The notes under the pieces: model-generated
What the model was told of the DNA's origin: nothing
Databases searched by the model: none
What the model saw: only the letters and a program-made list of their open reading frames with translations
Shown here: one piece after another, positions 1-46,540 of the stretch
Numbering within the stretch: the first letter of the stretch is position 1
Layout of the letters: each line of letters begins with the position of its first letter
Assembly (NCBI GenBank): GCA_025354785.1
Contig: JANXME010000184.1
Coordinates: forward strand, 1 to 46,540
From: Actinomycetes bacterium
GTDB taxonomy: Bacteria > Actinomycetota > Actinomycetes > Nanopelagicales > Nanopelagicaceae
Direction: 5' to 3'
Length of the DNA stretch: 46,540 bases
Translations under genes and position numbers: made by a program

Positions 1-2830
1 TGTTCCTGAGGGTTGGTTTTCTCTAGTAATTCAAGAGCGTGAGCCAGTCGTTGATTGGCTGCCAGCTTACCCAGACTTTGCACGTTCCGTAGCGCGCCCA
101 GTTAACGAAGGTGGTGTATTTAGAACCCACCTTGAATACGAACCTACAGACTGGTTCCCCACCTACCCAGACTTCGCCCGTGGCCCACAGCGCCCTGTTA
201 ATGAAGGTTGGCTTGCATTTATAGACAGAGACGTGGCGCCAGTTTTGTCCTGGCTGCCTACCTACCCAGACTTTGCAGGTCGTTCCGCCCTTCGCCCAGT
301 TGGTGAAGGTTGTTTTACTTTTGTCAACAGAGATGTCGCACCAGCGCTTTCTTGGCTGCCAGCTTACCCAGACTTTGCACGTTCCGTAGCGCGCCCTGTT
401 AATGAAGGTGGAGTATTTAGAACCCATCTTGAATACGAACCTACAGACTGGTTCCCCACCTACCCAGATTTTGCTCGTGGTCCACTTCGCCCAGTTGGTG
501 AAGGTTGTTTTACTTTTGTCAACAGAGACGTAACCCCAGCACTCTCTTGGGCACCTACCTATCCAGACTTTGCAGGTAGATCCGCTCTTCGCCCTGTTAA
601 TGAAGGTTGGTTTACATTCGTAAGTCTAGATGTCGCACCAGCGCTTTCTTGGCTGCCAGCTTACCCAGACTTTGCTCGCGGACCACTTCGCCCAGTTGGT
701 GAAGGTGGTATTTTCCGCACCCATCTTGAGTACGAGCCAACTGATTGGTTCCCCGCCTACCCAGATTTTGCAGGCCGCGCTGCTTTTCGCCCTGTTAATG
801 AAGGTGGAGTATTTAGAACCCACCTTGAATACGAGCCAATTGTAGATTGGCTACCCACCTACCCAGACTTTGCTGGGCGCGGATTACTGAAGCCAGTTGG
901 TGAAGGTTGTTTTACTTTTGTCAACAGAGACGTAACCCCAGCACTCTCTTGGGCACCTACCTATCCAGACTTTGCAGGTAGATCCGCTCTTCGCCCTGTT
1001 AATGAAGGTGGCATTTTCCGCACCCACCTTGAGTACGAACCAACAGACTGGTTTCCAAGTTACCCAGACTTTGCTGGTAGATCCGCTCTTCGCCCTGTTG
1101 GTGAAGGTTGGTTTACTTTTGTCAACCTCGATATCACACCTAAATTGTCTTGGTTGCCCACTTACCCAGACTTCGTTCGCGGACCACTTCGTCCAGTTGG
1201 TGAAGGTGGAGTATTTAGAACCCATCTTGAATACGAGCCAACTGATTGGTTCCCCACCTATCCAGATTTCCCAGGCCGTGGCCCACTTCGCCCTGTTAAT
1301 GAAGGTGGAGTATTTAGAACCCACCTTGAATACGAGCCAATTGTAGATTGGCTACCCACCTACCCAGACTTTGCTGGGCGCGGATTACTGAAGCCAGTTA
1401 ACGAGGGTGGATACTACTTCCAGCGATTCACACCACTGGTCGTTGCTCAACTCTGGTATCCAGATTACCCAGACTTCGTTCGCGGACCACTTCGCCCAGT
1501 TAACGAAGGTGGTGTATTTAGAACCCACCTTGAATACGAGCCAACTGATTGGTTCCCCACCTATCCAGATTTTGCTCGTGGCCCACTTCGTCCAGTTAAT
1601 GAAGGTGGCGTATTCCGCACCCACCGTGAGTACGAACCTACAGACTGGTTCCCAAGTTATCCAGATTTCGTTCGTGGTCCACTTCGTCCAGTTAACGAAG
1701 GTGGTGAGGTCTTCATTAATCGCGATGTTGCGGTTAAGTTGTCATGGCATCCAACATATCCAGATTTCCCAGGCCGTGGTCCACAGCGCCCAGTTAATGA
1801 AGGTGGAGTATTTAGAACCCATCTTGAATACGAGCCAATTGTAGATTGGCTACCCACCTACCCAGACTTTGCTCGTTCCGTAGCGCGCCCAGTTGGTGAA
1901 GGTTGGTTTACTTTTGTCAACAGAGACGTAACCCCAGCGCTCTCTTGGTTGCCCACTTACCCAGACTTTGCTCGTTCCGTAGCGCGTCCAGTTGGTGAAG
2001 GTTGGTTTACTTTTGTCAACAGAGATGTAACCCCAGCGCTTTCTTGGCTGCCAGCTTACCCAGACTTTGCACGTTCCGTAGCGCGCCCAGTTAACGAAGG
2101 TGGTGTATTTAGAACCCACCTTGAATACGAACCTACAGACTGGTTCCCCACCTACCCAGATCGAATCTGGTCAAAGCCAACACCAGTCGGCGAGGGTTGG
2201 TTTACATTCGTAGATCTTGACATAGTACCAAGATTGGCATGGTCCCCGGCATATCCAGACTTCGCCCGTGGCCCACTTCGCCCTGTTAATGAAGGTGGAT
2301 TAGCCCCATTTGTTAATAAGGAAACCTCACTTCTAACTACGTGGCTGCCTACCTATCCAGACTTTGCCCGTGGCCCACGGCGCCCAGTTAATGAGGGTGG
2401 ACTTTCATTCTTAGATCCAGATTATATACCAAAACTGACGTGGCTGCCTACCTATCCAGACTTTGTCCGGTCGCCGACGAGGCCGACATATAACGATCAG
2501 TACTCAATCGATGTGGCGCCAGCTGTGGCGCCCACTCTATCTTGGTCGCCGACCTACCCGGATTTCGTTAGAGTAGCCCCACATCCGTTAATAGAAATGG
2601 AATGTAGCACTCCGTTCCAATCCAGAGTCTATAAAAATATAGTCTTAACTGTGACTAGTAATCAAGCACCTCTAGCTCGTAGCATCATCGGTGTTGAAGA
2701 GAGTGCGGGTGTTGCCGGGTCAAAGACCGAAGGTAGTATCACTTCTAAGACGGAAATACAAATTAATGAATCTGAGCCAGTTAAATTGAGCACATCTGAT
2801 ATGGCTCCGATAAAGATAAAAGACGATTAG
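1..2830 (+). CDS. Giant tandem-repeat (YPDF-repeat) protein, 5' end outside window
   Basis: The frame is open from base 2 to the TAG at 2828-2830, so the gene starts left of the window; the first in-window Met (233) lies inside a repeat and is not a start. About 942 residues are visible. Residues from the left edge to about 2600 form 26 tandem units of 32-35 residues, with consensus RPV-(N/G)-EG-(G/W/C), a variable strand such as VFRTHLEYEP or FTFVNRDVTPALS, then W-x-P-x-YPDF and a short Arg/Gly/Pro linker. The last about 75 residues are not repetitive and are polar. I see no signal peptide or membrane segment in this part. I do not recognise the family. It lies at the head of a virion structural operon, so a virion surface or fibre-like protein is the likeliest role (inference). 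The units nearest the C-terminus (22-26) are the most divergent. Confidence 0.85.
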   Translation, partial: VPEGWFSLVIQEREPVVDWLPAYPDFARSVARPVNEGGVFRTHLEYEPTDWFPTYPDFARGPQRPVNEGWLAFIDRDVAPVLSWLPTYPDFAGRSALRPVGEGCFTFVNRDVAPALSWLPAYPDFARSVARPVNEGGVFRTHLEYEPTDWFPTYPDFARGPLRPVGEGCFTFVNRDVTPALSWAPTYPDFAGRSALRPVNEGWFTFVSLDVAPALSWLPAYPDFARGPLRPVGEGGIFRTHLEYEPTDWFPAYPDFAGRAAFRPVNEGGVFRTHLEYEPIVDWLPTYPDFAGRGLLKPVGEGCFTFVNRDVTPALSWAPTYPDFAGRSALRPVNEGGIFRTHLEYEPTDWFPSYPDFAGRSALRPVGEGWFTFVNLDITPKLSWLPTYPDFVRGPLRPVGEGGVFRTHLEYEPTDWFPTYPDFPGRGPLRPVNEGGVFRTHLEYEPIVDWLPTYPDFAGRGLLKPVNEGGYYFQRFTPLVVAQLWYPDYPDFVRGPLRPVNEGGVFRTHLEYEPTDWFPTYPDFARGPLRPVNEGGVFRTHREYEPTDWFPSYPDFVRGPLRPVNEGGEVFINRDVAVKLSWHPTYPDFPGRGPQRPVNEGGVFRTHLEYEPIVDWLPTYPDFARSVARPVGEGWFTFVNRDVTPALSWLPTYPDFARSVARPVGEGWFTFVNRDVTPALSWLPAYPDFARSVARPVNEGGVFRTHLEYEPTDWFPTYPDRIWSKPTPVGEGWFTFVDLDIVPRLAWSPAYPDFARGPLRPVNEGGLAPFVNKETSLLTTWLPTYPDFARGPRRPVNEGGLSFLDPDYIPKLTWLPTYPDFVRSPTRPTYNDQYSIDVAPAVAPTLSWSPTYPDFVRVAPHPLIEMECSTPFQSRVYKNIVLTVTSNQAPLARSIIGVEESAGVAGSKTEGSITSKTEIQINESEPVKLSTSDMAPIKIKDD
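491..607 (+). repeat. 117-bp block identical to 893-1009
   Basis: Reading base by base, 491-607 and 893-1009 match exactly with a 402-bp offset, then differ on both sides. The block covers more than one repeat unit of the YPDF gene, which points to recent duplication or gene conversion. Confidence 0.88.
786..898 (+). repeat. 113-bp block identical to 1287-1399
   Basis: 786-898 and 1287-1399 match exactly with a 501-bp offset, covering the VFRTHLEYEPIVDWLP unit through its AGRGLLKPV linker. The flanks differ: the preceding linker and the following residue (G versus N of the next EG motif) are not the same, so the copied tract is mosaic. Confidence 0.88.
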
Positions 2831-2864
2831 TACCCACTTGCACCATTAATTATACTATTTATTT

Positions 2865-3947
2865 ATGTCGATATCTATTTTAGCAAATAATGTAACTACC
2901 TTACTCAATACGACTGAGCGAGTATCAATAACCGTCCAGGATACTACTGTAAGTCCAGTAGTTAATGTTGATCCATATAGTCTAAAATTAACCATAACTG
3001 GTATTGGTGGAGATGTGAGGGTGTTCGATTCTTGGCCAGCGCCGAACAATAGGATCGTGCACGGTGCCGTTGGCGAGTTTTACATCGATTTTGGTCCGCC
3101 CACAGCCAATCTTGGGTCGTCATATTCAGCTGGGACGTTAGTGCTAAATATTGTTGATGCCGTGCCGAGCTCCACCACTGCATGGCCGCTGACTGGCGAC
3201 GTTATTTTAGATTATGGTAATGCTGATTTGCAAGAAAAGGTGTCATACACCGCCATTAGCTTGATCGCTGGCACGGGAACTATCACGCTCAGCATGCCAA
3301 CTCTCAAGCAGCATCTGTCTGGCTCAACTATGTTTGGTCCGGCTCGTGAGACATGCGGATTAGAAGATATTCTATTTGATTGGCGTGTGCAAGCGGCTCC
3401 ATCTGGACAAATAATAAACACTATTCAGAAAATGAGTATCATATCTCATCGAGCGATGTCATTTATTCCAGAGCTGAGGTTGCTTATTGATAAGTCGCGC
3501 AAGGTTACCGCGCCTGAGTCTGACTGCTTCTTGGGCTACTCAGATAGTCAACTAATTGCATTTCTACAAGGTGGTTTGCAAAACATAAACGCATACCAAC
3601 CGTCATTAACGCTGTCTCTTGAAAATTTTCCGATTGAATTTAAGCAGATCTTGATTGATGCTTCGTTGATTACGGGTGTGATGAGTCAACAGCTATATGC
3701 TATTGACACGGACATTCCTAACTATAATGATCAAGGTACGTCATTTGTAATCACTCATCAACAGCAGCTAGCCGGGTTTCTAAATCAAATTACAGCTAGG
3801 CTTGACAGATTAATACCAATGATGAAGTTGCAACTAATTCAGCCAGGAACTCTACACATTCAGATGGGGCCGAGTTTCCGTTTGCAGACTTTGATGTCTG
3901 CAGCCCCGCAAGGCTCAATATTTCGTAACGTCTTCTTCAAAGGCTAA
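2865..3947 (+). CDS. Unknown structural-operon protein (360 aa)
   Basis: I do not recognise this protein. The ATG at 2865 follows the repeat gene by 34 bases. The N-terminal about 165 residues are rich in Val/Thr/Ile/Gly and look like beta structure. The rest, from about residue 175, reads as mixed helical sequence with amphipathic stretches (QIINTIQKMSIISHRAMSFI and later ITARLDRLIPMMKLQLIQPG). There is no signal peptide or membrane span. It ends two bases before the ATG of the next gene, so it belongs to the same operon as the beta-helix pair. A virion protein is likely from position alone; no molecular function can be assigned. Confidence 0.8.
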   Translation: MSISILANNVTTLLNTTERVSITVQDTTVSPVVNVDPYSLKLTITGIGGDVRVFDSWPAPNNRIVHGAVGEFYIDFGPPTANLGSSYSAGTLVLNIVDAVPSSTTAWPLTGDVILDYGNADLQEKVSYTAISLIAGTGTITLSMPTLKQHLSGSTMFGPARETCGLEDILFDWRVQAAPSGQIINTIQKMSIISHRAMSFIPELRLLIDKSRKVTAPESDCFLGYSDSQLIAFLQGGLQNINAYQPSLTLSLENFPIEFKQILIDASLITGVMSQQLYAIDTDIPNYNDQGTSFVITHQQQLAGFLNQITARLDRLIPMMKLQLIQPGTLHIQMGPSFRLQTLMSAAPQGSIFRNVFFKG

Positions 3948-3949
3948 TA

Positions 3950-5713
3950 ATGGCTTCCAAATTAATAAACATCACAGCTGTTACGACTGTGTTATCACAG
4001 CCTTCCCCAACATATGCATTGGTGGTTGATAGTACGTCCGGCATTGTTGTAAACGATTATATAAGCGATAATGAGGGCGGAGTCTATCATATAACAATCA
4101 TTAGCGATGCAACAAATCTGACGGCGATAGATGACACAGACATAACACCAGAAGGCGTACCGGTCATTGGCGTGGGATCATGTTTTACGCCTACAAATGC
4201 ATTAAAGTTATCTCAGGCGCCATTCAATACTCCAGGTTGGGGTGAAATAGCACGTCGAGACATGCGGGCGATTGACGCGGGCGCGAATAGTTCTACCAGA
4301 TCTGCTACATCTGCATCGATTACGTATTATGTAGATCCAGCAGGTAGTGATGTCACAGGTAGCGGCTCTATAACACTGCCATTTCGGTCAATCCAATATG
4401 CCCTAGACAGCATACCCAAACGTGTACGGCATATAGTCAATATTAAAGTCAGTGCTGGAACATACAATGGTTTTACTTTAAATGGATTTGTGTTCGACCC
4501 AATCATCCCTGGTAGTGCTACGGGCATCAGCATATTAGGAACGTGGGTCAATTTCGCTCCTGCGACGGGAGCGGCTACTGGAACATTGTCTTCAGTTGCG
4601 GCTGGCACAAGCAATCCAGTTACGTGGGCAGTTCTAACCGATGCAGGCCAGACTTGGACCACAGACAATTTGAAAGGCAAGTTTATAAATATACTTACTG
4701 GTACGAGTGCTGGAACGATTTTGCCGATAGCATCAAACACGGCTACCAATCTTGCTGTAATAAGTTCTAGTGCATTAGGTTCGATCGGCGGCACATATGC
4801 GATTATAGATTCTGCTTCAATTGTAAATACTCCAGTCGAGGTGCCGAATAGTTTGCCCGCTGTGCAAGGTACACCCACGATAGCAGCCGCGCACGCTACT
4901 ATTAACGTCTATGGCAATATAGGATCAGCTGTTAACAACTCATTAATTAGATTCGAAGCCTTGAAGACGGCGGCGGCGGCGTTTTATGGATTTTTCACGG
5001 AAGGTAATCAGGCAATCACTATTGCACGCTGTCAGATTACTGGTGCGGTTACTGGCTCTGGATTGAGTATGCTTGGGCCGGGCAGAACAACTTTAACTCA
5101 ATCGATAGTTAATTTGACCACTGGAAGTGGAACATCGATTGCCGCTGCTGCCGGAGCCACCCAGACCAGCGTCATTTCTACACTAACAACTTGCACCACT
5201 GGTGGCATAGGTAATAATGCAATCACTGTTGGAAGTATTAGCGGCCCTTTTTCATCCACCACCTTAGTTCAAGTGCAGATAGATTCGCATTTAGTCGGAA
5301 TTTTATCTGCGGGCAATGTGGCTATATCATTGTCTTCCGTTAGAATTAGTGGGGCGGGCGGCCAGCTTATTAAGGCAGATCCGGCACACAATGCTCAAGC
5401 TCAAACAATCATCGTAGTTGCATCTGGGCTAGATCTTAGCAATTCAGGAGCAAGCACTGCCGTCCAATTGGGAGGCCCGCAAGCGTTCCTAACTTGCGTT
5501 GTGAGTGCTTCGACTGGAACGATAACAGGCTCTGGCAACTCAATCGCTTTTGCGGTGGAACAAGGAGCTAGAGTTCAGGTGTCAGCTGCGTCCACCATAA
5601 CTGGCACCACTGAGATTTTATTGGATAGTATGCCGCATACTTTAGCTGAAATGAGAGCACAATCACCTAAAGTACTTAATAACCTTAGTTATTTTTCTTG
5701 TGTGTTTGAGTAA
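3950..5713 (+). CDS. Beta-helix-type virion protein (587 aa), paralogue of the next gene
   Basis: Residues about 125-160 carry the pattern TYYVDPAGSDVTGSGS...LPFRSIQYALDSIP, the usual opening of phage right-handed beta-helix (pectate-lyase-like) proteins. The remainder is a long run of Gly/Ser/Thr/Ile-rich strands (GNVAISLSSVRISGAG and similar), as expected for stacked coils. About residues 200-290 include WTTDNLKGK and LPIASNTATN and are clearly homologous to the protein encoded at 5717-6580. No catalytic residues can be named. Known beta-helix proteins of this kind are tailspikes that bind or cut surface glycans; whether this one is a tail or head appendage is not visible. The C-terminus (NNLSYFSCVFE) may be a trimerisation tip. 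Confidence 0.8.
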   Translation: MASKLINITAVTTVLSQPSPTYALVVDSTSGIVVNDYISDNEGGVYHITIISDATNLTAIDDTDITPEGVPVIGVGSCFTPTNALKLSQAPFNTPGWGEIARRDMRAIDAGANSSTRSATSASITYYVDPAGSDVTGSGSITLPFRSIQYALDSIPKRVRHIVNIKVSAGTYNGFTLNGFVFDPIIPGSATGISILGTWVNFAPATGAATGTLSSVAAGTSNPVTWAVLTDAGQTWTTDNLKGKFINILTGTSAGTILPIASNTATNLAVISSSALGSIGGTYAIIDSASIVNTPVEVPNSLPAVQGTPTIAAAHATINVYGNIGSAVNNSLIRFEALKTAAAAFYGFFTEGNQAITIARCQITGAVTGSGLSMLGPGRTTLTQSIVNLTTGSGTSIAAAAGATQTSVISTLTTCTTGGIGNNAITVGSISGPFSSTTLVQVQIDSHLVGILSAGNVAISLSSVRISGAGGQLIKADPAHNAQAQTIIVVASGLDLSNSGASTAVQLGGPQAFLTCVVSASTGTITGSGNSIAFAVEQGARVQVSAASTITGTTEILLDSMPHTLAEMRAQSPKVLNNLSYFSCVFE

Positions 5714-5716
5714 GTC

Positions 5717-6580
5717 ATGACATTTCCAGTAACTCTAGCTACTACAGCGGCAATTACATACAACGTATCGGCTTCTGGTAGTGATGTTACTGGAGATGGG
5801 TCTGTTACCCTACCTTTCGCAACCATACAATATATACTAGATCAGTTGCCGAAGATACTTCGTCATCAAGTTACGATCAAAGTTGGAGTGGGCAATTTCC
5901 CTGGAGTGGCTATCCATGGGTTTGTTTCCGATCCTGCAAACAACACCCTTCCGACTGGTTTACTCATACAAGGCACTTTAGTAAATGCTACAGTAGCAAC
6001 AGGAACAGCCACCGGCACCTTTACCAATAAGGTGGCTGGAGCAACAACATCAGCCACCTTCGTTGTTCTTACAGATAGCGGTCAGAGTTGGACGACAAAC
6101 GATCTTAAAGGTAAATTGCTTGAGGTTCTCACGGGCACCAATGCCGGAGTCATCTATCCGATAGCTAGTAACACGGCCACAACAGTCACGTTAACCAAAG
6201 ATTCTACTGGTGGTATTGGTGGCATATATGCAATACGCGACTGGGGCGTTCTTGTTGGAGACAGCCATGATGGAAATACCGCTGGTGGATACGTTAATGC
6301 AACAGCAGTAGATTTTAACAATTGTGGTGTTATGTTTCAGCAGGGTGGTGGACACCTACAAGTATCATCTTGTTCCGGCGATGCGCTTGGCAACATTATT
6401 CGCAATTTAGGTGGTGGCATGGCTAATTTTACTGCTGCTGGTATGGCTGCCACATGCTCAACCTGTAGTACAACAAGTATTATTCTTGGTGGGAATTGGA
6501 ACGGTAGTTTTGTGGACATTGGTGGCGCTGGATATTGTGTTTCGTCACTCACCGACAGAGGAACTGTATGCGAAGATTAG
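5717..6580 (+). CDS. Short beta-helix-type virion protein (287 aa)
   Basis: This begins three bases after the previous stop and repeats its fold: TYNVSASGSDVTGDGS then LPFATIQYILDQLPKILRHQ at about residues 13-50. WTTNDLKGK and YPIASNTATTVT match the paralogue at 3950-5713. It is half the length of that paralogue, mainly because the long serial beta-coil region is shorter. The C-terminus has a Cys-bearing tail (GYCVSSLTDRGTVCED). A duplication producing a long and a short spike is the simplest reading. Its last 13 bases overlap the start of the next gene, suggesting translational coupling. Function beyond an adhesin-like virion protein is inferred. Confidence 0.78.
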   Translation: MTFPVTLATTAAITYNVSASGSDVTGDGSVTLPFATIQYILDQLPKILRHQVTIKVGVGNFPGVAIHGFVSDPANNTLPTGLLIQGTLVNATVATGTATGTFTNKVAGATTSATFVVLTDSGQSWTTNDLKGKLLEVLTGTNAGVIYPIASNTATTVTLTKDSTGGIGGIYAIRDWGVLVGDSHDGNTAGGYVNATAVDFNNCGVMFQQGGGHLQVSSCSGDALGNIIRNLGGGMANFTAAGMAATCSTCSTTSIILGGNWNGSFVDIGGAGYCVSSLTDRGTVCED

Positions 6581-6924
6581 TTTTTGTTTGTTTGCTCATA
6601 GCATCTTCGGTGTTTGCTGGCCCAATTGTATTGCGGCATACATTTATGACTGATGGCGGTGTAATACTAAATGGCCCCAGCGCTCCGCTAAATGTAGGTG
6701 AGGCCGGCATCTCAACAGATGGCGGTATTGCCATCGTAGCCCAAACATTGCCTACGTGTTCCGTGGCTATAGAGTTTAAGATGGCATCAGATATATTGTC
6801 TGGCATAAATACGGGCAAACGATCTAAATTATGTATGTGTACATCGAATGGTTCAGCTGTATATGCCTGGCAGAATATGGCCACCGGAACCATAGGTACA
6901 TCTACAACATGTGGCACTGAGTAA
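6568..6924 (+). CDS. Small exported protein with fibre-tip-like C-terminus (118 aa)
   Basis: I chose the ATG at 6568, not the upstream in-frame ATG at 6535, because it opens a clear Sec-type signal peptide: MRRLVFVCLLIASSVFA followed by GPIV. This gives positive n-region, hydrophobic core and an A-x-A-like cleavage site (VFA). The start overlaps the stop of the beta-helix gene. The mature part has a Gly/Val-rich stretch and then a CSVAIEFKM...LCMCTSNGSAVYAWQN region resembling the C-terminal ends of some phage fibre proteins. Four of its five Cys lie in the last about 55 residues. An exported protein inside a virion operon is unusual. It might be a periplasmic or surface-acting protein, or a fibre tip that has acquired a leader; function unknown. 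Confidence 0.68.
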   Translation: MRRLVFVCLLIASSVFAGPIVLRHTFMTDGGVILNGPSAPLNVGEAGISTDGGIAIVAQTLPTCSVAIEFKMASDILSGINTGKRSKLCMCTSNGSAVYAWQNMATGTIGTSTTCGTE

Positions 6925-6932
6925 TATTTAGG

Positions 6933-8033
6933 ATGGCGAATAAATTTAATGTCGTTAATGGTCGAGCTCCCGGATATTGGGGGCGGGATATTCGTTGCCG
7001 TATTGCCTCAGAATTTACGGTAGATAAAGTGTTATCTCAAAATTACGACAAGATTGTGGCAATGGGTCTACCATATGCTCTTTGGCGCGAGGCCACAAGC
7101 GTATTGGACAATCCGATAAAATGTACGTGCTTTAAAGATACTGCAAAGCAGCCAGATGTTCCTTGCCTTCAGTGCTATGGCACTGGCTTCATACCTGGAT
7201 ATTTAAAATTTGGCACCCAGAATTTTTGGAGTGAAGCAAGTTCTGATGGTACAGGTGGATTTGGCACAGGTGGATTTGGTCAGGGTGGGTTTGGGGAGAT
7301 AGGTAGCTGGAGCATGACCAATACTGTCTTAGACAAGACCAACCGTCCGTTTAGAATTATGTTAGAACCAAATGCGACTACTGGCACGGCCATCTCTCCA
7401 AATTTGATTATTGGCCCAGCGGATATAGCTAAGAAAGTAGGACCATGGGAAGCTAAGGCAGATGCTTTTACTCGTGACGGTGGCGCCAATAGCACGATTT
7501 TAGTCGAAGCATCTAAAGATGCCGGATTTTCATGGTTCGCCCTATCTGCTTTAGAAGCTCAGGCGCCGACCACGCAATTGCAATTCAGAGTTACGCTGAC
7601 CAGAACTTCTATTTCTGTCAAGACGCCGATGTTCGAAATTGTTCGGGCTAGGTTTTCAGTCATGAGAGATTTGGTATATGGTCTAGCCGGAGCGGTCAAT
7701 GAGCCGGTCATTCGGGTAATACCTACCTGGGATCAGGAGCAGGAAACACGTCAGAATATTGGTGATAAGATGGAAAATGCCAATAAGCGTTTCTGGACGC
7801 TGCCGCTCACATTTTTTAATCTGCTGCTGTCCAAGGAAACACCGATGGCAAGGGTCATGGATGACTGTCTTGTTGAAGTCAGATATGGTGGCGAGATCGG
7901 GTTCAGATATGCTCTAAATGATTTTGCATACTCAGACACGTTTGGTAAGTTTACGCGCCAAGAGTTTGGTCTACGTAGGATCGCAGGTAGTCCAGGGCAA
8001 TTACCTGGAGAGGTATACACGAAAGTATTTTAA
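6933..8033 (+). CDS. Virion structural protein with zinc-knuckle-like motif (366 aa)
   Basis: Around residues 64-84 there is CTC followed by CLQCYGTG, a C-x-C...C-x-x-C-x-G-x-G arrangement like a DnaJ-type zinc motif. At about residues 107-122 there is a tandem Gly-Phe run (TGGFGTGGFGQGGFGE). The rest is mixed alpha/beta with a YGGEIGFRYALNDF segment near the end. The gene precedes the 375-aa structural gene and the tail sheath, the usual location of neck and tail-completion proteins in myoviruses, so a head-tail connection role is plausible by position. I cannot place it in a named family. Zinc binding is inferred from the Cys spacing only. Confidence 0.75.
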   Translation: MANKFNVVNGRAPGYWGRDIRCRIASEFTVDKVLSQNYDKIVAMGLPYALWREATSVLDNPIKCTCFKDTAKQPDVPCLQCYGTGFIPGYLKFGTQNFWSEASSDGTGGFGTGGFGQGGFGEIGSWSMTNTVLDKTNRPFRIMLEPNATTGTAISPNLIIGPADIAKKVGPWEAKADAFTRDGGANSTILVEASKDAGFSWFALSALEAQAPTTQLQFRVTLTRTSISVKTPMFEIVRARFSVMRDLVYGLAGAVNEPVIRVIPTWDQEQETRQNIGDKMENANKRFWTLPLTFFNLLLSKETPMARVMDDCLVEVRYGGEIGFRYALNDFAYSDTFGKFTRQEFGLRRIAGSPGQLPGEVYTKVF

Positions 8034-8056
8034 TATGATTATTATAGAGTTTTCTA

Positions 8057-9184
8057 ATGTCAGTTAATGACCGCCAAGATATAGTGCAGCAAGCAACTGT
8101 TCCAGACAATCTGGATCAGGGACCACGATTTGGTACTGTTACCGAATTGGTGAAGGACGTGTTTGTATTAGAACTTAGACATTTTTTCAATACTGCATAC
8201 ACGCAAGTTCGTAATGGCGAACTTCCCAGAATAGACAAGTATTCGGTTGCGGTTGATGTGACAACCGATCCGCTTGAGACTGCTGTTAGTTTGATCAGAA
8301 GTTATCCAGACATCACTGAAGATATGCCTTTAATTGCCGTTTTGGCTACTACAGGCAGGAATATGCGTCTGAGCATTAGTGACCATCTTACATCTATAGT
8401 TGTGCCCAATGCTAAGGTGATCAGTAATGTGCATGGCTCATATGCACTTACCGACGGTATGACCCTAATAGTAGAATCTCAGCCCGATGGTGTTGTGTCA
8501 AGTATACGTCAGTCAACATTTAAATTTCCCGCATTCATGTTTCAAAATATCGCCGCAGCCACCGTGGATGAGATAGTGTCTGTCATCAATTTTCAGGCGC
8601 TGTATGTGACTGCCTACAAAGAAAATGTCGGTGGTGAGATCAGGTTAGCTATTAAGGCCGGCGGGCCGAATGGAACTCAATTTCCAAATAAGATAACTAT
8701 TAAGACAGGTGGTACTGCCACAGCCATACTAGGATTTGCAGTAGATCAGACAGATCAGAATTATGGTGTGGGCAAGAAGGCAATGTTTAGACACCATACA
8801 TGTTCAGATGTGACCATGGCCATAGAGGTGGTTGCAGAATCGGAAAATATTAGGACTGAGCTCACAGATTTGCTAGTTAGTTTTTTGACATATGTGTTGG
8901 CAGATCGCAAATATACATTTTATGGTCGTAGCACATATGATAGTACTATCCAAGATGAAACATATCAAATAATTATTCGCGATAATGAAATAAGCTTGTC
9001 TGGTGAATCAGAGATACCACGTCAAGGTGACATGCGTGATAAAATATATGTCAATCGCATAACTGTTCCAGTAACAGCGCTGCAATTTTCAGACCGTACC
9101 GCCACAAATGCTAATGGGTCTATTACAACGCCGTTGGTGCAATTACTTATTCAACCAAACGATAGTTTGCCAGAGCCTAACTAA
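8057..9184 (+). CDS. Head-tail region structural protein (375 aa) with sheath-type insert domain
   Basis: The N-terminal about 120 residues (LVKDVFVLELRHFFN, SYPDITEDMPLIAVLATTGR) look like a compact alpha/beta domain. Residues about 125-235 carry a pattern also seen twice in the tail sheath and once in the 1077-aa protein at 29956: D-G-x-T-L-x-V, then ATVDEIVSVIN, GGEIRLAIKAGG, and TATAILGF. The C-terminal region (LTDLLVSFLTYVLADRKYTF...) may mediate assembly, and resembles in general layout a tail terminator or neck protein. Immediately downstream an HNH endonuclease gene separates it from the sheath gene. The role in tail completion or neck is an inference from position. Confidence 0.72.
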   Translation: MSVNDRQDIVQQATVPDNLDQGPRFGTVTELVKDVFVLELRHFFNTAYTQVRNGELPRIDKYSVAVDVTTDPLETAVSLIRSYPDITEDMPLIAVLATTGRNMRLSISDHLTSIVVPNAKVISNVHGSYALTDGMTLIVESQPDGVVSSIRQSTFKFPAFMFQNIAAATVDEIVSVINFQALYVTAYKENVGGEIRLAIKAGGPNGTQFPNKITIKTGGTATAILGFAVDQTDQNYGVGKKAMFRHHTCSDVTMAIEVVAESENIRTELTDLLVSFLTYVLADRKYTFYGRSTYDSTIQDETYQIIIRDNEISLSGESEIPRQGDMRDKIYVNRITVPVTALQFSDRTATNANGSITTPLVQLLIQPNDSLPEPN

Positions 9185-9198
9185 TTACTGGATGTGGC

Positions 9199-9708
9199 AT
9201 GGGTCGGTATCATTTATCTATGCAGAACCACAAAGAGAAAGTATGCTCTAAATGTAATATTCCCAAAAATATTTCATGCTTTGGGAAAAGATCTAGTAGG
9301 AAATCGGGCGTGCGATCGGCCTGCAGGCAATGCGAAAGTTTGTATCAAAAGACTCCACAGGCTAAAGCGAGTAAAAGTCGCACATTTAGAAACAATGGTA
9401 GATATATACATGTCGTATTGGCTGCTAAGCGGCGTGGATTGGAGTGGACAATAACTAGAGAAGATTTCAACCGTTTGATGCTAGGTGTATGTACTTACTG
9501 TGGCGATTCTATAGCTGGCACCGGATCAAGTCTTGACAGAGTAGACAATACTAACGGCTACACACTAGATAATATTGTTCCATGTTGCAAAGATTGTAAT
9601 TGGGCACGTAGTGACCGGTTTACTTATGCCGAGATGAAGACACTAATGGGTCCAGCAATACGTGAGATTAAATTATTACGTATGACAAACGCCGATGGAG
9701 TAATATAA
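9199..9708 (+). CDS. HNH homing-type endonuclease
   Basis: The protein has an N-terminal Cys pair (CSKC at residues 16-19, CRQC at 42-45), typical of the zinc ribbon that precedes many phage HNH nucleases. An HNH core follows: CTYC (98-101), LDRVDNTNGY (112-121), DNIVPCCKDCN (124-134). Enzymes of this family cut DNA at specific sites and spread their own gene into nuclease-free alleles. The gene is free-standing, sits between the 375-aa structural gene and the tail sheath, and ends one base before the sheath ATG. The start is uncertain: ATG 9199, ATG 9220 or an upstream GTG at 9194 are possible, none with a good Shine-Dalgarno. The target is probably in the neighbouring structural genes (inference). 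Confidence 0.88.
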   Translation: MGRYHLSMQNHKEKVCSKCNIPKNISCFGKRSSRKSGVRSACRQCESLYQKTPQAKASKSRTFRNNGRYIHVVLAAKRRGLEWTITREDFNRLMLGVCTYCGDSIAGTGSSLDRVDNTNGYTLDNIVPCCKDCNWARSDRFTYAEMKTLMGPAIREIKLLRMTNADGVI

Positions 9709-9709
9709 T

Positions 9710-12181
9710 ATGTCTCTCGAAATAACCCAGTACACGGACCCCGGCGTCTATCAGGTAGAGCGGGTAGTGCCCGGCACCGCCAATGTTAGTTCAGTACCGT
9801 TAACCCTTACACTATTAGGCATAGCTAGTCGGAATAAGCGGGTAAGTAATGAGGCACTCACGCGCGGTCGTGTTTCTAATGAAGCTTTAACTGTAGGAGC
9901 AACTCCTGGAGCTCACACGTCGACGCTAATTAGTATTAGCAATCGTAAGAGCGCCCAGATGACGATTACTAAAGATGGGACTGCGCTAGATAGCACCCAA
10001 ATAGTATATCTTGCACCATTTAAGGCGGGCAACACCCTTACAACTTTAGATTTTACCACTAACAATAAGATCGCTCTTTCGTTTGATGGTAAGACTGACG
10101 TAACCATTGCGATTACAACTGGTGGCGCCGATCTGACCACGATCACTGGCGGTCTAATTACCCAACGTCTGCTTGGTTTGACCATTGGTGCTGTTACCGC
10201 TGCTCAGATTGCCGATGGTATTAACAAGGCGCTTAATGGCGCATCATCTTTGGGATATGGTTCAGCATATGCTGCGGTCGCCACGGTTAATACAAACGTA
10301 GTAACTTTAACTTCACCGACTAACAATTCTGCTTCAGACTTGCGCTTGTTTGTTGCCTTCCCAGCAGCGCAGTCTCAGACTGTCGCTGTAATGGGCGGTT
10401 CGATGCCATTTCAGGCACCGACAGTAATCAACATCAACAACGCTTCTTACTCTTCCCTCTCAACCTATATTGCATCTTACGTTGCGACAAATACTGATGT
10501 TGACGTATTGGTTAACACAAACGTGCAAGCTATGGTACGGGTTGGTTCATTTGCTGGAGTTACATCATTTATCGAGAATGTTGACTACACCCGTTCTAGC
10601 TCGAACTTGGATTTCTCAATTGATGCTGCCTCAGTATTTACCTCAAGTGTCGCCTCTGCCACCAAAGATATAAGCACCAACGATTCATTCCTAATTTCAC
10701 TAGATGGTCGCGCTTCAATCGCCATTGATCTAAACGCGCTCGCATCACCTCCTCCTGGCTACGCCAATCCAGGCTCTCCAGCTGCAGCCACCAATGCGGA
10801 AATTAATATTAATATAAACGCTATTTTAGCAAATAGCTCTGTATATGGACCGCGTTATGCTACTGTTGCGAGTGTTTCAGGCACACAGCTGGTATTAACT
10901 TCGCCAACTCAGGGCATCGCGAGCTTTGTCTCTATTGCAGCATCTCCTACGGTTAGTGCTGTAACAGCGCTATATGGTTTATCAGCGGGGCAACTACCAT
11001 ACACCCAAGCGGGCACCGGAGCTCGTCCATCCGCTGGCGCTATCTATTTTGCAAGCTACGATTACACCCGTCCATCTACCGACTACAATGCGCTCAAGAG
11101 ATATTTCACTCCTGACCAGGTATACGCAGACGTTGGGTTCCCAAGTGCAACCAATACTCTAGCCTTAGCTGCTGGTATCGCATTTGAGAACAATGCTCCA
11201 TCAGTAATTGTTTGTCAGGTAAATGACACCAGCTTTCCCGGCTCACCAACTCAAACTGAATTTTTGACTGCCCTCACCGCCACGAATTCATCTTCATCTG
11301 CAACCGACATTTGTTTGTTAACTACTGCATTGGCTTCGCAGGTTGATTTGTTAAACAACATCGTCAATCAAAATTCTCCAACAGAGAAAAATCCTCGGCG
11401 TGGTTGGTTTGGCATGGCACGTAACACCTTAGTCGGTGACAAAGACACTGCTGGTACATTCATCTATGCGTCAACTCGTACGCTTCAAGTTCCAGGCGAT
11501 TCGCCCGGTCGTGGTCGTATGATTTTGGCGGCTCCAGCGAACGTGTCTCGTGATATTACGCTATCGGATGGGTCGGTTGTTAATGTTCTCTTGGACGGCA
11601 CATACGTTGCCGCCGCTATTGCAGCGAAGATGACTTCGTTCAACAGTCCATCAGATACTTTAACACGCAAAAATATTTCTGGTTTCAAGATTGAGACTTT
11701 TCAGACATATCTCAAGCAAGAACGCGGGCTCTTGGCGAGCAATGGTTGTACCGTTGTTACGCAAGATGCGGGTCGTTTGGTTCTTCTTGATCCGATGTCT
11801 ACTGAGGGTGGTGGTGGTAAGGCCATTCAGTTCCAAGAAATCTCTGCTTCAACACAAAAGGACTCGGTTGTTGTTGGTATCAATGAGTCGCTCAACGCAA
11901 ATCTAGTTGGTGTTGTTCCATCCGACTTGGCCAACTTCATTCTAACTATCAAAGGATATCTTGGTGGAGTTATTCGTGCTTTGATCGCTCAAGGTGCAAT
12001 CGCTCCATATAAGACTGACGCTGGCGTGACGCGCGATATTGATTTTTCTAAGGATATTCAGGTGTTTCAGGATGCGACTGACCCTACCAAATATAGCTTT
12101 AAATACTTCTTCAACCTGAGATACCCGGCGAAGCGGTTCTTTGGCGAGTACTCTGTTGACAACCCTTTCTTTGGCACCTAA
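9710..12181 (+). CDS. Contractile tail sheath protein (823 aa)
   Basis: The N-terminus (TQYTDPGVYQVERVVPG) is the typical sheath beginning. The C-terminal half, from about residue 440, carries the conserved core and ends FKYFFNLRYPAKRFFGEYSV. Sheath proteins polymerise around the tail tube and contract to drive it through the host envelope. Two related extra domains are inserted at about residues 120-230 and 325-425. Both follow the scheme (D)G-x-x-x-x-I, T-A-A-Q-I-A/INxxL, Y-G-x-x-YAxVA, then VTLTSPT or VLTSPT. They probably sit on the outer surface and make the protein long. A short duplicated motif, RVSNEALT, occurs at residues 44-51 and 54-61 with different codons. The gene is flanked by two HNH endonuclease genes. 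Confidence 0.93.
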   Translation: MSLEITQYTDPGVYQVERVVPGTANVSSVPLTLTLLGIASRNKRVSNEALTRGRVSNEALTVGATPGAHTSTLISISNRKSAQMTITKDGTALDSTQIVYLAPFKAGNTLTTLDFTTNNKIALSFDGKTDVTIAITTGGADLTTITGGLITQRLLGLTIGAVTAAQIADGINKALNGASSLGYGSAYAAVATVNTNVVTLTSPTNNSASDLRLFVAFPAAQSQTVAVMGGSMPFQAPTVININNASYSSLSTYIASYVATNTDVDVLVNTNVQAMVRVGSFAGVTSFIENVDYTRSSSNLDFSIDAASVFTSSVASATKDISTNDSFLISLDGRASIAIDLNALASPPPGYANPGSPAAATNAEINININAILANSSVYGPRYATVASVSGTQLVLTSPTQGIASFVSIAASPTVSAVTALYGLSAGQLPYTQAGTGARPSAGAIYFASYDYTRPSTDYNALKRYFTPDQVYADVGFPSATNTLALAAGIAFENNAPSVIVCQVNDTSFPGSPTQTEFLTALTATNSSSSATDICLLTTALASQVDLLNNIVNQNSPTEKNPRRGWFGMARNTLVGDKDTAGTFIYASTRTLQVPGDSPGRGRMILAAPANVSRDITLSDGSVVNVLLDGTYVAAAIAAKMTSFNSPSDTLTRKNISGFKIETFQTYLKQERGLLASNGCTVVTQDAGRLVLLDPMSTEGGGGKAIQFQEISASTQKDSVVVGINESLNANLVGVVPSDLANFILTIKGYLGGVIRALIAQGAIAPYKTDAGVTRDIDFSKDIQVFQDATDPTKYSFKYFFNLRYPAKRFFGEYSVDNPFFGT

Positions 12182-12217
12182 GAATCGTTAGTAAGCTTTA
12201 ATTAATTTACCGGTGAC

Positions 12218-12244
12218 TCTCCTGTGTTATTTATTCACAGGAGA
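12218..12244 (+). promoter_or_regulatory. RNA hairpin sequestering the Shine-Dalgarno of the downstream HNH gene
   Basis: TCTCCTGTG (12218-12226) and CACAGGAGA (12236-12244) form a perfect 9-bp stem with a 9-base AT-rich loop. The 3' arm contains AGGAG (12239-12243), the only good Shine-Dalgarno for the GTG start at 12250. A folded transcript would hide the ribosome site. T4 homing endonuclease genes are known to be held back by such hairpins in long read-through transcripts; the same use here is inferred. Confidence 0.72.
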
Positions 12245-12249
12245 TAACC

Positions 12250-13080
12250 GTGTCAAAAGAAACTCAAAAACAATTGTATGCTCAGCGTGTGGCTGCTGGA
12301 CTTTGTACACGCTGTAGTAGCAAGGTTGAGATTGTCGGCAAGAAGAAGTGCGACACTTGTGCCACTTCTTATAGGTCGATGCGTAAAAAGATCAAAGATG
12401 CTGGCTTGTGTGGGCACTGTCTAAAGAATCCAATCGTTGATGGCTATAAATCATGTCAGACCTGCATTGACAATAGACGTGAAGAGTACGATAGTTCTGC
12501 AGAACAGACATATCGACATGACTTAAGAAATAGACATAAAGATGCTGGCTTATGCATCACCTGTGCCAATCCTCATAAGACAGATTCTGTTCAGTGTCAA
12601 GCCTGCATTGATGTAACAGTCACCAAAAATAGCCATAGGAGAATGGATCGGATTTTGAAGAAACTTTGTGTTATGTGCGGGAAAGGTACTCCCATTGATG
12701 GCAAGATTACCTGTGAATTGTGCATCGGCAAGAGTAAAGTACGGTATATTGCAGACATAGAACATCGCAGAGCCCAGGCCAGAATAAACTATCATTCTCG
12801 ATACACAGCCCTCAAAGTCGCTGTGTACCACGCCTATGGTGATATGTGTAAATGTTGTAAATCTGTCGCAAATGAATCATTTACTCTTGATCACGTGAAC
12901 AATGACGGAAATGCTCATCGTGACATATTGTCTACTAAAGGTGGGGAGACTATGTTACGTTGGATTCGCGACAATGATTTCCCATCGTCTATTCAGCTTT
13001 TGTGTGGCAATTGTCATCTTGCTAAGACCAGACAATTGCCATGTACGCATTTGCTGGCCGTTTCTAAGGCCAGCATTTAG
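12250..13080 (+). CDS. HNH endonuclease with four zinc-finger repeats (276 aa)
   Basis: The GTG start at 12250 is chosen because of the AGGAG six bases upstream. Four consecutive CxxC...CxxC modules occupy about residues 19-37, 54-72, 102-119 and 140-158, each of the form G-L/K-C-x-x-C ... C-x-x-C. A short basic linker (about 160-190) leads to an HNH-like core: CKCC (200-203), TLDHVNNDG (212-220, catalytic His at 215), and LLCGNCHLAKTR (250-261). The family cuts DNA as a homing-type nuclease; here the zinc fingers probably provide sequence recognition. It interrupts the sheath-tube gene order. Its own mRNA start is hidden in a hairpin. It is not closely similar to the HNH protein at 9199-9708, so the two insertions are probably independent. 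Confidence 0.88.
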   Translation: MSKETQKQLYAQRVAAGLCTRCSSKVEIVGKKKCDTCATSYRSMRKKIKDAGLCGHCLKNPIVDGYKSCQTCIDNRREEYDSSAEQTYRHDLRNRHKDAGLCITCANPHKTDSVQCQACIDVTVTKNSHRRMDRILKKLCVMCGKGTPIDGKITCELCIGKSKVRYIADIEHRRAQARINYHSRYTALKVAVYHAYGDMCKCCKSVANESFTLDHVNNDGNAHRDILSTKGGETMLRWIRDNDFPSSIQLLCGNCHLAKTRQLPCTHLLAVSKASI

Positions 13081-13161
13081 AAAGTATTACCATTTTGATT
13101 TATTTCTAGGTGCCGTATCTGCAGTATTATCCTCTTGACCTACTCACCAAAGAGTTAAGAG

Positions 13162-13641
13162 ATGCCTCCTACATACCCCAAAACACAGTATAATCCGCCA
13201 GATACGCTGGTTCGTACAAGCCACTCCTTAACCATCGTTGTTAATGGTAAGTCGATCGGTCTGATTAATGGTTGGAACCCCAATCAGACCCGCACTATCA
13301 CGCCTATCTACGAATTGAATGCCGAAACATCGGGATTGGTTCTTGAAAACATTCCAGGCAATATGGGTGGATTGACTGTTTCTGTAAGTCGGTACGATAT
13401 CTGGCCGACTAGAATGGAGGAGGTCTTTGGCACAGTTGATCTAACCATGTTGAGCAACCAACAGACGCCTTTCTCTGTTCAAGAAAGATGGAACTCGCCT
13501 ACCGGTGGTCTAGAAGTATGGCAGTATGAAGGATGCTGGTTTTCTTCAATCGGAAGGTCATTCCGCAGTGATGACACCCGGATTGTTAACGTAAATGCTA
13601 CACTATCGTACGTATTTCGTTCGAAGATCCAGGGTTTGTAA
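13162..13641 (+). CDS. Tail tube protein (159 aa)
   Basis: Length, position and character fit a myovirus tail tube monomer: a small beta-rich protein between the sheath and the tail assembly chaperones. Visible segments include HSLTIVVNGKSIGLINGW near the N-terminus, GNMGGLTVSVSRYDIW in the middle, and SYVFRSKIQGL at the end. Tube monomers stack as hexameric rings inside the sheath and conduct the DNA. An AAGAG (13150-13154) lies seven bases before the ATG. The insertion of the HNH gene separates it from the sheath, with which it is normally co-transcribed. A perfect small stem-loop spans its stop codon. Confidence 0.82.
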   Translation: MPPTYPKTQYNPPDTLVRTSHSLTIVVNGKSIGLINGWNPNQTRTITPIYELNAETSGLVLENIPGNMGGLTVSVSRYDIWPTRMEEVFGTVDLTMLSNQQTPFSVQERWNSPTGGLEVWQYEGCWFSSIGRSFRSDDTRIVNVNATLSYVFRSKIQGL

Positions 13642-13654
13642 AAATTATTTACAA
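13636..13654 (+). terminator. Stem-loop over the tube gene stop codon, weak terminator candidate
   Basis: TTGTAAA (13636-13642) pairs perfectly with TTTACAA (13648-13654) around a 5-base loop and includes the TAA stop. A short T run (CTGTTTTC) follows a few bases later. The stem is AT-rich, so termination would be partial at most; it could instead mark the 3' end of abundant tube mRNA. Confidence 0.3.
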
Positions 13655-13791
13655 CATCTGTTTTCATTACTGATAGCAATGTGATTACAATTATTAGCTA
13701 ACCTCGGTTACTCTCCGAGAGGGCGGCTAAATGCGTATTAATAGTTACTCGGCACGTGACGCTCATTATACTCTAACAAGAGGATGATCCC
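13642..13791 (+). other. Longest intergenic region in the window (150 bp), possible promoter
   Basis: No ORF is supported here. CTCGG (13703-13707) and CCGAG (13715-13719) form a 5-bp stem. TATACT (13767-13772) is a plausible -10 element with a weak TTACTC 16 bases upstream. AGAGGA just before the ATG at 13792 is the Shine-Dalgarno of the chaperone gene. A late promoter for chaperones and tape measure is possible but not proven. Confidence 0.35.
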
Positions 13792-14247
13792 ATGGCTGAC
13801 TATCAAGCAAAAAGAAGTCCCGTATTAGAGAACCTGCGCAAAGATCTTGCGAAGGGCTTTTTAGACGAATCTGTTGAAATTGCTGGGCATAAGTATAAGC
13901 TAACTACTCTCACTGAAGATGAAGAGACTTGGGCGGACACATATACCCGCACTAATAGTCCAGCATCTATGTTCTCTTCACGCCGCGCCCCGCGCCTAGC
14001 GGCGTCAATTAAAGAATTAGATGGTGTGTTGGTCCAGGATTTGTTTTTATTGCCTGACGATATGCCAGAACCAGTAAAGAAGCGATATAACGAAAATCCA
14101 ATTGACAAGCGTTACTGGATTCGTGATCAGATGCTCATGTTCTTGCTGGAAGATGGCAATCGCAAGTATGTAACCGATCTCTACGAAGTCTTGAATCGTT
14201 TAGATGAGAAACGTGATTCAGCGGTTAAAGAAATCCCAAAAGCCTAG
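13792..14247 (+). CDS. Tail assembly chaperone, short form (151 aa)
   Basis: This is a small, charged, mostly helical protein directly between tube and tape measure genes, the position of the lambda G-type chaperone. Seen in sequence: ESVEIAGHKYKLTTLTEDEE at about residues 24-43, then RYWIRDQMLMFLLEDGNRKY at about 111-130. Such chaperones coat the tape measure protein and recruit tube subunits; they are not in the finished virion. The last codons before the stop contain a slippery heptamer (14235-14241), so a fraction of ribosomes should shift into the downstream frame and make a 328-residue fusion. The Shine-Dalgarno AGAGGA lies upstream of ATG 13792. Confidence 0.8.
   Translation: MADYQAKRSPVLENLRKDLAKGFLDESVEIAGHKYKLTTLTEDEETWADTYTRTNSPASMFSSRRAPRLAASIKELDGVLVQDLFLLPDDMPEPVKKRYNENPIDKRYWIRDQMLMFLLEDGNRKYVTDLYEVLNRLDEKRDSAVKEIPKA
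14235..14241 (+). promoter_or_regulatory. -1 programmed frameshift site (C CCA AAA)
   Basis: The zero-frame reading is ATC CCA AAA GCC TAG, so C CCA AAA is a perfect X XXY YYZ heptamer two codons before the stop. A -1 slip leads to AGC CTA GAC GAG GAT TAT AGA TTG GGC and on through the next ORF without a stop. The downstream frame is blocked upstream by TAA at 14226-14228, which restricts any -1 shift to this short interval. Tail assembly chaperones are the classical place for such a site. Confidence 0.85.
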
Positions 14248-14261
14248 ACGAGGATTATAGA

Positions 14262-14777
14262 TTGGGCGTCCAGGCATATGTTTTGGCCAGGAAAGGCATT
14301 CTCGTCAGTAATCCCGACGTAAAGAATATGACTTGGACTCAGTGGATGTTTGAGTATCATGCCCTCAGACAAAAGGAAGAATCTTATTTTAAAATTGCGC
14401 ATACGACTTTGCGCAAGACCATCGTTAGCACTCTCGGCCTCAACTTGTTACGTCCCACGACTGAAGATGGGGTGCCGAAGAAGGATGCCGATATGACCGA
14501 GGAAGAACGCGAGATGTATATGCCGCTAGTAGCATGGTGTGGCCGCGTTGAGATGCTAAAAGATGTACAAGAGCAATATGGTGCTGAGGCTGGGTTTGAT
14601 AAGGCTGCAAATCCAGATGCCGAATACGAACAACAGATTGCCGCGATCGATGCTGGCGGTGACATGGAACCAATTGTGCAAATGGTTAGTGTAACCGGTA
14701 GGCCATCAGATCCCCGAATAGCTATCCAAGAAAAATTATTGGTACAACCTGTTGTAGATGTTAGTGGGAAGGTATAA
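14262..14777 (+). CDS. Tail assembly chaperone C-terminal part, expressed by -1 frameshift
   Basis: The ORF has no ATG near its beginning and no convincing Shine-Dalgarno; the only candidate start is TTG 14262. Its frame is -1 to the short chaperone and stays open back to 14229, so the natural product is the fusion of codons 13792-14241 with the frame resuming at base 14241 (150 + 178 residues). Visible features: MTWTQWMFEYHALRQKEE at about residues 23-40, an acidic region, and FDKAANPDAEYEQQ at about 124-137. This equals the T domain of the lambda gpGT arrangement, which binds tube subunits. Its stop overlaps the tape measure ATG by one base (TAATG). Confidence 0.8.
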   Translation: MGVQAYVLARKGILVSNPDVKNMTWTQWMFEYHALRQKEESYFKIAHTTLRKTIVSTLGLNLLRPTTEDGVPKKDADMTEEEREMYMPLVAWCGRVEMLKDVQEQYGAEAGFDKAANPDAEYEQQIAAIDAGGDMEPIVQMVSVTGRPSDPRIAIQEKLLVQPVVDVSGKV

Positions 14778-16840
14778 TGGCAAACGAGCACGAAGAACTG
14801 GCCAAAACTCTAAAAGAGATAGTTGATAGTCTTAAGAATGTTAGCCAATACGCCAAGGATCTATCTAGTGCAGTCGCCGCAGCCAATCGGCCAATGCAGC
14901 AGATGAATGATTATGCCAAGGCTATAAATGAAAATATGGAGAATGCGGTCAAGTCTGAAACAGAGTCGGTAAATCAACTTGAAGCTGCCAAGACGCGTTT
15001 AATCGACCAAAAAACTGAGACTGAAGCATTACGTGCAGCATTTATTGCTGTACAAGTAGAGCAGGGTAAGGTCTGGACCGAGGAAACTAAATCTGGTAAA
15101 GCAAGAAATGAAGCCTTAAAGGACACGGCGACTCTTTGGGAAAAAATTAAAAGAAATATTACTGAGGCACACACAGCTGACGAAGCAGGACGTGTCAAAT
15201 CGTATACTTTTGGTACTCATAGCAACACAACGGCTCAGGCATTAACTGGAGCTCAAAATGTGGCCGGTGGACTATCTACAATTGTTAGCTCAATTAGCTC
15301 ATTGATGCCAGTTGCTGGAGGTCTTGGTGGTCTTTTGGGTATGATGATGTATGGTAAAATGAAAGAGGCAGAATTTAATGCTCTTGGTCAGGTCGCCGCT
15401 CAGCAATTTGATCAGGTTGGTGGATATACAGATGCTTTTGCAGGACGCCTAACCGGACTTACTCGTAGATTATCGGTTGCAGGCATAGCCGCTAAAGAGG
15501 ATATTGCTAAGGTTACGAGCGCAATGGTTGAAACCGGCCTGACTGCTAAAGACGCTGAGACTAAAATTCATGGGTTTACATCGGTCGCTGGCAATGACTT
15601 CTTGGCATTGACTTTATCGATGGACAAAGCGTTTGAAATGGCTGCCGGGACCGCCGCGAAATTCGGTGGCACATTGGTACGTGATTTTAATATGTCAACC
15701 GAGAGAGCCGCTGAAAATCTCGTGTTAATGGCGAAAGCGGCCCAGGATACTGGCGCCAATGTTGCTGTTTTCATGCAACAAACCATGGAAGCATCAAGTG
15801 CGTTGCGTTTATTGAATGCTAATCAAGAAGCGGTATTTAACACCCAAGCACGTGCCTCTAAGGCATATCAAAAGGGCGGCATCTTTGGTAGTTCATCAGC
15901 GGCAAATGAATATGCCGCTAAAGGCACTGGCGAGTTAACGGGAGCAATTGGCGGCGGCATGAACGAGGGCGTAAGAGCCATAATCGCTCAACGCATGTTT
16001 GGCGGCGATGCACTAGATGCCCTATATAAACTGCAAAGCCCTGTTGCGCGTGGTGGGAAAGAATTAGATGTAAACAATTTTATGCAAGAGATGGGCAAAA
16101 TCATGAAAGATGCCGGTGTTCGCGGACAGGGTGCGCAATATAAATTTGCAGAGAGTGTATTTGGTATTGGTACAGCCGGCGTTGATGCCTTCATGAAGGC
16201 GATTGCAGAAACTGAGCAGCCGGGTGGTATGACAGACGAAACTAAAGCTAAAATATCTAAGGGGCTCTCAGGTGAAGGCAGTAAAATGAGTATGCTCATG
16301 AGAATAGTTGAAACCATAAAGGATGCTGTGGCCAACACTATGGTTGGTTTGCTCGGCATGGTTGTCAATGGCCTAAAGTTAGTATATCATGGACTCATGG
16401 CTGGATTTTATGATCTAAAATCGTCAAAAATATTCGGTGGCGGGGAATATGAAGCAGATCTAGCCAAGCGTCATCGCTCTAAAATGTCAGAAGCGGAGAC
16501 TGGTGCTGGTAAAAGCTTTGATCTTGCTACTGCCGGATTTAATGAAGGGTCTGGCGCATTTAAGGAGGCACTATCTGCACTAGGTGGCGGCGGTTGGGCG
16601 CTCGCAGATTCTAAAGAAGACAAGGCAAGGTGGGCCGCAGAAACGACAGCAAGAGCGAAGATGAGCACCACAGAAAAGGCTGTAGATGCCTTAGATACTA
16701 TTGTTACTGTCACTAACCCTGCTGCCTTAGCGGCGGCAGCTTTAACGCAAGCCGCCAAAGCGTTAATTAAGTTAGGTCAACACGAAGATGATAAATCAGA
16801 TTCAGACAAAAACTATAGTGGCACCGAGAAGGTGAAATAA
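14777..16840 (+). CDS. Tape measure protein (687 aa)
   Basis: This is the long helical protein directly after the chaperone pair, the standard tape measure location. Residues 1-130 form a heptad-rich coiled-coil (LAKTLKEIVDSLKNVSQYAK...). A hydrophobic Gly-rich segment lies at about 160-193 (GGLSTIVSSISSLMPVAGGL onwards) and another at about 505-550 (VANTMVGLLGMVVNGLKL). The C-terminus is Ala-rich and then charged. The tape measure fills the tube lumen, sets tail length and is ejected with the DNA. By the rule of about 1.5 angstrom per residue, 687 residues suggest a tail near 100 nm. The start is coupled to the preceding stop, and the stop overlaps the next ATG (TAATGG). Confidence 0.87.
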   Translation: MANEHEELAKTLKEIVDSLKNVSQYAKDLSSAVAAANRPMQQMNDYAKAINENMENAVKSETESVNQLEAAKTRLIDQKTETEALRAAFIAVQVEQGKVWTEETKSGKARNEALKDTATLWEKIKRNITEAHTADEAGRVKSYTFGTHSNTTAQALTGAQNVAGGLSTIVSSISSLMPVAGGLGGLLGMMMYGKMKEAEFNALGQVAAQQFDQVGGYTDAFAGRLTGLTRRLSVAGIAAKEDIAKVTSAMVETGLTAKDAETKIHGFTSVAGNDFLALTLSMDKAFEMAAGTAAKFGGTLVRDFNMSTERAAENLVLMAKAAQDTGANVAVFMQQTMEASSALRLLNANQEAVFNTQARASKAYQKGGIFGSSSAANEYAAKGTGELTGAIGGGMNEGVRAIIAQRMFGGDALDALYKLQSPVARGGKELDVNNFMQEMGKIMKDAGVRGQGAQYKFAESVFGIGTAGVDAFMKAIAETEQPGGMTDETKAKISKGLSGEGSKMSMLMRIVETIKDAVANTMVGLLGMVVNGLKLVYHGLMAGFYDLKSSKIFGGGEYEADLAKRHRSKMSEAETGAGKSFDLATAGFNEGSGAFKEALSALGGGGWALADSKEDKARWAAETTARAKMSTTEKAVDALDTIVTVTNPAALAAAALTQAAKALIKLGQHEDDKSDSDKNYSGTEKVK

Positions 16841-17658
16841 TGGCTATACCAACAGCAGCACAGTTTTTGGAGCGAATAGTAACTCCAACAATCTCCGGTA
16901 ACGGCCTTACACGTCGCATTCCATTTACGTTCACATCTACTGCTAGATTAATCCAATCTGGAAAATTGGCAACGCTCGGCAATGATTTTGCCGCAGCCCA
17001 GGCGCAAACAGATCAAGATAATGTATTAAAAACAATCGAGGAAGAGACTAGGCCAATTAGTACCACCTTTACAGCCGGCAAGGATTTACTATCTTCTATT
17101 CTTCCAACACAAGGTGTTTCGCCAGTAATTTCGATGGCCGTAAATCCGCATAGTGTTAAATGGACCCAACCTAAACGTTTTTCAAAGCGTGACACCATGG
17201 CTGGTTCGGTGTTTTTTCATTTCACAAACACCGCCGATCAAAACAATGATATCCTAGTATGTACATTTAGCGGACGCACAGGAAACATTAATACACATGT
17301 TAATCCGGTTGCGGCGTTGGACATTGGATCAAATCAAAAGTTACGTATCTGGCATGATCTATATCATCTCTCACGGGAAGGTTTACTACTAAATAAAGCA
17401 AATACTGGTGCAACAGTTCCAAAGGGCCTACGGAACGAATTTTTCATAGCTTATCGAACAACGTTAATGCCAGTACCGATCACATTAATTGGATTCTTTA
17501 ATTCTGCACTGGAATTTACAGAGGACGCATCTGATCCATTTAATCGCATGTATTCATTTTCATTTACAGTCACAGACACCAGCCCCAAACTAGATGACTT
17601 AGCAGGTCAGCTAAGTTCTACACTTGTTGCCCAAAATATTGTGAGCACCTTCTTATAA
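16840..17658 (+). CDS. Baseplate protein following tape measure (272 aa)
   Basis: The gene follows the tape measure with a one-base overlap and is coupled in the same way to the next gene. The middle of the protein (VISMAVNPHSVKWTQPKRFS...) and the later GFFNSALEFTEDASDPFNRM...YSFSFTVTDT resemble the beta-rich hub-linking proteins that precede the hub in many myoviruses, where they join tube end and baseplate. No LysM or lytic motif is obvious. A role as tube initiator or distal baseplate ring is inferred from position and from the NPxSVKW-type segment; exact family uncertain. Confidence 0.7.
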   Translation: MAIPTAAQFLERIVTPTISGNGLTRRIPFTFTSTARLIQSGKLATLGNDFAAAQAQTDQDNVLKTIEEETRPISTTFTAGKDLLSSILPTQGVSPVISMAVNPHSVKWTQPKRFSKRDTMAGSVFFHFTNTADQNNDILVCTFSGRTGNINTHVNPVAALDIGSNQKLRIWHDLYHLSREGLLLNKANTGATVPKGLRNEFFIAYRTTLMPVPITLIGFFNSALEFTEDASDPFNRMYSFSFTVTDTSPKLDDLAGQLSSTLVAQNIVSTFL

Positions 17659-19829
17659 TGTCAGACACAACCAAAGAACAGGCGCGCTATGCATACCCAC
17701 GCTATAAGGTATTTATATTTGGCGTTGAAGTGACAGATGACACAATTGGTATAACCATGAATGAGCATGATGGCGGAGCTCCAAACACCTGTCAGATAAC
17801 ATTGCTCAATGAATTTGATAAATATATTATAACAACAGATGATATGGCCGCCATATCTAAAATACCTGGTGGAATACTTAATATTCCATGGATGAAGGGC
17901 GCTCAATCTAACGGCCAAGGACCAATTAATACAGCTGACAAAAATTCGACCACCCCCACCATTACGTCGCCGCGTAAGGCTGCAATTTTGCAGACCAAGA
18001 ATGTGGTAACTCAGAACGTATCTATAAGTGCTCGTAGTGGACCCACTGGTACGCCAATATCAGACACGAATTCGACAAACTATTATGGCACATCTATCAA
18101 GAGATATCCGATGGCAGATGGAGCCCCTATATTCAATTCGATGGATCCAGTGCGCGTCGCAATGCGTGACCCATTTGATCCAAGTAGGTGGTACTGGCAT
18201 TTTAGCGGTTTTGTCTCCGACATGGTTGATAACACCAACGAAAACAACGTAAAGACATTAACAATTGTTGTCGAGGATCCCACCAAATTATTTAGATACA
18301 CACGTGTGTTCTTAAATCCAGGCATCATTGATGCACAGGCAGCCATCACCCAAGAAGATCTACGTGCGCAAACATTTTTTGCGAATTTCTTACGCGGACT
18401 TACTTTACCGGAGATGTTTTTTACGCTATTCTTCGGCCCAGATAAAGCTGGGACTGAAAAAATTTTACAAAAGAATGTGTCGGCATCTGGTGAATCAAAT
18501 TTGTCAACTAAGTTGCGTGGCATCGGACACTTCGCGCTAGATTCGTCATCTTATTTTCTTTTTGGTCCAGACGCGGAAACTGTTAAAGAAGGTGATGATA
18601 ATGCCGAATCTGGTCTTATCGATATAAAGCCGCCAGTGAATCTTGGCAATGATCTACAGATCTGGCAATCATTGATTGACCATGAAGTACAGCCATCAGA
18701 TTTATATACGATGGCAACAGAGGCGGATCGAGCTAGCAGTAACAATACGATCTTAGATCGCGGTGACTACATAACATCTAATGGCGGCAAACTTGACATT
18801 GAGGGTGTTATTGACTGGATAGGCACACATCCGCAAGATTATCTAGTGGATGGCGGTCGACTGATGATGCTGATTCCCAATAGTCTTGGAGCAGACAATC
18901 GTAAAATTGTGGTTGAAGATATTATTCAATCATATGCCATGAATAGCGAATGGCACTCAGCTGGCGAAATTATGCAGGAAACTGTAGATAGAATCCAGTT
19001 TATAATGTATGCCACACCCAAAGGTGATGTTGTAATTGAGCCTCCATTGTATGATTTTAATCCAAATGATTTCGGAATTGCTCAGATGTCGGCGGATAAA
19101 TTGATTGACACATTGCCTAAATCGAAACCGGGCACGTCAAATGCTTCGACCGAATTAATAGCTGGCGAACGTATGTTTAGAGGTAATCCTCGTGGACCAT
19201 ATGGAACTAATTATGTAATACGAACGCGTGACACATATAATTGGGAATCAGCGTTCGTAGACGAAAAGGTGTATACCATGGCCATATGCCCACATTCAAT
19301 CGTGCAACAGTGGGAGAGCGTGGGCAATACATCAATTATTGGCGACTTGGCCGTCGTGAAGCTTCTAGATTTAATACCACTATACGGAGTACGTCCTGTA
19401 CCTATTGAGCCGCGAGGATTTCTTAATTCACGTGAGGGTGCGACATTGTTTGCCAGTATAACATTAAACAAACTTAATGCAGATTCACATACATGTAATA
19501 TATCGCATGTACCGAATATTGCGCTATGGATAAATCGTCCGTTGTACGTTGAGGGCAGAAATTTCATAGGCACAACCAAACAATTAACACAGACAATAAC
19601 TTGGGGTGCCAGCGGCGACATGTCGACCACTACTGATTTGTATGCGGTGCGCACCTGGAATGGTCAGGTCGCAAAAAATAATCCGACAGAACCTATATTT
19701 ACAACCATAGGTGGTCAAGGGTCTAAACCTCTAGACTATTCCATATTATGGAAGAAGGCTGTTGTACCTGCAAAAGATAAGGGTGATGTTGCACGTAATA
19801 GTGATTTGTTGACGCCATTTACATTTTAA
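17658..19829 (+). CDS. Baseplate hub protein (723 aa)
   Basis: The N-terminus reads YPRYKVFIFGVEVTDDTIGI followed by APNTCQITLLNEFD, the pattern of hub proteins (P2 gpD / T4 gp27 type) that begin with a beta-barrel describing a coordinate frame. At about residues 170-210 there is MDPVRVAMRDPFDPSRWYWH then FSGFVSDMVD, typical of the hub barrel. The C-terminal part (HTCNISHVPNIALWINRPLY, then TQTITWGASGDMSTTTDLYA) is also barrel-like. The hub is the trimeric centre of the baseplate that holds the spike encoded next. At 723 aa it is longer than most, with an insertion around residues 230-420. Start overlaps the previous stop. Confidence 0.75.
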   Translation: MSDTTKEQARYAYPRYKVFIFGVEVTDDTIGITMNEHDGGAPNTCQITLLNEFDKYIITTDDMAAISKIPGGILNIPWMKGAQSNGQGPINTADKNSTTPTITSPRKAAILQTKNVVTQNVSISARSGPTGTPISDTNSTNYYGTSIKRYPMADGAPIFNSMDPVRVAMRDPFDPSRWYWHFSGFVSDMVDNTNENNVKTLTIVVEDPTKLFRYTRVFLNPGIIDAQAAITQEDLRAQTFFANFLRGLTLPEMFFTLFFGPDKAGTEKILQKNVSASGESNLSTKLRGIGHFALDSSSYFLFGPDAETVKEGDDNAESGLIDIKPPVNLGNDLQIWQSLIDHEVQPSDLYTMATEADRASSNNTILDRGDYITSNGGKLDIEGVIDWIGTHPQDYLVDGGRLMMLIPNSLGADNRKIVVEDIIQSYAMNSEWHSAGEIMQETVDRIQFIMYATPKGDVVIEPPLYDFNPNDFGIAQMSADKLIDTLPKSKPGTSNASTELIAGERMFRGNPRGPYGTNYVIRTRDTYNWESAFVDEKVYTMAICPHSIVQQWESVGNTSIIGDLAVVKLLDLIPLYGVRPVPIEPRGFLNSREGATLFASITLNKLNADSHTCNISHVPNIALWINRPLYVEGRNFIGTTKQLTQTITWGASGDMSTTTDLYAVRTWNGQVAKNNPTEPIFTTIGGQGSKPLDYSILWKKAVVPAKDKGDVARNSDLLTPFTF

Positions 19830-19837
19830 GAGTACAC

Positions 19838-21214
19838 ATGCCACACTATGGAAGACGAAATAACCCAACTGAACATAACATTGGCGATGTTATTGGTCAA
19901 AGACATGTTCTTGACCGAACAATTCGCGCGCAAGTACGTTCAGTAGACGCTGAAAACGGTGTCGTTATACTTATCTATGAAAATATGCCAGGCGGGGGTA
20001 AATATACAACCATTCAGCCGCTTTGGATGTCTTTCCCAGATACCAAGATAGGTAATCCTGCATGGGGTCGTTTCATACCTCAAGAAGGTGATCTGGTTCG
20101 TGTCTCGTTTGACTACGATGATCGTCCCGTTATTGTTGGTCATGATATTGCTGCCGAGTCGGCTAAAGTAGCTGACGGTCTTTCCGGTTGGCCTGCCATC
20201 AATGACCAATATAAAGTGTCAAAGGGGTCCAATGCTCCAAAATCCAAAGCGAAATTTGCCCAATTTATTCCACTTAAGCCGGGCGAGTATGATTTTATGT
20301 CTTCAGGTGGTGCATACATATATGGCAACAATCAAGGTCGCTTGTATATGGCTGGTGGCAATGTCTCCGTTACGTTAATTAAAAATGATTTAAGAATTGC
20401 TCAACGCGCACAACTGTTGTCACATTCCGCTGATCATTGTGAGTATCGGCTTGGGCAGGTACGTAGAACCGACGCATCTTCGCAACTTGATAAGACAATC
20501 TCAGCGGATTCAAACGGCGTGTATAAAGAGTTCTCAGTCGTTTTACGCAAGACCATTGATGCACAAACTAGCATGGATGTCTCAACATTTAAAATTGGAA
20601 ATGTTGTAGCGGAAGATGGTAGTGTTATTGGTCCAACGAATCCATATAGATTTTTATATCAATCATTCGGAAGTTCCGGTTCGGAAGTTTGTAAGATGGC
20701 AATTGACAATCTTGGCAATTGGGATGTTCTCGCATCAAGTGATGCAACAATCGGCGTCACTTTTGATTTTAGCAGCGGTGATTGGACTACCAAATTTAAG
20801 ACCGCAACTCATACCAATTCGTCTAAGACGTCAATTGATTCTCCAGATATAAATTTAGGCGCAGTTGATGCACCAGAAAAGTTAATCTTGGGTAATACGT
20901 ATGGTAATGCTGAAAAAGATTATGTGTCTGACATGGCCACTCAGAACCAAAATGCGGTAACATCAACAGGCAACATAGCTAGCGCATTGCAAACATTCGC
21001 AATATCGGTCAGTGCGGCTACCGCACCAGCTGTCTCTTTACCAACGTTGATAGCGGCTATGAAAGGCATAGGTGTAGCCGCAACAGCGCTCCAAGTTGCT
21101 GTTGCTGCCGAAATACCTAATGACTCTCAAATATCATCACAGATTAGTCAGGTGGCGTCCACTTTCACTGATGCATATGATACATATTTATCTAAGATAA
21201 GTAAGACGAAATAA
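19838..21214 (+). CDS. Central spike protein with OB-fold (458 aa)
   Basis: Residues about 15-105 form an OB-fold-like domain: IGQRHVLDRTIRAQVRSVDA, then PQEGDLVRVSFDYDDRPVIV, matching gpV/gp5 N-terminal domains that plug into the hub. From about 150 to 340 the sequence is strand-rich (GEYDFMSSGGAYIYGNNQGR) and fits a beta-helical or Ig-like spike stalk. The last about 100 residues are Ala/Ser-rich and helical. Position directly after the hub supports the call. I see no lysozyme domain as in T4 gp5, so the wall hydrolase activity must come from elsewhere. The long helical C-terminus is not typical of simple spikes. Confidence 0.75.
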   Translation: MPHYGRRNNPTEHNIGDVIGQRHVLDRTIRAQVRSVDAENGVVILIYENMPGGGKYTTIQPLWMSFPDTKIGNPAWGRFIPQEGDLVRVSFDYDDRPVIVGHDIAAESAKVADGLSGWPAINDQYKVSKGSNAPKSKAKFAQFIPLKPGEYDFMSSGGAYIYGNNQGRLYMAGGNVSVTLIKNDLRIAQRAQLLSHSADHCEYRLGQVRRTDASSQLDKTISADSNGVYKEFSVVLRKTIDAQTSMDVSTFKIGNVVAEDGSVIGPTNPYRFLYQSFGSSGSEVCKMAIDNLGNWDVLASSDATIGVTFDFSSGDWTTKFKTATHTNSSKTSIDSPDINLGAVDAPEKLILGNTYGNAEKDYVSDMATQNQNAVTSTGNIASALQTFAISVSAATAPAVSLPTLIAAMKGIGVAATALQVAVAAEIPNDSQISSQISQVASTFTDAYDTYLSKISKTK

Positions 21215-21224
21215 TGGAGATAGT

Positions 21225-21674
21225 ATGGCTTGTGGAATAGTTTGCGCTAAAGTGGTGTTCGCTCAGGTGCCCCCAGAAGCTTTGAAGGCAATTAAAGACG
21301 TGTGCGCAATTGCCAAACAATCATTGGCCACCCTCAAAATTGCCAAACAGGCCATGTCTATAAACATGGATGTTTCATTAATACCGCTCCAGGCCAAGAA
21401 GCAAATCTTGGAGGCGGTCATATCTACTGTCAGAGACAAGACACACGTAATTCCTGGAGAGCTCGTTTTACAATGCCCTCAGGTAGGTGCGATCAACACC
21501 CTACTCGAATCCTCTCTTATTGGAGCAATTGAGGGGGTGTCAAATATGATATTTGATATAGATCGTCTCGAATCCCTCAAGTTGGCGGTATCTGCTGACA
21601 TAGAGCAGATAGATGTGGCGGTGGATTTTTTTACTGAGATAGTAGATTGTATTGAGGAAGTCTTAAATAGTTAG
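21225..21674 (+). CDS. Unknown helical baseplate-region protein (149 aa)
   Basis: The sequence is mostly amphipathic helix, with no membrane segment: PEALKAIKDVCAIAKQSLAT near the start and ADIEQIDVAVDFFTEIVDCI near the end. The short N-terminus (MACGIVCAKVVFAQVPP) is mildly hydrophobic and ends in an A-Q-like site, but it is too short and uncharged to call a leader. AATGGAGATAGT before the ATG supplies the Shine-Dalgarno GGAG. It lies between spike and gp25-like wedge, so it may be a small baseplate or spike-chaperone component. No family recognised. Confidence 0.7.
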   Translation: MACGIVCAKVVFAQVPPEALKAIKDVCAIAKQSLATLKIAKQAMSINMDVSLIPLQAKKQILEAVISTVRDKTHVIPGELVLQCPQVGAINTLLESSLIGAIEGVSNMIFDIDRLESLKLAVSADIEQIDVAVDFFTEIVDCIEEVLNS

Positions 21675-21735
21675 TAGATATATCTTCAATTGCAATCTAA
21701 GATAACTATTAAGTTACCCTAAGTTGGAGTGAATA

Positions 21736-22155
21736 GTGGCCCAAACATTTAAGATAGTTGACGGCGATTGGGTTGCAAATCCGGCCACGGGTAGGCCGGG
21801 ACTTATTTCTGGCTCCGCCAAGCTTAAACAAGATATAAGTGAGTTTTTTACAATACAAGTTTTACCAAATGGATTCGGGTCAGGTCTTGAACAATTAGTT
21901 GGGGTAGTTGAAGTTAGTCCAGACATATTTACATCAATTACCGACAAGCAGATTAGAGAGGGGTTGAGCGTATTTGTCGGCCTAATACGATCTAATTCAA
22001 CCATACCGAGGACTGCTGGTGAACGCATAGTCGGAATGTCAAATCTATTGGTATCTGCGGACCCGACCAATCCAACCACTTTCATATTTAGTGTAAATAT
22101 AATTACTGAGAATGGCTTGTCCACTCAACATGTAAATTCAATTTCAGTGTCCTAA
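21736..22155 (+). CDS. Baseplate wedge protein, gp25-like (139 aa)
   Basis: I place the start at GTG 21736, with GGAG at 21726-21729. The sequence FKIVDGDWVANPATGRPGLI then SGSAKLKQDISEFF fits the gp25/gpW family, whose members begin with a short strand and then a helix carrying the lysine-rich SG-x-x-K-L-x-Q-D-I pattern. Gp25-like proteins join the sheath to the inner baseplate wedge and probably trigger sheath contraction. The neighbouring gene encodes baseplate J (gp6-like), its usual partner. A 61-bp gap without other features separates it from the preceding gene. Confidence 0.85.
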   Translation: MAQTFKIVDGDWVANPATGRPGLISGSAKLKQDISEFFTIQVLPNGFGSGLEQLVGVVEVSPDIFTSITDKQIREGLSVFVGLIRSNSTIPRTAGERIVGMSNLLVSADPTNPTTFIFSVNIITENGLSTQHVNSISVS

Positions 22156-22163
22156 GGCGAATT

Positions 22164-23576
22164 ATGACCATCTCACGTAAAACAGCTGACGAATACGCTC
22201 AAGAGATCAAAGATGCTATTAATTCGCGTAATGGCAGCTATGATACAGAGATAGGGCCAATTCCTGATTTAGCGATTGTGCCAATGTCTAGCGTATTTGA
22301 GTTGCAGAATGAACGTATTAGATCAGTTCAACAGCTACTATCTTTAATTAATGATGGTTCATTTTCCGACGCTGACTTAGATGATTTTATATTTAACGAA
22401 CAATTGATTCGCTTGCCGGGGGCGAAAGCGCAGGTCACTTTAACTTTTTCAAGAGCCACAGTGCCGACATCGAATATAACAATTAAAGCCAACTATCCAG
22501 TTGGCACACTGCCAGATGAAGATACTGGTCAAGCATTTACGTTTTTGACTTTAACTAACACCACGCTTGTCGCAGCCAATGCACCTGCATATTTTAACAA
22601 CACCAGTCAACGTTATGAGTTAAATGTCGCTGCCGAGGGTCTTGTCGGATCTCAATCTAGCAATGTGGGTCAGAATCGTATTACACGTCCTTTGCGCCCA
22701 TTGGTTGGATTTGATAGTGTCACCAATCAGACGGTTGCCACCGGAGGTCGTGATCTTGAGACGAATGCTGAAGCCATAGATAGGTATTTCTTATCCTTAA
22801 TGGGTACATCGCCAGATGTAGTTAATGGAATAAATAAAATTGTTCGCGACATCTTTACATCTGTCGTTGATTCTAATGTTGTTTTCGGAAACAATCCTCT
22901 TAACGTGAGATCTGCTGACGATGGCGGGGCCGTTGATGTGTATATCATAGGCAACACACCCTCTGCAGCCATAGACACAATTGTGTTTCCAGGTGTTGAT
23001 CAAGTTATACCGCTTTTACATCAGCCAGTAAATAGCATTATTTCAGCTGGCTCGTTTATACAGGGCGTTGACTACGTCCTAGTTAAAGATATTAGTGGTA
23101 ATAAAGGTAGTATACGCGCTGCAGATGGTATTAAATGGTTGCCGGGTGCAGCCGCACCAGTTGTTGGTGCGGTCGTCATTGTCACATATACCTATAATGT
23201 ATTGGTACAGGTTTTGCAAGACGGATTCACAACTGATGATAAAAATGCTCCAGGTCGAGACATTTTATTTAAAGTAGCAGATCAAATTGATATTACGTTG
23301 GCTGCGAATATTAAGATTCGTCCTGGATTTGATGTACAGACGGTAGTTAATGCGTGTAGTAATGCCATTTTGAGCTTGATCAATAGCGATCTATTAGGCG
23401 CATCTGTTGAAGCGTCTGACATTCAAGCAGTTGTGAGAAGTTTTAGTAGTGTAGATAATTTCGTCATAACCAATTTGGCCAAGGTCGGTTTCACTGGGTT
23501 GGTTGATATTCCCATTGGACCCAATGAATATCCAAGAATAGCTACACCTGATCTGATTCTAACCCCGGTGTCATAA
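22164..23576 (+). CDS. Baseplate J-like wedge protein (gp6-like, 470 aa)
   Basis: The N-terminus has DEYAQEIKDAINSRNGSYDT then IPDLAIVPMSSVFELQNERI at about residues 8-50, and ADLDDFIFNEQLIRLPGAKA at about 73-92, typical of the baseplate J family. The middle holds GFDSVTNQTVATGGRDLETN, then AIDRYFLSLMGTSPDVVNGI, corresponding to the G-G-x-D-x-E-x-xEaxR motif. These proteins form the inner wedge ring that dimerises around the hub. The length is slightly above the P2 gpJ range and nearer to large-phage members. The stop overlaps the next start by one base (TAATGG). Confidence 0.87.
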   Translation: MTISRKTADEYAQEIKDAINSRNGSYDTEIGPIPDLAIVPMSSVFELQNERIRSVQQLLSLINDGSFSDADLDDFIFNEQLIRLPGAKAQVTLTFSRATVPTSNITIKANYPVGTLPDEDTGQAFTFLTLTNTTLVAANAPAYFNNTSQRYELNVAAEGLVGSQSSNVGQNRITRPLRPLVGFDSVTNQTVATGGRDLETNAEAIDRYFLSLMGTSPDVVNGINKIVRDIFTSVVDSNVVFGNNPLNVRSADDGGAVDVYIIGNTPSAAIDTIVFPGVDQVIPLLHQPVNSIISAGSFIQGVDYVLVKDISGNKGSIRAADGIKWLPGAAAPVVGAVVIVTYTYNVLVQVLQDGFTTDDKNAPGRDILFKVADQIDITLAANIKIRPGFDVQTVVNACSNAILSLINSDLLGASVEASDIQAVVRSFSSVDNFVITNLAKVGFTGLVDIPIGPNEYPRIATPDLILTPVS

Positions 23577-26500
23577 TGGCTTCCTCTAGTGTACGCATAA
23601 ATGGTTCTGCAACACCAATTGAGAATATTGTAATTGGTGCAACAGCTACACTTACCAATTTTAATGACACAGGTGCCACCACTTGGGCCTGGGTTATACT
23701 TTCCAAGCCTAACGGCTCTACTGCAACGATAGCTGCACCAACCGCATCAACAACCACGTTCACAGCCGATCTAGAAGGTACATATCTAATCCAATTGACA
23801 GTAAATGGATCATTAGTTAGCACTGCTGTTGCACGTGTATTAGCTTTGCACACTGGTATTAAAATATTAGGTCATAATGAAATTGATGAAGGTGATTCGG
23901 CCGGATTGAATGGATGGGCGCGACCGTCGCGCGATTCTGCGTTATTATTGGATAAGCGGCTTGGACTTGCAACTCGTAAAACTGTTAAATTTACAGGCGC
24001 AAATACTACAGGGCCACTACTATTAAAGATTACCGGGTCTGCAACATTAGGTAATGGTGACGCAGTGCCAACTGTAGATCTAGCTGCTAGTTTAGCTGGC
24101 TATGGTGCATTAGTCTTCTTTGACAAGACTGTTGGTATAAATGCCAATGATGTTGTTTCAGTCGTTGTGTCAGGATTCACTGATTTATTTACAAATCCTG
24201 ACACACTTATATTAGAAGATAAGGTATATACGAGCTCCACACCTGGAGCTCTAACAAAAACGCAAGCATCCGACAACGCCGTGATTGTCGGATACTGTGC
24301 TATTGTGTCTGGCGGAAATGTTCGGTTGTGGTTCGGCGCTGGCCAAAAGGCAGGGGCTCAGGCTCTCACATTGTCAGCGTTTGGTTCTGCACCAGATGCC
24401 AAGGGTGCCACATTAACCGGATATGCACTTCAGTTGCAACCGACCGATGGAACGCACCCTGGTCTGGTATCACTTGCAGATCAAGTGATGGGTGGTGGCA
24501 ATAAGACATTTGGTGGCGAGGTCATCTCCACATACGCAGGCGTTGGTGGTGCAGCCACAGGACACGCGAATTTCAGCGTACCCAACAACCCCGCCAACTC
24601 TTCGCCCGCACTGGCAAACTTCAACTCTGCACTTGAACTCGGTGGTAGGTATTACTCATCAGTATCTGACGGCAGCGCCTGCATTTATTTGGGCGCACTC
24701 TGCAACAAGACTGCCGGGCCGATCCTGACTGTGCTGAACAGTTATGGCGGGATCGGCGGGACGGAACACTCGGTTTGCGATGTGAATTGGAACGGCGATA
24801 CAAAGATCGGCGGCTCACTCTACGTCGGGCAGTTGGGCGGTAGTTCAGGGCGCGTGATTTCCCCTGATTACCTCTACCTTGATGCGCTGAATACGCAGAT
24901 CGTTGCTAATCACGGCTCGAACACCAACAATATTATTGAGTGGTATTCCGGGGTCGGGTTCACGCTCAAAGCAACGCTGTCTAACGCGGGCACGTTCGCC
25001 ACGGCCATCGCCAGCGGTAGCGACGCGTTCAAGATGCTCGACGGGGCGCGGGTCAATTTCTCGACGGCCGATGCGAGTGCCTATCTGTACCGCTCAGCGG
25101 CGAACACGATCTCCACGCCCGGCGCGCTTACTGCCGACTCCGTCACTCTGGCCGCCGTGTCTGCAATCAATCTCGGCGCGACAAGTAGGATTATTTGGGG
25201 AGGCGGTAACTACATTTCGAACAACGCCGGGTCTGGCTGCCTAGCCAATACGTCGGGCTACGAATCGAGCATCGCCAGCGGTAGCAACGCGCTCAAGATG
25301 CTCGACGGTGCCCGGGTCAACTTCTCGACGGCCGATTCTGCCTGCTACATGTGGCGTGGTGCGGCTAACGAAATTCACTCTGCCGCGTTCCTCGTAGCCG
25401 ATGGGGCGAGTTCTGGTTTCTGGGATAAGGCTGGTAACGGTTATTACGTAGACGCGGGAGGAACCAAGCGCCTTCACTACACCGGCACTCAGATCGCCGT
25501 TAACGGATCTTTCGTTATCGAAAACGGTGGCATGGACGTTGCGAACGCGCAAGACATTCGAATGCGGGACGGCGGAAAGCTGAACCTTTCAACGGCGGAC
25601 GCGAATGCGTACTTTTACCGTTCTGCAGCAAACACGATCTCCACGCCCGGTTCCATGGTCGTTACCGGAACGATGGGAATCGGGCACACCCTGACGTTAA
25701 CGGGCGGTGCACTGTCGCCGGTTTCACTGTCCGCGAACATTGACAGCAACTTCTTTTATTGCTCTACGTCGCTTCGCTCTAGCGTAAACATCTATGCCGA
25801 CGGCAAGATCTACGGTGGGGTTGCATCCGGTTCAAACCAGTTCGAACTTAACTCCGGGGCTCGCCTCCACTTCGCGCCGGGAGAAAACGCCTATCTGTAT
25901 CGTTCTGCTGTCGACACTATTACCACTCTCGGAGATTTTCGCGCAGCCAATTTAACCCTAACTGGTGGTGCTGTGGTCACTCCGACAGGAGCGTCCACGC
26001 TGGCTGGTGTTGCCTTGACAGCCACTAGCGGCGCAGGTGGTGCTGGTTCTGGAGTCACAGCTGGCGGCGTTGGTGGAGCGGTCAGCATTACGGCTGGCGC
26101 TGGCGGAGTTCAGGGGACTGGCGTCGGTGGGGCAGGTGGTGCGATTGCCATCACATCTGGTGCTGCCGGTGCTGCAGGCGGGGCAGCGGGCGGAGCCATG
26201 ACTCTGCTCTCTGGAACAGGTGGGTCTTCCGATGCATCTCATGGTTCCAGCGCGGGCGGGCTCTTTACGATTGCTGGCGGAACAGGAGGTTCTGCAGCCG
26301 CAGGAGGTAACGGCAACGGTGGCGGCCCCGTCCTCGTAAGCGGTGGCACCGGAGGTTCCAATGATGCAGCCAATCACGGTGGCGGAACTGGTGGAGATCT
26401 TACTCTCAAATCTGGCAATGGAGGGCCGTTGAACGGAGGTGCTACAGGAAGCTCTGCTGGCGCTGTTTCTCTCGATGCCGGAGTGCTGACTGGTTCAGCA

Positions 26501-26869
26501 GCACGCGCCACCATTACTATCGGCGGGACCAATGCTGGGAATATAAAGCTTGGTGTGGTCGGACAGGTGTTCAGCATCTCCGCAATCCCGTCACTACCAG
26601 ACTATACGGATGACAGCGCGAATACTGGTAGCCGTACTGTCAATAAGACCCAAGGCGTTAGCGCCTTTGCCACCGCCACTCAGACTATTACGATCACCAA
26701 TTCGCTCTGCACCACCAATTCCATTGTCTATGGAGTTCTGCTTACTAATGACGGCACTACTGGAGCCCTTAAGTGCATCATTCCCGCGAGTGGCAGCTTC
26801 GAAATCCGCCTGACTTCCAATGCCAGTGGCACAGTGAAGGTAGCGTGGTTTATTATGAACCACAACTAA
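23576..26869 (+). CDS. Long tail fibre protein with GC-rich repeat region (1097 aa)
   Basis: Residues 1-95 look like a PKD/Ig-type domain (TTWAWVILSKPNGSTATIAA, then LEGTYLIQLTVNGSLV). From about residue 305 a fibre repeat appears: DGARVNFSTAD-type modules near bases 25036, 25300, 25564 and 25855, each followed by Y-x-Y/W-R-(S/G)-A. Residues about 800-980 are a Gly/Ala repeat of GGA-x-x-(I/L)-T-(A/S)-G type. The C-terminus (SAFATATQTITITNSLCTTN, then VKVAWFIMNHN) is a common phage fibre end that probably trimerises. A hand count gives 39/60 GC at 25021-25080 against 24/60 at 23941-24000, so the central and distal part differ from the neighbourhood. Role: host recognition, by position and architecture. 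Confidence 0.82.
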   Translation: MASSSVRINGSATPIENIVIGATATLTNFNDTGATTWAWVILSKPNGSTATIAAPTASTTTFTADLEGTYLIQLTVNGSLVSTAVARVLALHTGIKILGHNEIDEGDSAGLNGWARPSRDSALLLDKRLGLATRKTVKFTGANTTGPLLLKITGSATLGNGDAVPTVDLAASLAGYGALVFFDKTVGINANDVVSVVVSGFTDLFTNPDTLILEDKVYTSSTPGALTKTQASDNAVIVGYCAIVSGGNVRLWFGAGQKAGAQALTLSAFGSAPDAKGATLTGYALQLQPTDGTHPGLVSLADQVMGGGNKTFGGEVISTYAGVGGAATGHANFSVPNNPANSSPALANFNSALELGGRYYSSVSDGSACIYLGALCNKTAGPILTVLNSYGGIGGTEHSVCDVNWNGDTKIGGSLYVGQLGGSSGRVISPDYLYLDALNTQIVANHGSNTNNIIEWYSGVGFTLKATLSNAGTFATAIASGSDAFKMLDGARVNFSTADASAYLYRSAANTISTPGALTADSVTLAAVSAINLGATSRIIWGGGNYISNNAGSGCLANTSGYESSIASGSNALKMLDGARVNFSTADSACYMWRGAANEIHSAAFLVADGASSGFWDKAGNGYYVDAGGTKRLHYTGTQIAVNGSFVIENGGMDVANAQDIRMRDGGKLNLSTADANAYFYRSAANTISTPGSMVVTGTMGIGHTLTLTGGALSPVSLSANIDSNFFYCSTSLRSSVNIYADGKIYGGVASGSNQFELNSGARLHFAPGENAYLYRSAVDTITTLGDFRAANLTLTGGAVVTPTGASTLAGVALTATSGAGGAGSGVTAGGVGGAVSITAGAGGVQGTGVGGAGGAIAITSGAAGAAGGAAGGAMTLLSGTGGSSDASHGSSAGGLFTIAGGTGGSAAAGGNGNGGGPVLVSGGTGGSNDAANHGGGTGGDLTLKSGNGGPLNGGATGSSAGAVSLDAGVLTGSAARATITIGGTNAGNIKLGVVGQVFSISAIPSLPDYTDDSANTGSRTVNKTQGVSAFATATQTITITNSLCTTNSIVYGVLLTNDGTTGALKCIIPASGSFEIRLTSNASGTVKVAWFIMNHN

Positions 26870-26918
26870 ACAGTGGCGGACAAGATCATTTACATAACAA
26901 GCAGAGAGTTGACATAAT

Positions 26919-27872
26919 ATGACAGGATTTGGCGGATTTTCATACGGAGGTGGTCCATACGGTGGCATTCACATACCCGCGCCACCACCTGCACCTACAT
27001 CTCTGCTTGTTCAGCCGTCAACAACTTTCATAGGGAATCCGATATTGGTAGCTAGTACCTCTGGAACTATTACAGACACGTCCAGAGATGATTCTTTTAT
27101 CAGCGGATTCGATTCTTTAAAATGGTCTGAGACTATTGTTGGCACAGTTGACACAAGTGGGGCCAATGGCCTTACCATAGAATTGCATAAGAATGGGGCT
27201 AGTTCGCTTACGCTTACCAGCATAGATGCATATTTGAGTGGCGACATAAGTTTAGACTACGATTTATTGTCAGACTACATGTCTGACCAGCCTGTGGACG
27301 AAATTGTGTACGTTGGTCTACAGATGGCTTTCGTTGGCGGCAACACTTTTACAATTAAGCGCAAAATACATCCAGGATTTAATGGCCAATCGATACAAGC
27401 CGAATTTTTATCTGATGGAAATTTTGCCGGTGGCGCCAATGTTTTAACAACACAGTCGTCGGGGTCATTCAGATTAATTAAGCACAATAATGTTATTGCT
27501 GCCATACATGACGGCGAGTTAGTATTCTCCACGACTATTAATGCGACTAACAATTTCAGTGTTAAACTATTTAGCACGACCAATGGTCAAAATGGGTATT
27601 TAAAAGCAAGATATAAAGCCTATAGATCAACTACTGGTATATTATTTGGCACATCCCCTTTGGTCGATAGAACATTATCATCTACATCACGCATACTGGG
27701 TAATATTCCATATAGTTCAAGTATTGGTTTAGTAGATGTACAATCATTTAATCACAATGGCATAACAGGCGAACTTGTAGACGGATTCGAGTATCCATTA
27801 ATACTTGGACAGGCATTATCTAATAATGCCGGTGTAAATGGTCACGTTCAAAATGATGTCAGCATAAGGTAA
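26919..27872 (+). CDS. Adhesin-like virion protein with Gly-rich N-terminus (317 aa)
   Basis: The protein begins with a Gly/Tyr/Phe-rich segment (GFGGFSYGGGPYGG) and a Pro stretch, then a beta-sandwich-like region opening with SFISGFDSLKWSETI. The F-x-x-L-x-x-x-K-W pattern is common at the start of concanavalin-like lectin domains in phage and bacterial surface proteins. Later parts (GNTFTIKRKIHPGFNGQSIQ...FRLIKHNNVIAAIHDG) fit such a fold, where lysine, arginine and asparagine residues face ligand. The protein at 28920-29954 has the same beginning. A glycan-binding fibre accessory role is inferred. An AGAGAG 10-15 bases before the ATG serves as ribosome site. Confidence 0.7.
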   Translation: MTGFGGFSYGGGPYGGIHIPAPPPAPTSLLVQPSTTFIGNPILVASTSGTITDTSRDDSFISGFDSLKWSETIVGTVDTSGANGLTIELHKNGASSLTLTSIDAYLSGDISLDYDLLSDYMSDQPVDEIVYVGLQMAFVGGNTFTIKRKIHPGFNGQSIQAEFLSDGNFAGGANVLTTQSSGSFRLIKHNNVIAAIHDGELVFSTTINATNNFSVKLFSTTNGQNGYLKARYKAYRSTTGILFGTSPLVDRTLSSTSRILGNIPYSSSIGLVDVQSFNHNGITGELVDGFEYPLILGQALSNNAGVNGHVQNDVSIR

Positions 27873-27875
27873 AAT

Positions 27876-28916
27876 ATGGCCCTAGAAAAAGTATATCAGT
27901 ATCAATTTGACGATCTCGGTACACCACTGACAAACGCAGCCACAGTGTTAGATATAACAGGCAATGTTCTTTGGTACTGGAAAGCGTTTTTGATGTCGCA
28001 GATTCAAATGAAGACCCAAGCTGGCGCGACCGTAGCAATCGGCGCAGCAACCGGCAAGTGGGACATGGACTATTCATGTGACGGTCTTACGGCTGGCACT
28101 CCCGGCGATGGCGTAGACAGACTAGGCACGACAGTTTATCCCGGCAGTGCTATAGTTCCGGGCGCTGGTGGATTGTTTGTGTACGCAACGGCTGGTACTG
28201 CCCATTCGTGGTACGTGTTAAAACGAGTCATAGGTATATACACCCATCGGATTTTAGTAAGCTGGGAAGGATCCAATTCCTATCAGGCCCGTATCAGTTT
28301 TTCAAGGAACGCATTTGCTGGTGGCAGCGTAACGGCCCGTCCTACAAGTACGAACGAAGCTGTTCCGGCGCAAACATCAATTCAGGTCGGTAAAAGTTCT
28401 GGAGCGACCGCATTCAATAAGGGTCATGGTGCCTTGGCAGCGGATGGTTCTTTCTTCTTGAATATGAGTCAAGACGGATCTGGTAAATTCTTTCAGATGT
28501 TCAATTGGGGCCCGCTTACGGATATTCGCACCAACGACAGCCAAGGCTATCACTGCCGTATGTACGTCGAAGGAAATGACGCTGGAGCATCTTCGTTTGG
28601 TGTTCCCAACAATATTAATTATGGAGCAGGCAGACACTTTGACGGAAGCGTGTGTGGTCAGGTGGCTATTATCGCTCCACAACACAATGGTAGCGTCTAC
28701 TCATTAGACGTTATTGATGCAACAAGCAATAATTATGCGGAATTTCCAATGTTCTTCAGAACTGAAGGTCCTTCTTCGTTTCGAGGACGTATTCAGGATT
28801 GGAAATGGGCCACCGCAACGCTGGCAGATGGAACATACGACCTGTTGGCTCCTTCAATTGACAGATACTCTGTTGGCGACACTACACGTCCTGCCCGCGC
28901 TGCTCCGGGTCTATAA
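27876..28916 (+). CDS. Unknown fibre-region virion protein (346 aa)
   Basis: No family is recognised. The sequence has many aromatic and Gly/Ser residues: VLWYWKAFLMSQIQMKTQAG at about residues 31-50, GGLFVYATAGTAHSWYVLKR at about 98-117, and DGSFFLNMSQDGSGKFFQMF at about 190-209. This fits a beta-rich fold. There is no leader or membrane span. It lies between the two lectin-like genes, starting three bases after one stop and ending three bases before the next ATG. It is therefore co-expressed with them and probably belongs to the same adsorption structure. A receptor-binding or decoration role is an inference only. Confidence 0.72.
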   Translation: MALEKVYQYQFDDLGTPLTNAATVLDITGNVLWYWKAFLMSQIQMKTQAGATVAIGAATGKWDMDYSCDGLTAGTPGDGVDRLGTTVYPGSAIVPGAGGLFVYATAGTAHSWYVLKRVIGIYTHRILVSWEGSNSYQARISFSRNAFAGGSVTARPTSTNEAVPAQTSIQVGKSSGATAFNKGHGALAADGSFFLNMSQDGSGKFFQMFNWGPLTDIRTNDSQGYHCRMYVEGNDAGASSFGVPNNINYGAGRHFDGSVCGQVAIIAPQHNGSVYSLDVIDATSNNYAEFPMFFRTEGPSSFRGRIQDWKWATATLADGTYDLLAPSIDRYSVGDTTRPARAAPGL

Positions 28917-28919
28917 TCC

Positions 28920-29954
28920 ATGGGTGGCGTTAATTTCGAAGGCATTGTAGTTCCTCTTCCGGAACCTACAGACATAAAAGGAGGGTTAGGTGCTCAGATT
29001 GAGTATGTACAGATCAGTGGTGGTAGCGTGGTGCCGACTCCGCCCGCCCCACCATGCATATGTCCCCAAATAATTGTTGTAAAAGGCGCGCTTCATGGAG
29101 GCAACTCATTCTCTCTACTTAATACAGGTATCAGTGTTTTAAGTCTTGTAGACATATTTAGCGGCGTCATCTTAGATGCGACTAAATGGATAAATGTGAG
29201 CAGTGGTGGTGCTGTGTCGGTAAATAACAATCTTATATTATCAACACCTTCCACTGGTGGTACTTCAGCCATACGCAGTATTGGCACTTGGCAAAATTTT
29301 GATGTGTCCGCCACCTACACAACCACCCAGAGTGTGACACAATTTTCTCCGTCTGCTGAGATCATATATTTTAGAATGTCAGCGCGGATCAATTCTACCA
29401 ACTATTTCATCGTTGAACATTTGTGGGATCCAACACGTGGTGATACGCTGCGCACTAGCATAACAACTGCTGGTAGCACTTCGATTATATCGCGAGACTC
29501 GGTTAAATCGTCCGCCAGACTTCTACGACTTGTTAGGTACAATGGTCGTGTTAAGGCATATTCTGGAGCCAATTTGTTGGTTGATTATCGTGGCTGGCGT
29601 ACCGACGATGTTCAAATAGAGATGTCTAACACTTGCACATCGTCACCAGCTAGCATTTCGACAACAGTGTCGACATTTATGCCTAAAGTTGTTGTTACTT
29701 TTGGTGACGAGATCTGTGCGTCAGCTGCTGAAATCTCCACTAGGATTATTGGTTCAACTCCAGCCGCTATTTTGCCTGGACTTGTCTCAGTTGTAGCCTG
29801 GGGAGCTAATTCATCACAGAGTTTGGGCAATATATTTGAGTATGTCGCACCGCTACAATTAACAGTTGCTTCTTCAACTAATGTGTCCATAGTTGTGAAT
29901 AACGATGGTGTATTAAGAGATACTGGTCCAACAGTGGCTGGATTAAGGTTGTAA
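28920..29954 (+). CDS. Lectin-like virion protein (344 aa)
   Basis: A Pro/Cys-rich hinge (PTPPAPPCICPQ at about residues 39-50) leads to a domain with FSGVILDATKWINVSSGGAV then NNNLILSTPSTGG. This is the concanavalin-like pattern F-x-G-x-x-L-D-x-x-K-W...V-x-x-x-L-x-L-x-T. The paralogue at 26919-27872 shares this beginning. Further strands (FDVSATYTTTQS, NYFIVEHLWD, RLLRLVRYNGRVKAYSGANL) continue the sandwich. The C-terminal about 90 residues form a separate Ala/Val/Ser-rich module. This suggests glycan binding, though no ligand-contacting residues can be assigned. The gene ends one base before the next ATG. Confidence 0.72.
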   Translation: MGGVNFEGIVVPLPEPTDIKGGLGAQIEYVQISGGSVVPTPPAPPCICPQIIVVKGALHGGNSFSLLNTGISVLSLVDIFSGVILDATKWINVSSGGAVSVNNNLILSTPSTGGTSAIRSIGTWQNFDVSATYTTTQSVTQFSPSAEIIYFRMSARINSTNYFIVEHLWDPTRGDTLRTSITTAGSTSIISRDSVKSSARLLRLVRYNGRVKAYSGANLLVDYRGWRTDDVQIEMSNTCTSSPASISTTVSTFMPKVVVTFGDEICASAAEISTRIIGSTPAAILPGLVSVVAWGANSSQSLGNIFEYVAPLQLTVASSTNVSIVVNNDGVLRDTGPTVAGLRL

Positions 29955-29955
29955 A

Positions 29956-32900
29956 ATGACTATTAGTCTTGTAAATCGTTACAAGCAGATGTTGAGCACG
30001 ATACCGAAAGGATCGTTTTATGATTCAGAGGGACAAGTCTTGCCTTTTCGTGGCGAGTCTCCATATGAACTTAGAATAACCACTGCCCAACCAAATAGGC
30101 AATATGGTGTTTTTATAAATGATCAATATACGACGCTGATCACTACCAATGCTCAAAGTGTTGCGTTAATTGTTACCAAGTTGACAAAGGGCCGTAATGA
30201 CATCCGTCTAGTTGATTCTGTTGATCAAACTACTACTATCGCATATATTACGACTAGAGATTATGCAACAATCTTGGCTGCCGAAGCACAGGTTGTCGAA
30301 GGTATCGATACTGGAGTTGAGCAGGTTCTATTAGACTCTCATCTGGCCACGTCTTCGATTGGATTGATTGAGCAAGTGTTCGGCAAAACGGTAGAAACCG
30401 GTAATAATTTTGGTTATGATCTAGACACCTATCGAGAGTTGCTTGGTGAATTACGCACTGCATACAGATATTGGGGCGGCACGACTGAAGGTATAGCTCG
30501 GGCGGTACGCGGGTTTACACAAATCAGCCCGCTGGTCTATCCGGCTAGTTTTGGTCCGAGATGGATCTTAGGCAAGGACATACTCAGTCCGAAGAATAGC
30601 ACGTCAAGCCGTACATATTACTCGACATCAGCACTTACAAATTTCAACGCCAACGGTGCTGGCGCAACATTGACATTCCAGAACACAAATGGTGTTGGCA
30701 CTGGCATCCTGAAAAGATATTCTAGTGGTGGTTTTGGTGTTATCAAAAACCTAACATGGACTCCACCCAATGGTGTGGAAGGTGCGCAGGTAAATATTAG
30801 TGCAATTCTTGCAGCGCAACATGGATCAGCAACTTTGTATGGTGCTGACTATTTTGATCCTATTGTTGGGTTCCCAGGTCCATATAACATCATTGCGAGC
30901 CGCAATGATGTATTTACGCTAGATATTGACGGCCATGGTTTAATTGATATAACTTTGACTACTGGTGGAGCTCGTACTGCCGCGCAGATCGCAACTGATG
31001 TTAACACTGTTTTGGCCGCCGACCTTAGATATGGCGTTGGCTATAATGCCGTTGCTGACTCATACGATGCATTCACATCTGGCACTCCGATGATAAGACT
31101 CACTACGCCAAACGGTGCGTCTGGCGGGTTAATTAAGCTTATGCCGCGTACTGGCGCAGATGCAACGCAAACATTATTTGATCTGCCCATAATTCGTGGT
31201 GGGTTGGCAAATGATTATGCGATTGGGGCTACGTCGATAATCCTTGGCGCCACTACTGACATGACTTCATGGCCAAGTCCAACAGTAGATAATCCGATCA
31301 AGGTTGTAATGGGTGGCACGCTGTTTAATCCAACCGGCACACCAAGCACAACCACCACGATTACTGCCGCAGAGGTTGTTACGGTCACTGCTGTTGATCA
31401 TGCATCTAAGACTCTTACACTACAGAATCCATTAACAATCGCACATAATCGTAGAGAACTGGCATATGTTCAGGGTGAATGGCCATATTTAAGAACAAGT
31501 GCGCATAATTCTCGCGGAGTTACAATAACGATTGGTAATGGCAATCTAGGTACGCTACCAGGCAATACGACCGATAACGTCGTAATTAGTGGAACAGGCG
31601 CTCCAGATGGTTGGATTGTAACGACTAATGCAGGCGCCGCAGTAACACCAACTCCATATGCAATGCATTCATATTTCGAACTTGACCGCGACGTGTCGTT
31701 TGATTTAAATGCAAACGGCATGGTCACTTTGCCAGTTCCAGACGAAATATTGAAGTACAAAGGATTTGATATTGATATTACGATTTGGGGTCGGATTGAT
31801 GATCCGTCAAGAGCGGCTACACAATCAACCATAAATAGTATTGATCTATCGTTTGACAATCAAGTTTCTTATACGTCGGCTGCGCCAGTTGTCTCTGGTC
31901 CTGCTGTTAACTCAGAATGGCGTCCCCGGCAATATACAAGAGTTATACGTGTTCCCGTCGACGCAACTAAGATGTGGGTTCGAGTGAAACTAAGTGGTGC
32001 TGGTGTTGGCAATTTTACAATCCATAAAGTTCGTGTGACCGTTCCGGGTATCCATGACGGGCTATTTCTTGGCGATGGAACAATACCTCGTGGTGAAAGT
32101 AAAATTAAACAGGGTAACTTCATGTATGTGTGGAGTAATGATCAATTAAGCTCATATGAAGATGCATCTCTTGGTTTGACTAATGTAACACAGGTAAATC
32201 CAGGCCACATAGATAAAATTGCACCCACTCAGGCATGGCTTGAAAAATTTGATGTGTCTGAATACGATGGTAGCGGGAATGCTATAAATATAAAAGGCGT
32301 TTTTACCGAGACAGATATCATAGCTGGCATATCTACTAATTTGGATCTGGTATTAAGAACACCCCCGCGTTTTAGCCATCTTAAGCCTCATTTGCTCAAT
32401 GACACCACACAAACTGTTGTGTTTAATCCAACTCCCGCATACACTGGAACACTTACGATCGCGTCAAATCAAGACATTACGACTTCAATATTGACGCAGG
32501 ATGGCGTTCCATTAACCAAAGATACTTGGCAGTACAATAGTTCAACACAAATTGAATTGTTAATTCCACCATCACCATCCAGTGTATATTCATTTACATA
32601 TGAAGCATTGTTGCGATTTGAAAGCACATCAATTGACTTAGGAACAACATATGCCAACTATATTTGGTTTGTTGACTATGATGTTTGGCAACGCCCTGAG
32701 ATCAAACCGACTATAGTGTCGATTACATCTGGTATCCAATTTGATGTATCCGGCATTGCATCGCTTGATGAACGTTCGATACAGGACAAATCGTCAGCTG
32801 CGCTTATAGAAGATACTGGTTTAACTCAGCGCATCATACCATCTAGTCAATGGAATTTTTTAGATGCGTCGCGAATACAGATAGATCTGGGTGTATTTAA

Positions 32901-33189
32901 CACTCAAAATATATATTCATTTAGATATATGTCAGAGACAAATCATCCAGATACGGATGTTATCGTTAAGGTTGAGCACAAAGCAGCTGCCACAGGCGGT
33001 GCGTTGGGTGCTGCAACATATTCAGAAATTGTACACAATCAAGTAATTGATGGATCTTTAAGATATCACCAAATGCGTGTAACATTATCAGGTGTACGCG
33101 ATATCAGAGATGCAAGAATTCAATCATTGGTATTAAAAGGACTAAATGCATTCGGTATCGGTGGCACTATTCCGGTGCTGAGGCCATAA
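29956..33189 (+). CDS. Large baseplate-to-fibre protein with shared sheath-type domain (1077 aa)
   Basis: Residues about 120-195 (FGYDLDTYRELLGELRTAYR then WGGTTEGIARAVRGFTQI) resemble the tail protein I/gp8-like segment that links baseplate wedge and fibre, where a helix pair is followed by W-x-G-T-x-x-x-I-x-x-A-V-R. Residues about 318-412 carry the domain also seen in the sheath: FTLDIDGHGLIDITLTTGG, TAAQIATDVNTVL, Y-G-x-G-Y, MIRLTTPNGAS, TLFDLPI. The remaining 650 residues are long strand-rich modules, including a jelly-roll-like part near 600-720. A peripheral baseplate or fibre connector is inferred. The next gene encodes a fibre, as expected. Confidence 0.72.
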   Translation: MTISLVNRYKQMLSTIPKGSFYDSEGQVLPFRGESPYELRITTAQPNRQYGVFINDQYTTLITTNAQSVALIVTKLTKGRNDIRLVDSVDQTTTIAYITTRDYATILAAEAQVVEGIDTGVEQVLLDSHLATSSIGLIEQVFGKTVETGNNFGYDLDTYRELLGELRTAYRYWGGTTEGIARAVRGFTQISPLVYPASFGPRWILGKDILSPKNSTSSRTYYSTSALTNFNANGAGATLTFQNTNGVGTGILKRYSSGGFGVIKNLTWTPPNGVEGAQVNISAILAAQHGSATLYGADYFDPIVGFPGPYNIIASRNDVFTLDIDGHGLIDITLTTGGARTAAQIATDVNTVLAADLRYGVGYNAVADSYDAFTSGTPMIRLTTPNGASGGLIKLMPRTGADATQTLFDLPIIRGGLANDYAIGATSIILGATTDMTSWPSPTVDNPIKVVMGGTLFNPTGTPSTTTTITAAEVVTVTAVDHASKTLTLQNPLTIAHNRRELAYVQGEWPYLRTSAHNSRGVTITIGNGNLGTLPGNTTDNVVISGTGAPDGWIVTTNAGAAVTPTPYAMHSYFELDRDVSFDLNANGMVTLPVPDEILKYKGFDIDITIWGRIDDPSRAATQSTINSIDLSFDNQVSYTSAAPVVSGPAVNSEWRPRQYTRVIRVPVDATKMWVRVKLSGAGVGNFTIHKVRVTVPGIHDGLFLGDGTIPRGESKIKQGNFMYVWSNDQLSSYEDASLGLTNVTQVNPGHIDKIAPTQAWLEKFDVSEYDGSGNAINIKGVFTETDIIAGISTNLDLVLRTPPRFSHLKPHLLNDTTQTVVFNPTPAYTGTLTIASNQDITTSILTQDGVPLTKDTWQYNSSTQIELLIPPSPSSVYSFTYEALLRFESTSIDLGTTYANYIWFVDYDVWQRPEIKPTIVSITSGIQFDVSGIASLDERSIQDKSSAALIEDTGLTQRIIPSSQWNFLDASRIQIDLGVFNTQNIYSFRYMSETNHPDTDVIVKVEHKAAATGGALGAATYSEIVHNQVIDGSLRYHQMRVTLSGVRDIRDARIQSLVLKGLNAFGIGGTIPVLRP

Positions 33190-33209
33190 ATAATTATTAT
33201 TATTATAAC

Positions 33210-33227
33210 CTAATATAAATATATTAG
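33210..33227 (+). promoter_or_regulatory. AT-rich palindrome just upstream of fibre gene
   Basis: CTAATATA (33210-33217) and TATATTAG (33220-33227) are exact inverted repeats around AA. The palindrome includes TATAAATA (33214-33221), identical in letters to the T4 late promoter core. A run of TTA/ATT triplets lies just upstream (33191-33205). The fibre Shine-Dalgarno (AGAGG, 33226-33230) begins right at its 3' edge. A promoter or protein-binding site is possible; AT-rich chance is the alternative. Confidence 0.3.
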
Positions 33228-33236
33228 AGGACACAC

Positions 33237-36200
33237 ATGGCAAATAGAAGCGTATACAATGAAGGCGTCGAAGTTCATCAGCGTCATCTGCAGAACACAG
33301 AGGCTCAAAGAGCAGCCGGCGATAATCAGATCTTATCTGACATAACATCACGTGGTGTTATGTCAGGACTTGGCGTCACGGTCGGTGGCACTAATACCCG
33401 TATTAGTATTGATGCAGGCACTGCCTATGCGCCAAATGGCGAATATATGTCTTTGGCGGCTGGGCAGACTAATGTACAGTTAGCCAGCGATACCTTAGGT
33501 GTTATTAATTATGTTCTATTGGTGTATGATGAGACATATTCGTCAACTGAGTCCCATGAAACAGATGGCACAACTTTAAATACTAAAGCGACTGTGTCTC
33601 CACGGATCGCAGTACTAACCGCTACCGCATACAATGCTTTGACTGCGAGCGATCCAGTTTTATCCAACAATGATCGTAATAGATCGGTGGTGTTGGCCAG
33701 AGTAACTGCAAATGGTCCAGCCGTTCCCTTAACGATCGGTTCCATTGAGCTACCATCATTACAGCCAGCGGCATTAACGTCAGGACAACCAGTGAATATA
33801 ACTGGTATAACGATCATTTCTGTTGACTCACAAACCGCCCCCGGCACAGGTACACTAACTTACGCGTTTGGAGCTCAAACATTAACATGGGCAGCCCCCG
33901 GCGATTCTGCCGGTGCGACCGTACCATTGCTTACTAGTACCACATATATAATTACTTCGACCAATGGTCGTACCATCTTAGTAAGAGTTTCATTTTCGAC
34001 GTTGCCTGGATCAAATAAGAGCGATTCAATCTTAATCACTAATATATATGCTCAAAACATAGTCCGTCAAACAGCATTAGATGCTCAACACCGTTCCATG
34101 CTTGGAACTGGCGAACCTACACCACACAATCCGCATGGCATGACGTTGGCCGATTTGGCACCGGGCCAACAAACCGCTGTTGAAGAGCACCAAGATGTTA
34201 TGCATCATAATGGTCTTGCGCGATTTAACAATGTTAACACACTAAAATTAATAGTTAACACAGCCCCAGCGCCCGACACATTGTCTGTAACCAATTTTAC
34301 AGCCGGTGATTATGCATACGTAAATGGATTCAAAATAACAACTCTGGTTAGCTCCCCAACTGTTGTTTTCGACGCACCAGAAGGCACGCAAGTGTCGACA
34401 TGGGGTATCTATCTTAACCAGGATGGAACTATCCTAAAGACCAAGCGTACGTCATTTGCTGGGACTGTGTTGTTTGATAAACTTCAAATAGTCAATATGT
34501 CTGACGGCATGCCAGCAGGTAGCACTACCATTACGTGGACCAATACTGGTCTAATCGACGCGGGCGGCCAAACAATTGCTGCGCCTACTGTTGATTCTGT
34601 TGTTCGTCTAGATATTGGTGACTCTGTCAACTGGCTCGATTGTTATGTTAAAGGCGGGGCGACTCCCGGTGGCACTCAGACCGACACAGTCACTAGATCG
34701 ATAGAGCCAGTGGTGGAAGAAAACATTCTATTGGGATATGTGCAATGGAGTGGATCAGCTTCTGGTTTCTTGGGTTACGGGTTTGGAATTGCTTCAGCAG
34801 GCAATCTAACAATAGATCGTAGACCGTTTGGCACATTAGGCTCTGCTGAAATGGCAGATGAGGCTGGGTATACTTCTCCAAGCGATATTGCCCATGTGTT
34901 ATTTGGTGATGGCATTGCTCCTCACACGCAGGGTGTTGACTATAGTCCTGTTGGGCAATTGTCTGCCCAAACGGCGGTGGTCAATCAATTTAAGTTAAGT
35001 ACGGTAACAACCGGTAACGCGACATTAACTGGTGGCATTGCATATATAGATGGAAAAGAGTTGAAAATGCCTGCGACCACATTTGCCGGCATTAGTGCAG
35101 GTGGCACTACCAGATTTTGGATTGACCACACTGGCGCATATCAGGCAACTATTAATTCATGGGATGGCATAATTGGTTCTCAAGCTGGCCAATCAATAAT
35201 ACGTATTGCCGATGTGATAACTAATGGGTCTGCTACTGAGACAAGTCGTGTTGACCGTCGTGTTTATGTCGGCGCCAAACACGATGTTGAGGGCGGTGTC
35301 TTAGGTCTAGATAGAGACAGACGCGCGGTCGTTACCACTCAACCGGCGACTGCGGTGGGTGGCTCGGCTTTAACTGTCCAGGCGTTAGGCACCAATGTGA
35401 ATGGTGTCACAGCAATTGTGTTTGGCACTGGTATTGGTCTGACCGCTTTTGGTGGTGGAACTGGTGGAAACGCCATAAAGGGCCAGGGTCTTTTTACCGG
35501 CAGTGTTGGTGGTGAATTCATTGGTGGTCCGGGCGGAAATGCTGTTATTGCGACCGGGAATGCGAGTGGGTCTGGAGCGTTTGTTCTCGGTGGTACGACG
35601 GATGGCTCCGCTGGCCTAACCGCCACATCGTTAGCAACGAATGGGAATGGCGCACGTATCGATGGTACTGGCACTGGTTATGGTGCTCAGATACAGAGTG
35701 GAACAGGCGCAATAGGCGATGCGGCAATAATTCGCGCCGTCTCTACAAACGGAAATGGTGCAAAATGTATTGGCACTGGTACAGGCGCAGGTGTGTGGGC
35801 GCAAGGCGCAACAACGGCGCAGATGGTCGCAAAAGTAGACGGCTGGGCAGATTTTAATGGCGCAACCAATCCTGCTCCAAATAGCGCCGTTGTAGCAGGT
35901 AATACTATTACACCGATGAACATTTGTAAGGCGTGGGGTGAGATTGTGTGTGGCAGCGCCATACCAGTTCTAGCCGGCATCAATGATGGATTCAATATTG
36001 ATACCGCCTCGTGCATATTTTTAGATCCAAATACGGCGCGTATAGTATTTAAAAATCCAATGGCTGCCGCGAGCTATTCTGTTAATGTTCAGGCAAAATA
36101 TCATGGCGCTGTGTTTATTGCGGTGCCGCTTGGAACTTCTAGCACAAGTTTTGACTTTATAGTGTACGACACTTCTTTCAATCTGAAATTGATAGACGTC

Positions 36201-36248
36201 ACTGGCACAAATTATCATGTATATTTCCAGGTCTTCGCGAGGCAATAA
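33237..36248 (+). CDS. Tail fibre protein with Gly-rich repeat C-terminus (1003 aa)
   Basis: The N-terminus (SVYNEGVEVHQRHLQNTEAQ...GVMSGLGVTVGGTNTRISID) is a fibre-attachment module of the kind that describes an inner face with G-x-x-V-x-x-G. Long Thr/Val/Gly-rich beta modules follow. Residues about 700-880 hold short repeats rich in GNG/GTG such as NGNGARIDGTGTGYGAQIQ and NGNGAKCIGTGTGAGVWAQ, and the C-terminal about 90 residues form a globular tip. The Gly-rich repeats resemble the compact polyglycine or small beta-prism repeats of other fibre proteins. It follows the large baseplate protein and precedes the lysin, as a terminal fibre gene often does. AGAGG lies upstream of the ATG. Confidence 0.78.
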   Translation: MANRSVYNEGVEVHQRHLQNTEAQRAAGDNQILSDITSRGVMSGLGVTVGGTNTRISIDAGTAYAPNGEYMSLAAGQTNVQLASDTLGVINYVLLVYDETYSSTESHETDGTTLNTKATVSPRIAVLTATAYNALTASDPVLSNNDRNRSVVLARVTANGPAVPLTIGSIELPSLQPAALTSGQPVNITGITIISVDSQTAPGTGTLTYAFGAQTLTWAAPGDSAGATVPLLTSTTYIITSTNGRTILVRVSFSTLPGSNKSDSILITNIYAQNIVRQTALDAQHRSMLGTGEPTPHNPHGMTLADLAPGQQTAVEEHQDVMHHNGLARFNNVNTLKLIVNTAPAPDTLSVTNFTAGDYAYVNGFKITTLVSSPTVVFDAPEGTQVSTWGIYLNQDGTILKTKRTSFAGTVLFDKLQIVNMSDGMPAGSTTITWTNTGLIDAGGQTIAAPTVDSVVRLDIGDSVNWLDCYVKGGATPGGTQTDTVTRSIEPVVEENILLGYVQWSGSASGFLGYGFGIASAGNLTIDRRPFGTLGSAEMADEAGYTSPSDIAHVLFGDGIAPHTQGVDYSPVGQLSAQTAVVNQFKLSTVTTGNATLTGGIAYIDGKELKMPATTFAGISAGGTTRFWIDHTGAYQATINSWDGIIGSQAGQSIIRIADVITNGSATETSRVDRRVYVGAKHDVEGGVLGLDRDRRAVVTTQPATAVGGSALTVQALGTNVNGVTAIVFGTGIGLTAFGGGTGGNAIKGQGLFTGSVGGEFIGGPGGNAVIATGNASGSGAFVLGGTTDGSAGLTATSLATNGNGARIDGTGTGYGAQIQSGTGAIGDAAIIRAVSTNGNGAKCIGTGTGAGVWAQGATTAQMVAKVDGWADFNGATNPAPNSAVVAGNTITPMNICKAWGEIVCGSAIPVLAGINDGFNIDTASCIFLDPNTARIVFKNPMAAASYSVNVQAKYHGAVFIAVPLGTSSTSFDFIVYDTSFNLKLIDVTGTNYHVYFQVFARQ

Positions 36249-36251
36249 GAC

Positions 36252-36794
36252 ATGATAATTACTCCAATTGATGCGTGGAAAGAAGTTGTTCCGGCGGTCG
36301 TTAATACGCCCGGCACACGTAATTCAGCATTATATTGTGATGTAATTAAGCAGTTTGACGTTGTCAATAATGTCAGATATAAACCAAGTAAGCTTGGATT
36401 TGGCGAGACTTATTGCAACATTTTTCTTTGGGACTGTACCAAAGCGTTAGAATGTGAGATTCCGCATTGGGTTGATACATTCGGCAATCGTGTTGATGTT
36501 GGTAAGGGTAAGGAAAATAATGCCAACGCACTGGTCGATTGGCTTATTGGAAAAGGATTTAACGATCTTGGGTGGATGGCCGTTTCTGACAACACAGCTA
36601 TAAAAAGAGCAAGTTACGGCTTCCCTACCGTGGTCGTTTGGAAGAACCCAGGCGGCATTGGACACGTTGCGATGGTGATGCCTTCTACTTCTGGCGTTCG
36701 GATATCGCAAGCGGGAGGCACTAATTTGTATGATAGCGAGCTCGTTCATGGGTTTGGACATATTCAACCCTTGAAGTTTTTCACACACGAATAG
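36252..36794 (+). CDS. Cysteine-histidine cell-wall hydrolase (probable endolysin, 180 aa)
   Basis: The sequence ETYCNIFLWDCTKALE puts a Cys at residue 55 in a T/Y-C-N-x-F-x-x-D helix start, and GIGHVAMVMPS puts a His at 138. Between them, PHWVDTFGNR, NANALVDWLIGKG and GFPTVVVWKNPG follow the order seen in CHAP/NlpC-P60-like peptidoglycan amidases. A Cys-His pair acts as nucleophile and base to cut peptide or amide bonds in peptidoglycan. Placed directly after the last fibre gene, this could be the lysis enzyme or a virion-associated hydrolase used at entry. There is no signal peptide and no holin-like gene beside it. Its stop is followed by an 83-bp intergenic region. Confidence 0.75.
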   Translation: MIITPIDAWKEVVPAVVNTPGTRNSALYCDVIKQFDVVNNVRYKPSKLGFGETYCNIFLWDCTKALECEIPHWVDTFGNRVDVGKGKENNANALVDWLIGKGFNDLGWMAVSDNTAIKRASYGFPTVVVWKNPGGIGHVAMVMPSTSGVRISQAGGTNLYDSELVHGFGHIQPLKFFTHE

Positions 36795-36830
36795 TCGACT
36801 AAATTACTTATACTCATCTTCGCAGTAGAA

Positions 36831-36836
36831 TATAAT
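36831..36836 (+). promoter_or_regulatory. TATAAT -10-like box upstream of the metallophosphoesterase gene
   Basis: An exact TATAAT stands 41 bases before the ATG at 36878 in an 83-bp gap. No good TTGACA-like -35 lies at the right distance (TTATAC at 36808-36813 is weak). It is a candidate host-type promoter for the last gene of the rightward block. Confidence 0.3.
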
Positions 36837-36877
36837 ACAACCGAGACGCACACGAGTTATGAAGTTAAAACTAAACT

Positions 36878-37843
36878 ATGACAAAATATACACGTCCATT
36901 ACCTAATATAGAAGTAGTAATACAAGATATCGAAGATGCGCTAGCAGCAAGTCAAAAGAGCAGAAATTCATTTACCCTAGATAACTACAAGAAATTTGGT
37001 GGTCTGTTCGATGGCCGCTCATTACGCAGATATGGTGGATTTGAATTTCTCAAGCGGAATAGCAATCTCGATTACAGTGGCGACGAGCCGATTATGCGCT
37101 CCACCACAACTGAATTGAAGAAGGTGTTATTTATACCAGACTGTCATGTACCCTATCATGACGCTAAGGCATGGAACCTTATGATGGCGGCGGCACGTGA
37201 ATTTGAGCCGGATACGATCGTCATTCTAGGCGACTTTGCGGACTTTTACGCGGTCAGCGCGTATGAGAAGGACCCCCGGCGCCCCAATGATCTGTCTGAT
37301 GAACTCGCGATCGTAGAAGAAAAACTCGACGAGCTAGACGCTCTGGGCGCGTCGAAAAAGATTTATATTTGTGGGAATCACGAGGACCGTCTCGAAAGGT
37401 ATCTAATTTCCCGCGCTCCAGCACTCTTTGGCAGTGTGACCATCCCAGCCACTCTACATCTTGCAGAACGCGGCTGGCAGTTCATACAATATAAGAGATC
37501 ATTTAAGCTTGGCAAGTTACATTTAACCCACGACACTGGGACTGCTGGCATTAACGCTCATCGTCAATCAATGGCTGCATTCCAAGGCAGTGTAATCATT
37601 GGTCACACACACCGCATGGAAGTATCGGTCTTGGGTAATGCCGCTGGTGCACCGCAAATTGGTGCAATGTTTGGTTGGTTGGGCGATTTTGACAAGGTTG
37701 ATTATATGCATGCGATCAAAGCCCGTAGAGATTGGGTCCACGGATTCGGCATCGGCTATCAAGAATCGAACGGTGTTATTCATCTACAACCTATTCCGAT
37801 CGTCGAAGGTACTTGCGTAGTAAACGGCAAGCTTATTCGCTAA
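36878..37843 (+). CDS. Calcineurin-like metallophosphoesterase (321 aa)
   Basis: All motifs of the family are present: DCH (residues 88-90), GDF (118-120), GNHED (166-170), H218 in LTHD, and GHTH (242-245). These residues bind two metal ions and hydrolyse phosphoesters, in nucleic acids, nucleotides or proteins. The first about 80 residues (TLDNYKKFGGLFDGRSLRRY) form a small helical domain that might bind DNA. The gene is separated from the lysin by an 83-bp gap with a TATAAT box and ends exactly where the leftward block ends, stop against stop. It is not the SbcD nuclease, which is encoded separately at 42298-43422. The substrate is unknown. Confidence 0.85.
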   Translation: MTKYTRPLPNIEVVIQDIEDALAASQKSRNSFTLDNYKKFGGLFDGRSLRRYGGFEFLKRNSNLDYSGDEPIMRSTTTELKKVLFIPDCHVPYHDAKAWNLMMAAAREFEPDTIVILGDFADFYAVSAYEKDPRRPNDLSDELAIVEEKLDELDALGASKKIYICGNHEDRLERYLISRAPALFGSVTIPATLHLAERGWQFIQYKRSFKLGKLHLTHDTGTAGINAHRQSMAAFQGSVIIGHTHRMEVSVLGNAAGAPQIGAMFGWLGDFDKVDYMHAIKARRDWVHGFGIGYQESNGVIHLQPIPIVEGTCVVNGKLIR

Positions 37844-38461
37844 CTATTGAGCGATCATGTTGTTTGCTGAGCAGGCTGCTAGACGACCCACCCATGGACT
37901 TAGGCAGCCTGTCATCAAAGTAGTCAAAGTAGCTGGTAGTAGGCGCATATTGGGCGTGATGATTACTACATCGCCGTCCTGAATAATACCTCTACAACTA
38001 CATGGACACTTTGGATCTGGAATAAGACCCTTTTGTTCACAGCGGAATGTGCCGATATCGCATGAGAATAGTTGCTCACCACTACATGGCGAAATGTGCC
38101 AGTCAGGAGCGACTTTAATTGTCATGCAGGATTTAATAGCCGGATCTATGATTCTGGTATAGCACTCGCCTTGGATAAATTCTTCCTCGCTGAAGCCGCC
38201 GTCAGCGATAGCCAATACACATTCAGAAACATTGCGAACTGTCTGGTCAATCCGTCCGAGGTCGAGCTCGTGTTTAGGATCATCTATGCCTATTGCATAG
38301 ATGGGTGTGCGAGTTGTTACGGATATTGTATAAGATGTAAAATTACTGAATCCATAGTCAGTGTAACAAGTATCATGTCCTGGGCAATTAGTTAAAAATA
38401 CTAGTGCGCACCAAGCCCACAACCTTTCTCGATGTGATATAATGGCATATTTTGTAGACAA
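37844..38461 (-). CDS. Exported cysteine-rich protein (about 205 aa, start uncertain)
   Basis: The N-terminus (ISHRERLWAWCALVFLTNCP) has a basic stretch, a hydrophobic core and a Cys after LTN, which reads like a short lipoprotein or Sec leader. The protein has 14 Cys in all; the body contains SCMTIKVAPDWH, FSCDIGTFRC, KCPCSCRG and IVITPNMRLLPATLTTLMTG-type segments, suggesting disulfide bonds or zinc sites. I do not recognise the family. No ATG is available: TTG 38461 is the outer limit and TTG 38422 the inner. It overlaps the upstream gene by up to 61 bases and its stop abuts the convergent metallophosphoesterase gene. An envelope-located role is inferred from the leader. Confidence 0.55.
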   Translation of the reverse strand: MSTKYAIISHRERLWAWCALVFLTNCPGHDTCYTDYGFSNFTSYTISVTTRTPIYAIGIDDPKHELDLGRIDQTVRNVSECVLAIADGGFSEEEFIQGECYTRIIDPAIKSCMTIKVAPDWHISPCSGEQLFSCDIGTFRCEQKGLIPDPKCPCSCRGIIQDGDVVIITPNMRLLPATLTTLMTGCLSPWVGRLAACSANNMIAQ

Positions 38462-38643
38462 TATGCAAATGATTCTTGCTTACACACCTCTCTGGCAATT
38501 TGATCGTTGCCAGCCCGGTTTAGACACCACATCAATCGTGTCTCTGCACTACGTCTGATTCCACTTATGTCGGTGGCGGCACAGTCACAACAAAGAATGA
38601 CCGCCCCCAATACACCTGCTAATGCAACTGTTCTAATACTCAT
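38401..38643 (-). CDS. Small exported cysteine-containing protein (80 aa)
   Basis: The ATG at 38643 overlaps the upstream stop as ATGA, so I prefer it to TTG 38652. The N-terminus MSIRTVALAGVLGAVILCCD is a basic then hydrophobic leader followed by CAATD; seven Cys occur in 80 residues. It could be a lipoprotein or periplasmic protein. It is followed, with overlap, by another exported Cys-rich gene. Overlapping exported genes recall Rz/Rz1 spanins, but the coiled-coil and Pro-rich traits of spanins are not seen. Function unknown. Confidence 0.6.
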   Translation of the reverse strand: MSIRTVALAGVLGAVILCCDCAATDISGIRRSAETRLMWCLNRAGNDQIAREVCKQESFAYCLQNMPLYHIEKGCGLGAH

Positions 38644-38915
38644 GTTCGCCAATTTTTCCAGGTGGTGTGAGCACCTTTAAGGGCAACCAACTGTCGCTTG
38701 GCCACCCGCTGACCATTACCGCCACATCCTACACAATCTTTGTGTCCGGAATATTCAGTACCGAGCCATGTTTCTCCGGTACCTTCGCAATCATTGCATT
38801 TGCCCTCACACTTTGGACAGACTACAATACGAGTGTCAAATTCGGTCAGGGGCACCGACTCTTCAAATACGTTTCCACAATCGGCATTAGTACAGCTGAA
38901 ATCATAAACTGGCAA
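38640..38915 (-). CDS. FmdB-type zinc ribbon protein (91 aa)
   Basis: I set the start at TTG 38915 because AGGAG lies seven bases before it and the product then begins LPVYDFSCTNADCGNVFEES, exactly the opening of the FmdB family (P-x-Y-x-F-x-C-x-x-C-x-x-x-F-E). CPKC follows. A second zinc-binding part contains CEGKCNDCEGTG and CVGCGGNGQR, similar to the DnaJ zinc module. The gene overlaps the trigger-factor-like gene upstream by 14 bases and the next gene by ATGA. FmdB-like proteins are putative regulators of uncertain function. With a chaperone next door, a role in protein folding or redox is conceivable, but unproven. Confidence 0.75.
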   Translation of the reverse strand: MPVYDFSCTNADCGNVFEESVPLTEFDTRIVVCPKCEGKCNDCEGTGETWLGTEYSGHKDCVGCGGNGQRVAKRQLVALKGAHTTWKNWRT

Positions 38916-40206
38916 GTTGTGTCTCCTTGGGCAAGTCAACTTCTTCGACCACAGCAAGTTTCAGCAATTCGGCGCTCACTGCTTCGTTATAGTTACCTAG
39001 ATTCTTGAGTGTCGCGTCGCCTTCTATGCCCTTAAGTTTGCCCCAGCTACGAATAACCAGATCTTGAATTAATTCTTGCGCAGCCTTTTCAGCAAACCAA
39101 CGAATGACCGTGCCACGGTCGACAACAGCTTCGCCATTCAGTAGCTTGCCATCTGCAAATTTAGCTACCAATTCTTCTTCTGTACTTGTATATGTGCGTG
39201 CTTCTCGATAAAGGTCTTGACCCTTCAGGCGCAGCCACTCAATCGGCAACGGCTCTACGTCAATTACCCCTGGGTTCGCTAGTGCATTTAGAATCTGCAT
39301 GCGTTTGGTCTTCTCCCGCACTTCTATAATCTTCTTCTTCAACCCAACCGCTAAGGTTTGTTTGAAGATCTCTAAGGTGTCGTATCCATTGGTTTTGGCG
39401 AGATCGTCGTCGATCTTGGGCTGATCCAGACGCAATACTTGTTGGATTTTAAATTCTGCAGAAACAGTTTTGCCTGCATCAGCACCAAATTTATCGTTAA
39501 GTGTCATAACTATCGATCTCACGTCGCCCTTTACAGCCCCCAATAAGACATCCACGAGCTCTGGTTGTTTTAATTCCTCATGTGCAATCAACCATTTTTG
39601 CATAGTAAAGCATCCGAGGGGCCATCTTTCTAACGACTTATCTGGCTTTACTATGGCGGATTGTCCATCAACAACAGCAACACAACCTAGTTCTACTTTG
39701 GCGTCGTCTGGCAACGGAACCAAGATCGTCGATTCAGCCTGTTTACGTCGAAGGTCTTCTTCAACCAAAAGTTCGATTAGGTTTGGTGGTTCCTTTGCGA
39801 TCTTGATCACCAAAGGTTCGTCAATTCCAGGCTTCTTCTTCCATGATATACTCGGTTCCAAAAATACTGAGGCAGATACTGTAATACTACCAGTTGATTC
39901 ATTCTCTCGCATGCCTACACTATTAAAGGCGATGGCTTGCTTCTCCTGGGTCGCCAAATAATTTTCCACTGTTTGAGTTAGAACTGGGGCATAGAAGACA
40001 TCTGCGCCGCCAGCAACTTTCACAACACGCTTACGTGTCACCTTACGGAATCCACCCTTTAACGCCGCCTGGGTTAGATGATTTGGTAGTATGTCTTTGA
40101 CTTCATTCCAATACTTGTCAAATAGAGGCGTTAATTCAGTCTTTGAAATATTGACATCAATAGAATATGCCGTAGCTTGCTGCTTCATTTCACCAGTGAT
40201 TGTCAT
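38902..40206 (-). CDS. tig: Trigger-factor-like ribosome-associated chaperone (434 aa)
   Basis: Length and domain order match bacterial trigger factor (E. coli 432 aa). Residues 1-140 have strands, helix KYWNEVKDILPNHLTQAALK and the signature GGFRK (51-55) that contacts ribosomal protein L23 in the known family. Residues about 165-255 match the FKBP-like peptidyl-prolyl isomerase middle domain (AKVELGCVAVVDGQS, VLLGAVKGDVRSIVMTLNDK, KTVSAEFKIQQVLRLDQPKI). The helical C-terminal arms follow (DDDLAKTNGYDTLEIFKQTL, KRMQILNALANP). The basic tail after FRK (VTRKRVVK) replaces the usual G-K-x-P. The start overlaps the SbcC stop as ATGA. It would help nascent phage proteins fold; this purpose is inferred. 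A diverged homologue with another role remains possible. Confidence 0.8.
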   Translation of the reverse strand: MTITGEMKQQATAYSIDVNISKTELTPLFDKYWNEVKDILPNHLTQAALKGGFRKVTRKRVVKVAGGADVFYAPVLTQTVENYLATQEKQAIAFNSVGMRENESTGSITVSASVFLEPSISWKKKPGIDEPLVIKIAKEPPNLIELLVEEDLRRKQAESTILVPLPDDAKVELGCVAVVDGQSAIVKPDKSLERWPLGCFTMQKWLIAHEELKQPELVDVLLGAVKGDVRSIVMTLNDKFGADAGKTVSAEFKIQQVLRLDQPKIDDDLAKTNGYDTLEIFKQTLAVGLKKKIIEVREKTKRMQILNALANPGVIDVEPLPIEWLRLKGQDLYREARTYTSTEEELVAKFADGKLLNGEAVVDRGTVIRWFAEKAAQELIQDLVIRSWGKLKGIEGDATLKNLGNYNEAVSAELLKLAVVEEVDLPKETQLASL

Positions 40207-42305
40207 TTAGTATCCAAAGTGCTCATGTGATTATGTTTAGTGACTGTCCAGATCTGATCGAATTTAACTTGATGTTTTATATGGTCGTTATGTGTGACGA
40301 TAAATATACTACTCTTGCCGTTCGTACGCATGTAGTCCAAATAATTGAACACATTGCCTGTATTGTATTCATCCAGTGGACCAAAAATTTCGTCTAAGCA
40401 CATGATATTGACGCCTGCCCCACATTGAGAGGCAAGCTGCCAGAATGCACCGATAAAGGCGAGCGTGATCTGTTGACGTTCTCCACCGCTATATAATGCG
40501 AACGGAACCTCGTGTTTGTGTCCTTCCCGTACAACAATTTGCAAGTCTGATGCCAATTCACCATCCGCTTTTTCGCGATACTGAGAAACCCAGACCTTTA
40601 CACTGCCATCTGATATGATATCTATATATTTATCTAGTGATTGGTTTAGTATGGATAGAACATTATCTAACTTAAATGCTTTGATGCCTTTATCGCCAAA
40701 TAGACGCTCTAATACTCGCATGTGCTTAACTTCATATTCTGCAGCATGTATTTTATCTTGCGTAAGGCTAACTACTGTATTGTAGTCGTCATATCTTTTG
40801 GCCGATGCTTCCCAGTTTTTAAGCTCAAGCTCTTTAGACGACTTTTGAGCTAATAATGCCAATCTTTGTTGTTCAACCCCATACTGTATTGAATCTGGGC
40901 GTGTCCCCAATACATCATCTTTCTTCTGCAACAATCCAAGTCGAGCATTACAGTCTGCTATATCTTGACGATATACTTTCATTAATTCTAATAACGGAGC
41001 TACGTCATCACTATTCTTTTTAGCCCTGAGATCTAATTTTAGCAAGACATCTGTTTCGCAATCTTTGACAATTATCTCAAGTTTATTTTTATTAGATTGT
41101 ATTCTTTCGGCCAGCGATGTAAGCTCCATGTTGATCAATTCTCTGTGGCGTAGTATATGTTCTATAGTTACATTGGTGCGACATCTAGAACATTTGCCAG
41201 CGCCAACCATAAGCTGTTCTAGATCAAATCTACGAGCAATGGTTTGCCCATTTAACTCGGCAATTTCAGTTTCATATTGAACAATGGCGTATGGACGTGG
41301 CTCTTGACGTATCAGATCGCAATCTTGTGAGTATGTTCCATACAATGTATCCAACATGGTTTGTGTCTTGAGTAGATTTTGGTCTGTTGCTCTAATATTA
41401 TTAATTACTTCTGTAACATCCAATTTAATGGCATATTTGTCAGCGTCCCAGTTCTTCTGCAATATACTAATTGACGTAAGCTTGATGTCACAATTTGACA
41501 TCTGCAGATCTAATGAATCAATGGACGATTGAAGTAATGTTTGGTCTTGACTATTGGGTTTGGTAAATGTTATTTGGCCTAAACCATCGAGTTTAGATTC
41601 CAGACGCGATAATTCCGACTCAGCAGTAGATATGTCTTCGCGAATTTTCACTATACGTGTATCCCATGCTTTTAGATCGCTTAGTTCGGCAATAACTTGC
41701 ATGCGCTCTTTATGCGCGCCACCTATAAATCTTAATGTTTGCTGTTGGGCTAAGTATGCTACGGACATAAATTGTTCATAGTCCATGTCGATTATGTCCA
41801 ATATCTTTTTGCGCGTGGCTTTTAGATCGAGTCTGACATCACCAACTCCGCGATTCGAGCTTCGTTCATCGATCCAGATATTTTCATTCCAGCGTTCAAG
41901 ATATACATCAGTACCACTTAGACGTAGGCCAGAATTGTGCATTTCAGATGGTCCACCGTCGTCACCTGACAATTTTTCGTCTGGATATTTGTCAGTTTTG
42001 CGCCATTTTCGCGCATCTGTTATACGCCATTTAGCGCCATTTTTGTCTAAAAGTACGAGTTGACCAAAATATTTACCAAGAAATTCATTGATAACTTTAT
42101 CGGCGCCACAACCAGACGGGTTTTCACCAAATAGTATGTGGCATATAGCATGAAATAAGCTCGATTTGCCGCTTCCATTACTGTTTCCGTTGCGATCCAG
42201 ATTGACACCCTCTAACAACACGGACCCCTGCTTGTCTAGCTGAATGGTCTTATGTATGCCATAGCTAAACAAGCCACTTGGATTGATACTTATTATTTTA
42301 AACAT
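40203..42305 (-). CDS. sbcC: SbcC/gp46-like recombination nuclease ATPase (700 aa)
   Basis: An SMC-type ATPase: Walker A GNSNGSGKSS at residues 40-49, a Q-loop near YLAQQQTLRF (184-193), and a zinc-hook CSRC at 372-375 between coiled-coil arms (about 210-365 and 385-580). The ABC signature YSGGERQQ (605-612), Walker B NIMCLDEIF (634-642) and H-loop VTHND follow. It forms a complex with SbcD (next gene upstream) that processes DNA ends for recombination and replication, like T4 gp46/gp47. The start overlaps the SbcD stop by 8 bases, and the stop overlaps the trigger factor start. It is shorter than bacterial SbcC and close in size to phage gp46 proteins. Confidence 0.92.
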   Translation of the reverse strand: MFKIISINPSGLFSYGIHKTIQLDKQGSVLLEGVNLDRNGNSNGSGKSSLFHAICHILFGENPSGCGADKVINEFLGKYFGQLVLLDKNGAKWRITDARKWRKTDKYPDEKLSGDDGGPSEMHNSGLRLSGTDVYLERWNENIWIDERSSNRGVGDVRLDLKATRKKILDIIDMDYEQFMSVAYLAQQQTLRFIGGAHKERMQVIAELSDLKAWDTRIVKIREDISTAESELSRLESKLDGLGQITFTKPNSQDQTLLQSSIDSLDLQMSNCDIKLTSISILQKNWDADKYAIKLDVTEVINNIRATDQNLLKTQTMLDTLYGTYSQDCDLIRQEPRPYAIVQYETEIAELNGQTIARRFDLEQLMVGAGKCSRCRTNVTIEHILRHRELINMELTSLAERIQSNKNKLEIIVKDCETDVLLKLDLRAKKNSDDVAPLLELMKVYRQDIADCNARLGLLQKKDDVLGTRPDSIQYGVEQQRLALLAQKSSKELELKNWEASAKRYDDYNTVVSLTQDKIHAAEYEVKHMRVLERLFGDKGIKAFKLDNVLSILNQSLDKYIDIISDGSVKVWVSQYREKADGELASDLQIVVREGHKHEVPFALYSGGERQQITLAFIGAFWQLASQCGAGVNIMCLDEIFGPLDEYNTGNVFNYLDYMRTNGKSSIFIVTHNDHIKHQVKFDQIWTVTKHNHMSTLDTK

Positions 42306-43422
42306 TGGAGATGTATTTTAATCCGAGTTTTTCAACATATGCCACATCCACCTTATCCATGTCGCCAGACTTGGTTGCCAGGAATGTCTTCCATTCATCT
42401 GCGTCGGACATGGGTCCAGATGTGTTTGGCGCGCTAACAGTAGTATCGTAACTGAGCTTTATGTCTATCGTGCGCGCTTTAGCGCTTGCCGTCAGTTTAG
42501 TTTTCCATTGGTCTAAATCGAGATCGTTTAGAAGATCACTAGGTCCGAATATGGTCAATTTGATTATATTGTCCGCCCAATCGTCAATACCTTCAGTGGC
42601 GGCAAATATCAATTGTTCGATTGTGTCAGCTTTCCAGCTAACCTTCATAAATCTTGGTGCGACAGTATGCGCAAGACTATGCGCGGTAATTGTTGTACTG
42701 GCCGCATCACCTAGTTTAGATAGTGAACCCCACATATATCCACGATCAGAGCCTTCATCGCCCCAATTGTGTTGCATTGGCGCTCCTATATAATACCCTT
42801 CGCAATCGCTGAGTCCAACGATCTTTTGGTATTTATGATTATCCCCCGCCAATACCAGATCAAATCCTTTTTTGTCAAAAGAAGAAACAGAGAGGCCCTC
42901 TTGTGCCTGCGTCCCGTTGTGATACCATGATCCAAGAATGATGCCGTGAAATACGCATATGTTCCAATCAGCATCTGGAGATATTACAAAATCTTTTGGT
43001 TCATGTCCAGCCGGTACAGCATGTATGTCTACTATATTTCCAGTTTTGGTTTCTAGACGATATACTTTACGCTGGTCCATTATGGTTATGTTTGGTAGGT
43101 CTTTGGAGTACATACCCACATGGCTCATTGTGTGCATTTTGAAATCATTCTTAGTTAGACGGTCATGGTTGCCTACTAATGCATAGAATGGTATGCCTGA
43201 TTCAGATATCTTTTTGAGCATTGTGTCAGACATAAGCGCAGCCTCATACATTGGATTGCGACTCATGTAGCGGTCACCGCCAAATAGTATAAAGTCTGCA
43301 CCAAGCCTGATAGCACTATCTAGAATTTGTTCCTCGACAGCAGCAACATCCTCTAGTCTAACGCCATTAGTATAATGATGATAATGTATGTCTGAATATG
43401 CTATGAAATACAAGGAATTCAT
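42298..43422 (-). CDS. sbcD: SbcD/gp47-like Mre11 nuclease subunit (374 aa)
   Basis: Mre11-type metallophosphoesterase motifs are in order: SDIH (residues 10-13), GGDR (48-51), GNHD (84-87), FHG (158-160) and GDNH (193-196). These bind two Mn ions for nuclease activity. The C-terminal about 130 residues form the capping and SbcC-binding part. Together with SbcC it acts on double-strand ends. GDNH differs from the more usual G-H-x-H ending, which may be a family variant. The ATG overlaps the upstream gene stop as ATGA, with GAAGG as ribosome site. Confidence 0.9.
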   Translation of the reverse strand: MNSLYFIAYSDIHYHHYTNGVRLEDVAAVEEQILDSAIRLGADFILFGGDRYMSRNPMYEAALMSDTMLKKISESGIPFYALVGNHDRLTKNDFKMHTMSHVGMYSKDLPNITIMDQRKVYRLETKTGNIVDIHAVPAGHEPKDFVISPDADWNICVFHGIILGSWYHNGTQAQEGLSVSSFDKKGFDLVLAGDNHKYQKIVGLSDCEGYYIGAPMQHNWGDEGSDRGYMWGSLSKLGDAASTTITAHSLAHTVAPRFMKVSWKADTIEQLIFAATEGIDDWADNIIKLTIFGPSDLLNDLDLDQWKTKLTASAKARTIDIKLSYDTTVSAPNTSGPMSDADEWKTFLATKSGDMDKVDVAYVEKLGLKYISNV

Positions 43423-43613
43423 TCAATGCCTTCAGTCGTTTTAATCAAATGAGGCTTCACTATCAATTTGTTGTCTAATGGCAATGCATTTAATACGATA
43501 TTGAAACCACCATCACCGTTCTTATGTGGGAAAGCTCTACCAATCTTAAGCCAAAAATCTGGCTTATCTTTCGTTTCAATAACGGTGAATACGTCCATAA
43601 ATTCCGTAGCCAT
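43419..43613 (-). CDS. Small unknown protein, F-x-x-IGxAF type (64 aa)
   Basis: ATG 43613 is preferred over GTG 43619 because TAGGTG lies just upstream. The sequence has FWLKIGRAFPHKNGDGGFNI and ALPLDNKLIVKP, a pattern of small uncharacterised proteins found in phages and mobile elements with F/W-x-x-I-G-x-A-F-x-H-K-D-G-x-G-x-N-x-x-L. It is translationally coupled to SbcD (ATGA). No function is known to me. Confidence 0.6.
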   Translation of the reverse strand: MATEFMDVFTVIETKDKPDFWLKIGRAFPHKNGDGGFNIVLNALPLDNKLIVKPHLIKTTEGIE

Positions 43614-43619
43614 ACACAC

Positions 43620-43823
43620 CTATTTGTTTAAATTTTGCTGTTTGATGTCCTGTGCTTTACGCCAGTCAATTCCCCAACATAAAGTCTCGAACACTTCTTG
43701 GCGTAGACCTTTACCACCATTTTCGATAAAAGCAGTCAATATGTTATTTACGCAATAGTCCCTCAAGTCTGTGAGAGGAGTATTCACTAGATCGACCGTG
43801 CCGTCTTTTGCAAATTTGAGCAT
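43620..43823 (-). CDS. Small unknown protein (67 aa)
   Basis: The protein is charged and partly helical (LTDLRDYCVNNILTAFIENG), with no motif I recognise. It sits two bases after the zinc ribbon gene and seven before the next ATG in a tightly packed leftward operon. Its last codons (QQNLNK) resemble the end of the preceding gene (NMNLNK). Confidence 0.55.
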   Translation of the reverse strand: MLKFAKDGTVDLVNTPLTDLRDYCVNNILTAFIENGGKGLRQEVFETLCWGIDWRKAQDIKQQNLNK

Positions 43824-43824
43824 A

Positions 43825-44058
43825 TTATTTGTTCAAGTTCATATTGATCATTTCGCGGCGAACTGTGATATAGTAGTCGCAATTTGGACACTCAATCGTT
43901 ACGTCGCCGCCATTATGCTTCTGTTTAACATACATATAATGATCGTCGCCGGAACAAGTTGTGCACTTGTTGGCCGTCATTGTGTAGTATTTGCGGCCCT
44001 TCACAACAACTTTACGCTCATCGCCAACTAAGTCGCCCATCGGGATATTGTCACTCAT
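43825..44058 (-). CDS. Small zinc-ribbon protein (77 aa)
   Basis: CTTC and CPNC, spaced about 25 residues apart with a beta-hairpin between them (DDHYMYVKQKHNGGDVTIEC), form a zinc ribbon. Such ribbons in small phage proteins usually bind DNA, RNA or a polymerase; the target is not known. The ATG overlaps the upstream stop (ATGA). It lies between polymerase and recombination genes, so a replication or late transcription accessory is a possibility. Confidence 0.65.
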   Translation of the reverse strand: MSDNIPMGDLVGDERKVVVKGRKYYTMTANKCTTCSGDDHYMYVKQKHNGGDVTIECPNCDYYITVRREMINMNLNK

Positions 44059-44315
44059 TCTTCCACCTCGTCCATGTTAAAATTCTTAAGCATATCTCTG
44101 TAGCTTTTGCTGTTTTCTATTAGCTTTAATGTAATAGATATATCTTTAGTAGTATTAATTACCTTAGGCAGTAATGCGGTTACACTTCCGCTAATAGTTG
44201 CATCGCCTATATATTCCATATTACTCATTATTTGATGTACATTGTCTAATGTTGACATGTAGGAGCGTAATTTGCGTACTGTGTCTAAAATGTCTGCGTC
44301 TGTAATGTTGTTCAT
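44055..44315 (-). CDS. Small helical unknown protein (86 aa)
   Basis: I chose ATG 44315, one base after the polymerase stop, instead of the upstream in-frame start at 44411, which would lie inside the polymerase gene. The product (MNNITDADILDTVRKLRSYM..., LKLIENSKSYRDMLKNFNMD) is predicted helical with a conserved-looking middle. No family is recognised. Coupling with the polymerase suggests a replication-related role, only by position. Confidence 0.55.
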   Translation of the reverse strand: MNNITDADILDTVRKLRSYMSTLDNVHQIMSNMEYIGDATISGSVTALLPKVINTTKDISITLKLIENSKSYRDMLKNFNMDEVEE

Positions 44316-44316
44316 A

Positions 44317-46540
44317 TTATAGTGACAGCATGAAGTGTGCACGTCCACAGCGGTTAAGCTCCTGGACTTGCTCGGGTTTAATGTAGGCGTTGTCTTTGAG
44401 TAATACAGCATGTCCTCTGTTTAGCATCTTATCTGAGATACTGGATGCTGTTGTATTGAGCATGGTCAGAATACGATTTGCAGTGGGCATATCTTCTGCA
44501 TAAAAAGCGTTGATTGGAACTCCACTTATTGCATTGATTGGTAGAATTGAGTTGACATTTAATTGATTACCACCTGCCCAGAACTTGTCTTCCTTGATAA
44601 CCCCTGACATAATAGCTAGTTGTCCGTCGATTAGACTAGGATATATTGAAGCCGCTAGCGGACTCCACACCATCTGTGTAAAACTACCCATTTGATCGCC
44701 ATACTTTAATTGTAAATAGGGATTTCCATTGGCGGCGGTTTTCATTATCTTAGATTCAATTAATCCAAGCACAATGGCATGTGAGCCGACTTGTTGCTCA
44801 TTCATTTGGCTTGGTGTAATAAAATTTATATTGGGGAATAAGTTAAATAATGCCTGATACTGCAATACAGGATGCGAAGAGATGTAGAAATTGAGCACCG
44901 CCCTCTCTAGATCTAACTTTTCTTGTTCAGTGTAGTCACTCAGCGCGGGTGCTACCATAGACTCAACTTCTAGCCTTATCTCGTCAGGTGGCATTTTATC
45001 TTCAAATTTTTTAATAATCTTTTGCATTAGCTCGCAGTTGTCAATCTTGGTGCGCATATCATATTGTTTATCCCAATTGAATGCGCCAGATTTAACTAGA
45101 TTTTCTTTTACTAATTTGTTGACGCGCCCATGTTTCGATATGCGCATATGGAAATCTAAATAATCCTTATAAGGGCCATTAGTTGTACGATCGCTTATGA
45201 TTAGTTCTAGCGCTGTGTCGCCCAATTGGCGTATAGACAAAAGCCCCATATATATTGACTGACCGTCTGTTTGAAACATTGGACCAGAATGATTGATATG
45301 TGGCGGAAGTAATTTAACACCCTTTTGTATAATAGCAGCCAACAATATCTTGAGCTTATCATTGTCGTCAAGATTCACATTAAGCAATGTGGTATAGTAT
45401 TCCATTGGATAATGGGTTTCCAGATGGGCAGTTGCAAAAGATATATATGAATACAACGCAGCGTGTGACTTATTCCAGTTGTATCTTGCTGAACCAGCAA
45501 GTTTGCGTGTTGTCTCCGTCATGAATTCTTGACTAAATCCATTGGCGACACCTCTTTCAACTAGTTTATCTTGAACTGCTTTGAATTTACCAGCATCCTT
45601 CTTACCAATCGCGACACGATATTCGTCAGCTTCTTCATCTGTGAATTTGCCGACGATTTTAGACAGAGCCATGATCTGTTCTTGATACATCGGGATGCCG
45701 AACGACTCCCTAAATGTTTCTTCTAGCAATGGGTGCCATACTTCTACCGGTTCGCGTCCATGGCGGCGATCGAAGTAGTTAACCATCATTGATTTGCCAC
45801 CAGAGCCAGATTTCGGAAGCATCGGGCCTGGACGGTATAGGGCATTTAGTGCCATCAAGTGGTCAAATTTGTCTGGCGCCAAAGCTCGTGCAGCACCTCG
45901 GATGCCTGAACTGTCATACTGGAAGACTGACACAAAGCGTCCACCGGCAATGGTAGCATAGGTGGCTGGGTCTTGACCGGGCCAAATTGGAAAGTTATGG
46001 AAATCAAGTGTGACTCCGTGGCGTTTTTGGATTAGGGCCATGGTTTGGTGCACTAGATCCATTGTTTTCAGACCCAACATGTCTAGCTTAAGTAAGCCGA
46101 GTTCTGCTAGGTCACCCATGTCATATTGGGTGACAAGGAAGCCTTCTTTAGAGTCACGGATCAAAGGTACATAGTCAAGCAACGGCTCATTCGAGATCAC
46201 AATGCCGGCTGCGTGCGCACCAAGGTTGCGAACGTTGCCTTCCAACTTCATAGAAACGTCGATCCAGTCTTTGTGCTCCGACATTTTTTCTCTGACTCGT
46301 GGATCGTCTTCTAGAATGTCTTTCAGGGTGGTGTCCGCATCAACATCGCCAATGAGTTTCCCGATTGCATTTCGTACTGATGATGGTATGCCTAGCGCTC
46401 GACCAACATTGTCAGCAGCACCTTTGGATGCCATCGTCTGAAAGGTTACTATTTGAGCAACCCGGTCCTTGCCATATTTATTAACTAGGTATTCAATGAC
46501 TTCGCCTCGACGTTCTTGGGAGATGTCTGTGTCAATATCA
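44317..46540 (-). CDS. dnaE: DNA polymerase III alpha subunit-like (family C) replicase, 5' end outside window
   Basis: The frame is open to the window edge: 35 codons precede the first Met at 46434. The first visible residues are DIDTDISQERRGEVIEY, the family C palm motif whose first two aspartates bind catalytic metal (E. coli DnaE D401, D403). QIVTFQTMASKG follows as expected, and KLDMLGLKT (near 46083) supplies the third aspartate. Further blocks include FGIPMYQEQIMALS, YNWNKSHAALYSYISFATAH (fingers) and an OB-like C-terminal part (AIVLGLIESKIMKTAANGNP). It ends with MLSL. This is the phage replicative polymerase. The missing N-terminus would hold the PHP and thumb domains; I cannot say if it is intact. 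Confidence 0.92.
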   Translation of the reverse strand, partial: DIDTDISQERRGEVIEYLVNKYGKDRVAQIVTFQTMASKGAADNVGRALGIPSSVRNAIGKLIGDVDADTTLKDILEDDPRVREKMSEHKDWIDVSMKLEGNVRNLGAHAAGIVISNEPLLDYVPLIRDSKEGFLVTQYDMGDLAELGLLKLDMLGLKTMDLVHQTMALIQKRHGVTLDFHNFPIWPGQDPATYATIAGGRFVSVFQYDSSGIRGAARALAPDKFDHLMALNALYRPGPMLPKSGSGGKSMMVNYFDRRHGREPVEVWHPLLEETFRESFGIPMYQEQIMALSKIVGKFTDEEADEYRVAIGKKDAGKFKAVQDKLVERGVANGFSQEFMTETTRKLAGSARYNWNKSHAALYSYISFATAHLETHYPMEYYTTLLNVNLDDNDKLKILLAAIIQKGVKLLPPHINHSGPMFQTDGQSIYMGLLSIRQLGDTALELIISDRTTNGPYKDYLDFHMRISKHGRVNKLVKENLVKSGAFNWDKQYDMRTKIDNCELMQKIIKKFEDKMPPDEIRLEVESMVAPALSDYTEQEKLDLERAVLNFYISSHPVLQYQALFNLFPNINFITPSQMNEQQVGSHAIVLGLIESKIMKTAANGNPYLQLKYGDQMGSFTQMVWSPLAASIYPSLIDGQLAIMSGVIKEDKFWAGGNQLNVNSILPINAISGVPINAFYAEDMPTANRILTMLNTTASSISDKMLNRGHAVLLKDNAYIKPEQVQELNRCGRAHFMLSL

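Follow-up and report, generated by a model that had tools for sequence, protein, structure and literature searches.

In the 46,540-nt stretch of DNA analyzed here (contig C49, referred to as the window), the Shine-Dalgarno (SD) sequence of a free-standing HNH endonuclease gene, probably a homing endonuclease gene, lies within a perfect hairpin between the tail sheath and tail tube genes, and this hairpin is likely to act in cis as a translational lock on the nuclease. The lock is supported because the predicted energy required to open the SD is exceptional, sampled relatives lack both the HNH gene and the hairpin, locks of this kind have been documented in T4-type phages, and analogous hairpins with covarying stems precede other HNH genes.

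A stable hairpin is predicted to sequester the ribosome binding site of the HNH gene

The hairpin occupies positions 12218-12244 of the + strand (TCTCCTGTG-TTATTTATT-CACAGGAGA) and consists of a 5' arm (12218-12226), an AU-rich loop of 9 nt (12227-12235) and a 3' arm (12236-12244), with nine of nine positions paired in the stem. The SD (AGGAG, 12239-12243) is contained in the 3' arm, 6 nt 5' of the GTG start codon at 12250. An outer helix (12209-12253) was additionally predicted, in which 12211-12214 pairs with 12247-12250 and 12209-12210 with 12252-12253, such that G12250 and G12252 of the start codon are also paired. A previous sequence-only reading of this DNA had proposed a perfect 9-bp stem enclosing the AGGAG of GTG 12250, which both the sequence and the predicted fold confirmed. 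The 101-nt segment carrying the hairpin had a minimum free energy of -22.5 kcal/mol (z = -2.27), and in the fold model each of the nine stem pairs formed with a probability of 0.956 to 1.0 in contexts of up to ~830 nt. The SD was predicted to be unpaired 0.6% of the time at 37 °C, with an opening energy of 15.9 kcal/mol. SD and start codon are thus predicted to be held, fully and in part, respectively, in a stable cis hairpin, as in known hairpins that sequester ribosome binding sites (RBSs). An RNA thermometer was ruled out, as the SD remained ~97% paired even at 65 °C in the model.

The strength of this pairing was assessed by shuffling the upstream 48 nt while the SD and coding start were held fixed. 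An opening energy of 15.9 kcal/mol was reached by only 1 of 3000 shuffles, which averaged 5.2 kcal/mol. When 258 starts from this contig, contig C128 of the same assembly and 12 relative loci were scored, GTG 12250 ranked third, behind a 48-codon TTG ORF in L017 and a start in L003, and it was the highest among true gene starts scored on this contig and C128. The next highest start in C128 (C128:6523) was rejected as a second lock, being internal to a longer ORF.

The HNH gene and its hairpin appear to be inserted at the sheath/tube junction

The locked gene (12250-13080, + strand) encodes a 276-aa product with repeated CxxC pairs followed by a C-terminal HNH domain, in which the catalytic motif (DH 214-215 and LCGNC 251-255) was identified by alignment with annotated HNH proteins. 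Comparison with annotated phage HNH proteins using tblastn gave a best E-value of 4e-11 and the match to phrog_333 was weak (E 0.011), while a Pfam search of the product returned no HNH domain match. AlphaFold2 produced a model with a pLDDT of 87.4 and a pTM of 0.45; a structure search with this model gave no significant match, with HNH-type folds appearing only at E > 0.9. A further perfect stem of 11 bp (TGGCAATTGTC/GACAATTGCCA, 13005-13041) is located inside the 3' end of the gene.

Upstream lies a tail sheath gene (9710-12181, + strand; 25% identity to an annotated Gordonia phage tail sheath and 50% to Virus Rctr197k), and downstream a tail tube-type gene (13162-13641, + strand; phrog_985 virion structural protein, E 1.2e-5) that is conserved beside the sheath gene in relatives. 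Among 14 relative contigs (some near-identical, with L003 and L015 being one contig), the sheath and tube genes are adjacent, 11-92 nt apart, with neither an HNH gene nor a hairpin between them, and none of the sheath-adjacent tube genes scored possessed a comparable lock. Virus Rctr197k carries a different, endonuclease VII-like HNH gene at the same junction. Judged by these comparisons, the HNH gene is an insertion between the sheath and tube genes, which bears out the placement of a nuclease gene in a sheath-tube region by the sequence-only reading; its position beside a conserved gene and its absence from the 14 contigs are what is expected of a homing endonuclease. Because sampled relatives without the HNH gene are also without the hairpin, and the HNH gene of Rctr197k differs, the hairpin is best regarded as belonging to a mobile HNH cassette.

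A second nuclease gene, endonuclease VII-like and of HNH type, lies immediately before the sheath gene in the window (9199-9708, + strand; phrog_1035, E 1e-27), and folding of its start revealed neither a strong SD nor a lock. A relative of this gene occupies the same place before the sheath in L014, and Virus Rctr197k has a LAGLIDADG gene just upstream of its sheath gene. Mobile nuclease genes of differing types were thus found flanking the sheath (window 9199-9708; L008:5047-5934 and 8842-9573; L014:2588-3460), and from these positions the sheath flanks look like recurrent insertion points, or hot spots, for mobile nucleases. In L002, a conserved tail gene lies ahead of the sheath, and upstream of it the gene at L002:288-1823 encodes a protein that begins with an HTH and matches Mom-like DNA modification and homing endonuclease families. 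Elsewhere in the same assembly, another HNH gene begins 16 nt past the end of a perfect 9-bp stem (CATGGACAC/GTGTCCATG; G000:C128:36133-36162, equivalent to L005:1440-1469), which lies beside the SD region of that gene without covering it, and on the - strand of C128 (G000:C128:7264-7786) an HNH gene is apparently split into overlapping frames of 103 and 93 aa, possibly by a frameshift.

Occluded ribosome binding sites in distant HNH relatives

Close homologues of the HNH gene were found neither in viral contigs and phages nor in its own genome and ~400 genomes of the phylum, which yielded distant relatives only, and at the DNA level the junction sequence had no match in the phage collection. 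An Rfam search of the window also gave no match. Distant HNH relatives were therefore compared as families defined by stricter clusters, a first clustering having chained almost all of them into one group. With a strong SD defined as -6 kcal/mol or better and occlusion as at least 8 kcal/mol, occluded strong-SD RBSs were more common in HNH families (12 of 37) than in neighboring genes (31 of 423; p = 3e-5). The excess was also seen among genes without an overlapping upstream gene (10/24 HNH families versus 23/253 neighbors) and when only ATG starts were counted (7/26 versus 23/327, p = 0.003), with p rising to 0.08 for ATG starts at a cut-off of 9 kcal/mol. As the cut-offs were picked after looking at the data and starts were chosen mechanically, some of them being doubtful, the excess is suggestive only. 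Individual HNH leaders showed further arrangements: an RBS hairpin overlapping a TTGACA-17-TATATT promoter-like pair at L157:3925-4010, and stems that include the start codon itself (CATGTAA-gatga-TTACATG) at L191:3746 and L194:3755.

One HNH subfamily (L204-L267; 64 loci with a full-length start, 46 distinct leaders) carries a two-part hairpin of two stacked stems with the SD in its 3' arm (e.g., L204:2451-2503). In the two members examined, L204 and L262, the HNH gene is located between the head scaffolding and P22-type coat genes. Across 22 distinct ungapped sequences, 98.5% of cells were paired and 22 were double-changed, compared to 7.7 in shuffles (reached in 0 of 500), with five pairs changing on both sides; sliding the partner strand destroyed the signal. 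A -10-like hexamer was present within the hairpin in all 46 distinct leaders (TATGAT in 17, TACAAT in 10, TATAAT in 7, TATTAT in 5, and others), and in nearly all leaders the upstream gene ends near the 5' arm, with its stop codon 41-55 nt ahead of the HNH start. Since the scaffold-coat gap is only 8 and 14 nt in two close relatives without the HNH gene, hairpin and gene arrive as one insert. Rfam searches of five subfamily HNH loci gave no match, and this hairpin is possibly an RNA motif not yet described that bears a promoter inside the lock.

The subfamily leader resembles the window in that an HNH gene in a structural operon has its SD in the 3' arm of a hairpin that is missing where the HNH gene is missing. 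It differs in its two stacked stems, its covariation, the -10-like hexamer of its loop and a 5' arm near the upstream stop codon. Because a covariance model of the subfamily hairpin (R1) did not match the window at E <= 1, the subfamily hairpin is an analogue, not a relative, of the window hairpin.

The T4 parallel extends to the proposed lock and not to its timing

Hairpin control of homing endonucleases has precedents in T4-type phages (PMC2988022, PMC3014915). The SDs of I-TevI, I-TevII, I-TevIII, segB and mobE of Aeromonas phage Aeh1 are located in RBS-sequestering hairpins, and a late promoter immediately upstream of I-TevI produces transcripts that lack the 5' part, with similar arrangements reported for the other four (PMC2988022). 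Genes locked in this way are late genes that appear on the mRNAs of early and middle products (PMC2988022). The window shares with T4 I-TevI, I-TevII, I-TevIII and segB a homing endonuclease SD locked on a long transcript, but the I-Tev genes are intron-encoded, segB is of GIY-YIG type, and in T4 their hairpins keep early/middle expression apart from late expression. In T4 genes e, soc and 49, the SD, the start codon or both are likewise hidden on long transcripts, gene e being the well-documented case, released by late promoters, but these genes are not mobile nuclease cassettes in structural operons. Aeh1 mobE (Gibb and Edgell 2007, 2009, as reviewed in PMC2988022) is also a free-standing HNH gene beside essential phage genes with its SD paired in a stable hairpin. 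The gene into which it is inserted, however, encodes a ribonucleotide reductase, and its hairpin is classed among those with a late promoter, whereas the window gene has tail-gene neighbors, no promoter was found for it, and its phage is not recognizably T4-like.

The foremost alternative to a standing lock is a timed switch of the T4 type, in which a phage-specific promoter in or just before the hairpin would produce short late transcripts without the 5' arm and the SD would be free only on these. The documented control of I-TevI and its counterparts, together with the -10-like hexamer in every distinct scaffold/coat leader, favors such a switch, but the window itself argues against it and we consider it unlikely. 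With promoters assumed to be of sigma-70-like or T4 late type, no promoter-like site was detected within the hairpin: the loop TTATTTATT has no TAnnnT hexamer and is not a repeated upstream motif, and the T4 late promoter TATAAATA is absent near the hairpin, occurring on the + strand of the window only at 4684, 32283 and 33214. The sole nearby sigma-70-like match (12156-12185) starts too early, as the resulting transcript would still carry the 5' arm. Judged by position only, the sheath and tube neighbors also do not place the HNH gene on early or middle transcripts, and, given the late-type structural gene ahead of it, an early/late switch does not suggest itself as the purpose of the lock. 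An early/late timing function is, on these sequence grounds, not supported here.

These observations bear on three proposals of the sequence-only reading. A promoter starting within the 5' arm of the hairpin, for which a search had been suggested, was not found. Action of the lock on read-through mRNA only would require another, shorter transcript and is not supported, as no promoter-like site was detected in the hairpin. The parallel with T4 endonuclease genes held for the lock, for which precedents are documented, and failed for a timing device, given the missing promoter and the late-type neighbor.

Coupling of the HNH gene to sheath translation is also unlikely because 36 nt separate the sheath stop codon from the 5' arm (27 nt from the outer helix), a distance that probably exceeds the reach of a terminating ribosome. 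Ribosomes finishing the sheath gene would then probably stop too far upstream to keep the hairpin open. In the translational lock that we propose, every transcript carrying the 5' arm would have its SD and some start-codon bases paired, 30S subunits would bind rarely, and little nuclease would be made despite its location in a structural operon. Release would presumably be limited to rare breathing of the stem, processing in the AU-rich loop or an unrecognized promoter. The simplest reading of the model is a throttle on the nuclease, in which both repression in the cell and homing activity of the HNH product are inferred.

Other explanations for the inverted repeat

An inverted repeat that arose by chance and has no function is slightly less probable than a timed switch. 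Eight perfect stems of at least 9 bp (loop 3-15 nt) are present in the window, compared to 2.2 expected from shuffles, mostly away from gene starts; because of this a perfect stem per se is weak evidence for function, and the covariation observed is that of other HNH leaders. The exact hairpin pattern had 13 matching stretches in viral contigs. The unusual point is the placement of the stem exactly on a strong SD, a coincidence matched by 1 of 3000 shuffles, and this, together with the independent, covariation-supported locks of distant HNH genes, speaks against chance.

The palindrome could alternatively function as DNA, serving as an operator for the zinc-ribbon region of the nuclease or for another repressor. 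Two 9-bp half-sites spaced 18 bp center to center, the repeated CxxC motifs of the HNH product and the known self-repression of I-TevI through binding of its own operator (PMC2988022) are consistent with this proposal. It is nevertheless improbable, as no promoter was found for an operator to overlap and one arm coincides exactly with the SD, a placement that an RNA lock accounts for with no additional assumption. Least probable of all is a role as a 3' end or processing structure, shielding the sheath mRNA or cutting the message between the sheath and HNH genes, for although the stem follows the sheath stop by 36 nt and its AU-rich loop might be cut by an RNase E-type enzyme, the stem has no U-tract, ruling out an intrinsic terminator, and relatives without the HNH gene have no stem at the sheath/tube junction.

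Discussion

Overall, the comparison with T4 applies to the lock but not to a timing device. Hairpin control of homing endonucleases was already described for T4 and its relatives; here a likely lock of this kind was found on a gene inserted between the sheath and tube genes of an unrelated phage, and a covarying one in a podovirus-type scaffold/coat HNH subfamily. Together, these cases suggest that mobile nuclease genes have, time and again, evolved translational locks of their own, which would help explain how such genes persist in operons whose disturbance would be too costly for the phage. More tentatively, and with the odds somewhat against it, HNH cassettes of many unrelated phages may carry their own 5' RBS-locking hairpin, in some families with a promoter in the loop, and may thereby sit between highly expressed structural genes (sheath/tube or scaffold/coat) and escape translation from the structural mRNA. 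If true, the T4 arrangement would exemplify a general rule that has evolved repeatedly.
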